A DNA stretch of 43,125 nt from Parcubacteria group bacterium Gr01-1014_29 (GTDB lineage: Bacteria > Patescibacteriota > Minisyncoccia > Ryanbacterales > 2-02-FULL-48-12), in the NCBI GenBank assembly GCA_007376195.1, contig VMFT01000011.1:1-43125 (forward strand), given 5' to 3'. Shown piece after piece: positions 1 through 43,125 of this stretch (within the stretch, counting starts at the first letter, position 1; each line of letters begins with the position of its first letter). Under the pieces are notes generated by a model. That model did not search any database and was not told the DNA's origin. It was given only the letters and a program-made list of their open reading frames with translations. A program made the position numbers and the translations under genes.

Positions 1-987
1 ATTATCGTCTTGGTATTGGTAATCGGAATATTTTATTTCGTCAAAAATTCTGGAGTACAAGACAATTCCGCAGAAAATCCAACTAAAATTTCAGTGGCTT
101 TAGATTGGCTTCCGTATGCTATGCATAGCGGGCTTTATGTTGCCAAAGAACGCGGATATTTTGCAAATGAAGGATTGGAAGTTGATATACACGCCCCAGC
201 TGATGCGGCGACAATATTGCAAACAGTCGCTCAAGGTCGTGATGATTTTGGCCTCAACTACCAACCTGATGTGCTCCTTGCGAGATCAGAGGGATTGCCT
301 GTTGTTTCAGTCGCCGCACTCACACAGCATTCCTTGGCTGCTCTCATGACAGTTGAAGAATCAGGGTTGAAGCGGCCACGAGACTTAAAAGGTAAGAGAA
401 TCGGACACAGCGGAGTTCCTTTGGAGAGTTTGCTTTACGACACAATTTTGAAAAATGATGGCGTTGGTAAAGGGATTGAAGATGTGCAATTTATAAATGT
501 TGGTTACGATGCATTAACGGGGCTGCTTGCCGGACAGCTGGACGCGGCATCTGTGTATTATACGAATCAGCCTGTCATTGCCGAAAATCAAGGTCGCAAA
601 GTAAACATAATCAAGGTTACTGATTATGGCGTACCTGATTACTACGACTTGGTGATTGTAACCAACGAAGACATGATTAAAAACAATCCCGATGTCGTAG
701 AGCGATTTCTTCGTGCAATAACAAAAGGTTATAAAGAAGCCGCCACAAATCCAAAAGACGCAATACAGTTGATGGTGCGCGCGGTTCCTGAACTTGATAC
801 TGCGGTCGCGAATAAAGAAATTTTACTTGAGGCACCGATTTGGATAGCGGACAACGGCATCTTCGGATGGCAAGAAGAAAGCAGATGGCTAAGTTTTGCC
901 CAATGGATGAAAAATGGCGGGTTGCTCACCAAGCCAGTGGACGCGCGACAAGCATTCACCAATAGTTTTATAGAGTCCTTGAAGTAA
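1..987 (+). CDS. ABC transporter substrate-binding protein, NMT1/THI5-like (5' partial)
   Basis: The protein resembles periplasmic-type binding proteins of the NMT1/THI5 (SRPBP) fold, which bind thiamine precursors, riboflavin, nitrate or sulfonates and hand them to an ABC permease. The visible signature is a VALDWLPYAMHSGLYVAKE block near the start of the mature domain, then DLKGKRIG and a GLLAGQLDAA segment. A hydrophobic stretch at the very start would be a signal peptide or lipoprotein anchor. The reading frame is open to base 1, so the true start probably lies left of the window; the first in-window start codon is TTG at 10. Permease and ATPase partners are not seen here. The ligand cannot be told from sequence alone. 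Confidence 0.8.
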   Translation: MIVLVLVIGIFYFVKNSGVQDNSAENPTKISVALDWLPYAMHSGLYVAKERGYFANEGLEVDIHAPADAATILQTVAQGRDDFGLNYQPDVLLARSEGLPVVSVAALTQHSLAALMTVEESGLKRPRDLKGKRIGHSGVPLESLLYDTILKNDGVGKGIEDVQFINVGYDALTGLLAGQLDAASVYYTNQPVIAENQGRKVNIIKVTDYGVPDYYDLVIVTNEDMIKNNPDVVERFLRAITKGYKEAATNPKDAIQLMVRAVPELDTAVANKEILLEAPIWIADNGIFGWQEESRWLSFAQWMKNGGLLTKPVDARQAFTNSFIESLK

Positions 988-1412
988 TCTTATTCTATCC
1001 CGCGCCGAAACTTTTTGAAACCAGAAGCCCGCGCGGATTCCTCCCCAGACCCCTCCTCCGCGCGGGAAATCAGCCGAGGTTTTGCCAAATCCTTTTCCCC
1101 AGAAAAATAGTTTTGGCAAAACCGAGTCCGCATTTCGCCCCGCCACACTGCCCGAATACTTGGAGGGCAGAACTGTTTTTTTTCGGGGTTGCCGCCAAAG
1201 TCCGTGAGGCGGTGGCGGGGCGATTGTCCGAGCGTACGATTTAATTTCAAGCCACCACGCGCTCCGCGCGTGCGCCATTGGCTTCATCACGAATTTTTGA
1301 TAAAGTAAGTTCGAGTGAAGTCGTAAAGACACTCCAGAATTAGACTTTCGTCTTTTTGATTTGGCGCGCGATTTCTTTTTCTTTTTAGAAGAAAGAATGG
1401 TAGCGCGCAAAA
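988..1412. repeat. Non-coding stretch rich in perfect inverted repeats
   Basis: I see no convincing gene in this 425-base stretch; the minus-strand open frames here are rich in Arg/Ser/Lys and have no family look. It holds several exact inverted repeats: 1028-1037 with 1057-1066 (10 bp), 1078-1089 with 1112-1123 (12 bp), 1136-1146 with 1212-1222 (11 bp), and 1256-1262 with 1266-1272 (7 bp) nested inside 1249-1254/1279-1284. The composition is visibly more GC-rich than the flanking genes. It may be a structured RNA or the remains of a hairpin-type mobile repeat. Confidence 0.6.
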
Positions 1413-1444
1413 AGAAAAAAGCCACATTACCATGCGTGGCTTTT
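1413..1444 (-). terminator. Rho-independent terminator of the MBL-fold gene
   Basis: On the minus strand AAAAGCCAC and GTGGCTTTT flank a 10-base loop and are followed by a T-rich run. It lies just past the stop codon of the minus-strand MBL-fold gene. Confidence 0.75.
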
Positions 1445-1448
1445 GTTG

Positions 1449-2282
1449 TTATAAGGCAAGCATCATTTCCTGCCGGGCAAGTGAGACTTGCTTTCCATAA
1501 CCGTTTTGGACCTCTTGGAAAGCAATCCTATCCTCTCCGAAAAAATCACTGCCAAATTCATCACTATGCGGATGAAGGTGCGTAAGCACTGCTTGCTGTG
1601 GCTGAACTTCTTTAAGAAATTCCACAAGAACATCGGGAAATGTGTGGCCGGTAAACCGTGCCAATGCCTCATGCCGATTGGCAAAGTTACACTCGGCAAT
1701 TAAAAGATCAAGTTTCTGCCCTTTCTGCAACGCGCGGGCGAAACGACGCACCCTCTTGTTGTGTATATCCAGCGTCGTATCGGTAACATACGCAATGCGT
1801 TTCCCCCCCACCAAGAAATCATACGCCAGAGAACCACCGGACGGGTGTGGCAAGCGAAACGCACTCACTATATATCGCAATCCTGATTGTGCCATCGTCC
1901 ATTGGGACTGTTCTTGAAAAACAGGATAAAAACCGAAGGTTGCATTAAGAATTTTCTCGTGGCTCGGTATGTCTACGGGAAAGCGTGGATATGCGAATTG
2001 CCGCTTACAAAAAAATGCCTCGATTCCCCGCCGTCCGTATAAAGCAACGCGGCGAACTCCTTTCTTGTATAACACACCAAGCTGATAGAGAGATCCGCAA
2101 ATATGGTCATCATGTAAATGCGAAAGAAAGATATCAAGGCGTGACGATTTAATGTGTTCACGCACCAAGTGAAAACCGGTTCCTGCATCAAGTACAATGC
2201 CGTACTCCGGGATCATGATACAGGAGGTATGTTTATGCCGCCAAGGCTGGTACCCAAGGATACCAAGAAACACAATGTCCAT
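1449..2282 (-). CDS. MBL-fold metallo-hydrolase (RNase Z/phosphodiesterase-like)
   Basis: A metallo-beta-lactamase-fold hydrolase of about 277 residues. The zinc motif HxHxDH reads HLHDDH about 60 residues in, after the strand pattern ILGYQPWRHKHTSC and a VLDAGTG turn. Further ligand candidates are AECNF, a mid-protein YVTDTT and a late LTHLHP. The layout fits the RNase Z/arylsulfatase-like branch (Lactamase_B_2), so the substrate may be a phosphodiester, but this is inference. Of two adjacent ATG codons I chose the one at 2282 because GGAGG (2288-2292) lies five bases upstream. A good promoter sits at 2311-2339. It is a single gene with its own terminator. Confidence 0.85.
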   Translation of the reverse strand: MDIVFLGILGYQPWRHKHTSCIMIPEYGIVLDAGTGFHLVREHIKSSRLDIFLSHLHDDHICGSLYQLGVLYKKGVRRVALYGRRGIEAFFCKRQFAYPRFPVDIPSHEKILNATFGFYPVFQEQSQWTMAQSGLRYIVSAFRLPHPSGGSLAYDFLVGGKRIAYVTDTTLDIHNKRVRRFARALQKGQKLDLLIAECNFANRHEALARFTGHTFPDVLVEFLKEVQPQQAVLTHLHPHSDEFGSDFFGEDRIAFQEVQNGYGKQVSLARQEMMLAL

Positions 2283-2310
2283 CATAACCTCCATCAGTAA
2301 AATCACTACT

Positions 2311-2339
2311 ATAGTACCGTACCGATTTGGTGTTGTCAA
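2311..2339 (-). promoter_or_regulatory. Sigma70-type promoter of the MBL-fold gene
   Basis: On the minus strand TTGACA (2334-2339) and TACTAT (2311-2316) are spaced by exactly 17 bases. A leader of about 20 bases with GGAGG precedes the ATG at 2282. Confidence 0.7.
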
Positions 2340-2368
2340 CCATTTGTTCATGACAGTCGGGTGGAAAA

Positions 2369-2386
2369 ATGATACGTTGGTATCAT
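2369..2386. repeat. Perfect 7-bp dyad upstream of tRNA-Gly
   Basis: ATGATAC and GTATCAT flank the loop GTTG, 38 bases before the tRNA. It could be an operator or a leader hairpin; no T-run follows. Confidence 0.4.
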
Positions 2387-2423
2387 GCGGGTGTGGTTCA
2401 AGAGTGTGGAGACAAAAAAATTT

Positions 2424-2494
2424 GCGGGATTAGTACAGTGGTAGTACGATAGCTTCCCAAGCTATAGACGCCAGTTCGATCCTGGTATCCCGCT
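2424..2494 (+). tRNA. tRNA-Gly (anticodon CCC)
   Basis: The cloverleaf is complete: a 7-bp acceptor GCGGGAT/ATCCCGC, D stem GTAC/GTAC with loop AGTGGTA, anticodon stem ATAGC/GCTAT with loop TTCCCAA, and a T arm with loop TTCGATC. Loop positions 34-36 read CCC, which decodes GGG (glycine). The 3' CCA is not encoded (TTA follows), so it must be added by a nucleotidyltransferase. Confidence 0.93.
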
Positions 2495-2510
2495 TAAAAA
2501 ACAAAAAGAT

Positions 2511-2593
2511 GACCTCTTAAAAATAAAACCCTCCCACGAAGTTCATAGAACTTGCAGTGGGAGGGGTAGGTCGTTGTGCTCCGTTGGAGCTGC
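2511..2593. repeat. Hairpin repeat, copy 1 (terminator on minus strand)
   Basis: CCCTCCCAC (2529-2537) pairs with GTGGGAGGG (2557-2565), with an inner AAGTTC/GAACTT stem and an outer GACCT/AGGTC stem. Read on the minus strand the hairpin is followed by TTTTATTTTT, which makes it an intrinsic terminator for the gene ending at 2605. A nearly identical copy lies at 3874-3963, including loop and flanks. Confidence 0.8.
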
Positions 2594-2604
2594 CTGTTGT
2601 GGGG

Positions 2605-3405
2605 TTAAAATCTAAACTGCATTTGCATCCCATATACCAGTTGGTGTTTATTCACAGTCGCTTTTCCGAGTTGTGGGATACCACCGTTGGGGATGTGCCA
2701 CGTGAGAGATGGTATTAGTGAGATATTTTCTCGGATAGGAATGTTGAACGAGGCACCAATTTGAGCATAGGTAAAACCATTGCTGCTACCGAATGGTTTA
2801 TCAAGTGCAAACGCCAGTTTTGCATCTAACGTCAGTGGTGTATTCCAACGTTTGCCAAGCGCATGGAAATGCAGTGGAAACGTTTTATATACCCCAGGCC
2901 AGATAAACCATCCTGGCTTCGGACTCCATTTGCCTGTATCTCCGAAATAACGAATAGCAACGTATGGTGTGACGACGGGTGTTTTTATGAAATCTATCCG
3001 CCCATCAAATATCCATAAGTCGTTGTTGAACTCATCTATTTCGGTGAGAGCGAAATACGAGAACCGCAGGTCAAGAGCTATCTGTTCCCATTTCTTTCGC
3101 CACCCAACGTATACGTCCGTCTCATCACCGAAATCTTTACCAACCTCTCCATCAAAAATCCCTGTGGAGTTCCAGATACCGAAGTACCAGTTGTCTCCGT
3201 AGGAGATGGTAATGTCATTGACGAGTATCGGTTTATTGTGAGCAGTGAATCCAGGTTTAACCAGATACTTTGAGAACACACCCGTTGTTAAAGTGTAACG
3301 CCATTCTTTTGCCTCCACATGTGTCGTGGAAACAAAAAGTACAACTAAAACTACAAATGACTGCCATGTTGCATAATTAGTAGTTTTTTGGTATACATAT
3401 TCCAT
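2605..3405 (-). CDS. Secreted beta-barrel-like protein, unknown function
   Basis: About 266 residues with an N-terminal signal peptide (hydrophobic FVVLVVLFVSTTHVEA, cleavage likely before KEW). The rest alternates hydrophobic and polar residues, is rich in Trp, Tyr and Gly-Asp turns, and ends in the aromatic pattern MQMQFRF. That is the usual look of a Gram-negative outer-membrane barrel with a C-terminal phenylalanine. CPR bacteria are thought to lack an outer membrane, so this is out of place and may be acquired. The ATG at 3405 was chosen because it abuts the divergent hicB start; there is no clear ribosome site. Hairpin copy 1 terminates it. Confidence 0.6.
   Translation of the reverse strand: MEYVYQKTTNYATWQSFVVLVVLFVSTTHVEAKEWRYTLTTGVFSKYLVKPGFTAHNKPILVNDITISYGDNWYFGIWNSTGIFDGEVGKDFGDETDVYVGWRKKWEQIALDLRFSYFALTEIDEFNNDLWIFDGRIDFIKTPVVTPYVAIRYFGDTGKWSPKPGWFIWPGVYKTFPLHFHALGKRWNTPLTLDAKLAFALDKPFGSSNGFTYAQIGASFNIPIRENISLIPSLTWHIPNGGIPQLGKATVNKHQLVYGMQMQFRF
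3369..3397 (+). promoter_or_regulatory. Promoter of the first hicBA pair (leaderless)
   Basis: TTGCAT (3369-3374), 17 bases, TATACA (3392-3397). The predicted transcription start coincides with the hicB ATG at 3404, so the mRNA would have no leader. Confidence 0.55.
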
Positions 3406-3631
3406 GAAACACATCATTCAATTTCATGTGTACAAAGGGGATACTCACTACGTAGCCGAAGGTGTTGATGTCCCCGTTGTAACGCAAGGTAAAACACTAG
3501 ATGAGCTTGCGCACAATATTCAGGAAGCTGTAGATCTCCAACTGGAAGGTGAAAATCTTGCCGATTTTAATCTTGCGCCACAACCATCTATTCTTGCAAA
3601 TCTTGAATTAGTACTTGGTTCCCATGCCTAA
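3404..3631 (+). CDS. HicB-like antitoxin (first pair)
   Basis: A 75-residue protein with the short HicB fold: strand FHVYKGDTHYVAEGVDVPVVTQGKTLDEL followed (in two pieces here) by a helix ending in AVDLQLEG, as in the degenerate RNase H-like domain of HicB antitoxins. It overlaps the next gene by eight bases, the usual arrangement of antitoxin followed by toxin. There is no C-terminal DNA-binding helix region of any length, so repression of the promoter, if any, may need the complex. It starts divergently from the barrel protein. Confidence 0.75.
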   Translation: MKHIIQFHVYKGDTHYVAEGVDVPVVTQGKTLDELAHNIQEAVDLQLEGENLADFNLAPQPSILANLELVLGSHA

Positions 3632-3869
3632 ACTCAAAATGCTTTCAGGTAAAGAAGTAACCAGTATTCTACAAGATGTTGGTTTCTTCGTTGCAGGCCA
3701 AAAAGGAAGTCATATAAAACTGAAACGTATTCTTGCAGATGGAACTTCGCAAACACTTACCATACCAAATCACGACGAATTAGATAAGGGAACACTAAAA
3801 GCAATTTACAATCAAGCGCTGCGATATATTTCAGAAGAGAATTTGAGAAAACATTTCTATACCGATTAA
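3624..3869 (+). CDS. HicA-like mRNA interferase toxin (first pair)
   Basis: An 81-residue HicA toxin, a double-stranded RNA-binding-fold ribonuclease that cuts mRNA. The signature is GKEVTSILQDVGF then GQKGSHIKL, where the histidine is the catalytic residue known for HicA, and a TIPNHDELDKGTLKAI tail. ATG at 3624 was chosen over the upstream TTG because it fits the family start and overlaps the antitoxin stop. The direct hairpin repeat copy 2 follows it. Confidence 0.85.
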   Translation: MPKLKMLSGKEVTSILQDVGFFVAGQKGSHIKLKRILADGTSQTLTIPNHDELDKGTLKAIYNQALRYISEENLRKHFYTD

Positions 3870-3873
3870 AAAA

Positions 3874-3963
3874 CGACCTCTTAAAAGAAAACCCTCCCAC
3901 GAAGTTCATGGAACTTGCAGTGGGAGGGGCGGGTCGTTGTGTTTCCGTTTGGCAGAAGCTGCC
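3874..3963. repeat. Hairpin repeat, copy 2 (terminator on minus strand)
   Basis: CCCTCCCAC (3892-3900) pairs with GTGGGAGGG (3920-3928) with an outer AACGACC/GGTCGTT stem. On the minus strand TTTTCTTTT follows the stem. The copy sits at the convergent ends of hicA and the minus-strand gene ending at 3972, exactly as copy 1 sits at its own convergent junction. Confidence 0.8.
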
Positions 3964-3971
3964 TAATATAT

Positions 3972-4220
3972 TCAAGATGGGGGTTTCTTTCCAGTTGGTG
4001 GCATATAATCATCGCCAGTTTTGTTCAGAGCGACTTGGTAAAGCATCCAAAGCTCTTCGTCAGTAGACCAATCACGCGGCGAAAATGCGAGGATGCTTTG
4101 GATAACATCAAGGCGTTCATCTGTGGAAACACCTTCTTTTTTTGCAATGCGCTTCAGCAGCGAAAGCGATTTGCTATCTGATATTTCGGTCGTGAAAAGA
4201 ATGTCTTTTTTCCGAGCCAT
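3972..4220 (-). CDS. Small unknown protein, 82 residues
   Basis: I do not recognise a family. The protein starts MARKKDILFTTEI, is hydrophilic, contains a helix-rich middle (SLLKRIAKKEGV) and a DWSTDEELWMLYQVAL segment, and ends in a Pro/Lys tail. It is possibly a small regulatory or TA-associated protein given its neighbours. ATG 4220 was chosen because AGGAGGGG (revcomp of 4226-4233) lies right upstream; a longer reading from 4382 would run through two strong hairpins. No partner overlaps it. It ends at hairpin copy 2. Confidence 0.65.
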   Translation of the reverse strand: MARKKDILFTTEISDSKSLSLLKRIAKKEGVSTDERLDVIQSILAFSPRDWSTDEELWMLYQVALNKTGDDYMPPTGKKPPS

Positions 4221-4266
4221 TGTAGCCCCTCCTTTTTCAATTTTTAAATTACCTTCTCTGAATCCC

Positions 4267-4309
4267 CGCCCAACAATGTTGGGCGTGACTCGCTCATTAA
4301 AGATGAGCG
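4267..4309. repeat. Two adjacent perfect hairpins in the leader of the 82-residue gene
   Basis: CGCCCAACA/TGTTGGGCG is a 9-bp dyad with a single central base (4267-4285). CGCTCAT/ATGAGCG with a five-base loop follows at 4291-4309. They precede the minus-strand gene starting at 4220 and could act in its leader RNA or be a mobile repeat. Confidence 0.55.
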
Positions 4310-4388
4310 GCACTCCAAATGAAAAACAGGAACTCAGAGAAAGTGGGCAGGATGTGTACGATTTCCTGCCCATAATTACCACTTACAC

Positions 4389-4607
4389 TCACCGTTTCAC
4401 TGTGAGCGTAAGAAAACTTCCTACGCCGTTTGTTTCAAAGTCATAGAATGGGGATATGGTGATTGATGCATCATCCCCAAGCATACGCGATACAAAATTC
4501 TGGAAAAATGGTACTTGGGGGCCAATTCGTAGGAAAACGTTTGTTTGCCAATCAATCAAGAGGTGTTCAGCGCGGAAAGTTACAGGGATGCCATTGATGG
4601 AGAACAA
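4389..4607 (-). CDS. Possible small protein, unknown
   Basis: An open frame of up to 72 residues from a TTG start follows the patatin gene on the same strand. The predicted protein is beta-rich (NGIPVTFRAEHLLIDW, then FETNGVGSFLTLTV) and hydrophobic-alternating, which looks more protein-like than a random frame. The frame stays open upstream to a stop at 4653-4655 without an ATG, so the start is uncertain. It might be the tail of a decayed gene. I have no family for it. Confidence 0.35.
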   Translation of the reverse strand: MFSINGIPVTFRAEHLLIDWQTNVFLRIGPQVPFFQNFVSRMLGDDASITISPFYDFETNGVGSFLTLTVKR

Positions 4608-4644
4608 ATCGTAGGCAAGAGTCGTGTTGACTCTCGTGATAATT

Positions 4645-5475
4645 CTATGCCCTTACCCAATCAACAAATTGTTGGCGGAGCAAGTAAAAATCCTTTTTTG
4701 CCTGTTCGTATGTTTGAAAAATACGAGTTGCGTCGGTGTCAACAAACGATTGGAGCGGCAGAGAATTTGCGTTGCAGATAAAAAAGACTCTTTCATCCGA
4801 TTTAAACTTGTCTGCAATGACTTGAGTGCGCTCATGATAATTTTTTAACGAATATTTTGAAATCAATGAACAAACCCTGTCCCATATGCCGTCCCCCTCA
4901 TTCATAATGACCACAATTTTCTTACTTCCCAGATCTAATGCACGCTGAATTGGCATGGGGTCGGCAATGCCACCATCAATTCCAAATGTCCCAGCAATTT
5001 TTACTGGCGCTGAAAGAAATGGTATGGCGGCAGAGGCGGTAAGGGCGCGAAACAATTGGCGTTTATTGGGAGAAAAGTAAATTGGATTGCCCGTACGCAT
5101 ATCGGTGACAACAACTTCAAACAATGTATCCGACTGAAACAAAGCTTCCATATTAAGCTGCAAAGCTCCGCGGCGCAAAATTGAACGCATGCGCGAAAGC
5201 TGTAACACGGGATGTTTTCTTAGAAATTGCTTGAAATTAAATAGCTGGGCTCCGCATGTTTTATAAAGCCATATCATTTCCATACTCCCCAACTGTTGCG
5301 TATCTTCCCGCGCGGCAATAAAATAGGGAAACGTCCATGCACCCGCTGAATAGGTATGCACGCGATCAAGTGTAATGCCATGCTCATCCATAACATAAGA
5401 AAGTTCCCGAAGTATGCCTGCCAAATAAGTGCCATATATGCCTCCGCATGCAGAAACAACACTGATATGATTCAT
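4645..5475 (-). CDS. Patatin-like phospholipase
   Basis: A 276-residue patatin-family serine lipase acting on acyl esters, probably at the membrane. The glycine-rich oxyanion loop reads ACGGIYGTYLAG near residue 10, the nucleophile elbow reads TYSAGAW (the first Gly of the usual GxSxG is Tyr), and the dyad aspartate is in IDGGIADP around residue 169. The layout is like the RssA/YjjU branch. The ATG at 5475 has AAGGAGG seven to eight bases upstream. CPR cells lack fatty-acid synthesis, so a lipase might serve scavenging of host lipids; that is inference. Confidence 0.85.
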   Translation of the reverse strand: MNHISVVSACGGIYGTYLAGILRELSYVMDEHGITLDRVHTYSAGAWTFPYFIAAREDTQQLGSMEMIWLYKTCGAQLFNFKQFLRKHPVLQLSRMRSILRRGALQLNMEALFQSDTLFEVVVTDMRTGNPIYFSPNKRQLFRALTASAAIPFLSAPVKIAGTFGIDGGIADPMPIQRALDLGSKKIVVIMNEGDGIWDRVCSLISKYSLKNYHERTQVIADKFKSDERVFFICNANSLPLQSFVDTDATRIFQTYEQAKKDFYLLRQQFVDWVRA

Positions 5476-5553
5476 GCAGCCTCCTTTTCAGGTTATGTTT
5501 TCCTTATAGTAAATCGTTGAAACAAAAAATGCCAGATGCTCGAATTTTGCGTG

Positions 5554-6120
5554 TTACTTCTCCGCCAACTCACCATTTTCCCATTTCCAGGGAACAAAAT
5601 AGATAGAAACTTGTGCATTGTTGAGCTCTGTACGCACAAATTCGTCAAAGGACGCGCCATCTTTTTCAATTTCCTTCTGAAGCTCGTTCAGCAAGGCTTG
5701 CGGAAAAAGCACGTTGTCAGAAAACTCTTCCACACTCCAGCCATATAACTCTTTTGTCGCGCGAGGAAGCACATCGGCATTCGCCGCGCGCAACGTCTCA
5801 TCCACAACGCCATGCGCGCGCTCCTCGATACCACCACGAGATGTATGACTGCCTATATACTGCCGGAACACAGCGTGAACAATCAAATCTCTAAGAACAG
5901 ACTGCCGGATTGTTTGTTGCGCCGCCGGTGTCAGCTCGCCGCCACCGGCCGTGAGACTGCTCTGCCTTTGAAACAATTCAAAAGCAGACACATGATCGGT
6001 GTACGCGCGATACAATATAAATTCGCCGTTAACGCGCATAACAGGAAAAAGACCAAAAGCCCAGATAAAACTTCCGAGCACCAATAAACTTACTAGGATT
6101 ACTAAAAATTTTTTTCTCAT
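5554..6120 (-). CDS. SurA-N-like membrane-anchored protein
   Basis: About 188 residues, with one N-terminal membrane segment (FLVILVSLLVLGSFIWAFGLF) that serves as anchor, then a helical domain resembling the N-terminal chaperone region of SurA/PrsA-type peptidyl-prolyl isomerases (LTPAAQQTIRQSVLRDLI). No parvulin domain follows, so any role is as a chaperone or scaffold outside the membrane. The ATG at 6120 or the one at 6135, which overlaps the stop of the upstream gene in ATGA, may be used. It follows the DivIC-like gene and is likely co-transcribed. Confidence 0.55.
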   Translation of the reverse strand: MRKKFLVILVSLLVLGSFIWAFGLFPVMRVNGEFILYRAYTDHVSAFELFQRQSSLTAGGGELTPAAQQTIRQSVLRDLIVHAVFRQYIGSHTSRGGIEERAHGVVDETLRAANADVLPRATKELYGWSVEEFSDNVLFPQALLNELQKEIEKDGASFDEFVRTELNNAQVSIYFVPWKWENGELAEK

Positions 6121-6131
6121 AACAAATTCAT

Positions 6132-6530
6132 TCATTGAAAATTAAAAATTGTAAAATTGAAAATTTTCTTTACTGTATCGAGCAAAGAAAAAGAATCTAT
6201 CTTCTCTTCCACCTTACTGCTTCCTTCAGAATCAACAATAATCACCACCTCCTCCCCCGGCTTACGATAATTGAACTTCTCACGCGCTTCGCGCTCTATG
6301 CCGCGCCCGCTATGAAGATCTGCAAGCTCTCCCGCAAGAGCTTCCTTCTGTGCTTTAAGCTGTTGTATCTCTTCTTCCACTTCCCTCCGTTCCGCCTCCA
6401 CTTCCCAACCGACCATAAGCGCCCGAAAACTGGCAACGCCTGCGCCTATGAGCAGTAAAAATAATATCACAAGCACCGTACGCGACGCAAAAAACGCGCG
6501 AAGCAACTGATTATCTTGATTGGCATACAT
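6132..6530 (-). CDS. DivIC/FtsB-like septum formation protein
   Basis: About 132 residues with the divisome layout: short cytoplasmic head, one membrane helix (VLVILFLLLIGAGVASFRAL) and a coiled coil (VEEEIQQLKAQKEALAGELADL) followed by the FtsB-like AREKFNYRKPGEEVV motif. In the family it bridges FtsL and FtsQ outside the membrane. The ATG at 6530 is preferred to a TTG at 6569, since a TATACT box lies 12 bases before it. Its stop overlaps the start of the SurA-N-like gene. The small membrane peptide at 6558 diverges from it. Confidence 0.8.
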   Translation of the reverse strand: MYANQDNQLLRAFFASRTVLVILFLLLIGAGVASFRALMVGWEVEAERREVEEEIQQLKAQKEALAGELADLHSGRGIEREAREKFNYRKPGEEVVIIVDSEGSSKVEEKIDSFSLLDTVKKIFNFTIFNFQ

Positions 6531-6557
6531 AAAAACGATAGTATAGATATCAACACT

Positions 6558-6665
6558 ATGAGATCGCAAAAAACAAAACGCAGAATCAGCATTGTCTGGA
6601 CAATACTAAGCATTCTTGTCGCCTTGAGCATGATTATCTTTTCATTCGGCCCAAGCTTCTTTTAG
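6558..6665 (+). CDS. 35-residue single-helix membrane peptide
   Basis: A short frame from ATG 6558 to TAG 6663-6665. It encodes a basic head (MRSQKTKRRI) and one hydrophobic helix (WTILSILVALSMIIFSFG), ending PSFF. The basic-inside, hydrophobic-outside layout is that of a real small membrane protein. A TATAGAT -10 box lies eight bases before the ATG, so it would be leaderless and divergent from the DivIC-like gene. I believe similar short peptides sit at this place in other Parcubacteria, but that is memory and unchecked. It converges on the end of lepA. Confidence 0.65.
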   Translation: MRSQKTKRRISIVWTILSILVALSMIIFSFGPSFF

Positions 6666-6674
6666 TATAGTGCG

Positions 6675-8447
6675 TCAGGGACGGTGTTTCAATACCCGCA
6701 CATACACCTCCGGCGGAATATAAACTCTACCGGCCGCTTTGAGGCGTTTTTTGCCTTCTTTTTGTTTTTTCCAAAGTTTCATCTTGCGACTGCGGTCACC
6801 GCCATACAAATATCCCGTAACATCCTTCTTTAAGGCAGAGAGCGTCTCGGAAGCAATAATACGCCCGCCAACCACCGCTTGTATTTTTACCTGGAACATC
6901 TGGCGCGGCAGCGTATCTTTCAAAAGCGTTACAAGGGCACGCGCGGCAAAAGACGTCTTTGCCTGCGACACAATGCGCGCAAGCGGCGGCACCGGCTCAT
7001 CCGCAACACGGACTTCAACACATTCCACATGAGCGTCTCGCATGCCTGCCGGCTTGTATGAAAGCGATGCGTACCCCGACGTAACACTTTTGAGTTTGTC
7101 AAAAAAATCGGATACAACTTCACGAAGCGGCATCTCGGCGCGCAGTTTCATGCGTACGCCATCTGCGGCGGTATGCCTGCCTACACTGAACGGCTCCGAT
7201 ACCACCAGCACGCCTTCGTGTATATCAAGAAGCGTCATGACATCGCCCAAATATGTATTGGGGACAATTATCTCCGCAGACATCCATGGTTCGCGCACGC
7301 TGATAATCTGGTCTTTTGATGGAAACTTTGCCGCCGAAGACACAATTTCCATCGAACCGTCTTTTTTTGTTATTTCATACGCAATGGATGGGCTTGCGGT
7401 AACAACAGAAATGGAAAACTCGCGCCGCAACCGCTCCGTAACAATCTCCAAATGCAGCATCCCGAGAAACCCGCAGATAAAACTGCGTCCCAGCACCGGC
7501 GATGACTCCGGCTCAAACGTTAACGACGCATCGTTGAGGCGCAATTTGCCAAGCGCATCGCGTAAGACTTCATAATCTTCTTCGTGTTCCGGAAAAAAAC
7601 TTGCCCAGAGCACTGGTTGCGGGTCGCGATACCCTGATAACAACTCTAAACCTTGCGCTTTTTGTAAATCTGCCGGCCCAACGGTATCGCCAATACGCAC
7701 GCGCGTGGGATCTTTAATACCCGTTACAATGTAGCCAATATCCCCGGCCGAAAGAACCGGCACACTCGTAAGAGCGGGCGAAAATATGCCTACATCTTTT
7801 ACCTCAAAAGGAGTGCCTGACACAAACAATTTTGCGCGCGTGCCGCTTGCAATGGAACCGTCCACTACGCGCACATACGCTATAATGCCGCGATGGCTCT
7901 CAAACAAAGAATCAAATATAAGCGCGCGAAATACTCCCACCCCAACAGGGGAAATTGCCGGCGGCGGCACTTCTTCTACAATGCGCGCCAGAACGTCTAA
8001 AACGCCTGCTCCCGTTTTTGCGGATACCTGTACCACGCGTTCGGGCAAAATGTTCAACAGATCCGCAAGCTCTTCAACCGTTTCCTCCACCCGGGCATCA
8101 GCAACATCAATTTTGTTGACTGCCGGTATGATAGTAAGACCCTCTGCGCTCGCGATATGAAGATTGGTGAGAGTTTGCGCCTGCACCCCCTGCGTGGCGT
8201 CCACTAATAATACCGCCCCTTCCACCGCAGCAAGCGCTCGAGAAACTTCGTACAGCATTCGGACAGGCTGCATTTTTATGGTGATGCCCCGTTCGCGCTC
8301 AAGATCCATTTGATCCAAGAGCTGCGGCTTCATGTTACGCGTCTCCACGGAATGCGTAAGCTCCAATAGACGATCGGCAAGCGTTGACTTGCCATGATCA
8401 ATGTGAGCAATCACCACAAAGTTTCGGATATGATCTGTGTTGTACAT
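6675..8447 (-). CDS. lepA: Elongation factor 4 (LepA), lacking the G3 motif
   Basis: A ribosome-bound GTPase that back-translocates or remodels stalled ribosomes. G1 reads AHIDHGKST, switch 1 RGITI, G4 NKID and G5 SAKTG, and the C-terminal LepA-specific region is complete to the basic tail (KKQKEGKKRLKAAGRVYIPP). Between RMLY and EVSRALAAVEGA the usual block with DTPGH (G3/Walker B and the catalytic histidine) is missing, an in-frame gap of about 23 residues. The rest keeps normal length. ATG at 8447 gives the family N-terminus; GTG/ATG options lie three codons upstream. No ribosome site is clear. Confidence 0.95.
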   Translation of the reverse strand: MYNTDHIRNFVVIAHIDHGKSTLADRLLELTHSVETRNMKPQLLDQMDLERERGITIKMQPVRMLYEVSRALAAVEGAVLLVDATQGVQAQTLTNLHIASAEGLTIIPAVNKIDVADARVEETVEELADLLNILPERVVQVSAKTGAGVLDVLARIVEEVPPPAISPVGVGVFRALIFDSLFESHRGIIAYVRVVDGSIASGTRAKLFVSGTPFEVKDVGIFSPALTSVPVLSAGDIGYIVTGIKDPTRVRIGDTVGPADLQKAQGLELLSGYRDPQPVLWASFFPEHEEDYEVLRDALGKLRLNDASLTFEPESSPVLGRSFICGFLGMLHLEIVTERLRREFSISVVTASPSIAYEITKKDGSMEIVSSAAKFPSKDQIISVREPWMSAEIIVPNTYLGDVMTLLDIHEGVLVVSEPFSVGRHTAADGVRMKLRAEMPLREVVSDFFDKLKSVTSGYASLSYKPAGMRDAHVECVEVRVADEPVPPLARIVSQAKTSFAARALVTLLKDTLPRQMFQVKIQAVVGGRIIASETLSALKKDVTGYLYGGDRSRKMKLWKKQKEGKKRLKAAGRVYIPPEVYVRVLKHRP

Positions 8448-8469
8448 AATACCCATATATTTTGGTTTC

Positions 8470-8709
8470 CTATTTTTGCGCCCACTTCTTCCATTCTTTT
8501 TTCGATAAACCGGATTGTCGAATCATTGTCTCAAAAGTACGCGGTGGAAAAGATTTTCCCGCATGAAAGTTTATACCAACCACACATCCCGTGGAATAAT
8601 TAATCCATGCCTCATGCGAGCCTTCGCGCTCATTATAAAAATCGAAGCCCTTCTCTTTAAGAAAGGCTACAACATCTCTATATGTCCAATTTCTTACTCC
8701 ACGAGGCAT
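8470..8709 (-). CDS. HicA-like toxin (second pair)
   Basis: A 79-residue HicA-type mRNA interferase. The pattern is RDVVAFLKEKGF, then REGSHEAW, in which the histidine matches the catalytic one, and a final NFHAGKSFPPRTFETMIRQSG. It begins inside the end of the upstream antitoxin-like gene (16-base overlap), so translation is coupled. The product lies between lepA and that antitoxin on the same strand. Confidence 0.75.
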   Translation of the reverse strand: MPRGVRNWTYRDVVAFLKEKGFDFYNEREGSHEAWINYSTGCVVGINFHAGKSFPPRTFETMIRQSGLSKKEWKKWAQK

Positions 8710-9068
8710 TCGTTTTTCATAGTACCCAATTCCTTCTTGTCGTCATAAACCAATTTACTATAAATTGTCTGCCATTTTTCTCTCATAACCCTTTCTCTCG
8801 CTGCCTGCTGTAAATAAACAAAATATCTTTTCCAGTATTCAATGGGGGCATACCTATTGAGCAAATCGTCAGAAAGATTTTTGTTTCTTACAACTTTCAA
8901 ATGAAGCCGCGCTGCTTCCACTAAACTGCCCATGAGTTGTTGTGGATCTTTTCCCTCCTCTATAATATCAAAAGTCAGACAAACACCCACATATTTGTCT
9001 TTTTCGGGATACACAAAAAACTCAATCGTACCCTTATTTTTAGTATTTTTCGGCCTCTCTATATTCAT
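8694..9068 (-). CDS. HicB-like antitoxin (second pair)
   Basis: A 124-residue protein whose first half carries the HicB-like half RNase H fold (IEFFVYPEKDKYVGVCLTFD, then a helix QLMGSLVEAARLHL). The C-terminal half is a helical extension. It overlaps the downstream toxin by 16 bases. Position and fold make it the cognate antitoxin. It has weak similarity to the first HicB, so the two pairs are not recent duplicates. Confidence 0.7.
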   Translation of the reverse strand: MNIERPKNTKNKGTIEFFVYPEKDKYVGVCLTFDIIEEGKDPQQLMGSLVEAARLHLKVVRNKNLSDDLLNRYAPIEYWKRYFVYLQQAARERVMREKWQTIYSKLVYDDKKELGTMKNECLVE

Positions 9069-9077
9069 ATTTGTATT

Positions 9078-9329
9078 CTACAACAATAGATATACCGGCA
9101 TATAAGAAACATATTTTTGGGGGATTTCCAACATGGTATATATTGCATCATTCACCATATCAATAAGCGCGGAGAGCGTATCTCCTTCTGTGATGCAGCC
9201 GGGGTAATCAAGAACTTCCGCCACAAAACCGCCATCTTGAGAACGGCGGATGTGTACCTTAACTTCGCGCGGAAACAAAACCCGCAACTGTTTTACTTTT
9301 TCCGTTTCTTTTCTGGTAAGTTTTACCAT
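9078..9329 (-). CDS. Orphan HicB-like antitoxin
   Basis: An 83-residue HicB-type protein: strand VHIRRSQDGGFVAEV followed by DYPGCITEGDTLSALI and a helix with MVNDAIYTML. The DYPGCxTEGD block is the HicB hallmark. There is no HicA next to it; the following gene at 9068 is the second HicB. ATG 9329 is chosen because a promoter places the transcription start at that codon and the family starts there. It could repress, or protect against the neighbouring toxin; untested. Confidence 0.8.
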   Translation of the reverse strand: MVKLTRKETEKVKQLRVLFPREVKVHIRRSQDGGFVAEVLDYPGCITEGDTLSALIDMVNDAIYTMLEIPQKYVSYMPVYLLL

Positions 9330-9335
9330 ATACAC

Positions 9336-9364
9336 ACTATAACCCAAAAGTCTCGCAAGAACAA
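9336..9364 (-). promoter_or_regulatory. Leaderless promoter of orphan hicB
   Basis: TTGTTC (9359-9364 on the minus strand), 17 bases, TATAGT (9336-9341). The expected start of transcription is at the ATG of 9329. Confidence 0.6.
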
Positions 9365-9384
9365 GGAAGTGTGTTTTTCTACCA

Positions 9385-9421
9385 TAATAAAAATCTCCGC
9401 TTGCAAATCGCAAAACGGAGA
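9385..9421 (-). terminator. Rho-independent terminator of the 219-residue gene
   Basis: On the minus strand TCTCCG and CGGAGA form a stem with inner TTGC/GCAA, followed by TTTTTATT. It follows the gene ending at 9494. Confidence 0.7.
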
Positions 9422-9429
9422 AGTTGCAA

Positions 9430-9463
9430 TGTCCGGCTGGAGATTTTAATTTCCAGCCGGACA
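9430..9463. repeat. Perfect 12-bp hairpin
   Basis: TGTCCGGCTGGA and TCCAGCCGGACA are exact inverse copies around a 10-base AT-rich loop. It lies between the stop of the 219-residue gene and the terminator at 9385-9421 and has no T-run of its own. Confidence 0.6.
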
Positions 9464-9493
9464 AAGGGACAAAGCGTCCAAAATCCAGAGAGC

Positions 9494-10153
9494 CTAACCG
9501 ACCAAGGACTGCTTGCGCGGCTGGACACCGGCGAGCATAACACAGGAGTCATTGAACCTCTGGCCAGTAGAATAGCTCAGGTCGAGCCCGCGGTTATTGG
9601 GGCTGCGGTTGAGAGACACCACGCAGCGACAATGGTTCGGGTCCTGCCAGGGTTTATGCGGGAAGATTATAAATGGCTTCCTTATGGAAGTCGTTGTCTT
9701 CCCATGCTGTTGCGCGAAACGGATGCTGTGTTCATAAGTCGGCACTAGCAATCCAGCCGCAGACAGAATCCCTGGACATTCATCGAGGTAAAACATTCGG
9801 TCTGGATCAATGATTTTTATCTCGTCTTCCCACGGGGTCTTGCTCGACTTGAGCGGGAAGTTCTCCTGCGTGATGTACCTGTGCACATAATTGAACCCGT
9901 TCGCCTTGAGGTAGGCGACAACCTCGTCGGTAGTCTCTGCCACCCCCATCTTCACGAGAAACACGGGAGGGTCAAAGCCGAGAATACGTTCCAACTCCTC
10001 CACATTCACTCGCGATAGGTCGCCATGCTTAGCGGCCCGGAAGAGCCGACTCAAGTGTCCTGAATTGTAAAGAACTTGGAGTTCTCCAACATCCAGTTCC
10101 TGATCCTCCACTAACTGCATCAACTGCCTTGCCTGACTAAATGGGTTGCTCAT
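9494..10153 (-). CDS. Unknown protein, 219 residues
   Basis: I do not recognise a named family. The protein begins with a helical region (QARQLMQLVEDQELDVGELQ), then LSRLFRAAKHGDL, and the C-terminal half has RGLDLSYSTGQRFNDSCVMLAGV with many His/Cys/Asp residues that could bind metal. I believe CPR genomes carry paralogs with the LSRLFRAAK and LGFD blocks, but cannot confirm that. ATG 10153 has AAAGGAG seven bases before it. Base composition is higher in GC than the TA genes on its left. Its upstream region holds a large inverted repeat at 10202-10248. Confidence 0.65.
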   Translation of the reverse strand: MSNPFSQARQLMQLVEDQELDVGELQVLYNSGHLSRLFRAAKHGDLSRVNVEELERILGFDPPVFLVKMGVAETTDEVVAYLKANGFNYVHRYITQENFPLKSSKTPWEDEIKIIDPDRMFYLDECPGILSAAGLLVPTYEHSIRFAQQHGKTTTSIRKPFIIFPHKPWQDPNHCRCVVSLNRSPNNRGLDLSYSTGQRFNDSCVMLAGVQPRKQSLVG

Positions 10154-10201
10154 ACAGCAACTCCTTTCGCTACTCCGCCCTTTTTGATTTTTTGACAGGC
10201 G

Positions 10202-10248
10202 GGTTATAGCTTTAAACCCACAAAATTTATGAGCTTAAAGCCATAACC
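10202..10248. repeat. Inverted repeat upstream of two divergent genes
   Basis: GGTTATAGCTTTAA (10202-10215) and TTAAAGCCATAACC (10235-10248) are 14-base arms with one mismatch. It lies in the 290-base gap between the unknown protein and the lipoprotein, and could be an operator, a leader hairpin or an AT-rich repeat. I see no gene in the remaining gap. Confidence 0.5.
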
Positions 10249-10442
10249 AACGCCTTATTTGAATGTGCGGGTCCAGTTTGTACCTATTATATACAAATTA
10301 TCTGAATTGTCCAGTAGATCCTGTAATGTTGACTTCCGTGATTGTTATTTGTGGCAATGGATTCCATGTGATGCTACTATATATATGAGGTGTTCGTTTC
10401 CATACCATACTGCATTCTCTCTATTCTGTATAGGAGGTTTTT

Positions 10443-11090
10443 ATGTCTTTTAGATCTTTCTTTTGGTTTATGCTGCTTGTTACCTTCCTGCCTACTACTG
10501 GTTGTTCCGCGAAACGGAACCGCGTGTTTGTAACAGGACTTTTTGAAACGCATGAGCTTATGGACGTGGCATATCAGAAACTTGATGCAGAAGACCAGTT
10601 GTATCGTGAAAAAAAACGCCCTAATCGCATCACGGAAGAAGATATTCGCAATGCGGGATTTAGTCTCCACGTCACCGAGAAAGACGGGGCTGTCCGCCCT
10701 GTAAAAAACATGATTGTGCTGAAAGGATATAAGGCATTTGAACAGGTGTTCGGCGAAAACCCTCTGGCGTTTAACTCCATCAGTCCGCTTGAGCTTGCAG
10801 ATGAAAAAAGTCTGTGGATGGTGGAAATGTACCGTGATGAAAGGGTGCACGGTGAAGAACCTTTTGTATATATTAACACGGAGGAAACGAAACCAAACAG
10901 CGTAGAAACCTGGTATATCTTCGTTACTCGTCTAGATATAACTTCCGGTAGACGGGAGGTTATCATGCTCTCAAAAGAAGACAAGAGTGAACAAGGAACA
11001 GACTCTACCTCCGCTCCCCTTCGCGGTATTTTCGGCGGCATGGGACGAATTATGGGAGGCGCAGGAACTGGTTTAGGTAAGGCTTTCTAA
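10443..11090 (+). CDS. Putative lipoprotein, unknown function
   Basis: A 215-residue protein with an N-terminal hydrophobic segment (FFWFMLLVTFLP) ending in the lipobox-like TTGC, so the cysteine near residue 21 is a likely lipid-anchor site. The middle is mixed alpha/beta with no known motif, and the last 30 residues are Gly-rich (GIFGGMGRIMGGAGTGLGKAF). AGGAGG lies right upstream of ATG 10443. An intrinsic terminator follows. I cannot name a role; the tail may bind membrane or another protein. Confidence 0.7.
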   Translation: MSFRSFFWFMLLVTFLPTTGCSAKRNRVFVTGLFETHELMDVAYQKLDAEDQLYREKKRPNRITEEDIRNAGFSLHVTEKDGAVRPVKNMIVLKGYKAFEQVFGENPLAFNSISPLELADEKSLWMVEMYRDERVHGEEPFVYINTEETKPNSVETWYIFVTRLDITSGRREVIMLSKEDKSEQGTDSTSAPLRGIFGGMGRIMGGAGTGLGKAF

Positions 11091-11119
11091 ATGTAATACC
11101 ACCCAACCCCTGCATCTTT

Positions 11120-11146
11120 GACCCCAATTCCAACGGGGTCTTTTTT
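11120..11146 (+). terminator. Rho-independent terminator of the lipoprotein gene
   Basis: GACCCC, nine bases, GGGGTC, then seven T (TTTTTT plus flanking). It closes the lipoprotein gene before the convergent murJ. Confidence 0.85.
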
Positions 11147-11195
11147 ACACTTCGACTCCGCTCAGTGTGAAATATGCGGCAAGATGCCATGTACT

Positions 11196-12872
11196 TCATA
11201 AATGCTCCTGTTCAGGGCCAATGGTTTCCTTGCGCCAAAACCTGCGGCTCATGCTATTTCTTATTTCTCCGTATTCTTTATTTTGGCGCGCGTGAAGAAA
11301 AACAGCGGCAACAATAATACCAGCGAGCCCCGCGAGCAGCCCCTGTGCAAATATTCCAAAGAAACTAGTAAGGTCAAACACCAGCGCAAGCATTTGTAAA
11401 ACTCCGTAACTAACAACGCCCAACAAAATACTCGCGCCTGTTATATCAACAACAGATGTCCGAAGATTACGCGAATGAGTTTCTCCTTCAATCCACCCAA
11501 GACTCAAGCCCAAGACAACCGCATTTGCGATCGCGCCGACCGCAAACGCAAGCACAAGCCCCAGCACCGCGACATTCGGCACATCCGCCACACGCAGCAT
11601 GCGCACAAAAACATATGTAAGGCCTTCTGCCTCACGCAGTATCCCCACAAACACAACAGCGCATACGACAGTAAAACCAGCGGACAAGATATTCACCACA
11701 ACAGGAACGCGCACGTTGCCAATCGCGTAAAACGCGCGCACAAACAGCGCGCTTAAGCTTTGCGCGACAATACCCAAAGCAAAAAGCGCGAGGCTTGCGG
11801 CAGTTAGGCGCGTATCAACCCAGCTAAACGCACCCGCCCCTAGAACAACACGCACAATCTGCGCTCGTAACACTATAAAAAGAACCGCGCTGGGCAGTGT
11901 CCAGAACAAAATATGCCGAGATGCAGAAAAAAGGTGATCAAAAAATAACGACCGTTCTTTTTTTACAATAAGTTCGGTCATTGTCGGAAACGCCGCTACG
12001 CTATATGAAAGCCCTATGACAGCAAGTGGAATGGACTGCAAATTATAGGCAAGCTGAAAAATAGCAATAGAGCCGACCCCCAGCAGCGATGCAATGGCAG
12101 TTACCGCAAGAAACGCACATTGCATTGCCACAAGCCCAAGCGTGCGCGGCAGAGATCTGCGAAACACTTCCATAAGTAAAGCGCGCCGCTGTAATGCCAA
12201 GCGCGGGAAATACCCCGTATGCACAAGACTGGGAATTTGGATGCCGACATGTAACAGCGCCCCAAAAACAACACCCCACGCAAGCCCCGACAATCCTATG
12301 TGCGGCACAAAAAACACGATACCGACAATGATACCGAGATTGTAAAATAAAAAACTAGCGGCGTACGGAAAAAATCGCCGAAACGACTGTAAAATACTCG
12401 AGGCAAGATTGGACAGACCAAGCAATAATGGAGACAAAAGCATCACGCGCGACAACTGCACCGCTTCGGCATGCATTGCCGGATCAAATCCTGGCACGAG
12501 AAACGGCATAATAGCCGGCATTGCTACATAGGCGGCTCCTATAAGAACAGTGATGCCCAGAAGAAACGCAACAAGAATCGTTTGAGTAAACTCGCGCGCG
12601 CGCTCTTCGTTTTGAGCAATGCGCTCTAGAAACAAAGGGATAATCGCGGTAGAGGCTACAAAAAAGAGCGACAACGTATAGAGAATATCAGGAACGCGAA
12701 ATGCAGCATAGTATATATCTAGCTCTTCCCCCGCGCCAAAACGAGAAGCAAGAAGGCGATCACGCACAATTCCGAGAATGTTGCTCGCAATCGTAGCAAC
12801 TGCCAGGAGAAAGGCTGCCTCCTGTACTTTTCTAAACTCTTTATGAAACAGTTCGAATATGCGCCGTACCAC
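11196..12872 (-). CDS. murJ: Lipid II flippase MurJ
   Basis: A 558-residue polytopic membrane protein of the MurJ/MviN family, which flips lipid II across the membrane for peptidoglycan synthesis. The N-terminal signature ASNILGIVRDRLLASRFG and GAGEELDIYYAAFRVPD is clear, and about 14 membrane helices follow. The start is GTG at 12872, eight bases after the stop of the upstream ligase/TPR gene, so the two are co-transcribed. A basic C-terminal tail (MSRRFWRKE) is cytoplasmic. The pairing with an O-antigen-ligase-like protein suggests both handle surface polymers. Confidence 0.93.
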   Translation of the reverse strand: MVRRIFELFHKEFRKVQEAAFLLAVATIASNILGIVRDRLLASRFGAGEELDIYYAAFRVPDILYTLSLFFVASTAIIPLFLERIAQNEERAREFTQTILVAFLLGITVLIGAAYVAMPAIMPFLVPGFDPAMHAEAVQLSRVMLLSPLLLGLSNLASSILQSFRRFFPYAASFLFYNLGIIVGIVFFVPHIGLSGLAWGVVFGALLHVGIQIPSLVHTGYFPRLALQRRALLMEVFRRSLPRTLGLVAMQCAFLAVTAIASLLGVGSIAIFQLAYNLQSIPLAVIGLSYSVAAFPTMTELIVKKERSLFFDHLFSASRHILFWTLPSAVLFIVLRAQIVRVVLGAGAFSWVDTRLTAASLALFALGIVAQSLSALFVRAFYAIGNVRVPVVVNILSAGFTVVCAVVFVGILREAEGLTYVFVRMLRVADVPNVAVLGLVLAFAVGAIANAVVLGLSLGWIEGETHSRNLRTSVVDITGASILLGVVSYGVLQMLALVFDLTSFFGIFAQGLLAGLAGIIVAAVFLHARQNKEYGEIRNSMSRRFWRKETIGPEQEHL

Positions 12873-12880
12873 CGCCGTGA

Positions 12881-15343
12881 TTATTCAGATGCATCCCCCT
12901 CTCTCAAGACATCACTCTGATCAAGCTCTTCGCCCTCTTTCTCAACAGGGATCGCTCCCCTGCTTAACGGGGATGGCGAAATGCCCTCGAGCACATCTTT
13001 GCCTGCTTCCAGGTTTGCAAGAATCGCCCGCATTTCTATGTTGTCAGGATTCAAGCTTTGAATATGCTTAAATTGTTCAACCGCCGACTCGCGCTCGCCG
13101 CGTTGGGCATACGCAAGGCCGAGGAAATACCGCGCGTTGGAATAGTTGGGATTAATACGTACCGCGCGCTCGAGAACAAGCTCGGCATCGCGGCTGCGAT
13201 CTTGCTGGTAATACAACAAGCCGAGCTGGAACAAAACACCGATATCATTTGGTTCCGATACAGCCGCCTGCTCCGTACTGGTAATAGCTTCAACAATATT
13301 TCCTTTCAGAGCCGCGATCTGCGCGAGGCGAAAGTGTGCTGCCGCGTAATCGGGCTTCAGGCGTATGGCTTCTTTTAAAGCTTCGCGGGCTTTTACATGG
13401 TCGCCCAACGAAATATACACGCGGGCAATGTCTTCATGAAGTACCGGATCGAATGGAGATTGATCCACCGCCAGCGCATAGGCAGCGACCGCGGCATCAG
13501 CGGAACCTCCCACAAACGGTATAACAGCTTCGTATATCTGCCCCAAAAGACGCCAGTTTGCCGCGTTGCCGGGATGCACCTCGGTAGCAGCCTTGGCGCT
13601 TGAAATTGCTGAAGAAAGAGCTGCTTGAAACGCACTGCGGACATCTTCCGGCCTATCACCGGTCGTGTTCTCCAAGCTGCGACGCAACTTGAGTGCGGAC
13701 GTTTGTGTTATCGCCTGATAATACAAGTCGTGGCTTGTATCAAACTCCACCGCACGTTGAAAAAAACGTTCCGCTCCATTTACCGCGCCTGTTTCGTTAA
13801 AGAGGGCGACACCGCGCCCGTAGATGATAGCGGCCACATACTTTTGACTTGTTATATAGAGACCCACAACACCAAATACCATGAGAAAGATCATCACTAA
13901 CGCCGAAATAAACCCTTTCGCGGAATCAGCCCGGATGGAACCGGTGGTTTCCGATAAAAACCCTGCCGCGCGTATCTGGGCAACAAGCAAGCCGATCATT
14001 AAAAACGTTAAAACAGATATAGTACCCGTTAGCGGATAGACAAACCATGAATACAAAAGATAGAGGAGGCCGAAAAACGTTGCCGCGCAAAACCGATGGT
14101 CGACATTGTCCCACTGGAGCTTGCCGAGCGTAGAGACACCCGTCCACAATACAGACCCGATAAACACCAGAAACGCAAACGCTCCCAATATGCCTGTGGT
14201 GGTAAGCAATGTTGTGACAAAAGAAGAACCGGTTCCAAATCGCAGCCGCCAGAATACCGTTGTGTTTACATCCGGGCTTTTAAATCTGTCCCACGCGTAC
14301 CCAAATGAATTCGGACCAACGCCAAACATTGGTTTTTCCTGCATTACTTCCGCGGCGATCTGGAGCGAGGAAGAAATGGATGGTGTAACATCAAGCGGCG
14401 GGTTAATAGAAAACGTAAGGGCGCCAACTATATTCTGTGATAAATACAGCAATATAGATAGCAGAAGAAGAAGCAACGGCCAAACAATATACCGCATCCG
14501 TTCCCCACGATCTCCCGGACGAGAATAATGGTAGGCAAGGTAGATAACCGCGATAATCGCGGTACCTATCCACACCATCCGAAAATTCACCACTGCCGCG
14601 CCGAGCAAAGATAATACGGCAAGCGCGATACTGCCCGAGCGAAATACACGCCCATTGCTTGATTCTTCCGCCAAAAACGGGATAAGGCTTACCAAAATGA
14701 ATCCAAAAAAGATGCCGATCGCATTCCATTGGCCAATGGGATGAAACGTCCGAAGTTTTGCAAACTCCCACTGGAATATATCGATGCTAAAAATAGTCTG
14801 AACAAGCATAAAAAGACCCACAACAGCCGCGGCAATAAGAATATAGGTGTACGCGCGCTTGGTATTTGATGCATCACGCAATGTCACCGCAGCTAGAAAC
14901 GCAATCAGAATGCCCGAGAGAATGTTAAAAAATGAGCCGGGAGTAGAACCCCAAAAACTTACTTCCGGACTTACGGAAAATAATGCCGCCAGGAAGTAGA
15001 CAACCAACCACAACCCCAACGCGTACAACGGGGCCGCGCGCGGTATGCGGATTACTCCTTTATAAATTGCAGTGCCAAGCCAAGCCACAAACCCGACAAT
15101 CGCAAGCAACGAAACAAAAAACATCTTGTTTGTGTCAACAGGATTTATGGTAAACGGCAAAAACCACACCGGCATAAGAAGCGCGATCAGATAGACGCTC
15201 CATTTGGCAACAACTTCCCACACCGACTGCCCATTTTCAAAACCTGGCTCGATATGTTCCTCGATATGTTCTTCGGGAACAGTAACAACAAGCGAAGTAT
15301 TCTCCACCTCTTTGTGATCTTCGGCAAAAGAAAATAACCGCAT
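12881..15343 (-). CDS. O-antigen ligase-like membrane protein with TPR repeats
   Basis: An 820-residue fusion. Residues about 45-480 contain ten or more membrane helices with the Wzy_C/O-antigen-ligase-type layout (a large periplasmic loop with PMFGVGPNSFGYAWDRF). Residues about 560-790 are helical repeats of the TPR type (RPDYAAAHFRLAQIAALKGN-like units, each about 34 residues). The C-terminus is acidic and charged. The family joins glycans or glycosylates surface proteins; the TPR part probably binds a partner. A TATAAT box five bases before ATG 15343 suggests a leaderless message that also carries murJ. Confidence 0.85.
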   Translation of the reverse strand: MRLFSFAEDHKEVENTSLVVTVPEEHIEEHIEPGFENGQSVWEVVAKWSVYLIALLMPVWFLPFTINPVDTNKMFFVSLLAIVGFVAWLGTAIYKGVIRIPRAAPLYALGLWLVVYFLAALFSVSPEVSFWGSTPGSFFNILSGILIAFLAAVTLRDASNTKRAYTYILIAAAVVGLFMLVQTIFSIDIFQWEFAKLRTFHPIGQWNAIGIFFGFILVSLIPFLAEESSNGRVFRSGSIALAVLSLLGAAVVNFRMVWIGTAIIAVIYLAYHYSRPGDRGERMRYIVWPLLLLLLSILLYLSQNIVGALTFSINPPLDVTPSISSSLQIAAEVMQEKPMFGVGPNSFGYAWDRFKSPDVNTTVFWRLRFGTGSSFVTTLLTTTGILGAFAFLVFIGSVLWTGVSTLGKLQWDNVDHRFCAATFFGLLYLLYSWFVYPLTGTISVLTFLMIGLLVAQIRAAGFLSETTGSIRADSAKGFISALVMIFLMVFGVVGLYITSQKYVAAIIYGRGVALFNETGAVNGAERFFQRAVEFDTSHDLYYQAITQTSALKLRRSLENTTGDRPEDVRSAFQAALSSAISSAKAATEVHPGNAANWRLLGQIYEAVIPFVGGSADAAVAAYALAVDQSPFDPVLHEDIARVYISLGDHVKAREALKEAIRLKPDYAAAHFRLAQIAALKGNIVEAITSTEQAAVSEPNDIGVLFQLGLLYYQQDRSRDAELVLERAVRINPNYSNARYFLGLAYAQRGERESAVEQFKHIQSLNPDNIEMRAILANLEAGKDVLEGISPSPLSRGAIPVEKEGEELDQSDVLREGDASE

Positions 15344-15348
15344 GGTAC

Positions 15349-15354
15349 ATTATA
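15349..15354 (-). promoter_or_regulatory. -10 box of the ligase/TPR-murJ operon
   Basis: TATAAT on the minus strand ends five bases before the ATG of 15343. No strong -35 box is visible at 16-18 bases. Confidence 0.4.
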
Positions 15355-15432
15355 AACCAATAAATGCCATTACAGCATATATTCTAAACATCATATAAAA
15401 CAATAGCAACTATATATGGGTATAACCTGTGA

Positions 15433-15461
15433 TTGCGCAGTTTTTCTTTGGGATATATACT
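15433..15461 (+). promoter_or_regulatory. Promoter of the HTH protein gene
   Basis: TTGCGC (15433-15438), 17 bases, TATACT (15456-15461), with the ATG at 15484 23 bases beyond the box. Confidence 0.6.
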
Positions 15462-15483
15462 AATGTTTAGTAATGTCATATCT

Positions 15484-15723
15484 ATGGAACGAAAATATAT
15501 AACAGTTAAAGAGGCGGCAAAATATCTCGGCGTAAGTCCCCTTACACTCCGCAATTGGGATAAGCTTGGGAAACTCGCGGCATACCGCCATCCCATCAAT
15601 AACTATCGCGTCTACCGGCTCGACCAGCTTGAGTTGTTTTTGCAATCCATTGAATCTCCCGGTCTGCGAAAAACTCATGCCAATACGGCAAAAAAAATAC
15701 ATATTCGCATGGAGGAAGATTAA
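15484..15723 (+). CDS. MerR/HTH_17-like DNA-binding protein
   Basis: A 79-residue protein with a winged-helix DNA-binding head: YITVKEAAKYLGVSPLTLRNWDKLGKL, the excisionase/MerR helix-turn-helix block (in two runs: YITVKEAAKYLGVSPL, then TLRNWDKLGKL), then the wing residues INNYRVYRLDQLELFL. No effector domain follows. ATG 15484 was chosen since upstream in-frame starts overlap the promoter. It may be a repressor or a recombination directionality factor; no integrase is seen nearby. Confidence 0.8.
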   Translation: MERKYITVKEAAKYLGVSPLTLRNWDKLGKLAAYRHPINNYRVYRLDQLELFLQSIESPGLRKTHANTAKKIHIRMEED

Positions 15724-15726
15724 AAA

Positions 15727-15755
15727 TTGACAAACTAAGCTCACCATGCTAAAGT
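15727..15755 (+). promoter_or_regulatory. Promoter of rnpB
   Basis: TTGACA (15727-15732), 17 bases, TAAAGT (15750-15755). The RNase P 5' end at 15762 is seven bases downstream, which fits exactly. Confidence 0.85.
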
Positions 15756-15761
15756 GTTTAT

Positions 15762-16245
15762 GTATGCTGGACGGCTACCCCCGCCTTGGCGGGGGAGGAA
15801 AGTCCGGGCACCCTTCCCGACGATGTTGGGACAGAAGAAGGTAACGGCTAACAGCCGTCGTCCGATATACATCGGACCGAGACAGTGCCACAGAAACAAT
15901 ACCGCCAATCATCATGAATGCTGAGTCTAAAGCTCAGCGTAGTGACAGAGGCAAGGGTGAAAAGAGTGGAGTAAAAGCCCACAGACGATATCGGCAACAA
16001 TATCGTGCGGAAAACGCTTACCTGGTGCAAGTCCGCAAGGACGCTTGATTCCAGCAGTAATGCTGGAGCTAGATAGATAACCGTTGCCAACTTTGTTTGC
16101 CGAAGGCAAGTACAAAGTTGAGCATCCGCCGAAGCCTCGTGCGTAGGCGGACCCTCCTTCGCTCTTCGAGCTTCGGAGGGTACTCAATTTTGCAGCTATG
16201 CTTCGCATAGGCAAAATTGGTACAGAACCCGGCTTATAGGCATAC
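15762..16245 (+). ncRNA. rnpB: RNase P RNA (class A) with a core insertion
   Basis: The ribozyme that trims 5' leaders from pre-tRNA. The conserved 5' core GAGGAAAGTCCGGGC and 3' core ACAGAACCCGGCTTATAG are both present, P1 closes with GTATGC/GCATAC, and P2 with GACGGCT/AACCGTT. The cruciform arms between are normal. At 484 bases it is about 100 longer than usual, because about 130 bases holding four hairpins lie between the P2 and P4 3' strands (16087-16220). It has its own promoter and a bidirectional terminator shared with ftsZ. Confidence 0.95.
16087..16220. repeat. Four-hairpin insertion inside rnpB
   Basis: The segment contains four stems in a row: CAACTTTGT/ACAAAGTTG (16088-16120), TCCGCC/GGCGGA (16125-16151), ACCCTCC/GGAGGGT with inner GCTC/GAGC (16151-16181), and CAATTTTGC/GCAAAATTG with inner CTATGC/GCATAG (16185-16219). 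The outer CCAACTTTG and CAAAATTGG can also pair with each other. Confidence 0.7.
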
Positions 16246-16285
16246 AAAAACTCCTCCGACAAAAGTCGGAGGAGTTTTGATTTTC
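16246..16285. terminator. Bidirectional terminator between rnpB and ftsZ
   Basis: CTCCTCCGAC, loop AAAA, GTCGGAGGAG, then TTTTGATTTT on the plus strand and TTTTTG on the minus strand. It ends both rnpB (plus) and ftsZ (minus). Confidence 0.85.
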
Positions 16286-16292
16286 AATACCT

Positions 16293-17453
16293 CTACCTCT
16301 TCCGGCGGAAGAATGCCGGCACGTCCCATTCACTGTCATCTTTTGTGTCCGACTCCTCTTGAGGGGCTTCCACAACCGCCGGCTTCACTATCGGTCGCGG
16401 GGTAGTAGACATACGGTTAACTGGTATGACCTGTTCTGTCTTTTTCTTTTCTATACCGAGCGGATCTGCACCGGTTGTGAACATACCTATACGCATATCA
16501 GCCGGAAAACACGACGCAATGACAGTAACTTTTATTTCTCCTTTCTTGAGGCGCGCGTCTTCCACGGCGCCAAAAATAACTTTAGCGTCCTTGTCGATGG
16601 ACTCGGTAATGACACGCGCTGCCTCCTGTACTTCCCACATGGACATGTCGGGCCCGCCATGGATGGAGAAAAGCACGCCCCGGGCGCCATCAATGGCGAC
16701 ATCCAGCAAAGGTGAATTTATCGCTTGCTTGGCTGCATCCGTCGCGCGCGTCTCGCCCGAACCCTTGCCGATACCCATCAACGCGGACCCTGCGTCTTGC
16801 ATAATAGCCCGCACATCCGCGAAGTCTACATTTACAATACCCGGCATGGTAATAAGGTCTGATATACCTTGCACGGCTTGGCGCACCACCTCATCGCATG
16901 TCGCAAACGCGTCTTTGAATGTAGTGCCTTTTTCAATTACGGAAAGAAGTCTATCATTCGGAATAAGCACCATGGCATCCACAGAATTTTTCAAACTCTG
17001 CAAACCTTCGTTTGCAATACGCGCCCGCTGCGCCCCTTCAAACGAAAACGGCCGCGTAACAACGGCTACCGTAAGCGCCCCTTGGCTGCGCGCGGCTTCC
17101 GCAATAACCGGAGCACCCCCGGTGCCCGTACCGCCGCCAAACCCGCAGACAATAAACGCCATGTCCGCGCCTTTGAGCGCGTCTTTTATTTCTTCAATTG
17201 TCTCTTCCGCCGCTTGGCGCCCCAAATCCGGGTTCATTCCCGCGCCTAACCCGCGTGTAAGATTCTTGCCAATGTGGATTTTTTTAGGTGAGAGGTTGTG
17301 GTGAAGATCCTGGGCATCGGTATTAATCGCAATAAAATCAACGCCTTGGACCTTCGCGCGGATCATGTGATTTATCGTATTGCCGCCGGATCCTCCTACC
17401 CCAATAACCTTAATGCGGGCAAATGCTTCAACTTCTGGTTTAATGCTTGGCAT
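16293..17453 (-). CDS. ftsZ: Cell division GTPase FtsZ
   Basis: A 386-residue tubulin homologue that forms the division ring. The signature loop GGGTGTG is at residues 106-112 in GFGGGTGTGGAPVI, the T7 loop NVDFADVR at about 206, and the C-terminal conserved peptide is DVPAFFRRKR, which binds FtsA. ATG 17453 lies six bases after a TACGAT box, so the message is leaderless. It is alone here; ftsA lies 2 kb away past an AT-rich insert. A bidirectional terminator shared with rnpB ends it. Confidence 0.97.
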   Translation of the reverse strand: MPSIKPEVEAFARIKVIGVGGSGGNTINHMIRAKVQGVDFIAINTDAQDLHHNLSPKKIHIGKNLTRGLGAGMNPDLGRQAAEETIEEIKDALKGADMAFIVCGFGGGTGTGGAPVIAEAARSQGALTVAVVTRPFSFEGAQRARIANEGLQSLKNSVDAMVLIPNDRLLSVIEKGTTFKDAFATCDEVVRQAVQGISDLITMPGIVNVDFADVRAIMQDAGSALMGIGKGSGETRATDAAKQAINSPLLDVAIDGARGVLFSIHGGPDMSMWEVQEAARVITESIDKDAKVIFGAVEDARLKKGEIKVTVIASCFPADMRIGMFTTGADPLGIEKKKTEQVIPVNRMSTTPRPIVKPAVVEAPQEESDTKDDSEWDVPAFFRRKR

Positions 17454-17459
17454 AGACCC

Positions 17460-17488
17460 ATCGTACTGCCCCTATTCTCCACCGTCAA
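17460..17488 (-). promoter_or_regulatory. Leaderless promoter of ftsZ
   Basis: TTGACG (17483-17488), 17 bases, TACGAT (17460-17465), then six bases to the ATG of 17453. Confidence 0.7.
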
Positions 17489-17645
17489 CGTTGCTAAAAC
17501 CGTTACAGTATGGCGCATAGAAACATTTTTTCCGCTTTTTGTGGAAAACCTGTGCATAGCCTGTGGATTTAAACTTTTTGTATTACTTGGCGACGAAACC
17601 GCCAAGTTTAAAGCGACGATTGGTAAAATCATAAAAATCTAATAT

Positions 17646-17772
17646 AATTACTTTGAATTACGAAATCCCTCCTAACCTCCCTTTTCCAAAGGGAGGAGCG
17701 TATGTCCCCCTTTGGAAAAAAAAGGGGGGTGAAGGGGGATTTTTTTAAGAGTTTCGTAACTCAAAGATAATT
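17646..17772. repeat. MITE-like inverted-repeat element
   Basis: AATTACTTTGAATTACGAAA on the left (17646-17665) matches the reverse complement of 17751-17772 with one or two changes. The arms continue inside with CCTCCCTTTTCCAAAGGG (left) and its inverse near CCCCCTTTGG (right), so the whole 127 bases can fold into one long hairpin. It sits at the edge of the ftsZ-ftsA insert and just before the HUMPS-like gene. In the 330-base gap 17454-17782 I see only the ftsZ promoter and this element. Confidence 0.65.
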
Positions 17773-17782
17773 AGTATCTATA

Positions 17783-18598
17783 ATGAACAAATCAACAACT
17801 AGACTAGATCCCAAAAAACGCTATTTACAAGTGGCGTTGAACGGCACGCTTGAAGACGCTCATGAAATAATTAGTAACTTACCAAAAAGTGACAGAATTA
17901 TTGTTGAGGCGGGAACGCCACTTATCAAAAGGTATGGTGAGTACGGAATTCGCCAAATTCGTAATTGGTATGAAGCACACTTGTCAGGGCAAGTTTTAGC
18001 ACCTGTTGCTATGGCTAATGTATCGGCGAATTCCGTACTCTCAATGTTGTTTCAATCGGCACTTTCTGGAACGGCAACCGTTCAAAAATCGACTCCCCAA
18101 ACTATACAAAAAGATGAAATTTTCCCTTACATTGTTGCCGATTTGAAAACAATGGATAGAGGCGAGACAGAAGTTGAAATAGCCGCGCGAGGCGGTGCAA
18201 GTGCTGCGATTGCGCTAGGAACAGCACCGATTGAAACTCTTAATTCATTTGTTGAAAAATGTGAAGAACACGGACTGGACGCGATGATTGACATGATGAA
18301 TGTCGAATTTCCTTTGTCAGTTTTGCGTGCGCTAAAAAAAGTTCCTCCCGTAGTTATTATCCACCGAGGCGTAGACGAGGAAAAGTTTAATCGGGAAAAA
18401 CAAATCCCTTTACACGAAATTCGCCGTATAAAGGGCAACTACAATAGTATGATCTCAATCGCGGGAGGCGACACACTTCGCGAAGTTCAACGGTCATTTT
18501 TTAATGACGCGGATATTGTTGTAATTTGGAAATCAGTATTTCAAAAGGCGGATGACACCGTTGCCCTTATTGAAGGATTTTTGAAAGAAATCAAATAG
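17783..18598 (+). CDS. HUMPS/OMP-decarboxylase-like enzyme (hexulose-phosphate synthase type)
   Basis: A 271-residue barrel enzyme. The motif DLKTMD (Asp-x-Lys-x-x-Asp) and IVEAGTPLIKRYG match the orotidine-decarboxylase/3-hexulose-6-phosphate synthase family; the late IAGGDTLREVQ is the phosphate loop. Family members interconvert hexulose 6-phosphate with ribulose 5-phosphate and formaldehyde, used by some archaea and CPR to make ribose. It is about 60 residues longer than usual, with an extra segment at about residues 65-110. The isomerase partner is not here. The gene is AT-rich and stands alone. Confidence 0.75.
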   Translation: MNKSTTRLDPKKRYLQVALNGTLEDAHEIISNLPKSDRIIVEAGTPLIKRYGEYGIRQIRNWYEAHLSGQVLAPVAMANVSANSVLSMLFQSALSGTATVQKSTPQTIQKDEIFPYIVADLKTMDRGETEVEIAARGGASAAIALGTAPIETLNSFVEKCEEHGLDAMIDMMNVEFPLSVLRALKKVPPVVIIHRGVDEEKFNREKQIPLHEIRRIKGNYNSMISIAGGDTLREVQRSFFNDADIVVIWKSVFQKADDTVALIEGFLKEIK

Positions 18599-18601
18599 GA
18601 A

Positions 18602-19369
18602 CTACTTTTGTTTTTCGTCAAAATATTTCGAGAGGCTTTTTATCCCCTCAAAAAATTCTATTGGCAAAGCAAAGATAACCGTCTTGGAAGGATCGGGGTT
18701 TATTTTTTCTATTGTTTGTAGAGTTCGCATTGAAATACCGCCCGGCGTACTGCTTAAAACACCAGCCGCTTGAGCAAGTCGCTCTGACGCTGCAAATTCT
18801 CCTTCTGCCTTGATGATAACTGCTCGGCGTTCACGTTCTGCTTCCGCTTGCTTTGCCATTATGCGTTTCATGTCTGCTGGAAGTTCTATGTCTTGAATTT
18901 TAATATCAGTAACTAAAATGCCCCAAGAACCCGTCGCCTGGGCAACAATCTTTTGGATTTCTTCGGCGTTTTTTTCTCTTTCCGACAAAAGCGAATCAAG
19001 TTCAATACTGCCGATAACATCTCGAAGCGCTGCCTGTGCGTATTGGGAAACCGCAAGCGTATAATCTTTTATAGTCAAAACAGCCTGCTCGGCATTTTGA
19101 ACTTGGAAGTATACTACCGCGTTGATACCGACTGGAACATTATCTTTTGTGATAACTTCTTGCTGTGGTATGTCGGTAGTGGTGATACGCAAATCAACTT
19201 TGGTCATTTTCTGAATTCCAATCAAAATCCATGTCAAACCAGGCGTTCGCGTTCCCGTGTATTTACCAAGAGTAAGCACAACTCCGCGTTCATATTGATC
19301 AACTATCCTCAATCCAAAAAGGATGAGGAAAAATACGAAACTAATTATCGGCCAAATAAATATTTCCAT
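18602..19369 (-). CDS. SPFH-family protein (slipin/stomatin-like)
   Basis: A 255-residue membrane protein of the SPFH/Band 7 family, which forms oligomers in membrane microdomains. One N-terminal membrane helix (FIWPIISFVFFLILFGLRI) is followed by the SPFH domain (VDQYERGVVLTLGKYTGTR) and a charged coiled coil (AEAERERRAVIIKAEGEFAA). ATG 19369 places the helix at the start; an upstream start would add a hydrophilic head. No NfeD protease gene, the usual slipin partner, is nearby. It is convergent with the HUMPS-like gene, three bases apart. Confidence 0.85.
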   Translation of the reverse strand: MEIFIWPIISFVFFLILFGLRIVDQYERGVVLTLGKYTGTRTPGLTWILIGIQKMTKVDLRITTTDIPQQEVITKDNVPVGINAVVYFQVQNAEQAVLTIKDYTLAVSQYAQAALRDVIGSIELDSLLSEREKNAEEIQKIVAQATGSWGILVTDIKIQDIELPADMKRIMAKQAEAERERRAVIIKAEGEFAASERLAQAAGVLSSTPGGISMRTLQTIEKINPDPSKTVIFALPIEFFEGIKSLSKYFDEKQK

Positions 19370-19500
19370 AGTGTTTTTATTATAGCACAAGTCTGGAAAG
19401 CACAATAGGTGTAGTATATCATGTTCCGGCGCAAATCAGCAAACGAGGACAGTGCGGAATTCCCTTCTTGAACCCAGTATGAGAGAACCTCTACAAGATT

Positions 19501-20739
19501 CTATGGTATCAACGGACGTAAAAACCGCGCGACGTATTCCCCCAGTTTTGAGGGTATGAGACGAGGCAGACGGCTGTGCTTCCCTTCACGACATCCCCAC
19601 GCGCACAACCCCACCGCAACCGCCCAGGCGGGGTCTTGCGCAAGTTCATGCGTGGGATCAAGAACAAGAATCGTACCTACTTGTGCCGGTAGACGGAGAG
19701 TTCTGCGTGAAAATTCAACCATACCGGCCAACTGTGCCCCACCCCCCGAGAGCACCACACCCGAAGGTAAAAGGCCTGATCTACCCATTTTGCGAAGATA
19801 TTTTTCCACGAGCTCAAAAATATCGACAGTACGCGCCTCCACCACTTCCGCAAGCTCCCAGCGCGAGACGGTAGTCGCGATGTCGGGCACCCATGCGGCA
19901 AAGCGTATCACGTCGCGACGCGCTGCTACCTCGTCAGTCGCAACCACGCCGTGCGCCACTTTTACGGCCTCGGCTACTTCAAGCGGCACTTGAAAGCCAA
20001 TCGCGATGTCATTGGTAATGTGTGCCGCACCAATGGGAAATACGTGCGCTGATATCAGTGCGCCGTCCTCAAACACCGTGCAAGATGCCGTCTCTCCGCC
20101 AAGATTAAGCTGTAAAACACCGATCTCCCGCTGATGTTTGGAAAGTGTCGCGTACGCTGATACCAACGAGGACGAAACAATATCATCCACGATAATACCC
20201 GCCGCCTCCACCGCGCGCACGAGATTACGCAAATGCGGCGTAAAGGCGGTAAGATACAACACCTCTGCTTCCAGGCGATTGCCTATCATGCCAAGCGGCT
20301 GCATAACACCTGATTCTTTGTCAACCGTATAGGCCACCATGAGCTCATGCATGATTTCTCTGTTATGCATGGTGGGGAGATTTGCCCGGGCGGCCGCGTG
20401 CGCACGCTCAACATCCCCCTCGCTTATTTCGCCATCAGCCCGCGATATCACAACCACCCCGTTGGCCGCAACACTGCCAAACCCGACTCCGCCAAACCCT
20501 ACCTGCGCGTGGTCTATAGCGACACCCGCATGCTGGCTTGCGCGCGCTACAGCGACGCGGATGCTTGCCGCCGCGTCCGCGACATCAATTACCGCGCCCC
20601 GACGCATACCGCCTGCCAACGATGCGCCGTATCCCAAAAGAGAAAATGCCCGTTCGCCATCTTCCGGGCGCGGTTCACAAACAGCAACACGAACTGTTGT
20701 CGTACCGACGTCTATGCCTGTTATGATAGTGCGGGACAT
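19501..20739 (-). CDS. ftsA: Cell division protein FtsA
   Basis: A 412-residue actin-like protein that ties FtsZ filaments to the membrane. The nucleotide loop GIDVGTTTVRVAV is at residue 8, the second GGETASCTVF at about 212, and the adenosine motif VVLSGGGAQLAG at about 342. The C-terminal LGEYVARFLRPLIP is an amphipathic membrane helix. It is the last gene of the lepB-to-ftsA minus-strand operon. FtsZ, normally next to it, is 2 kb further on. Confidence 0.95.
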   Translation of the reverse strand: MSRTIITGIDVGTTTVRVAVCEPRPEDGERAFSLLGYGASLAGGMRRGAVIDVADAAASIRVAVARASQHAGVAIDHAQVGFGGVGFGSVAANGVVVISRADGEISEGDVERAHAAARANLPTMHNREIMHELMVAYTVDKESGVMQPLGMIGNRLEAEVLYLTAFTPHLRNLVRAVEAAGIIVDDIVSSSLVSAYATLSKHQREIGVLQLNLGGETASCTVFEDGALISAHVFPIGAAHITNDIAIGFQVPLEVAEAVKVAHGVVATDEVAARRDVIRFAAWVPDIATTVSRWELAEVVEARTVDIFELVEKYLRKMGRSGLLPSGVVLSGGGAQLAGMVEFSRRTLRLPAQVGTILVLDPTHELAQDPAWAVAVGLCAWGCREGKHSRLPRLIPSKLGEYVARFLRPLIP

Positions 20740-20757
20740 GCCAAAAAATAATGAGCG

Positions 20758-21252
20758 TTAGCGAATATATTTTTTGAGCACCCCGTCGGATGACGGGGTC
20801 TCCAAATCAAAACTCATTTGGACGTATAGTTTATCTCCGGTAAAAACTACCTGCATATACTCTTTCTCTTTCCTCTCCATCCTGTTTGCGTCCTTTTTGG
20901 TGTGATGGTCATATCCGTACAAATGCAACAGCCCGTGCAAAAAAAGATAGAGAACGCGCTCGGTATACGGCATGCCTAACCGCCTTGATTCCCGCTCCGC
21001 TTCGTAGGGATTAATAACAACCTCACCCGTGCCGGTATCAAGCCGAAACGCAAGAACATTCGCGCGCTTGTCAATCTTACGCCACATATTGTTAAGGACG
21101 CGCGTTGCCTCGTCGCCCAAAAATACCACGCTTACTTCCATAGTATGCTTTTTTGAAGCAATGCAAAAGACCCGTTCCAAAAGAGAACGGGGGATATGCT
21201 TTGCTGTTTTGTTGAGAATGGCAAGAGAACCTGTTTTTTTACCCAGAGGCAT
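20758..21252 (-). CDS. ybeY: Endoribonuclease YbeY
   Basis: A 164-residue zinc endoribonuclease needed for 16S rRNA 3' maturation and ribosome quality control. The hallmark HGLLHLYGYDH is present, with the three histidines that bind zinc. ATG 21252 was chosen because it lies 13 bases after the stop of the upstream yqeY-like gene and fits the family start. A SD-like site is not seen. It is in the minus-strand operon between yqeY and ftsA. Confidence 0.93.
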   Translation of the reverse strand: MPLGKKTGSLAILNKTAKHIPRSLLERVFCIASKKHTMEVSVVFLGDEATRVLNNMWRKIDKRANVLAFRLDTGTGEVVINPYEAERESRRLGMPYTERVLYLFLHGLLHLYGYDHHTKKDANRMERKEKEYMQVVFTGDKLYVQMSFDLETPSSDGVLKKYIR

Positions 21253-21265
21253 ACATGAAGTCCCG

Positions 21266-21721
21266 CTAAACGGGATGAAGCGCATTTTTAACGGCGCGCA
21301 TAACCCTCTCACCCGACACGCGTCCCTGTACACTCATCATCACCAACTTCATTATTTTGCCGAAGTCTTTTTCGGAACTGGCATTTGCTTCGCGTATCGC
21401 ACTTTTAACCGCTTTTTGCAATTCATCATCAGACAACTCCGCTGGAAGGTATGCTTCCAAAAGCACGGCTTCTGATAATTCTTTTTCGGCAAGCTCCTCA
21501 CGCCCGCCCTTTTCAAACTCCGCGGCAGCTTCCTTGCGCTGTTTTACTTCGGTGCGAATAACCTGCACCGTCTCCTCCTCGGAAAGACCCGTATCTTTTT
21601 TTATAAGGCTGATTTCCTTGTTGCGGATAGCCGAAATGAGCATACGGAGAGTAGAGACACGGAGAGTGTCTTTCTGCTTCATTGCTTGCTTCAAGTCTTC
21701 GTGAAGTTTTTGTTGTAACAT
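21266..21721 (-). CDS. yqeY: GatB/YqeY-domain protein
   Basis: A 151-residue helical protein of the YqeY/GatB tail family, thought to bind tRNA. It starts MLQQKLHEDLKQAMKQKDTLR and ends in GRVSGERVMRAVKNAL, the family hallmark. It is short and stand-alone, without the GatB amidotransferase part. It lies downstream of rpsU in the operon, the common bacterial order. Confidence 0.92.
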   Translation of the reverse strand: MLQQKLHEDLKQAMKQKDTLRVSTLRMLISAIRNKEISLIKKDTGLSEEETVQVIRTEVKQRKEAAAEFEKGGREELAEKELSEAVLLEAYLPAELSDDELQKAVKSAIREANASSEKDFGKIMKLVMMSVQGRVSGERVMRAVKNALHPV

Positions 21722-21732
21722 AGATAGCCCAT

Positions 21733-21796
21733 TAGGCTTTAGGCACTAGGCTCTAGAAGAAACCGATTTTCTAACGCCTAGAGCCTAACGCCTACT
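21733..21796. repeat. Inverted repeat in the rpsU-yqeY spacer
   Basis: TAGGCACTAGGCTCTAG (about 21740-21755) is mirrored by CTAGAGCCTAACGCCTA, with a 14-base loop; TAGGC units also recur directly. It lies between rpsU and yqeY. No T-run follows, so it is not a normal terminator; a processing or attenuation role is possible. Confidence 0.5.
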
Positions 21797-22010
21797 CTAT
21801 TTTTCCCAATTTCCGGAGCTTATCCATTTCGTGCCTATGCGCGATGCGGTACAGAGCGTCTTTTTTGTCTATGCGCTCGGTTTTGGGCCGCGAGCGGTAC
21901 TGCAATCTGCGCGCGCGCACCAAAACACAGCTCTGCTGCACTACGCGAGTAAAGCGACGCAAAAAAGCGCTGGTAGATTCTTTTTGTTTTTTGTGGACTA
22001 TTAAAGGCAT
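21792..22010 (-). CDS. rpsU: 30S ribosomal protein bS21
   Basis: A 72-residue basic protein of the bS21 family, which binds the 3' end of 16S rRNA near the anti-SD. The layout is MPLIVHKKQKESTSAFLRRF, then a long basic stretch (ARRLQYRSRPKTERIDKKDALYR, in two pieces). It lies between the HIT gene and yqeY. Since many genes here look leaderless, bS21 may influence which messages use SD. Confidence 0.9.
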   Translation of the reverse strand: MPLIVHKKQKESTSAFLRRFTRVVQQSCVLVRARRLQYRSRPKTERIDKKDALYRIAHRHEMDKLRKLGKIE

Positions 22011-22034
22011 ATATCTGTTTCTGTTATAGATGAA

Positions 22035-22376
22035 TCACACTTCTGTAAGCTCTCCGTCTTTCCATCCTCCGAGGAGGTGTAAATGGAGGTGGTTAATCAC
22101 TTGTCCGCCTGCGCGCCCTACATTGAAAGCTAGCCGATACCCGGGCAAGTGTTCTCGCTCCGCCACTTCCTTTGCGGTATAAATTAAGCTCGAGGTAAGA
22201 TTTCTGTCTTCTTCCGTTAATTCCTTAATTGATAATACGTGTTTTTTAGGAATAATCAAGAGATGTACCGGCGCTCGCGGCTGGATACTTTTGAAAACAA
22301 TAATTTCTTCTGCCTGGTGCGTAATCTCTGCATGAGTCACACCATCCACAATTTTGCAAAAAATACAGTCTATCAT
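22035..22376 (-). CDS. HIT-family nucleotide hydrolase
   Basis: A 113-residue histidine-triad protein that hydrolyses adenosine-phosphoramidates or similar nucleotides. It begins CIFCKIVDG and ends with HLHLHLLGG, the triad. The stop codon of the upstream hisS overlaps its start (four bases), so the two are coupled. It is normal in length for the family. Confidence 0.95.
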   Translation of the reverse strand: MIDCIFCKIVDGVTHAEITHQAEEIIVFKSIQPRAPVHLLIIPKKHVLSIKELTEEDRNLTSSLIYTAKEVAEREHLPGYRLAFNVGRAGGQVINHLHLHLLGGWKDGELTEV

Positions 22377-23731
22377 TTTTTCCCTTTAAGTTTTGATTTC
22401 ACGGTTTCCACCACGTCCTTCAAAAACACTGTCTCCTGCATGCCGGTTTCCATTTCGCGTACAATGACCGTCCCGTCGAGCGCCTCTTTCTGGCCCAAAA
22501 TAAGCGCATAAGAAGATGCGACTTTTTCCGCGATTCTCAACTGGCTTTTGATGGAATCTTTCCCCATAGATTCGCTCACCGGCATACCTGCCTTACGAAA
22601 TTCTTCCAACAAGGCAAATGTCTTCTTTTTTGCCGCGGGTCCCAGCTGTACCAAAAACACCCGCGGCGTATGCTTCTTGGGAAACTGAAGATTCAGCGTT
22701 TTCATTTCCATAACAATACGGTCGAGGCCCAAAGCACCCCCCACCGCCGGCGTTGGTTTTCCACCCAATAGCTTGATAAGACCATCGTACCGCCCGCCGC
22801 CGGCAACCGCGATAGGAAGAGGCTTATCCGGCGTCTCTTTCGGTGTAGTATCCTCCAGCGCATTCTCTTCCGACGAGACAGAACCATCTAGGCAATTTAC
22901 AAACAGTTCAAACACCGTATCGGTGTAATAATCCAAACCGCGCACGAGATAGGGATTTATAAAATAGGGGATACCGCCGTCATCAAGAAACTCAAGAAGG
23001 GTCGTGAACCGTTTCTTTGAAGCCTCGCTCAATGATTTAAGCATTTGCGGCGCTTCCTCCCGCAGTTGGATACAGAACATCTCTTTGCAATCAAGCAGGC
23101 GAAGCGGATTCTCTTTTACGCGGCGCTTACAATCCTTGCAGAGCGAATTGAACCGCCGCCGGTAGAACACCATGAGTTCTTTGCGGTATGCCGCGCGCGA
23201 TTCTTCGTCACCGATACTGTTTACTTGCACCGCAATGTTCTGAAACCCGAGCTCTACAAGAATGGTATACATAAGCCGTATCACCAGAGCATCCGTTACA
23301 ACATCTTCTTCGCCCAGAATCTCAAACCCAAATTGGTGCAACTCACGATAGCGGCCGCGCTGGGGATTTTCATGTCGGAAAAACGACCCGGCGTAATACA
23401 ACTTTACCGGCTGCGGGAGTGTTTGCATGCCATGCTGAATATATGCGCGCGCGATAGACGCGGTACCCTCCGGACGCAGGGTGAGGGAATCCCCGCCCCG
23501 CGTGCGAAAACTGTACATTTGCTTTTCTATGATGTCGGTTGTCTCGCCGAGAGTGCGTAAAAACAACTCCGTTTTTTCGAAGTGTGGCGTTGCAATCCTG
23601 TTAAAACCGTAAAAGTTTGCGGTATGTTCCGCGACACTCATGACATGATCCCAATACGGCGCGTCGACCGGAAGAATGTCGTGCGTACCTTTTGGAGTTT
23701 GCAATAGTTCTTTTGGTATTTTTTTTGACAC
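22373..23731 (-). CDS. hisS: Histidine-tRNA ligase
   Basis: A 452-residue class II aminoacyl-tRNA synthetase that charges tRNA-His. Motif 1 region PKGTHDILP begins the catalytic domain, motif 2 is FRHENPQRGRYREL, the histidine-specific loop is GLDYYTDTVFEL, and motif 3 is GGALGLDRIV. The C-terminal anticodon-binding domain is present. An insertion of about 20 charged residues follows the FELFV block. The start is GTG at 23731, four bases after the lepB stop. Confidence 0.96.
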   Translation of the reverse strand: MSKKIPKELLQTPKGTHDILPVDAPYWDHVMSVAEHTANFYGFNRIATPHFEKTELFLRTLGETTDIIEKQMYSFRTRGGDSLTLRPEGTASIARAYIQHGMQTLPQPVKLYYAGSFFRHENPQRGRYRELHQFGFEILGEEDVVTDALVIRLMYTILVELGFQNIAVQVNSIGDEESRAAYRKELMVFYRRRFNSLCKDCKRRVKENPLRLLDCKEMFCIQLREEAPQMLKSLSEASKKRFTTLLEFLDDGGIPYFINPYLVRGLDYYTDTVFELFVNCLDGSVSSEENALEDTTPKETPDKPLPIAVAGGGRYDGLIKLLGGKPTPAVGGALGLDRIVMEMKTLNLQFPKKHTPRVFLVQLGPAAKKKTFALLEEFRKAGMPVSESMGKDSIKSQLRIAEKVASSYALILGQKEALDGTVIVREMETGMQETVFLKDVVETVKSKLKGKK

Positions 23732-23735
23732 ACGT

Positions 23736-24311
23736 TTATTGATTAGTTACTATCCCTAACTCTCTAAGGGGCCACAACCGCAGCAACGCACGGCCAATCA
23801 AAAAATCAGCCTCCAACACGCCCCATCGCCGGGAATCCGAGCTTTCCAGACGATTATCTCCCATCACAAAATACTCCCCGTTATCCAACAGTGTTGTGGA
23901 ATTGGGCGCTGTTACAATCGTATCCGACAAGTATGATTCATCGATCAAAAAGCCGTCCGGGAAGCTGCTGTTTTTAACCATAACAGCACCGTTGTCAATG
24001 ATAACCGTCTCGCCCGGAAGCCCGATGATCCGCTTGATGAAAAATTGGGAAGGATCCTGCGGATACCGGAACACGATCACTTCTCCTCGTTGGGGCAGAC
24101 GCAAAAAATACGACAGTTCGTCAACAATCAGATACTCGCCGTCCTGGAATGTGGGAATCATAGAAGCGCCCCGCACGATAAACGGCTGCGCGATAAACAA
24201 TCGAATGGGAAGCACGATCGCAAGCGATAAAAGAACTATTTTGGCAAACTCCCACACTTCGCGGAAAAACACGCCAAGAAAGCCTCGGGGAGAATCTTTT
24301 GTATCGTTCAT
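23736..24311 (-). CDS. lepB: Signal peptidase I
   Basis: A 191-residue membrane serine protease that cuts signal peptides. The catalytic serine is in RGASMIPTFQDGEY and the lysine in FIKRIIGLPGE; the GDNR box (VMGDNRLESSDSR) is clear. One helix at residues 25-45 anchors it. ATG 24311 is chosen because a TATAAT box at 24319-24324 ends seven bases before it. It is the first gene of the operon to ftsA. Confidence 0.95.
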   Translation of the reverse strand: MNDTKDSPRGFLGVFFREVWEFAKIVLLSLAIVLPIRLFIAQPFIVRGASMIPTFQDGEYLIVDELSYFLRLPQRGEVIVFRYPQDPSQFFIKRIIGLPGETVIIDNGAVMVKNSSFPDGFLIDESYLSDTIVTAPNSTTLLDNGEYFVMGDNRLESSDSRRWGVLEADFLIGRALLRLWPLRELGIVTNQ

Positions 24312-24318
24312 GCATTGA

Positions 24319-24346
24319 ATTATATCTGTTTTCAACAGAAAATCAA
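24319..24346 (-). promoter_or_regulatory. Promoter of the lepB-ftsA operon (leaderless)
   Basis: TTGATT (24341-24346), 16 bases, TATAAT (24319-24324), seven bases to the ATG. It would drive seven genes. Confidence 0.7.
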
Positions 24347-24388
24347 GACATGTTATTGTAACATCTCACACCCAATGATGTCTTTGAC

Positions 24389-24475
24389 AAGGAAACACAA
24401 AAATATTTTCAAAAAGTCCTCGGTTCTCCTCGCTTCGCTCGGCCAGACTTTTCGAAAAAACTTTTGTGTTTCCTT
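24389..24475. repeat. Long inverted repeat between lepB and pth
   Basis: AAGGAAACACAAAA (24389-24402) is mirrored by TTTTGTGTTTCCTT (24462-24475), and the arms go on inward through AAAAAGTC/GACTTTT. The loop is the GC-rich CTCCTCGCTTCGCTCGG. It lies in the divergent gap of lepB and pth and may insulate the two promoters. Confidence 0.55.
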
Positions 24476-24497
24476 TTATTATCATCACAAATTGAGC

Positions 24498-24503
24498 TAT
24501 AAT
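24498..24503 (+). promoter_or_regulatory. -10 box of pth (leaderless)
   Basis: TATAAT ends seven bases before the ATG at 24511. A weak TTTATT lies 17 bases upstream. Confidence 0.55.
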
Positions 24504-24510
24504 AAACAGC

Positions 24511-25116
24511 ATGAAAAAAATACTCCAAATAAACTACATCATTCTCGGTCTGGGAAATCCGGGCAAGGAATATGAATACACGCGGCATAACGCGGGAAGG
24601 AACGCCGTGGTGTTGTTTGCAAAAAACGCCGATCTTCCGCCATTTGAAAAAGACTTAAAACTTGACGCGCTTGCAACCAAAGGCGCCTTCGGCAAAACAT
24701 CCATGCTCGTGGTACTGCCGGAAACATTTATGAACAAATCGGGTACAGCGGCAAAAAAACTCGCGTTGAAAAACAAAAAACAAATTGCCGCATCTGTTAT
24801 TGTTGTGCACGACGATCTTGACTTGCCTATCGGCAACATCAAACTAGTAAAAAACCGCGGGTCAGCCGGACATAAAGGAGTGGAATCAATTATGCGCGCG
24901 CTCGGCACACGCGATTTTACACGCATCCGCATCGGTATTGCAAAGCCAGCTCACATCAAAAAAAGCCAATCGGAGGAAGTAGTCTTAAAAACCGTAATCG
25001 GCCGCGTCTCCCCGGATGATACCAATCTTCTTAAAAAAGGAATTAAAAAAGCCGCTTCGGCGTTACAAACAATTGTAGAGGGCGGCATTGAACGAGCGAT
25101 GAATGAGTGGAACTAG
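24511..25116 (+). CDS. pth: Peptidyl-tRNA hydrolase
   Basis: A 201-residue enzyme that frees tRNA from aborted peptidyl-tRNA. The active-site set is visible: GLGNPGKEYEYTRHNAG (catalytic His), FMNKSG, HDDLDLP, and GSAGHKG. ATG 24511 fits the family. The stop shares a palindromic CTAG (25113-25116) with the stop of the convergent hepT, so the two genes overlap by four bases. Confidence 0.95.
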   Translation: MKKILQINYIILGLGNPGKEYEYTRHNAGRNAVVLFAKNADLPPFEKDLKLDALATKGAFGKTSMLVVLPETFMNKSGTAAKKLALKNKKQIAASVIVVHDDLDLPIGNIKLVKNRGSAGHKGVESIMRALGTRDFTRIRIGIAKPAHIKKSQSEEVVLKTVIGRVSPDDTNLLKKGIKKAASALQTIVEGGIERAMNEWN

Positions 25117-25496
25117 GTGGTGTGTTCCAACGCGCGTTGGAGTGTTTGGAAAGCTTGAAGCGCGTTTGGCAGATCGGCATATACTTTCTCCGCAAGAACC
25201 TCTTTATATGTATGCGCGGTATAGTTTCTATCATCAATCAAACGAAGCCATTGTTCGTCATAATCAATCAACCCAACGCGAAATGCTTCCTGAAAACAGG
25301 TGCGCGGAGATACACAAGTGCTTGAATGTTCTGTCTCAAGATACGCTTTCACTGTTTTCCACGCAAGCTCAAACGTAATTTCAAACCTCTTAATAGCAGA
25401 ATCGCGAATAATATCAGTTTTCTCAAGCTGTAAAACCTCCTCAAGCCGCCCAATAGCCCTATTAAAATCTTCTTTGAGAGATTCAAGTTTTGTCAT
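25113..25496 (-). CDS. hepT: HepT-type HEPN toxin
   Basis: A 127-residue HEPN protein of the HI0074 (nucleotidyltransferase substrate-binding) branch. The Rx4HxY motif reads RNYTAHTY near residue 92, the RNase motif of HepT. The fold is helical throughout. ATG 25496 or the one three codons upstream may be used. It follows mntA on the same strand with a 12-base gap at most, the standard HepT/MntA order. Confidence 0.85.
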   Translation of the reverse strand: MTKLESLKEDFNRAIGRLEEVLQLEKTDIIRDSAIKRFEITFELAWKTVKAYLETEHSSTCVSPRTCFQEAFRVGLIDYDEQWLRLIDDRNYTAHTYKEVLAEKVYADLPNALQAFQTLQRALEHTT

Positions 25497-25508
25497 ATTG
25501 TGCAAACA

Positions 25509-25823
25509 CTAATGAACCGTAATAAATTCGCGGTCGCTCCCCACCACGGAACGAAATTTTTCGCCGACAGCGGCAAAGTCAACAACTTCAATTTTATATA
25601 ACATGCGCAATTCGGAAAGATCATCCTGAATATCCATAAGGATATGACCGGGGATAGCATGAGGACCCTCTATGCCCACATCAATATCAGAACGTTCCGT
25701 GTTCTTTCCGGTAACACGCGAACCGAAAAAAAACACGCGATAGTTCTCTATCGAAAGATGCTTGGCTATACTAGCGAGAATCTCCTTTTTTAGTTTTTCG
25801 CTTGGATAATGTTCAAGCTTCAT
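25509..25823 (-). CDS. mntA: MntA-type nucleotidyltransferase antitoxin
   Basis: A 104-residue minimal nucleotidyltransferase. The motif GSRVTGKNTERSDIDVGI contains the GSx(10)DxD pattern with both metal aspartates. In known systems MntA adenylylates the HepT tyrosine and so disarms it. The weak SD and short gap suggest one message with hepT. It lies next to a promoter-rich gap. Confidence 0.85.
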   Translation of the reverse strand: MKLEHYPSEKLKKEILASIAKHLSIENYRVFFFGSRVTGKNTERSDIDVGIEGPHAIPGHILMDIQDDLSELRMLYKIEVVDFAAVGEKFRSVVGSDREFITVH

Positions 25824-25900
25824 ATCAATATCCTATCACACCGATAGGAGGATATCAATAAAAGGCATAGGTCTATATCATGTGGACCAGAGACAACTGC

Positions 25901-25929
25901 TTGAAATTATAAAAACTCCATGCTATGTT
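25901..25929 (+). promoter_or_regulatory. Promoter of the small membrane protein gene
   Basis: TTGAAA (25901-25906), 17 bases, TATGTT (25924-25929). Confidence 0.5.
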
Positions 25930-25962
25930 CCCTATAAATGCGTAACGACAAAAGGAGAACCT

Positions 25963-26220
25963 ATGCAACTCATTGGTATCATAATTATAGTAATCGCTCT
26001 TGCTCTCTGTTTCCTACGCGTCAAGCAAGACTTTGACTATTGTTTACGCATGTTATGCGTACTTCTCACCTGGTGGGGAATGTTGTTGCTTGACTGTTCA
26101 CCAGACAAATTCGCATGGCAAATGATGCTGGGAACCTCACAACTCTTCACAGTAGTTGGAATTCTGTGCGCCTTAATATCAATTGTACCAGCACTTTTAA
26201 AAGAACCATACAAACGATAG
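25963..26220 (+). CDS. Small two-helix membrane protein, unknown
   Basis: An 85-residue protein with two or three hydrophobic helices: LIGIIIIVIALALCFL near the start, a middle helix (LCVLLTWWGMLLLDC) and LFTVVGILCALISIVPALL at the end, ending in a basic tail. I know no family. AAGGAG lies six bases before ATG 25963, and the start at 25882 would lack any such site. An intrinsic terminator follows and runs into the next gene's ATG. Confidence 0.7.
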   Translation: MQLIGIIIIVIALALCFLRVKQDFDYCLRMLCVLLTWWGMLLLDCSPDKFAWQMMLGTSQLFTVVGILCALISIVPALLKEPYKR

Positions 26221-26268
26221 AAACTCTATACCCTCACAACCATCATCAGTTGTTTGAGTCTTCATTGC

Positions 26269-26294
26269 AAAGGAGCCCGCAAAGCTCCTTTTTT
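26269..26294 (+). terminator. Rho-independent terminator touching the helicase start
   Basis: AAAGGAGC, seven-base loop, GCTCC followed by seven T, and the helicase ATG (26295) follows at once. The 5' arm includes an AGGAG sequence. Confidence 0.75.
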
Positions 26295-28337
26295 ATGTTC
26301 TTAAAAAAGAAGCACAAAAACACTGCACTTGCGAATGAACAATATACTGTGTACACTCCTAACGTGCGCGATGCACAAAAGATAGAACCCTTACTTATTG
26401 CCGGGCTTCACCCCCATTTGTTGGAAAAGCCCGTTTTTTGGTTTCAAAAACAGAAAAAAGAGATTCTCCGCGCGCGTATTATAACGCCATTCTGGCGCCA
26501 CGCGACGCTGGTGGTAGAGCAAGGAATGGCGGCAAAACTTTCAGTTTTTTTGCGGGAACTTCAGGACTTAGGCTACACAAAAGTCCAAACCGTTTTTCAT
26601 CCGGGAGAGTACGCGCATATCGGAGGAGAGATTCGCGTCTATCCTATCAATGAACCGGGTACCTGGCGCATAGATTTTGCGGGGAATGTCATAGAAACAG
26701 TGGAACGTCTGCCTGATACCACTACCGCGCCAGTAGTATCAAACCAACACAAAAAACTCCTAGAACGGCATCGTCTGGGACTTTTAAAGAACGGGGATTT
26801 TGTGGTACATCTCGACCATGGCATTGGAATATTCCGTGGTGTGCTGGAGAAAAACGGAACATCCTACATCGCAATAGAATACGCGCCCGCCCCTTCTTCT
26901 ATTAACCGTCCCGATATGCTCTGGGTGCCGGAAGCGCTCGCGAAAAAAGTTGCGCCGTATATCGGCTTTCGCACGCCAAAAATCCACCGCCTTGGCACAC
27001 CGATTTGGAACGCGGTAAAAAAACGCGCGCGGGAAGATATTATAAAATTCGCGCGGGAACTTTTAGAACTATATGCCAAGCGTGAGGTTGCCGAGCGTCC
27101 CGCCTACGAAGAAGATCCCCTGATGGAACAAGAACTTGCCGCCTCGTTTGTTCACGAAGAAACACCCGACCAAGCACGGGCAGTCGCGGACGTACTTGCT
27201 GACATGGAAAAGCCGCGCCCTATGGATCGACTTCTCTTGGCTGACGTCGGATTCGGAAAAACCGAGGTTGCGGTCCGCGCGGCATTACGCGCCGTCATCA
27301 ATGGCCGGCAAGTTGCAGTTCTGTGCCCCACAACTATCCTTGCAGATCAACATTTTGAAACATGTACCGAACGCCTCAAGCAATTTCCGGTTATGGTAGA
27401 GCGCTTAAGCCGCCTTGAAAAAAACGCGAAACAAAAACAAATCATACAGCGCATCGCCCAAGGAAAAACGGACATCGTCATCGGTACGCATCGTCTGCTT
27501 TCGAAAGACATTAGTTTTGCAAACCTCGGCCTTCTTATTATAGATGAAGAACAGCGCTTCGGTGTCAAGCAAAAAGAGCACATACGGAAACTAAAAGACG
27601 GGGTTGATACCGTATCGCTCTCGGCAACTCCGATACCGCGCACGCTCAATTTCGCGCTCTCGGGATTAAAACCCATGAGTGTCATTACCACCCCGCCCAA
27701 AAACCGTATCGCGCCAAAAACATTCACACTTCCGTTTAGCAAGCAGGTTGTCAAAAACGCCCTACACGCCGAAATCGCGCGCGGCGGGCAGGTATATTTT
27801 CTTTCAAACCATATTCATAAGATGCCGGCATCCCGGGAATTTATCAAAAAAATCGCCCCGCAGGCTCGCGTGGGCATCCTTCATGGACGCATGCGCGAAG
27901 AAGAGATACTCCGCACCATGCGTGAGTTCCGCGAGGGGAAAACTCATATTCTTCTGGCAACAACAATAATCGAAAACGGCCTTGATATCTCAAACGCGAA
28001 CACGCTTATTGTCCAAGACGCCTCGCTCATCGGCCTCTCGCAAGCACACCAGCTCCGAGGAAGAATCGGCCGTGGAGAGACACAAAGCTACGCCTACTTT
28101 CTCTATCCACCGAAGAGACTTACCCAAAAAGCCGAGCGCCGTCTCGAAGCTCTGTTTCGGGCGCAGTATCTTGGCGCAGGACAAGACCTGGCGCTCCGCG
28201 ACATGGAAATCCGCGGGGCAGGAAATATTTTAGGGCGCGACCAGTCGGGCCGCCTAAACCAGATAGGGCTTAATTTATATTGCCAAATGCTTGCAGAAGC
28301 AGTAGAACAAATAAGAGAAAGTTCTCCCCTGAAATAA
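26295..28337 (+). CDS. mfd: Short Mfd-like transcription-repair helicase
   Basis: A 680-residue protein resembling the middle and helicase part of the transcription-repair coupling factor. Order: a degenerate UvrB-like beta domain (GEYAHIGGEIRVYP), the CarD-like RNAP-binding domain (GDFVVHLDHGIGIFRG), then helicase lobes with ADVGFGKTE (Walker A), DEEQRFGV, SATPIPRTL and QLRGRIGR. It ends at the GAGNILGRDQSG block. The N-terminal UvrA-binding part and the C-terminal D7 domain are absent, so it is much shorter than usual (about 1100). The last 113 bases recur at 31050-31162. Confidence 0.9.
   Translation: MFLKKKHKNTALANEQYTVYTPNVRDAQKIEPLLIAGLHPHLLEKPVFWFQKQKKEILRARIITPFWRHATLVVEQGMAAKLSVFLRELQDLGYTKVQTVFHPGEYAHIGGEIRVYPINEPGTWRIDFAGNVIETVERLPDTTTAPVVSNQHKKLLERHRLGLLKNGDFVVHLDHGIGIFRGVLEKNGTSYIAIEYAPAPSSINRPDMLWVPEALAKKVAPYIGFRTPKIHRLGTPIWNAVKKRAREDIIKFARELLELYAKREVAERPAYEEDPLMEQELAASFVHEETPDQARAVADVLADMEKPRPMDRLLLADVGFGKTEVAVRAALRAVINGRQVAVLCPTTILADQHFETCTERLKQFPVMVERLSRLEKNAKQKQIIQRIAQGKTDIVIGTHRLLSKDISFANLGLLIIDEEQRFGVKQKEHIRKLKDGVDTVSLSATPIPRTLNFALSGLKPMSVITTPPKNRIAPKTFTLPFSKQVVKNALHAEIARGGQVYFLSNHIHKMPASREFIKKIAPQARVGILHGRMREEEILRTMREFREGKTHILLATTIIENGLDISNANTLIVQDASLIGLSQAHQLRGRIGRGETQSYAYFLYPPKRLTQKAERRLEALFRAQYLGAGQDLALRDMEIRGAGNILGRDQSGRLNQIGLNLYCQMLAEAVEQIRESSPLK
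28161..28273 (+). repeat. 113-bp direct repeat, left copy (inside the mfd 3' end)
   Basis: From GCGCAGTATCTTGGCGCAGG to AGATAGGGCTTAA. It is identical to 31050-31162 except for one base (28217 G, 31106 A). Sequences just outside differ in both copies while still coding the same motif. Confidence 0.95.
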
Positions 28338-28341
28338 AAAC

Positions 28342-28775
28342 ATGTTTATCAAAAACACCTCAAAAATAGACGAGTGGCAGAAAAGGAGACAGCGAATGTT
28401 TAAGTCAGTACCTGCCAAAGGCAAAGTTACCCAGTATCTTGGGAAGAAATTTGTCGTCTATAAAAATACGTTTTGGCCGTTTATGGACAGTCAGCCTCTC
28501 GTTAAAAACTTCAAGATCAATTCAGAAATAAGCCAGCGCACGATGTTGTGGCTGAATCTCAATGGGATACCGGTTTAAGGACGAACAAAAAATTCTTTAA
28601 AGAGGTGAGAAAACATCTTAGACCAAAAGGAAGAATATATTTCGCTCAATCTAATTTTGGAGCGATAAAGGAAATAAAAACACTGGCAAAAGCGACGAGA
28701 TTTTCCATTAAAGTCATCGGGCGCCAGTCTGCCGATGGAAAAGTATTTTATGCGTTTGTCTTGAAGCCGAGATAA
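28342..28775 (+). pseudogene. Broken SAM-dependent methyltransferase
   Basis: Two frames hold the two ends of one class I methyltransferase. The first (28342-28578, 78 residues) carries YLGKKFVVYKNTFWPFMDS and LVKNFKINSE, the block that precedes the SAM-binding motif. The second (28548-28775, 75 residues) carries WDTGLRTNKKFFKEV and GRIYFAQSNFG from the C-terminal part. The SAM-binding middle (GTGSG region, roughly 100 residues) is absent and the frame changes, so this is a remnant. It sits at the left end of the island. Confidence 0.75.
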
Positions 28776-28779
28776 CACC

Positions 28780-30012
28780 ATGGACGACCTTATCAAAAAA
28801 ATAAATACGCTTCGTAATATTCCCGACTCAAATCTGAACTTATCAGTCAAAAAAGTGGCGGTGATTTTGACAAGTCCACGTTCTGGATCGAGTCTGGTAA
28901 AAAGCATTTTTAGGACGCATCCAGACATTGCATCACTTGATGGTGAAATAGAACCGCTCCTTACCCTATCAAGAAACGGATTCGGCTATAACTCGGATAG
29001 TGATGCGATCGAAATTTTATCGAACAAAAATGAATTGGCTAATAGTATCCTTGATGGCCTCACGATACCATCCCAAGATTTGTCTCCATCAGAGATTCTA
29101 AAGAAGCGTTGGGAAAAGAGGTTGCTTTTGCAATTCCCAGTAGTCTTTTCTGGAACAGAAGAACACGCAGAGCTTGTCGAATTACTCGATAGCGTTCTCT
29201 TCGAAGTGAAGACATTGGGTATTAAGGAGGAAAAGGAATTACAAAAACTTATTCTCACGAAAATCTTTAGGAATTCACCATGGAGAATGAATTATTACGA
29301 CGGTTATAAAGTTTCCGACACAAAACATTTTTTCAATGAGTTGAAAATCGAGGAGCCACCTTTTATCGTTCCCCGACTTTATGCAAGATCGCTTACAGCT
29401 GATGATGTAGAAAACAAGACATTACTTTTTAAAACACCTCCGGACGCATATCGAATAGGGGTGTACGAACAAATTTTTCCGAACGCTGAAATCAAATACA
29501 TTCATCTGACTCGTGGCTACGCCCAATCTGTCAACGGGCTTATGGATGGTTGGCTTTCGCCAATAGGCTTCTTTTCTCACAACTTGAAGAGAGCGGGAGT
29601 ATCTTTGAGCATCAAAGGTTATTCTGATTCTGTTGAGTTCGGAAAGAGTTGGTGGAAGTTTGATATGCCTCCGAACTGGCGAGAATTCATATCTGCAGAC
29701 CTGGAGAATGTCTGTCTGAACCAGTGGATGTCTGCCCATAAGGCCATTCTTGAAAGCAAACTCCCAAAGCTTTCTATTTCTTTTGAGCAAATATTGTTAG
29801 AGCCCAGCGAAACGATAAATAGGATTACCGATTATCTTGGTTTACAAGAATTAAAATCTATAACGCTTCCTGTTGTAATGGCCATTGAAACTCCAAAAGC
29901 AAGACGTTGGCTTAAAAGAGAAGATTTATTGCTGAAAATTGGAAAGCAAAAAATAGTTAGTGAAATGATGGATTCGCTTGGATATGAAATGAATCCTGAA
30001 ACATGGCTATGA
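28780..30012 (+). CDS. Sulfotransferase-family protein
   Basis: A 410-residue protein with the PAPS-binding 5' loop: TSPRSGSSLVKSIFRTHPDI at about residue 31. A later block LFKTPPDAYRIGVYEQIFPN, FPNAEIKYIHLTRGY, resembles the 3'-phosphate site. Family members move sulfate from PAPS to a hydroxyl or amine. The acceptor is unknown. Its stop overlaps the next gene's start in ATGA. No PAPS-making genes are seen nearby. Confidence 0.85.
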   Translation: MDDLIKKINTLRNIPDSNLNLSVKKVAVILTSPRSGSSLVKSIFRTHPDIASLDGEIEPLLTLSRNGFGYNSDSDAIEILSNKNELANSILDGLTIPSQDLSPSEILKKRWEKRLLLQFPVVFSGTEEHAELVELLDSVLFEVKTLGIKEEKELQKLILTKIFRNSPWRMNYYDGYKVSDTKHFFNELKIEEPPFIVPRLYARSLTADDVENKTLLFKTPPDAYRIGVYEQIFPNAEIKYIHLTRGYAQSVNGLMDGWLSPIGFFSHNLKRAGVSLSIKGYSDSVEFGKSWWKFDMPPNWREFISADLENVCLNQWMSAHKAILESKLPKLSISFEQILLEPSETINRITDYLGLQELKSITLPVVMAIETPKARRWLKREDLLLKIGKQKIVSEMMDSLGYEMNPETWL

Positions 30013-30809
30013 AAAAATACAAGAAAATAATAACTCCGTTTTTGATGGGACAACAGCGAGACGGGCTTTGTCGTGTTCGCGACATAGATTCTGATTTTTG
30101 GGAAGTGCTTGAAGTACCTGAATTTAGAGAGGTGGCACTTTCAAATTCTGACGAGAAGATTCAAAGAATGGCTAAAATATACTCCCTACTTTCTGAAAAA
30201 ATCAAAGAAATGGCAAACAATCATTTTATTCCGGTGAGTATTGCGGGAGATTGTGTCTCAACGATTGGCGTTCTTTCTGGATTGCAAAAAGCCGGAAAGC
30301 AACCTAAACGAGTACTTTGGTTGGATGCTCACGGTGATTTTCATACCTGGGAAACAACGCAAACAAAATATGTCGGTGGAATGCCCTTAGCAATGCTTGT
30401 TGGGCGTGGTGATCAGCGAATCGTCGAGATGGCCGGGCTAAAACCTTATTCCGAAGATCAAATCGTGCTTTCTGACGGGCGAGATCTCGATCCAGGAGAA
30501 AAGGAAGCGTTGCAAAATTCAAAAGTAACGCGATGTCCTATTGCGGATATCTCCAAACATCTTCCACGACAAGACGAAAGCATATATTTTCATTGGGATA
30601 CAGATGTCGTTGATGCTGAAAAAGAAATGCCAGCTCTCAAATATCATGTAAAATCCGGCCCAAGCTTTTCAGATATGAAAGCCCTTTTCAAATCATTGGC
30701 GAACAGAAATATTGTTGCTATTTCTGTATCTGCGTGGCATGAAGAAAAAGATTTGAATAATAAAACAGCAACTGCTAGCCTAACCTTATTGAACAGTTTG
30801 GGTGTCTAA
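30009..30809 (+). CDS. Arginase/agmatinase-like (ureohydrolase) protein
   Basis: A 266-residue ureohydrolase-fold protein. Motifs: AGDCVSTIGVLSGL in place of GGDHS (so the first metal His is Cys), LWLDAHGDFHTWETT (the DAHxD pair), and HWDTDVVD (the DxDxxD-type block). The usual APGTG substrate loop after it is altered to EMPALKYHVKSG. The ATG at 30009 gives coupling with the sulfotransferase. It may act on guanidino groups, perhaps with a new metal site, or be inactive. Terminal residues include NSLGV. Confidence 0.75.
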   Translation: MKKYKKIITPFLMGQQRDGLCRVRDIDSDFWEVLEVPEFREVALSNSDEKIQRMAKIYSLLSEKIKEMANNHFIPVSIAGDCVSTIGVLSGLQKAGKQPKRVLWLDAHGDFHTWETTQTKYVGGMPLAMLVGRGDQRIVEMAGLKPYSEDQIVLSDGRDLDPGEKEALQNSKVTRCPIADISKHLPRQDESIYFHWDTDVVDAEKEMPALKYHVKSGPSFSDMKALFKSLANRNIVAISVSAWHEEKDLNNKTATASLTLLNSLGV

Positions 30810-30860
30810 AAGAATGGGAGTCAACTTCACCGCGTAAACCAAAGCGATTGACGAATTTTT

Positions 30861-30997
30861 TGCTATAATTATGAATCAGGAATCAAGAAAAAGAAAAAGT
30901 GTTCCGCATTTTTATTTCCAACAAGTACGTGCGACCGCGACTTTTATTGGAAATTCCTAAAATAGCAGACGACCGTCGATGCTTTTAGGAATTTTTG
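30861..30997 (+). ncRNA. Candidate small RNA with extended -10 promoter
   Basis: TGCTATAAT (30861-30869) is an extended -10 box. Downstream there is TTTCCAA/TTGGAAA with an inner AAG/CTT stem (about 30914-30953), and AATTCCTAAAA (30952-30962) with TTTTAGGAATT (30983-30993) then T-run. The predicted transcript is about 120 bases from 30876. A 29-residue frame at 30871 starts two bases past the -10 box, so I prefer an RNA. No family is recognised. The rest of the 30810-31267 gap holds the mfd remnant and tandem repeats. Confidence 0.4.
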
Positions 30998-31217
30998 CCA
31001 CACCAAAAACAAAAGAAAAAGCGCAAAACGGCTTGAAGCGCTTTTTGAAGCGCAGTATCTTGGCGCAGGACAAGACCTGGCGCTCCGCGACATGGAAATC
31101 CGCGGAGCAGGAAATATTTTAGGGCGCGACCAGTCGGGCCGCCTAAACCAGATAGGGCTTAACCTCTACTGCCAAATGTTGAGTGAGGCGGTGGCAAACA
31201 TGAGGAGCACGAATTAA
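30988..31217 (+). pseudogene. mfd 3'-end remnant
   Basis: The frame IFATPKTKEKAQ (one frame) then KRLEALFEAQYLGAGQDLA (next frame) continues to a TAA at 31215-31217 (end LSEAVANMRSTN). It matches the end of the short Mfd upstream (RRLEALFRAQYLGAGQDLA, SEAV) and has one base missing near 31029, which shifts the frame. So it is the remains of a longer mfd whose front is gone. Confidence 0.8.
31050..31162 (+). repeat. 113-bp direct repeat, right copy
   Basis: Right partner of 28161-28273 with one mismatch (31106 A against G). It lies within the mfd remnant. Confidence 0.95.
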
Positions 31218-31224
31218 GAATTAA

Positions 31225-31277
31225 TCTAAACTGACTAGACACTCTAAACTGACTAGACACTCGGTGTCTAGTCAGTT
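31225..31277. repeat. 18-bp tandem repeat with inverted copy over the rpsA-like 3' end
   Basis: TCTAAACTGACTAGACAC occurs twice in tandem (31225-31242 and 31243-31260). Its inverse GTGTCTAGTCAGTT (31264-31277) overlaps the stop of the minus-strand S1-like gene, giving a 14-bp hairpin with a three-base loop. Confidence 0.85.
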
Positions 31278-32470
31278 GGTTCGGAAGATTTCTCGCTGGA
31301 TTCCTCCTCTTTCTTTTCTACAGGCTCTGTGTCCCCCTCTTTGGCGTAGCTAAGAGATAACTTTCGCTCCTCGGGATTGAGGTTCAATATTTGGAAATGA
31401 TATACCTTGCCGATTTCCATTACGTTGCGCATTTCTTTTTCCGAACCGAACTCCGAGACATGAGAAAGGCCAGACAACAGAAACTCTTCCACTTCCACAA
31501 ACACGCCGTAGCGGTCAATTTTGCGCACGCGCCCCGTAACAATATCCCCTTTCTTGTACTTCTCTGAAAAATCTTTCCAAGGATCGGGTTTGAGAGCTTT
31601 TACGGAAAGAGAAACCTTGCCTCCCTCCACACTGATTATTTTTGCTTTCACGCGCTGGCCAGGTTGAAAAAGATCGGACGGGTTTTCCACCAATCCCCAA
31701 TCGAGCTCCGAAATATGCGCGAGCCCCTCCAAGCCTTCTTCAATTTTTATGAATATGCCAAAATCGACCACGCCCGTAACTTCTCCCTCTATCACATCGC
31801 CCACTGTGTATTTCGCAAGCACTTCTTTCATCTCTTCCGACTCCACGCTCTTTTCAGAAAAGATAAGCTTAGTTTCCTTAGAGTCTATGTCAAGAATAGT
31901 GACATTCAAAGTTTCGCCGACAAATTTTTGAAGTTCCGTAAGAATTTTTCCCTTGTCACCGCCTTCCACCCGCGGGTAGTGCTTGGCCGTAAGCTGAGAG
32001 ACCGGCAAAAATCCCGCGATCCCCTCCCAATGTATCACCAAACCGCCTTTATTCGCCGCAAAAACGCGAAGACTTAGCGGTTTCCTGCTCTTTACAAACT
32101 GTGCGGCTTCTTGCCAAAGTTTGTCCCTACCTGCCTCACACAGCGACAACTCGGTGTATCCATCTTCATTTTCTATCTCGATGACTTTTGCGGCTACCGG
32201 ATCTCCTATCGCAAGCGGCTTGATAATATCACGCGCATTGTAATACTCGCGCCCGTACACGATACCGGTGCCATAAGGTCCAAGGTCAATATAAAGAGAA
32301 GGGCCGCGCCGAGAAAGAACGGCGCCTTGAATAAGCTCTCCCATTTTTGGTGTGGCAATAGGAAAGGCCGATTTAAAAAGGGTGTCCATAAGCCGACGAC
32401 CGGATGCGCCGTTTTCATCAACTGCGCGCTCCGGCGTATCTGTGTCTGGACTGTTGAGTGTAGTATTCAT
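31268..32470 (-). CDS. rpsA: Ribosomal protein S1-like RNA-binding protein
   Basis: A 400-residue protein with four S1 RNA-binding domains. The clearest are EGEVTGVVDFGIFIKIEEG (third) with GLAHISELD, and TGRVRKIDRYGVFVEV with GLSHVSEFG (fourth); the first two are GAVLSRRGPSLYIDLG and LRVFAANKGGLVIHW. The acidic tail is usual. ATG 32470 is taken because TATAGT lies 12 bases upstream. S1 helps load mRNA on ribosomes. Confidence 0.9.
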   Translation of the reverse strand: MNTTLNSPDTDTPERAVDENGASGRRLMDTLFKSAFPIATPKMGELIQGAVLSRRGPSLYIDLGPYGTGIVYGREYYNARDIIKPLAIGDPVAAKVIEIENEDGYTELSLCEAGRDKLWQEAAQFVKSRKPLSLRVFAANKGGLVIHWEGIAGFLPVSQLTAKHYPRVEGGDKGKILTELQKFVGETLNVTILDIDSKETKLIFSEKSVESEEMKEVLAKYTVGDVIEGEVTGVVDFGIFIKIEEGLEGLAHISELDWGLVENPSDLFQPGQRVKAKIISVEGGKVSLSVKALKPDPWKDFSEKYKKGDIVTGRVRKIDRYGVFVEVEEFLLSGLSHVSEFGSEKEMRNVMEIGKVYHFQILNLNPEERKLSLSYAKEGDTEPVEKKEEESSEKSSEPTD

Positions 32471-32482
32471 GCTATGCATCCC

Positions 32483-32510
32483 ACTATACAGAGAAGCGGT
32501 AAAAAGGCAA
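32483..32510 (-). promoter_or_regulatory. Promoter of the S1-like gene
   Basis: TTGCCT (32505-32510), 16 bases, TATAGT (32483-32488) on the minus strand. Confidence 0.6.
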
Positions 32511-32572
32511 GGAACCATAAAAAGTATCATGTCAATATACCCACAAGAGCTAACATATAGTATGATATAAAA

Positions 32573-33199
32573 ATGGTTATAACGAACTACGGCGTTTCTT
32601 GTTTTAAGATACAATCCGGAAACACGGTGCTTGCCATTGACCCGTACACGAAAGAATCCGGCCTCACGCCGCCGCGTTTTCAGGCGGATATCGTGCTCGT
32701 CACCCAGAATCACCCACTGCACGCCAATACAAGCGCGCTCCCCGGCGCTCCATTTTTGATTACGGGTGCCGGCGAGTATGAAGTAAAAGGCATTATGATA
32801 GAAGGCGTGTCAGCGGACGAGCGCACCGTATACGTCCTTGAGTGGGAAAACATGCGTCTGTGCCATCTGGGCGCGTATTCCGAAAAAAATATCCCCGACT
32901 CGGTTCTAGAACGCATCGGCACGCCGGACATTCTTTTTTTGCCAGTCGGAAGCGCTGATGCATTGGATGCCGAAGAAGCTGTGCATGTAATGAACCTCAT
33001 TGAGCCGCGTATTGTCATCCCTATGTATTATGCGTTCCCGGGTTTTACCGCGCTGCCGCTTTTGGGCGCCGAAAAATTTCTCGCGGAAGTTGGCACGTCC
33101 CCCACACCGGAAGAAAAACTGACTATCAAGAAAAAAGAAGTGCCGCAGGAAGAGACAAAAATAGTGCTTCTACATCCGGTAGCAAGTAAATCTTTATAG
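32573..33199 (+). CDS. MBL-fold protein with degenerate zinc motif
   Basis: A 208-residue metallo-beta-lactamase-fold protein of the YtkL/UPF0173 kind. The HxHxDH zinc motif is replaced by TQNHPLHAN, the early part is ITNYGVSCFKIQSGNTVLAI, and the last ligand block reads IPMYYAFPG where the family has a histidine. The fold is intact but two or more metal ligands are changed. It may be a structural or regulatory protein. It starts 100 bases upstream of nothing else on its strand; the next gene follows two bases after its stop. Confidence 0.8.
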   Translation: MVITNYGVSCFKIQSGNTVLAIDPYTKESGLTPPRFQADIVLVTQNHPLHANTSALPGAPFLITGAGEYEVKGIMIEGVSADERTVYVLEWENMRLCHLGAYSEKNIPDSVLERIGTPDILFLPVGSADALDAEEAVHVMNLIEPRIVIPMYYAFPGFTALPLLGAEKFLAEVGTSPTPEEKLTIKKKEVPQEETKIVLLHPVASKSL

Positions 33200-33201
33200 G
33201 T

Positions 33202-33471
33202 ATGGATATCATCCAAACAATCAACGACCTTCAACAAAAACCCGAGCAGGTGCGGCGGCGCATTTTGGCGCTATCTGTCGCAACATGCATGATTATCATA
33301 GTAGGCGCGTGGGTAATGGTCGAGAGTAGGCGGATTGGCGAAGGCGCTATCTCTGCCGCCGCAAAACCAGCAGCGTTAGAGTCGTCGAGCTCGCCGTTCG
33401 CGCTTCTTAAAGCAACATTCGGGGACGCGACGAAACTATTTCAGAACACATTTGGCGCGGATACCAATTGA
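33202..33471 (+). CDS. Single-helix membrane protein, unknown
   Basis: An 89-residue protein with a basic head (QRRRILAL-like, EQVRRRI), one helix (LSVATCMIIIVGAWVMVES) and a Ser/Ala-rich tail. I see no family. It lies between the MBL gene (two-base gap) and gyrA (23-base gap), so the three may form one operon. Confidence 0.65.
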   Translation: MDIIQTINDLQQKPEQVRRRILALSVATCMIIIVGAWVMVESRRIGEGAISAAAKPAALESSSSPFALLKATFGDATKLFQNTFGADTN

Positions 33472-33494
33472 GCTTACAACACAAGTAAACCCAC

Positions 33495-35948
33495 ATGGAA
33501 AAACAACCGGCATTACGGCCGCAACAAGAAACCACAAAACGCGAGATTGTAACCGAAATGCAAGAGTCATATCTCGACTACGCGATGTCGGTTATTGTCT
33601 CACGCGCGCTCCCCGATGTCCGCGACGGCTTAAAGCCAGTACACCGCCGCGTACTCTATGCCATGCATGAGCTGGGACTTACACACACGGCAAAATATAA
33701 AAAATCCGCAAACGTGGTGGGAGAAGTGCTTGGCAAATATCACCCGCATGGAGACACCGCGGTATATGATTCCCTCGTGAGGATGGCGCAAGATTTTTCT
33801 CTCCGTTATCCACTGGTTGAGGGTCAGGGTAACTGGGGATCTATTGATGGCGACAGCGCGGCTGCAATGCGTTATACGGAAACGCGCATGGCACGCCTAG
33901 CAGAACTCATGCTAGCTGACATCGAAAAAGAAACTGTTCCGTTCGTCCCCAACTACGACGGCTCACGCAAAGAGCCTACCGTACTTCCCGCGCGCGTGCC
34001 GCAACTCCTCCTCAATGGCTCTTTGGGCATTGCCGTCGGCATGGCGACAAACATGCCGCCGCACAACATGGGAGAGCTCGCTGATGCAATCGGCCACCTT
34101 ATCGACTATCCCAAAGCATCCACCGAAGATCTGCTGCAATACATCAAAGGGCCCGACTTCCCCACCGGGGGCGTTATTTTCAACAAAAAAGACATCCATC
34201 AGGCCTACGCCACCGGCAAGAGCGGCATTGTTACGCGGGGAGAGGCGGAAATCGTAGAAAACAAACAGGGTAATTTCCAAATTGTTATCTCTTCTATACC
34301 GTTTCAGGTGAATAAATCAACACTTCTTGAGAAGATCGCGGATCTTGTGCGCGAGAAAAAAATAGAAGGCATCCGGGATCTCCGCGACGAGTCAGACAGG
34401 GAAGGATTGAGGATCGCGGTTGATCTAAAAACCGGCGCGTTCGGGCAAAAAGTTCTCAATAATCTCTATAAACATACAGATCTCGAGCGAGTGTTTCACG
34501 TTAATATGCTTGCGCTGATAGACGGTATACAACCGCATGTGCTTTCGCTCAAAAATCTCCTCGAAGAATTCATCAAACACCGCCGTGTTATTGTGGAACG
34601 TCGTACTGCGCATGATCTCAAAAAAGCCCAAGAGCGCGCGCATATCCTAGAGGGCCTTACAAAAGCGCTCGACCACATTGATGCCATCATAAAAACAATC
34701 AAAGCATCAAGAGACAAAGAAGAGGCGCATAAAAATCTTGTCTCCCAGTTTCGCCTTACCGCAATTCAGGCCTCTGCAATCCTTGAAATGCGTCTCCAGA
34801 CACTCGCGGGTCTTGAGCGCAAAAAAATTGAAGACGAACTGAAAGAAAAACACCAACTCATCGCGGAGTTAAAAGACATTCTCGCAAACCCGAAAAAAGT
34901 GTTCAGTATAATAAAAGAAGAAACCGCGGAACTCAAAAAACTCTATCCTGAAGAGCGCCGAACGCGGGTTGTGGCGGGTCCCGCAAAGTTTATTTCGACC
35001 GAAGACTTGGTGCCTGAAGAAGAAGCCGCCATTATCCTTACAAAAGGCGGATATATCAAGCGCGTAAACCCGGAAGAATACCGCATGCAAAGACGCGGAG
35101 GAAAAGGCATCATCGGCATCATGACAAAAGAAGAAGATGTGGTAGATCAATTCATTACCGCAAACACCCATGACCAGATCCTCTTCTTCACGTCTCTAGG
35201 CAAAGTGTATCAAGTACGTTCATTTGAACTGCCGGAAGGCAAGCGCGTTTCCAAAGGGAAAGCAATTACAAACTTTCTCCCGCTTGCCCCAAGCGAGCAT
35301 GTAACGTCCATTCTTCCCGTTCCAAAGAAAAACAAAGAAGGAGAACTATTCCTTGCCATGATAACAGAACAAGGCGTCATCAAAAAAACAGACGCGCGCC
35401 AGTTTATAGACGTTCGCAGATCAGGCATCATCGCGATAAAACTTCAAAAAAATGATCACTTGGGATGGGTGCGCCTGGTACAACAAGGAGAAGGAATTGT
35501 CATTGCCACCCGTCGCGGGCTTTCCATCCGGTTCAAGGAACATGATGTGCGCCCCATGGGACGAGCCTCTGCGGGCGTGCGCGCCATACGCCTCAAAACA
35601 AACGATGTAGTGGTGGGCGCGGATATTGTTTCCAAAGAATCGGCCGGCGAGGAACTCTTAGTGGTTGCCGAAATGGGGTACGGCAAAAAAACAAAAATGA
35701 AAGAATATAAAGTTCAAAAGCGGGGCGGGGCAGGGATTAAAACTATGAAAGTCACCCCGAAAACAGGACCCATTGTTTCTGCCCGTATTATTCTTCCCCA
35801 CGAGGAAGACTTGATTGCGGTTTCCGCAAAAGGGCAAGTAATCCGAACATCACTCAAAGACATCTCTTCCCTCGGGCGCGCCACACAAGGGGTGCGCATA
35901 ATGAAACTCGACCCGGGAGACAAAATTGCTTCGGTAACGACACTATAA
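33495..35948 (+). CDS. gyrA: DNA gyrase subunit A
   Basis: An 817-residue type IIA topoisomerase subunit that breaks and rejoins DNA. The catalytic tyrosine is in [10 protein letters not shown] near residue 122, and the C-terminal GyrA box QRRGGKG (residue about 534) marks it as gyrase rather than ParC. The six-bladed C-terminal part continues to the end. gyrB is not in the window. ATG 33495 matches the family start ([19 protein letters not shown]). Confidence 0.97.
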
Positions 35949-35960
35949 TAGAATGGAGTT

Positions 35961-36491
35961 ATGTCGTTCCTCAATCCAACAATCACCGCGCAATCACTCG
36001 ATATACTCCCGGGCATGCGCATCGTAGACTTTGGGTGCGGTTCGGGACACTGGGCCGTCAGTCTTGCCAAAGCAACGGGGCCCGCCGGAAAAGTTTTTGC
36101 CATAGATATACAAGAGTCGGCTTTGGAAGCAACACGCGCGCAGGCAAGATACGCGCACCTCCAAAACATTGAAACCATACGGGCTAATGTTGAACGGGCT
36201 GGCGGCATCATGCTCAAAGACGGCACGGTGGACGCCGTTATGATATCAAACATGCTGTTTCAGGCAGATGAGAAAGCGGTTGTCGTAGCCCAAGCTGCGC
36301 GCATCCTCAAGCCTCACGGCCGGGTATTCCTTATTGAGTGGGATGAAACTGAATCGCTTGCGGGTCCGCCTGCATCCCAGCGCATATCCCGACAGACGGC
36401 CGAACAACTTTTTGGCAAGGAGGGCTTGCGTATGGAAAAAGAATTTAACGCCGGCGCGCACCATTACGGGCTTATATTTAGGAAAACGTAA
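35961..36491 (+). CDS. Class I SAM-dependent methyltransferase
   Basis: A 176-residue methyltransferase with the SAM loop IVDFGCGSGHWAVSLA at residue 21, AIDIQ for the ribose acidic residue and an ILKPHGRVFLIEWD strand. It resembles the UbiE/Methyltransf_11 type. Its stop overlaps the start of the next gene (TAATG). Substrate not known. Confidence 0.85.
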   Translation: MSFLNPTITAQSLDILPGMRIVDFGCGSGHWAVSLAKATGPAGKVFAIDIQESALEATRAQARYAHLQNIETIRANVERAGGIMLKDGTVDAVMISNMLFQADEKAVVVAQAARILKPHGRVFLIEWDETESLAGPPASQRISRQTAEQLFGKEGLRMEKEFNAGAHHYGLIFRKT

Positions 36492-37789
36492 TGCACAAGA
36501 TGTCAAAACTGCAAGTCGGCATCTACATAGGCGTGATATTCATCACTCTTATTGTGGTTTTCATATTCTTGGGCGTCATCCCCGGTCTCCGACAAACTTC
36601 ATTCAGCACAACAATCGTTATGTGGGGAATCTTCCCTGAAGATGATTTTAAGAGCGCGCTGGGCGCGTGGCAAGAAGAAAATGCCAGTATTTCTATAGTG
36701 TATGTCCAAAAAAATCCCGCAAGCTATACTACCGAACTACTGCAGGCAATAGCCGCCGGGCACGTTCCTGACATTATGGTGCTGCCTGATACCCTCTTCC
36801 ATGCAAACCAGAGCAATCTTTCGCAGATGCCGTCTCTTTTCATGACCCCGCGCGAGTATTCCGAAACGTTCACGGGCGCGGCTACCAGCATATTCATGCA
36901 AAGTGATGCCATCTACGGCATCCCATTCGCGCTTGACCCCATGGTTCTCTACTGGAACCGCGATTTTTTCGCGAGCGATGCTATCGCGACTCCCCCCGTA
37001 ACCTGGGATGAGTTTCTGCTAGACGCTCAAAAACTTACCAAGCGTACGCCCGATGGCAATCTCATCCGCGCGGGAGCCGCCATGGGCCTTGCGTCCAACA
37101 TTCCGCAATCAACCGATATCGTGAGCCTTCTCATTCTGCAAGGAGGCACAAGTATTATAGACCCCGCAACGCGAACTGTTACCATTGGCGAGTCGCGCCT
37201 AATCAATCAAATACAATCGTCCCCCACTGAAACTGCCCTCTTGTTCTATGCCGATTTTGCGCGCCGCGAAAAAACATCCTACAGTTGGAACCATACTTTT
37301 TCACCCCCCGAAGACGCGTTTAGCCGCGAGGATCTTGCCATGTTCATAGGACGCGCCAGCGCGTATAGGTCACTGGCGCAAAGAAGCGCGCATATCTCTA
37401 TCGGTGTCTCCCCCGTGCCCCAATATAAAAACGCTTCTGTAAAAATTAACTATGCCAACGCGTTCGCCTTTACGGTGCCTCTGCAATCACAGCAACAACA
37501 TACCGCATGGCGCGTCGCAACTTTTTTTGCCAAACCCGACATTGTCCCCCTCATCACCAACCGCATCGTGCTGGCACCCGCACGTCGCGATGTCTTGGGC
37601 GCGGGACACAGCTTCCCGCCATCTTCAGTATTTTACGAAGAGGCTTTGAGGTCGCGTACCTGGTACGATCCCGACCCCGCGCGCTCGTCCTCTATTTTAA
37701 AAAATATGATAGAATCCGTAGCGGCGGGACGTGAAGCAAGTTTAGCTGCCGCGGAAGCCCGCACGCGACTCGAAAGCCTGTTGAAATAA
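36491..37789 (+). CDS. Extracellular solute-binding protein (sugar-type)
   Basis: A 432-residue family 1 solute-binding protein. One N-terminal helix (VGIYIGVIFITLIVVFIFLGV) anchors it, then the MalE-like core: WGIFPEDDFKSALGAWQEEN, IMVLPDTLF, YGIPFALDPMVLYWNRDFF and AINYANAF-like NYANAFAFTVP near the end. ABC permease partners are not in the window, so it may be a lone receptor. Start overlaps the methyltransferase stop. Confidence 0.85.
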   Translation: MHKMSKLQVGIYIGVIFITLIVVFIFLGVIPGLRQTSFSTTIVMWGIFPEDDFKSALGAWQEENASISIVYVQKNPASYTTELLQAIAAGHVPDIMVLPDTLFHANQSNLSQMPSLFMTPREYSETFTGAATSIFMQSDAIYGIPFALDPMVLYWNRDFFASDAIATPPVTWDEFLLDAQKLTKRTPDGNLIRAGAAMGLASNIPQSTDIVSLLILQGGTSIIDPATRTVTIGESRLINQIQSSPTETALLFYADFARREKTSYSWNHTFSPPEDAFSREDLAMFIGRASAYRSLAQRSAHISIGVSPVPQYKNASVKINYANAFAFTVPLQSQQQHTAWRVATFFAKPDIVPLITNRIVLAPARRDVLGAGHSFPPSSVFYEEALRSRTWYDPDPARSSSILKNMIESVAAGREASLAAAEARTRLESLLK

Positions 37790-37805
37790 AATCCTAAACA
37801 TAAAA

Positions 37806-38822
37806 ATGTTTCTCCAAAACAAAATCCTCTTGCTTCTCTTTATAGCCGGATTTGTTGCGCTGGGCATAATTTCTTTTCATATCGCGCATGCACAAGAAGT
37901 CGGCATTGTCCCGTGCGGCTATGGAACCCTTCCGCCGTGCAACCTCTGTCACTTTTACAATCTTGCAAAAAACGGCATAGATTTTATGCTCTTTAGATTT
38001 CTCGTGCCGCTTGCGGTCATAGCGCTGCTTATCGGCGGCATCTACCTTTTGGCATCGCGCGGCAACCCGCAAATGATAGAGACCGGCAAAAATGCCATCA
38101 CAAATACGGTCATTGGCATCTTGATAGCGTTTGCGGCATGGCTCGTTATCGCCACCATATTAAACACGCTTGGCTATCAAGGCTTTACACCCGGCTGGAG
38201 CGACCCGCCCGTATGCGTAAACCCCATAAGACCCCTAAGCGGTGGCGGCATTGTGCGGGAATCGTGCGAAACACCCAGCTCTGTTGATGAGACATGCAAA
38301 ACAACAAACAACACACCGGGCATACGAGTATGCACTCCCGATAGATTTTTTACGCAATGTATGGAAACCTGCACGGCAGGCGCTGAACCAAGCACATGTG
38401 ATGTTGGTGGCTGTGCAGGAACAAGAACATGTGGCGAGGTAGCGGCGGGCAAGAACGCGAGGAGCGCATGCACACAAACCGACCCACAATGCGTACCTCA
38501 AGGAGGAGGCAACTGCCCCGGCCAAGCGAAGGCTAAAGGCGACCCCATCATCAGCAACGGAAAAAAGATATATCGCTCCATTGGTCTTTTCCAGATTAAT
38601 TTGAGCGCAAATAATATCGCTGGAATATCCCCTCCGTGTCCAACAGCCTTTGAAGGAGCAAATAGGGCTTTAAAACCAGGTCCAGAGGCACAGGCACTCT
38701 ACGATAGATGTGTTGCGGCAGCCGAAGACCCAGCTACAAATATAGCTAAAGCGTGCGAATTGCGTACGGCTCGGGGAAGCTGGGCTGATTGGTCTAGAAC
38801 AGTAAGAACATGCAATTTGTGA
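37806..38822 (+). CDS. T4SS-pilin-like protein with lysozyme-like tail
   Basis: A 338-residue protein. Residues 1-28 are a signal helix, then two membrane helices (LFRFLVPLAVIALLIGGIY; VIGILIAFAAWLVIATIL) of the VirB2/T4SS-pilin layout, then a Cys-rich stretch (about residues 140-230). The tail SIGLFQINLSANNI through AKACELRTARGSWADW matches the C-terminal part of the lysozyme-like domain seen in CPR proteins. The part with the catalytic Glu (normally an ESGGNP-type block) is missing between GGGNCPG and SIGLFQ, so the tail is not expected to cut peptidoglycan. Confidence 0.7.
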   Translation: MFLQNKILLLLFIAGFVALGIISFHIAHAQEVGIVPCGYGTLPPCNLCHFYNLAKNGIDFMLFRFLVPLAVIALLIGGIYLLASRGNPQMIETGKNAITNTVIGILIAFAAWLVIATILNTLGYQGFTPGWSDPPVCVNPIRPLSGGGIVRESCETPSSVDETCKTTNNTPGIRVCTPDRFFTQCMETCTAGAEPSTCDVGGCAGTRTCGEVAAGKNARSACTQTDPQCVPQGGGNCPGQAKAKGDPIISNGKKIYRSIGLFQINLSANNIAGISPPCPTAFEGANRALKPGPEAQALYDRCVAAAEDPATNIAKACELRTARGSWADWSRTVRTCNL

Positions 38823-38834
38823 TACGGTAACATC

Positions 38835-39659
38835 ATGGAATACGATACACCACAAAATTGGGAATCATCTCCCCCGCCGCCGAAAAACAACCGCAAAGCG
38901 GTAATTATTGCCCTTGGCATTGCGGTGCTTATCATTGGTGCAGTACTCCTGTATGCGCTGGTTTTTCGCGAAGCGCCTCTGTATGTGCCGATTCCGGGGT
39001 TTGGCACACTGCCCATCGGCGGCGATCAGGCGCCGCCCGAAGCTCCTACGGGCCTTTCGGCCATTTCCACAAGTCCGTATTCCATAACCATCGCGTGGAA
39101 TCCCTCCCCCGACAGCGATGTTGTAGGATATTATGTATATCGCAATGGAGAACGCAGAGACGACCTATCCGGGCTTCGGTTTACCGACATCACCATAACG
39201 GCGAGCTCTTCTTACACCTACACCGTCTCGGCGTATGACGCCATAGACAACGAATCGCCCGCCTCTGTGCCACTCTTGGTAATAGCCACTGACATGTTTG
39301 TGCCTCCGGAGGGAGACGCTATTGACGTCTCCACCGCACCAAGCGGCATGCTTTCCGTAACAAATTTCTACAAAACCGCCGACAAAATACTGCTCTACGG
39401 TGATGTGTTAATTCGGGAAACTCCGGACTATATGATTCAATATACGCGCTTTGACTCAAGTTTTCTTATCTCCATTATCGGAGGAAACCCGCACCTCGCG
39501 CGCGCGCTTGCCGAAAGCGACTTCACGGATATTCTCGGCATATCGCAGCAAGACGCGTGCAAACTAAAAATAACTATCGCGGTTTCTCGCGATGTCAGCG
39601 AAAAATTAAGCAAACGGTACTACCGCCCTAGCTTTTGTCCCGATGGCACACCGTTTTGA
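38835..39659 (+). CDS. Membrane-anchored protein with a FnIII domain
   Basis: A 274-residue protein: Pro-rich head, one helix (AVIIALGIAVLIIGAVLLYAL), then a fibronectin type III domain from about residue 72 (PTGLSAISTSPYSITIAWNP, SDVVGYYVYRNGE, YTYTVSAYDAIDNES). The C-terminal part is unassigned and has a few Cys. It would sit outside the cell. It lies in the pilin cluster, so it may be a minor pilus or adhesion part. Confidence 0.75.
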   Translation: MEYDTPQNWESSPPPPKNNRKAVIIALGIAVLIIGAVLLYALVFREAPLYVPIPGFGTLPIGGDQAPPEAPTGLSAISTSPYSITIAWNPSPDSDVVGYYVYRNGERRDDLSGLRFTDITITASSSYTYTVSAYDAIDNESPASVPLLVIATDMFVPPEGDAIDVSTAPSGMLSVTNFYKTADKILLYGDVLIRETPDYMIQYTRFDSSFLISIIGGNPHLARALAESDFTDILGISQQDACKLKITIAVSRDVSEKLSKRYYRPSFCPDGTPF

Positions 39660-39769
39660 TTATGCTACACTAGTATAGGGAGTATTCCTCGCTTCGCTCG
39701 GGATGCCGAAGGTACTGAACGTAGAGAACGTATCGAAGATACTGAGCGTAGCGAACGTACTCAAAAATT

Positions 39770-39791
39770 ACCTGCCTGCCGGTAGGCAGGT
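39770..39791. repeat. Perfect 8-bp hairpin
   Basis: ACCTGCCT and AGGCAGGT around GCCGGT. It lies in the 160-base gap before the next pilin gene, next to an imperfect direct repeat of about 27 bases (TACTGAACGTAG-like and TACTGAGCGTAG-like, near 39713-39762). Confidence 0.6.
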
Positions 39792-39820
39792 AGTCGTTAT
39801 CACTCCTTAATTTTTGGCAC

Positions 39821-40285
39821 ATGAAGCACTCAACGTTCTTACACAAAGTATCAATCGCCTTGCTCTTTTTTGCCGCCTCTCCCGCTCTTGCCGTATGCAA
39901 TCCCAGAACTGAAATCTGCAATCCCATTCAAGCCAATACGTTTTCTGATCTGGTGGTGGCACTTGCCAGAGCTATTACCGCGATAGGCATACCGCTTGTT
40001 GCTATATTTCTCGTATGGGCCGGGTTTTTGTTTGTTACCTCCCGCGGCAATGAAGAACAGCTAAAGCGCGCAAAAACAACCTTTTTCTGGACAATAATAG
40101 GAGGGGCAGTGGTAATTGGCGCATGGGCGCTTTCCATCGCCGTAGTAAACTTTGCGCGTAACCTGGGCGGCAACGGAAACAATACAAACAACCCTTTTGA
40201 AAACAGTGACTCTTCTCTTGAAAACAATGCCTCTCCTCCCGCAACAACACCTCCTCCGCTACCTGATCTTCCTCCACCAATTTGA
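39821..40285 (+). CDS. T4SS-pilin-like protein 2
   Basis: A 154-residue protein with a signal peptide (VSIALLFFAASPALA), two membrane helices (AITAIGIPLVAIFLVWAGFL; FFWTIIGGAVVIGAWALSIA) and a basic turn EEQLKRAK between, the VirB2-like layout. It ends in an Asn/Pro-rich tail that is outside the core fold. Confidence 0.75.
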   Translation: MKHSTFLHKVSIALLFFAASPALAVCNPRTEICNPIQANTFSDLVVALARAITAIGIPLVAIFLVWAGFLFVTSRGNEEQLKRAKTTFFWTIIGGAVVIGAWALSIAVVNFARNLGGNGNNTNNPFENSDSSLENNASPPATTPPPLPDLPPPI

Positions 40286-40292
40286 TGCATCT

Positions 40293-40580
40293 ATGCCTCA
40301 TTCATCAGTACAATTCGCCGCTGTCGCGACAAATCGGGCACAACAATTCCTTGTTGATTATTTCTTTCCTTTTTTGGCGCTCATCAGCGCCATTGTCTTT
40401 CTTTGGGGCCTCATAACTGTTATTATGGCATTGGAAGACGATCAAAAGCACGATGGCAAACGTCTCATGTTGTTTGGCGCAATCGGCGTTTTGATTTTTA
40501 TTCTTTTGTGGAGCGTGTTTTATTTTACAACTTCCGTTGGATATGTGCCCACGGATCCCGCGCTCCTGCGTACGCGCTAA
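40293..40580 (+). CDS. T4SS-pilin-like protein 3
   Basis: A 95-residue protein with two helices (FFPFLALISAIVFLWGLITV; LMLFGAIGVLIFILLWSVFY) and the charged turn EDDQKHDGKR. ATG 40293 is eight bases after the stop of protein 2. No signal peptide is seen, so the first helix serves. It is the most divergent of the set with 40597. Confidence 0.7.
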   Translation: MPHSSVQFAAVATNRAQQFLVDYFFPFLALISAIVFLWGLITVIMALEDDQKHDGKRLMLFGAIGVLIFILLWSVFYFTTSVGYVPTDPALLRTR

Positions 40581-40596
40581 GAATAACCATTAAACA

Positions 40597-40944
40597 ATGA
40601 GAATTGAAAATCGCAAATCAAAAATTTTAGGATATATATGTATATCCCTTCTTGCGGTAGCAATCGCCGCGTACGCCGAAAATGAAATCCCCACGAGCCC
40701 CACGCTTGGCGATATTATCCGCGTAGTCTGGAACGACGCGATTCGTCCGGCAATTATTTTTCTTTTCATTCTTGCGACCGTTGTATTTATTTGGGGCTTG
40801 ATTGAGTCCATTATTTCGGCCGACAGCGAAGAAGGTATTACGCGCGGCAAACGCAACATGATGTGGGGTGTCATAGGCATGGCTATCATGTTCGCGACCG
40901 GCGCCATTATGACCATAATAGACAACTTTTTTAAATCCTTATGA
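40597..40944 (+). CDS. T4SS-pilin-like protein 4
   Basis: A 115-residue protein with a signal peptide (LGYICISLLAVAIAAYA), two helices (AIIFLFILATVVFIWGLIES; MWGVIGMAIMFATGAIMTII) and turn SEEGITRGKRN. It overlaps the next gene by four bases. Confidence 0.7.
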   Translation: MRIENRKSKILGYICISLLAVAIAAYAENEIPTSPTLGDIIRVVWNDAIRPAIIFLFILATVVFIWGLIESIISADSEEGITRGKRNMMWGVIGMAIMFATGAIMTIIDNFFKSL

Positions 40945-41234
40945 ATCTTTCCATTGAGGGCGTGCTGCGTACGCTTTCGGTCAACCTCAATAAACTAATT
41001 CCCCTTCTTGTTCTTGTGGCAACCGCGTTATTTTTATTCGGCGTGGTGCGCTATATCGCGGCGGCGGGTGATGAAGAGAAAACAAAAGAAGCACGGAGGC
41101 TTATTATATATGGCATAATCGGCCTTGCCACAATAATCGCGGTCTGGGGGCTGGTAGCCATCGTTATAGACTTTATTTTCGGCACAAAGACTATCCCCAA
41201 CATTCCGGGTGGAGATGTTGTAAATCCAATATAG
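40941..41234 (+). CDS. T4SS-pilin-like protein 5
   Basis: A 97-residue protein with two helices (LIPLLVLVATALFLFGVVRY; IYGIIGLATIIAVWGLVAIV) and the turn GDEEKTKEARR. The core motif FGVVRYIAAAGDEE is the group signature. It lacks a signal peptide. Confidence 0.8.
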   Translation: MNLSIEGVLRTLSVNLNKLIPLLVLVATALFLFGVVRYIAAAGDEEKTKEARRLIIYGIIGLATIIAVWGLVAIVIDFIFGTKTIPNIPGGDVVNPI

Positions 41235-41332
41235 TGGTGTATTATTTAATTAGGGTGGTGGTTTGTGTATAAAAGGCAATATCTACCAAAGGTCCTATAA
41301 AATTATCAGAATAATTTCCTAAAAGAACAAAA

Positions 41333-41680
41333 ATGAAAACGTTTTTAAGACGAATGGTCCCTGTAGGAGTAGCATTTTTGCCACTTTCTGTGTTCGCGCA
41401 AAATGACCTTACAGATATCTTCGAACGTTTTGGTTCACTTCTTAATGTTATCATCACGGTTCTCATGGTCCTTGCAACCGTTGTATTTCTGTGGGGTATT
41501 GTTAAGTACTTAACAGCAGGAGGAGACGAAGAAAAGATCAAAGAAGCACGGAGCATGATCATTTGGGGCATTATCTTTCTTGCAGTGATGGTTGCGGTGT
41601 GGGCGTTTGTGAACATTGTGCTTGACTTTGTTTTTGGAAATGCAGCAATCCCCGGAGTTCCTATTGGACCGCAACAGTAA
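41333..41680 (+). CDS. T4SS-pilin-like protein 6
   Basis: A 115-residue protein with a signal peptide (VPVGVAFLPLSVFA) and two helices around GGDEEKIKEARS. It is nearly identical to the next gene over the signal and helices, a recent tandem copy. Confidence 0.85.
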   Translation: MKTFLRRMVPVGVAFLPLSVFAQNDLTDIFERFGSLLNVIITVLMVLATVVFLWGIVKYLTAGGDEEKIKEARSMIIWGIIFLAVMVAVWAFVNIVLDFVFGNAAIPGVPIGPQQ

Positions 41681-41755
41681 ATAAATTATCCAACGAAGAT
41701 ATGAATCTTGCAAAAGGTCTCTCGTACAAACAAAATATTGGTATAACTTCTAAAA

Positions 41756-42109
41756 ATGAGTGCACTTTTAAAACGAGTGGTGGTTCTGGTGGGAGTAGCA
41801 TTTTTGCCACTTTCTGTGTTCGCGCAAAATGACCTTACAAATATCCTTGGTGATACTTCTAGCTTTCTCAATCTCGTCATCACATTTCTTGTACTTGTCG
41901 CCACTGTCGTATTTCTGTGGGGTATTGTTAGATATGTGACGGCAGGTGGGGATGAGGAAAAGATCAAAGAAGCGCGGCAAACGATCATCTGGGGGATCAT
42001 ATTCCTTGCCGTGATGGTTGCGGTGTGGGGGTTTGTGAACATCGTGCTTGACTTTATCTTCCAAGGAGAGACAGGAGACCTGTTAATTCCTGTAGGACCG
42101 CAGCAGTAA
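41756..42109 (+). CDS. T4SS-pilin-like protein 7
   Basis: A 117-residue copy of protein 6 (same AFLPLSVFAQNDLT and VVFLWGIVRYVTAGGDEEKI). It differs mainly in the linker after NDLTNI and in the C-terminal tail. A terminator follows. Confidence 0.85.
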   Translation: MSALLKRVVVLVGVAFLPLSVFAQNDLTNILGDTSSFLNLVITFLVLVATVVFLWGIVRYVTAGGDEEKIKEARQTIIWGIIFLAVMVAVWGFVNIVLDFIFQGETGDLLIPVGPQQ

Positions 42110-42148
42110 ACTGCTTCAGATTTCATTGAGATATAAACAAGGAGCCAA

Positions 42149-42172
42149 AAAACCCTTCTCTCGAAGGGTTTT
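42149..42172 (+). terminator. Rho-independent terminator after pilin-like gene 7
   Basis: AAAACCCTTC, TCTC, GAAGGGTTTT; a short T-rich run follows. Confidence 0.75.
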
Positions 42173-42199
42173 GTGTTTCTTTCTTGGTATGCGATAGGG

Positions 42200-42205
42200 T
42201 ATACT
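42200..42205 (+). promoter_or_regulatory. -10 box of pilin-like gene 8 (leaderless)
   Basis: TATACT ends six bases before the ATG at 42212. Confidence 0.5.
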
Positions 42206-42211
42206 AGAAAC

Positions 42212-42511
42212 ATGTCCCAAAGCATCACAATTTCAAGGATTTTTGCGCGCCTTACTGAAATTCTCAACCTTATTATTCCCTTTCTGGTACTACTTGCTAC
42301 CGTCATATTTATCTGGGGAATTGTGCGCTATGTAGCATCAGGAGACAACGAGCAAAAAGTAGAGGAAGCAAAAATCCTCATTATGTGGGGTATTATCGCG
42401 CTTGCCGCCATGCTCACCGTATGGGGATTTGTAAATATCCTTATAAGCGCGCTATTCGGCACAACCAATCTCCCCAACATCCCGGGCCCCGACTTACAGC
42501 CGTTTTTGTAG
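42212..42511 (+). CDS. T4SS-pilin-like protein 8
   Basis: A 99-residue protein with two helices (LIIPFLVLLATVIFIWGIVR; IMWGIIALAAMLTVWGFVNI) and the turn SGDNEQKVEEAK. ATG 42212 is chosen for the box just upstream. A copy-like C-terminus NIPGPD matches protein 5 (NIPGGD). Confidence 0.8.
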   Translation: MSQSITISRIFARLTEILNLIIPFLVLLATVIFIWGIVRYVASGDNEQKVEEAKILIMWGIIALAAMLTVWGFVNILISALFGTTNLPNIPGPDLQPFL

Positions 42512-42602
42512 CAGAGGTCGTTTTTTGTTTTGTCGCTGACTCGCAACAATGGGTGTTTTTTCAAATCAAAAAGCACCAGCTATAAGCTGATACTCTTTGG
42601 TG

Positions 42603-42674
42603 TGGACCTGGCGGGACTTGCACCCGCTTCATCAGGTGCTAACGCTGATATGTTACTGTATACACCACGGGCCC
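42603..42674 (-). tRNA. tRNA-like fold, degenerate (possible pseudo-tRNA)
   Basis: Read on the minus strand, the T arm GCGGG-TGCAAGT-CCCGC and D arm GTGT/ACAT sit at canonical spacing, and the anticodon stem TCAGC/CCTGA has one mismatch. The anticodon loop GTTAGCA would give UAG. The acceptor GGGCCCG/CAGGTCC has a mismatch, and the T loop lacks the normal TTC. An outer 11-bp stem TGTGGACCTGG/CCAGGTCCACA (42601-42611, 42673-42683) competes. Either a worn tRNA or a tRNA-like structure. Confidence 0.4.
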
Positions 42675-42683
42675 AGGTCCACA

Positions 42684-42983
42684 GCAGTATTGTAAGCAAA
42701 AAGAGCCCCTTTTCCAAGAGACCCTCTTTGTAGCACCTGATATAATGACTCATGGTGAGTCACACCAGCGTTGTGCCTTTATACTATCAGAAACGTATGC
42801 CATTTGTCAAGTTTTTGAAATGAGCGGGTTAGTGCATGACGTTAGAACCCTTCTTCGTCCATGCTTCACCAATGCTACGCAGGACTACGAAGGGCATGCC
42901 TGTTTGGGTGGCGTGTTTTCTATGCCCTCGTTTGCTCTAAATGGCTGAAAAGTGTTGGGAAATAAGGATATTTTATAACAGCT
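42684..42983. other. Non-coding tail with hairpins and an extended -10 box
   Basis: I see no convincing gene here. TGATATAAT (42738-42746) is an extended -10 box; TGACTCA/TGAGTCA (42746-42762) follows it directly. CTTCGTCC and GGACTACGAAG near 42850-42890, and GGGCAT/ATGCCC near 42893-42925, can also pair. A small RNA is possible but unproven. Confidence 0.35.
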
Positions 42984-43125
42984 ATGGACAAAGTAGTAAA
43001 TACATGCTATCATTTTGTCAAAGTTCCTGTGAATTACGAAACTCCACAACTGTGGATAAACGTACCCACGCCCAACAATCCCACACCCAGTGGGATTTTC
43101 TTTTGGTTCAATATTGTTGAAGAAA
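42984..43125 (+). CDS. Possible gene, 3' partial
   Basis: From ATG 42984 the frame is open to the right edge (47 codons). The start MDKVVNTCYHFVKVPVNYE and PQLWINVPTPNNPTPSGIFF look protein-like, but the frame is too short to name. No clear ribosome site; a TTTTATAAC box lies upstream. Low confidence because chance could give this length. Confidence 0.35.
   Translation, partial: MDKVVNTCYHFVKVPVNYETPQLWINVPTPNNPTPSGIFFWFNIVEE

Follow-up and report, generated by a model that had tools for sequence, protein, structure and literature searches.

A lepA gene without its G3 motif in a Patescibacteria draft genome: most likely a recent inactivating mutation or an assembly error

The window analysed here, a stretch of 43,125 nucleotides, comes from a Patescibacteria genome of 1.08 Mb, a 52-contig draft labelled 100% complete. 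Positions 6675 to 8456 of its minus strand hold lepA, encoding elongation factor 4 (EF4), as a reading frame of 593 amino acids that is in frame, has no internal stop and is the only copy in the genome. The product scores 661.1 bits against the equivalog model TIGR01393, above the cut-off of 533.9, and matches the domains GTP_EFTU, EFG_III, EFG_C and LepA_C, with EFG_III and EFG_C above their cut-offs and GTP_EFTU_D2 falling just under its own. The EF-G-type domains II, III and V are present by domain search and in an AlphaFold2 model, and the LepA-specific C-terminal domain (LepA_C, PF06421, 6.4e-35) is intact at residues 485-590 (6687-7004, minus strand). Translation and conservation identify, on the same strand, an intact G1 or P-loop AHIDHGKS (residues 17-24, 8385-8408), G2 RGITI (residues 56-60, 8277-8291) and G4 NKID (residues 114-117, 8106-8117), and G5 was found in the same way. 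The protein thus shares domain order, G1, G2, G4, G5 and LepA_C with known LepA/EF4 (TIGR01393; PDB 2YWE, 3CB4, 4W2E), and it matches the 4W2E chain with 509 bits, but unlike known LepA/EF4 it lacks strand beta3 and the start of G3/switch II.

Directly upstream of lepA, in a minus-strand locus at 8470-9338, is a HicA toxin-like gene (8470-8709); nearby (9078-9338, minus strand) a HicB-like antitoxin is matched, though below cut-off. Elsewhere in the window, a class A RNase P RNA (15759-16252, plus strand) is 494 nt long against a 367-position model, with about 130 nt extra. A Mfd-like protein (26115-28337, plus strand) has only 740 amino acids and falls below the family cut-off; its best stretch covers positions 301-822 of the Mfd model (907 positions), and the usual C-terminal end is apparently missing. 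At 40984-42456 a unit of about 196 nt occurs in four direct copies, 61-79% alike to the reference and spaced about 400-455 nt apart, which are either small genes duplicated in tandem or an array of repeats. A minus-strand tRNA at 42603-42674 has an Rfam match of 38 bits and none by ARAGORN, and is either degenerate or unusual.

The lepA defect lies at a single junction, Tyr69/Glu70, on the minus strand at 8252-8247, where the codon TAC (8252-8250) is followed at once by GAA (8249-8247). The DNA reads CGAATGCTGTAC and then GAAGTTTCTCGA, while the protein reads ...KMQPVRMLY and then EVSRALAAVEGA, or, over a longer span, ...ERERGITIKMQPVRMLY and then EVSRALAAVEGAVLLVDATQ... The initial annotation had reported a LepA without DTPGH at 8236-8290, with RMLY joined directly to EVSR and with the other G motifs and the C-terminal domain still present. 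The reading frame and the junction DNA bear this out, the junction falling inside that interval, as do the G1, G2, G4, G5 and LepA_C matches. It had put the loss at about 23 residues or 69 bases and proposed an alignment with related LepA proteins; this alignment shows 22 residues in two same-family relatives (L087 and L088) where the window has none, so that 66 nt, with beta3 and DTPGH, are missing in frame, and the loss stands at this slightly smaller size. Within the 1.08-Mb, 52-contig genome we found neither another lepA nor a displaced G3 block, a degenerate DTPGHxDF pattern matching only EF-G and BipA, both of which bear the motif. Neither a plasmid copy of lepA nor a viral-contig copy of the junction was found.

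The closest intact relatives are L087, L088 and a third genome of the same family, L086, all of which carry the loop and G3 at this site, L086 with a stretch of 50 residues ahead of DTPGH. Among about 105 relatives read, DTPGH with its catalytic histidine was present in all whose sequence covers the site, and every intact relative measured has at least 18 residues where the window has 0. Two apparent exceptions were artefacts of cut reading frames: in L011 DTPGH lies upstream in the same frame, and the sequence of L109 begins at TPGH at the edge of the locus. With a probe of 118 residues spanning the junction, we surveyed 380 phylum genomes, of which 320 gave a match, and 384 class genomes, two samples that overlap, and found no other LepA without G3 in either. 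In the class survey, a site-spanning match above the strict threshold occurred only in the window's own genome. Among the matches listed in the phylum survey, the top ones outside the own genome cross the site and have 18-20 additional residues there; most of the others end at or near the loop. As a detection control, 106 relatives were given the same deletion in silico and scored with phmmer. The simulated deletions gave 153-208 bits and the intact versions 78-134 (at most 133.5) bits, and the best score observed outside the own genome was 124.6 bits; a clade of LepA proteins without G3 was therefore rejected, as simulated deletions would stand out and neither survey contains a member. A very divergent lepA can miss the probe: of eight phylum genomes that gave no match, five have a full gene. 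The survey is accordingly strong at class level and weaker across the phylum as a whole. Ten of the lost columns are near-invariant among 93 non-redundant sequences and the same join occurs in no other surveyed genome, which argues that the junction is not a chance variant. The deletion is thus known from one genome, the nearest comparisons being at the family level and none congeneric.

The loop just before beta3 is an indel-variable place of Patescibacteria LepA. The stretch between the Met-x-x that follows beta2 and EVSR has 18 residues in 30 matches and 22 in 42, with a range of 18 to 58. Many Parcubacteria LepA proteins have long in-frame inserts here, of up to about 50 residues and often NSKFEI/SEIRN-like (loci L006/L086, L013, L016, L024, L036, L041, L052, L054, L061, L075, L077 and L107), making the loop an insertion hotspot adjoining the catalytic motif. 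In 11 of 97 relatives the loop and the YEVSR region share an in-frame microhomology of 6-9 nt, for example ATGAAGT in L088. Since the loop varies in length and short repeats can flank it, replication slippage is a likely route to a deletion. As judged from the window itself, the TAC at the junction is consistent with the microhomology between Tyr codons suggested at the outset. A repeat element at the site was considered as a cause and rejected, the insert of L086 not being a dispersed repeat in the four genomes checked (G000-G003).

Outside the deletion there is no decay in this lepA. Of 107 near-invariant columns, defined by an identity of 97% or more among the 93 non-redundant sequences, 95 are unchanged in the window, 10 are deleted with G3 and 2 carry conservative changes (I to V at residue 15 and V to L at residue 283). 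The two pieces of the G domain share identities of 0.83 and 0.71 with L006, against 0.75-0.81 and 0.62-0.66 for relatives among themselves. With the rest of the gene in this state, the deletion would have to be either very recent or absent from the cell.

The missing segment presumably corresponds to about residues 64-86 of E. coli LepA, including His81. In an AlphaFold2 model of the intact L087 protein (43 sequences, mean pLDDT 87.8), beta2 spans residues 59-67, beta3 70-78 and alpha2 begins at 83, and the 22 missing residues map to the loop, beta3, DTPGH and the first turn of alpha2. Modelling of the G domain had also been proposed for the window protein; in the resulting model (44 sequences, overall pLDDT 84.0) beta2 and beta3 are not formed and residues 58-71 fall below 50. 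Values of pLDDT are mostly 57-79 in the N-terminal half of the G domain, compared with 80-94 in L087, and mostly 77-95 in the later domains. In the P-loop GTPase fold beta3 is a central strand of the G-domain sheet and the neighbour of beta1, and its loss should therefore destabilise the domain beyond removing catalysis. The initial annotation had expected poor binding of GTP or a failure to cut it; G3 is indeed gone, and the predicted damage exceeds this, since with the beta2-beta3 hairpin missing one would expect misfolding of the G domain and not a catalytic defect alone. From sequence and model, ribosome-stimulated GTPase activity is predicted to be absent.

The E. coli EF4 mutant H81A has lost the same catalytic histidine. 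Its GTPase activity is not above background and its binding to nucleotide and ribosome is kept (PMC4339808), but H81A is a point change, whereas in the window a whole strand and loop are gone. H81A LepA reaches a normal protein level, yet does not complement lepA-dependent synthetic phenotypes, and deletion of lepA alone causes no obvious growth defect in E. coli (PMC4245954). In an early survey LepA was missing from 1 of 191 bacteria (PMC1780047). Among the Patescibacteria, G035, G053, G096, G118 and G170 gave matches to other translational GTPases but none to lepA above the family cut-off; each of the five is at least 97% complete, and G096 and G118 are single contigs. Dispensability in E. 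coli and absence from several near-complete Patescibacteria suggest that a null lepA is acceptable in the phylum.

The reading that we favour, with a probability of about one half, is that a very recent in-frame deletion of 66 nt struck the single lepA of this genome and gave a null allele. The lost segment would comprise the beta2-beta3 loop, strand beta3 and the start of G3/switch II, and replication slippage that overshot the loop into G3 is a plausible route. Without the Mg-water aspartate, the catalytic histidine and the possibility of a normal G-domain fold, the product would most likely be that of a loss-of-function allele, which the host may tolerate because lepA is dispensable. The join is clean and in frame, and the remaining reading frame is open. 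GyrA, FtsZ, FtsA and HisS in the window each match their family in one stretch. Against a real deletion stands the lack of decay elsewhere, which requires the event to be very recent, and an intact gene with an assembly error would look alike.

Such an error is the close rival, one that we regard as a serious second possibility: a local fault of assembly or gap closing, with the true lepA intact and 66 bases lost from the contig, possibly more if the loop had an insert. The genome is a draft in 52 contigs, the remainder of the gene shows the conservation seen in intact relatives, no other surveyed genome has the defect, and several relatives have long in-frame inserts exactly at this site, where the assembly graph could break. 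De Bruijn assemblers join contigs through a shared word far longer than a few bases, however, and the word shared at the junction is only a few bases long. There is also no long repeat at the junction that could explain a collapse by the assembler, and the insert of the same-family relative is not multi-copy in the genomes checked. Only one chance join in three would preserve the frame, and the G3 piece is on no other contig of the genome. The two alternatives first proposed, an in-frame deletion ruining GTP handling or a loss in assembly, are thus both supported, the evidence being compatible with either.

It is improbable that the gene encodes a retained, functional LepA that is GTPase-dead and binds the ribosome through its C-terminal domains, whether independently of nucleotide or nucleotide-locked. 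The frame, the other G motifs, domains II-V and the C-terminal domain are all kept, and selection for a product still in use would favour just such an in-frame deletion. Yeast Tsr1 offers a precedent: it is reported to be an inactive structural mimic of translational GTPases, having, like the window protein, their architecture without residues for GTP hydrolysis (PMC4895721). Tsr1 is reported to be diverged and essential and to have lost GTP-binding residues as well (PMC4895721), whereas the other GTP motifs of the window are fully conserved, which points to a recent event or an artefact. A pseudo-GTPase of this kind would be expected to have lost GTP motifs but kept the fold, across a lineage; here only G3 is lost, fold damage is predicted and one genome is concerned. 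A long-standing pseudo-GTPase should drift in its remaining GTP-binding motifs, which show no relaxation, and AlphaFold2 gives a disordered edge of the G domain instead of a neat compact variant. The deletion is common to no relative, and in E. coli H81A by itself abolishes LepA function in vivo. Still more doubtful is that the cell makes a stable LepA without beta3 and G3 that works on ribosomes without GTP hydrolysis, which would be a natural nucleotide-independent EF4.

Most likely, then, this is not a new kind of LepA but the product of a recent gene-killing mutation or of an assembly error. If it is an artefact, it illustrates how the loss of a catalytic motif can be mimicked in a draft genome by a clean in-frame join. 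If the deletion is real and the protein retained, it would provide a natural test of the need of LepA for GTP hydrolysis. If, as we favour, the deletion is real and the allele null, it would represent the first step of lepA loss in a streamlined Patescibacteria lineage.
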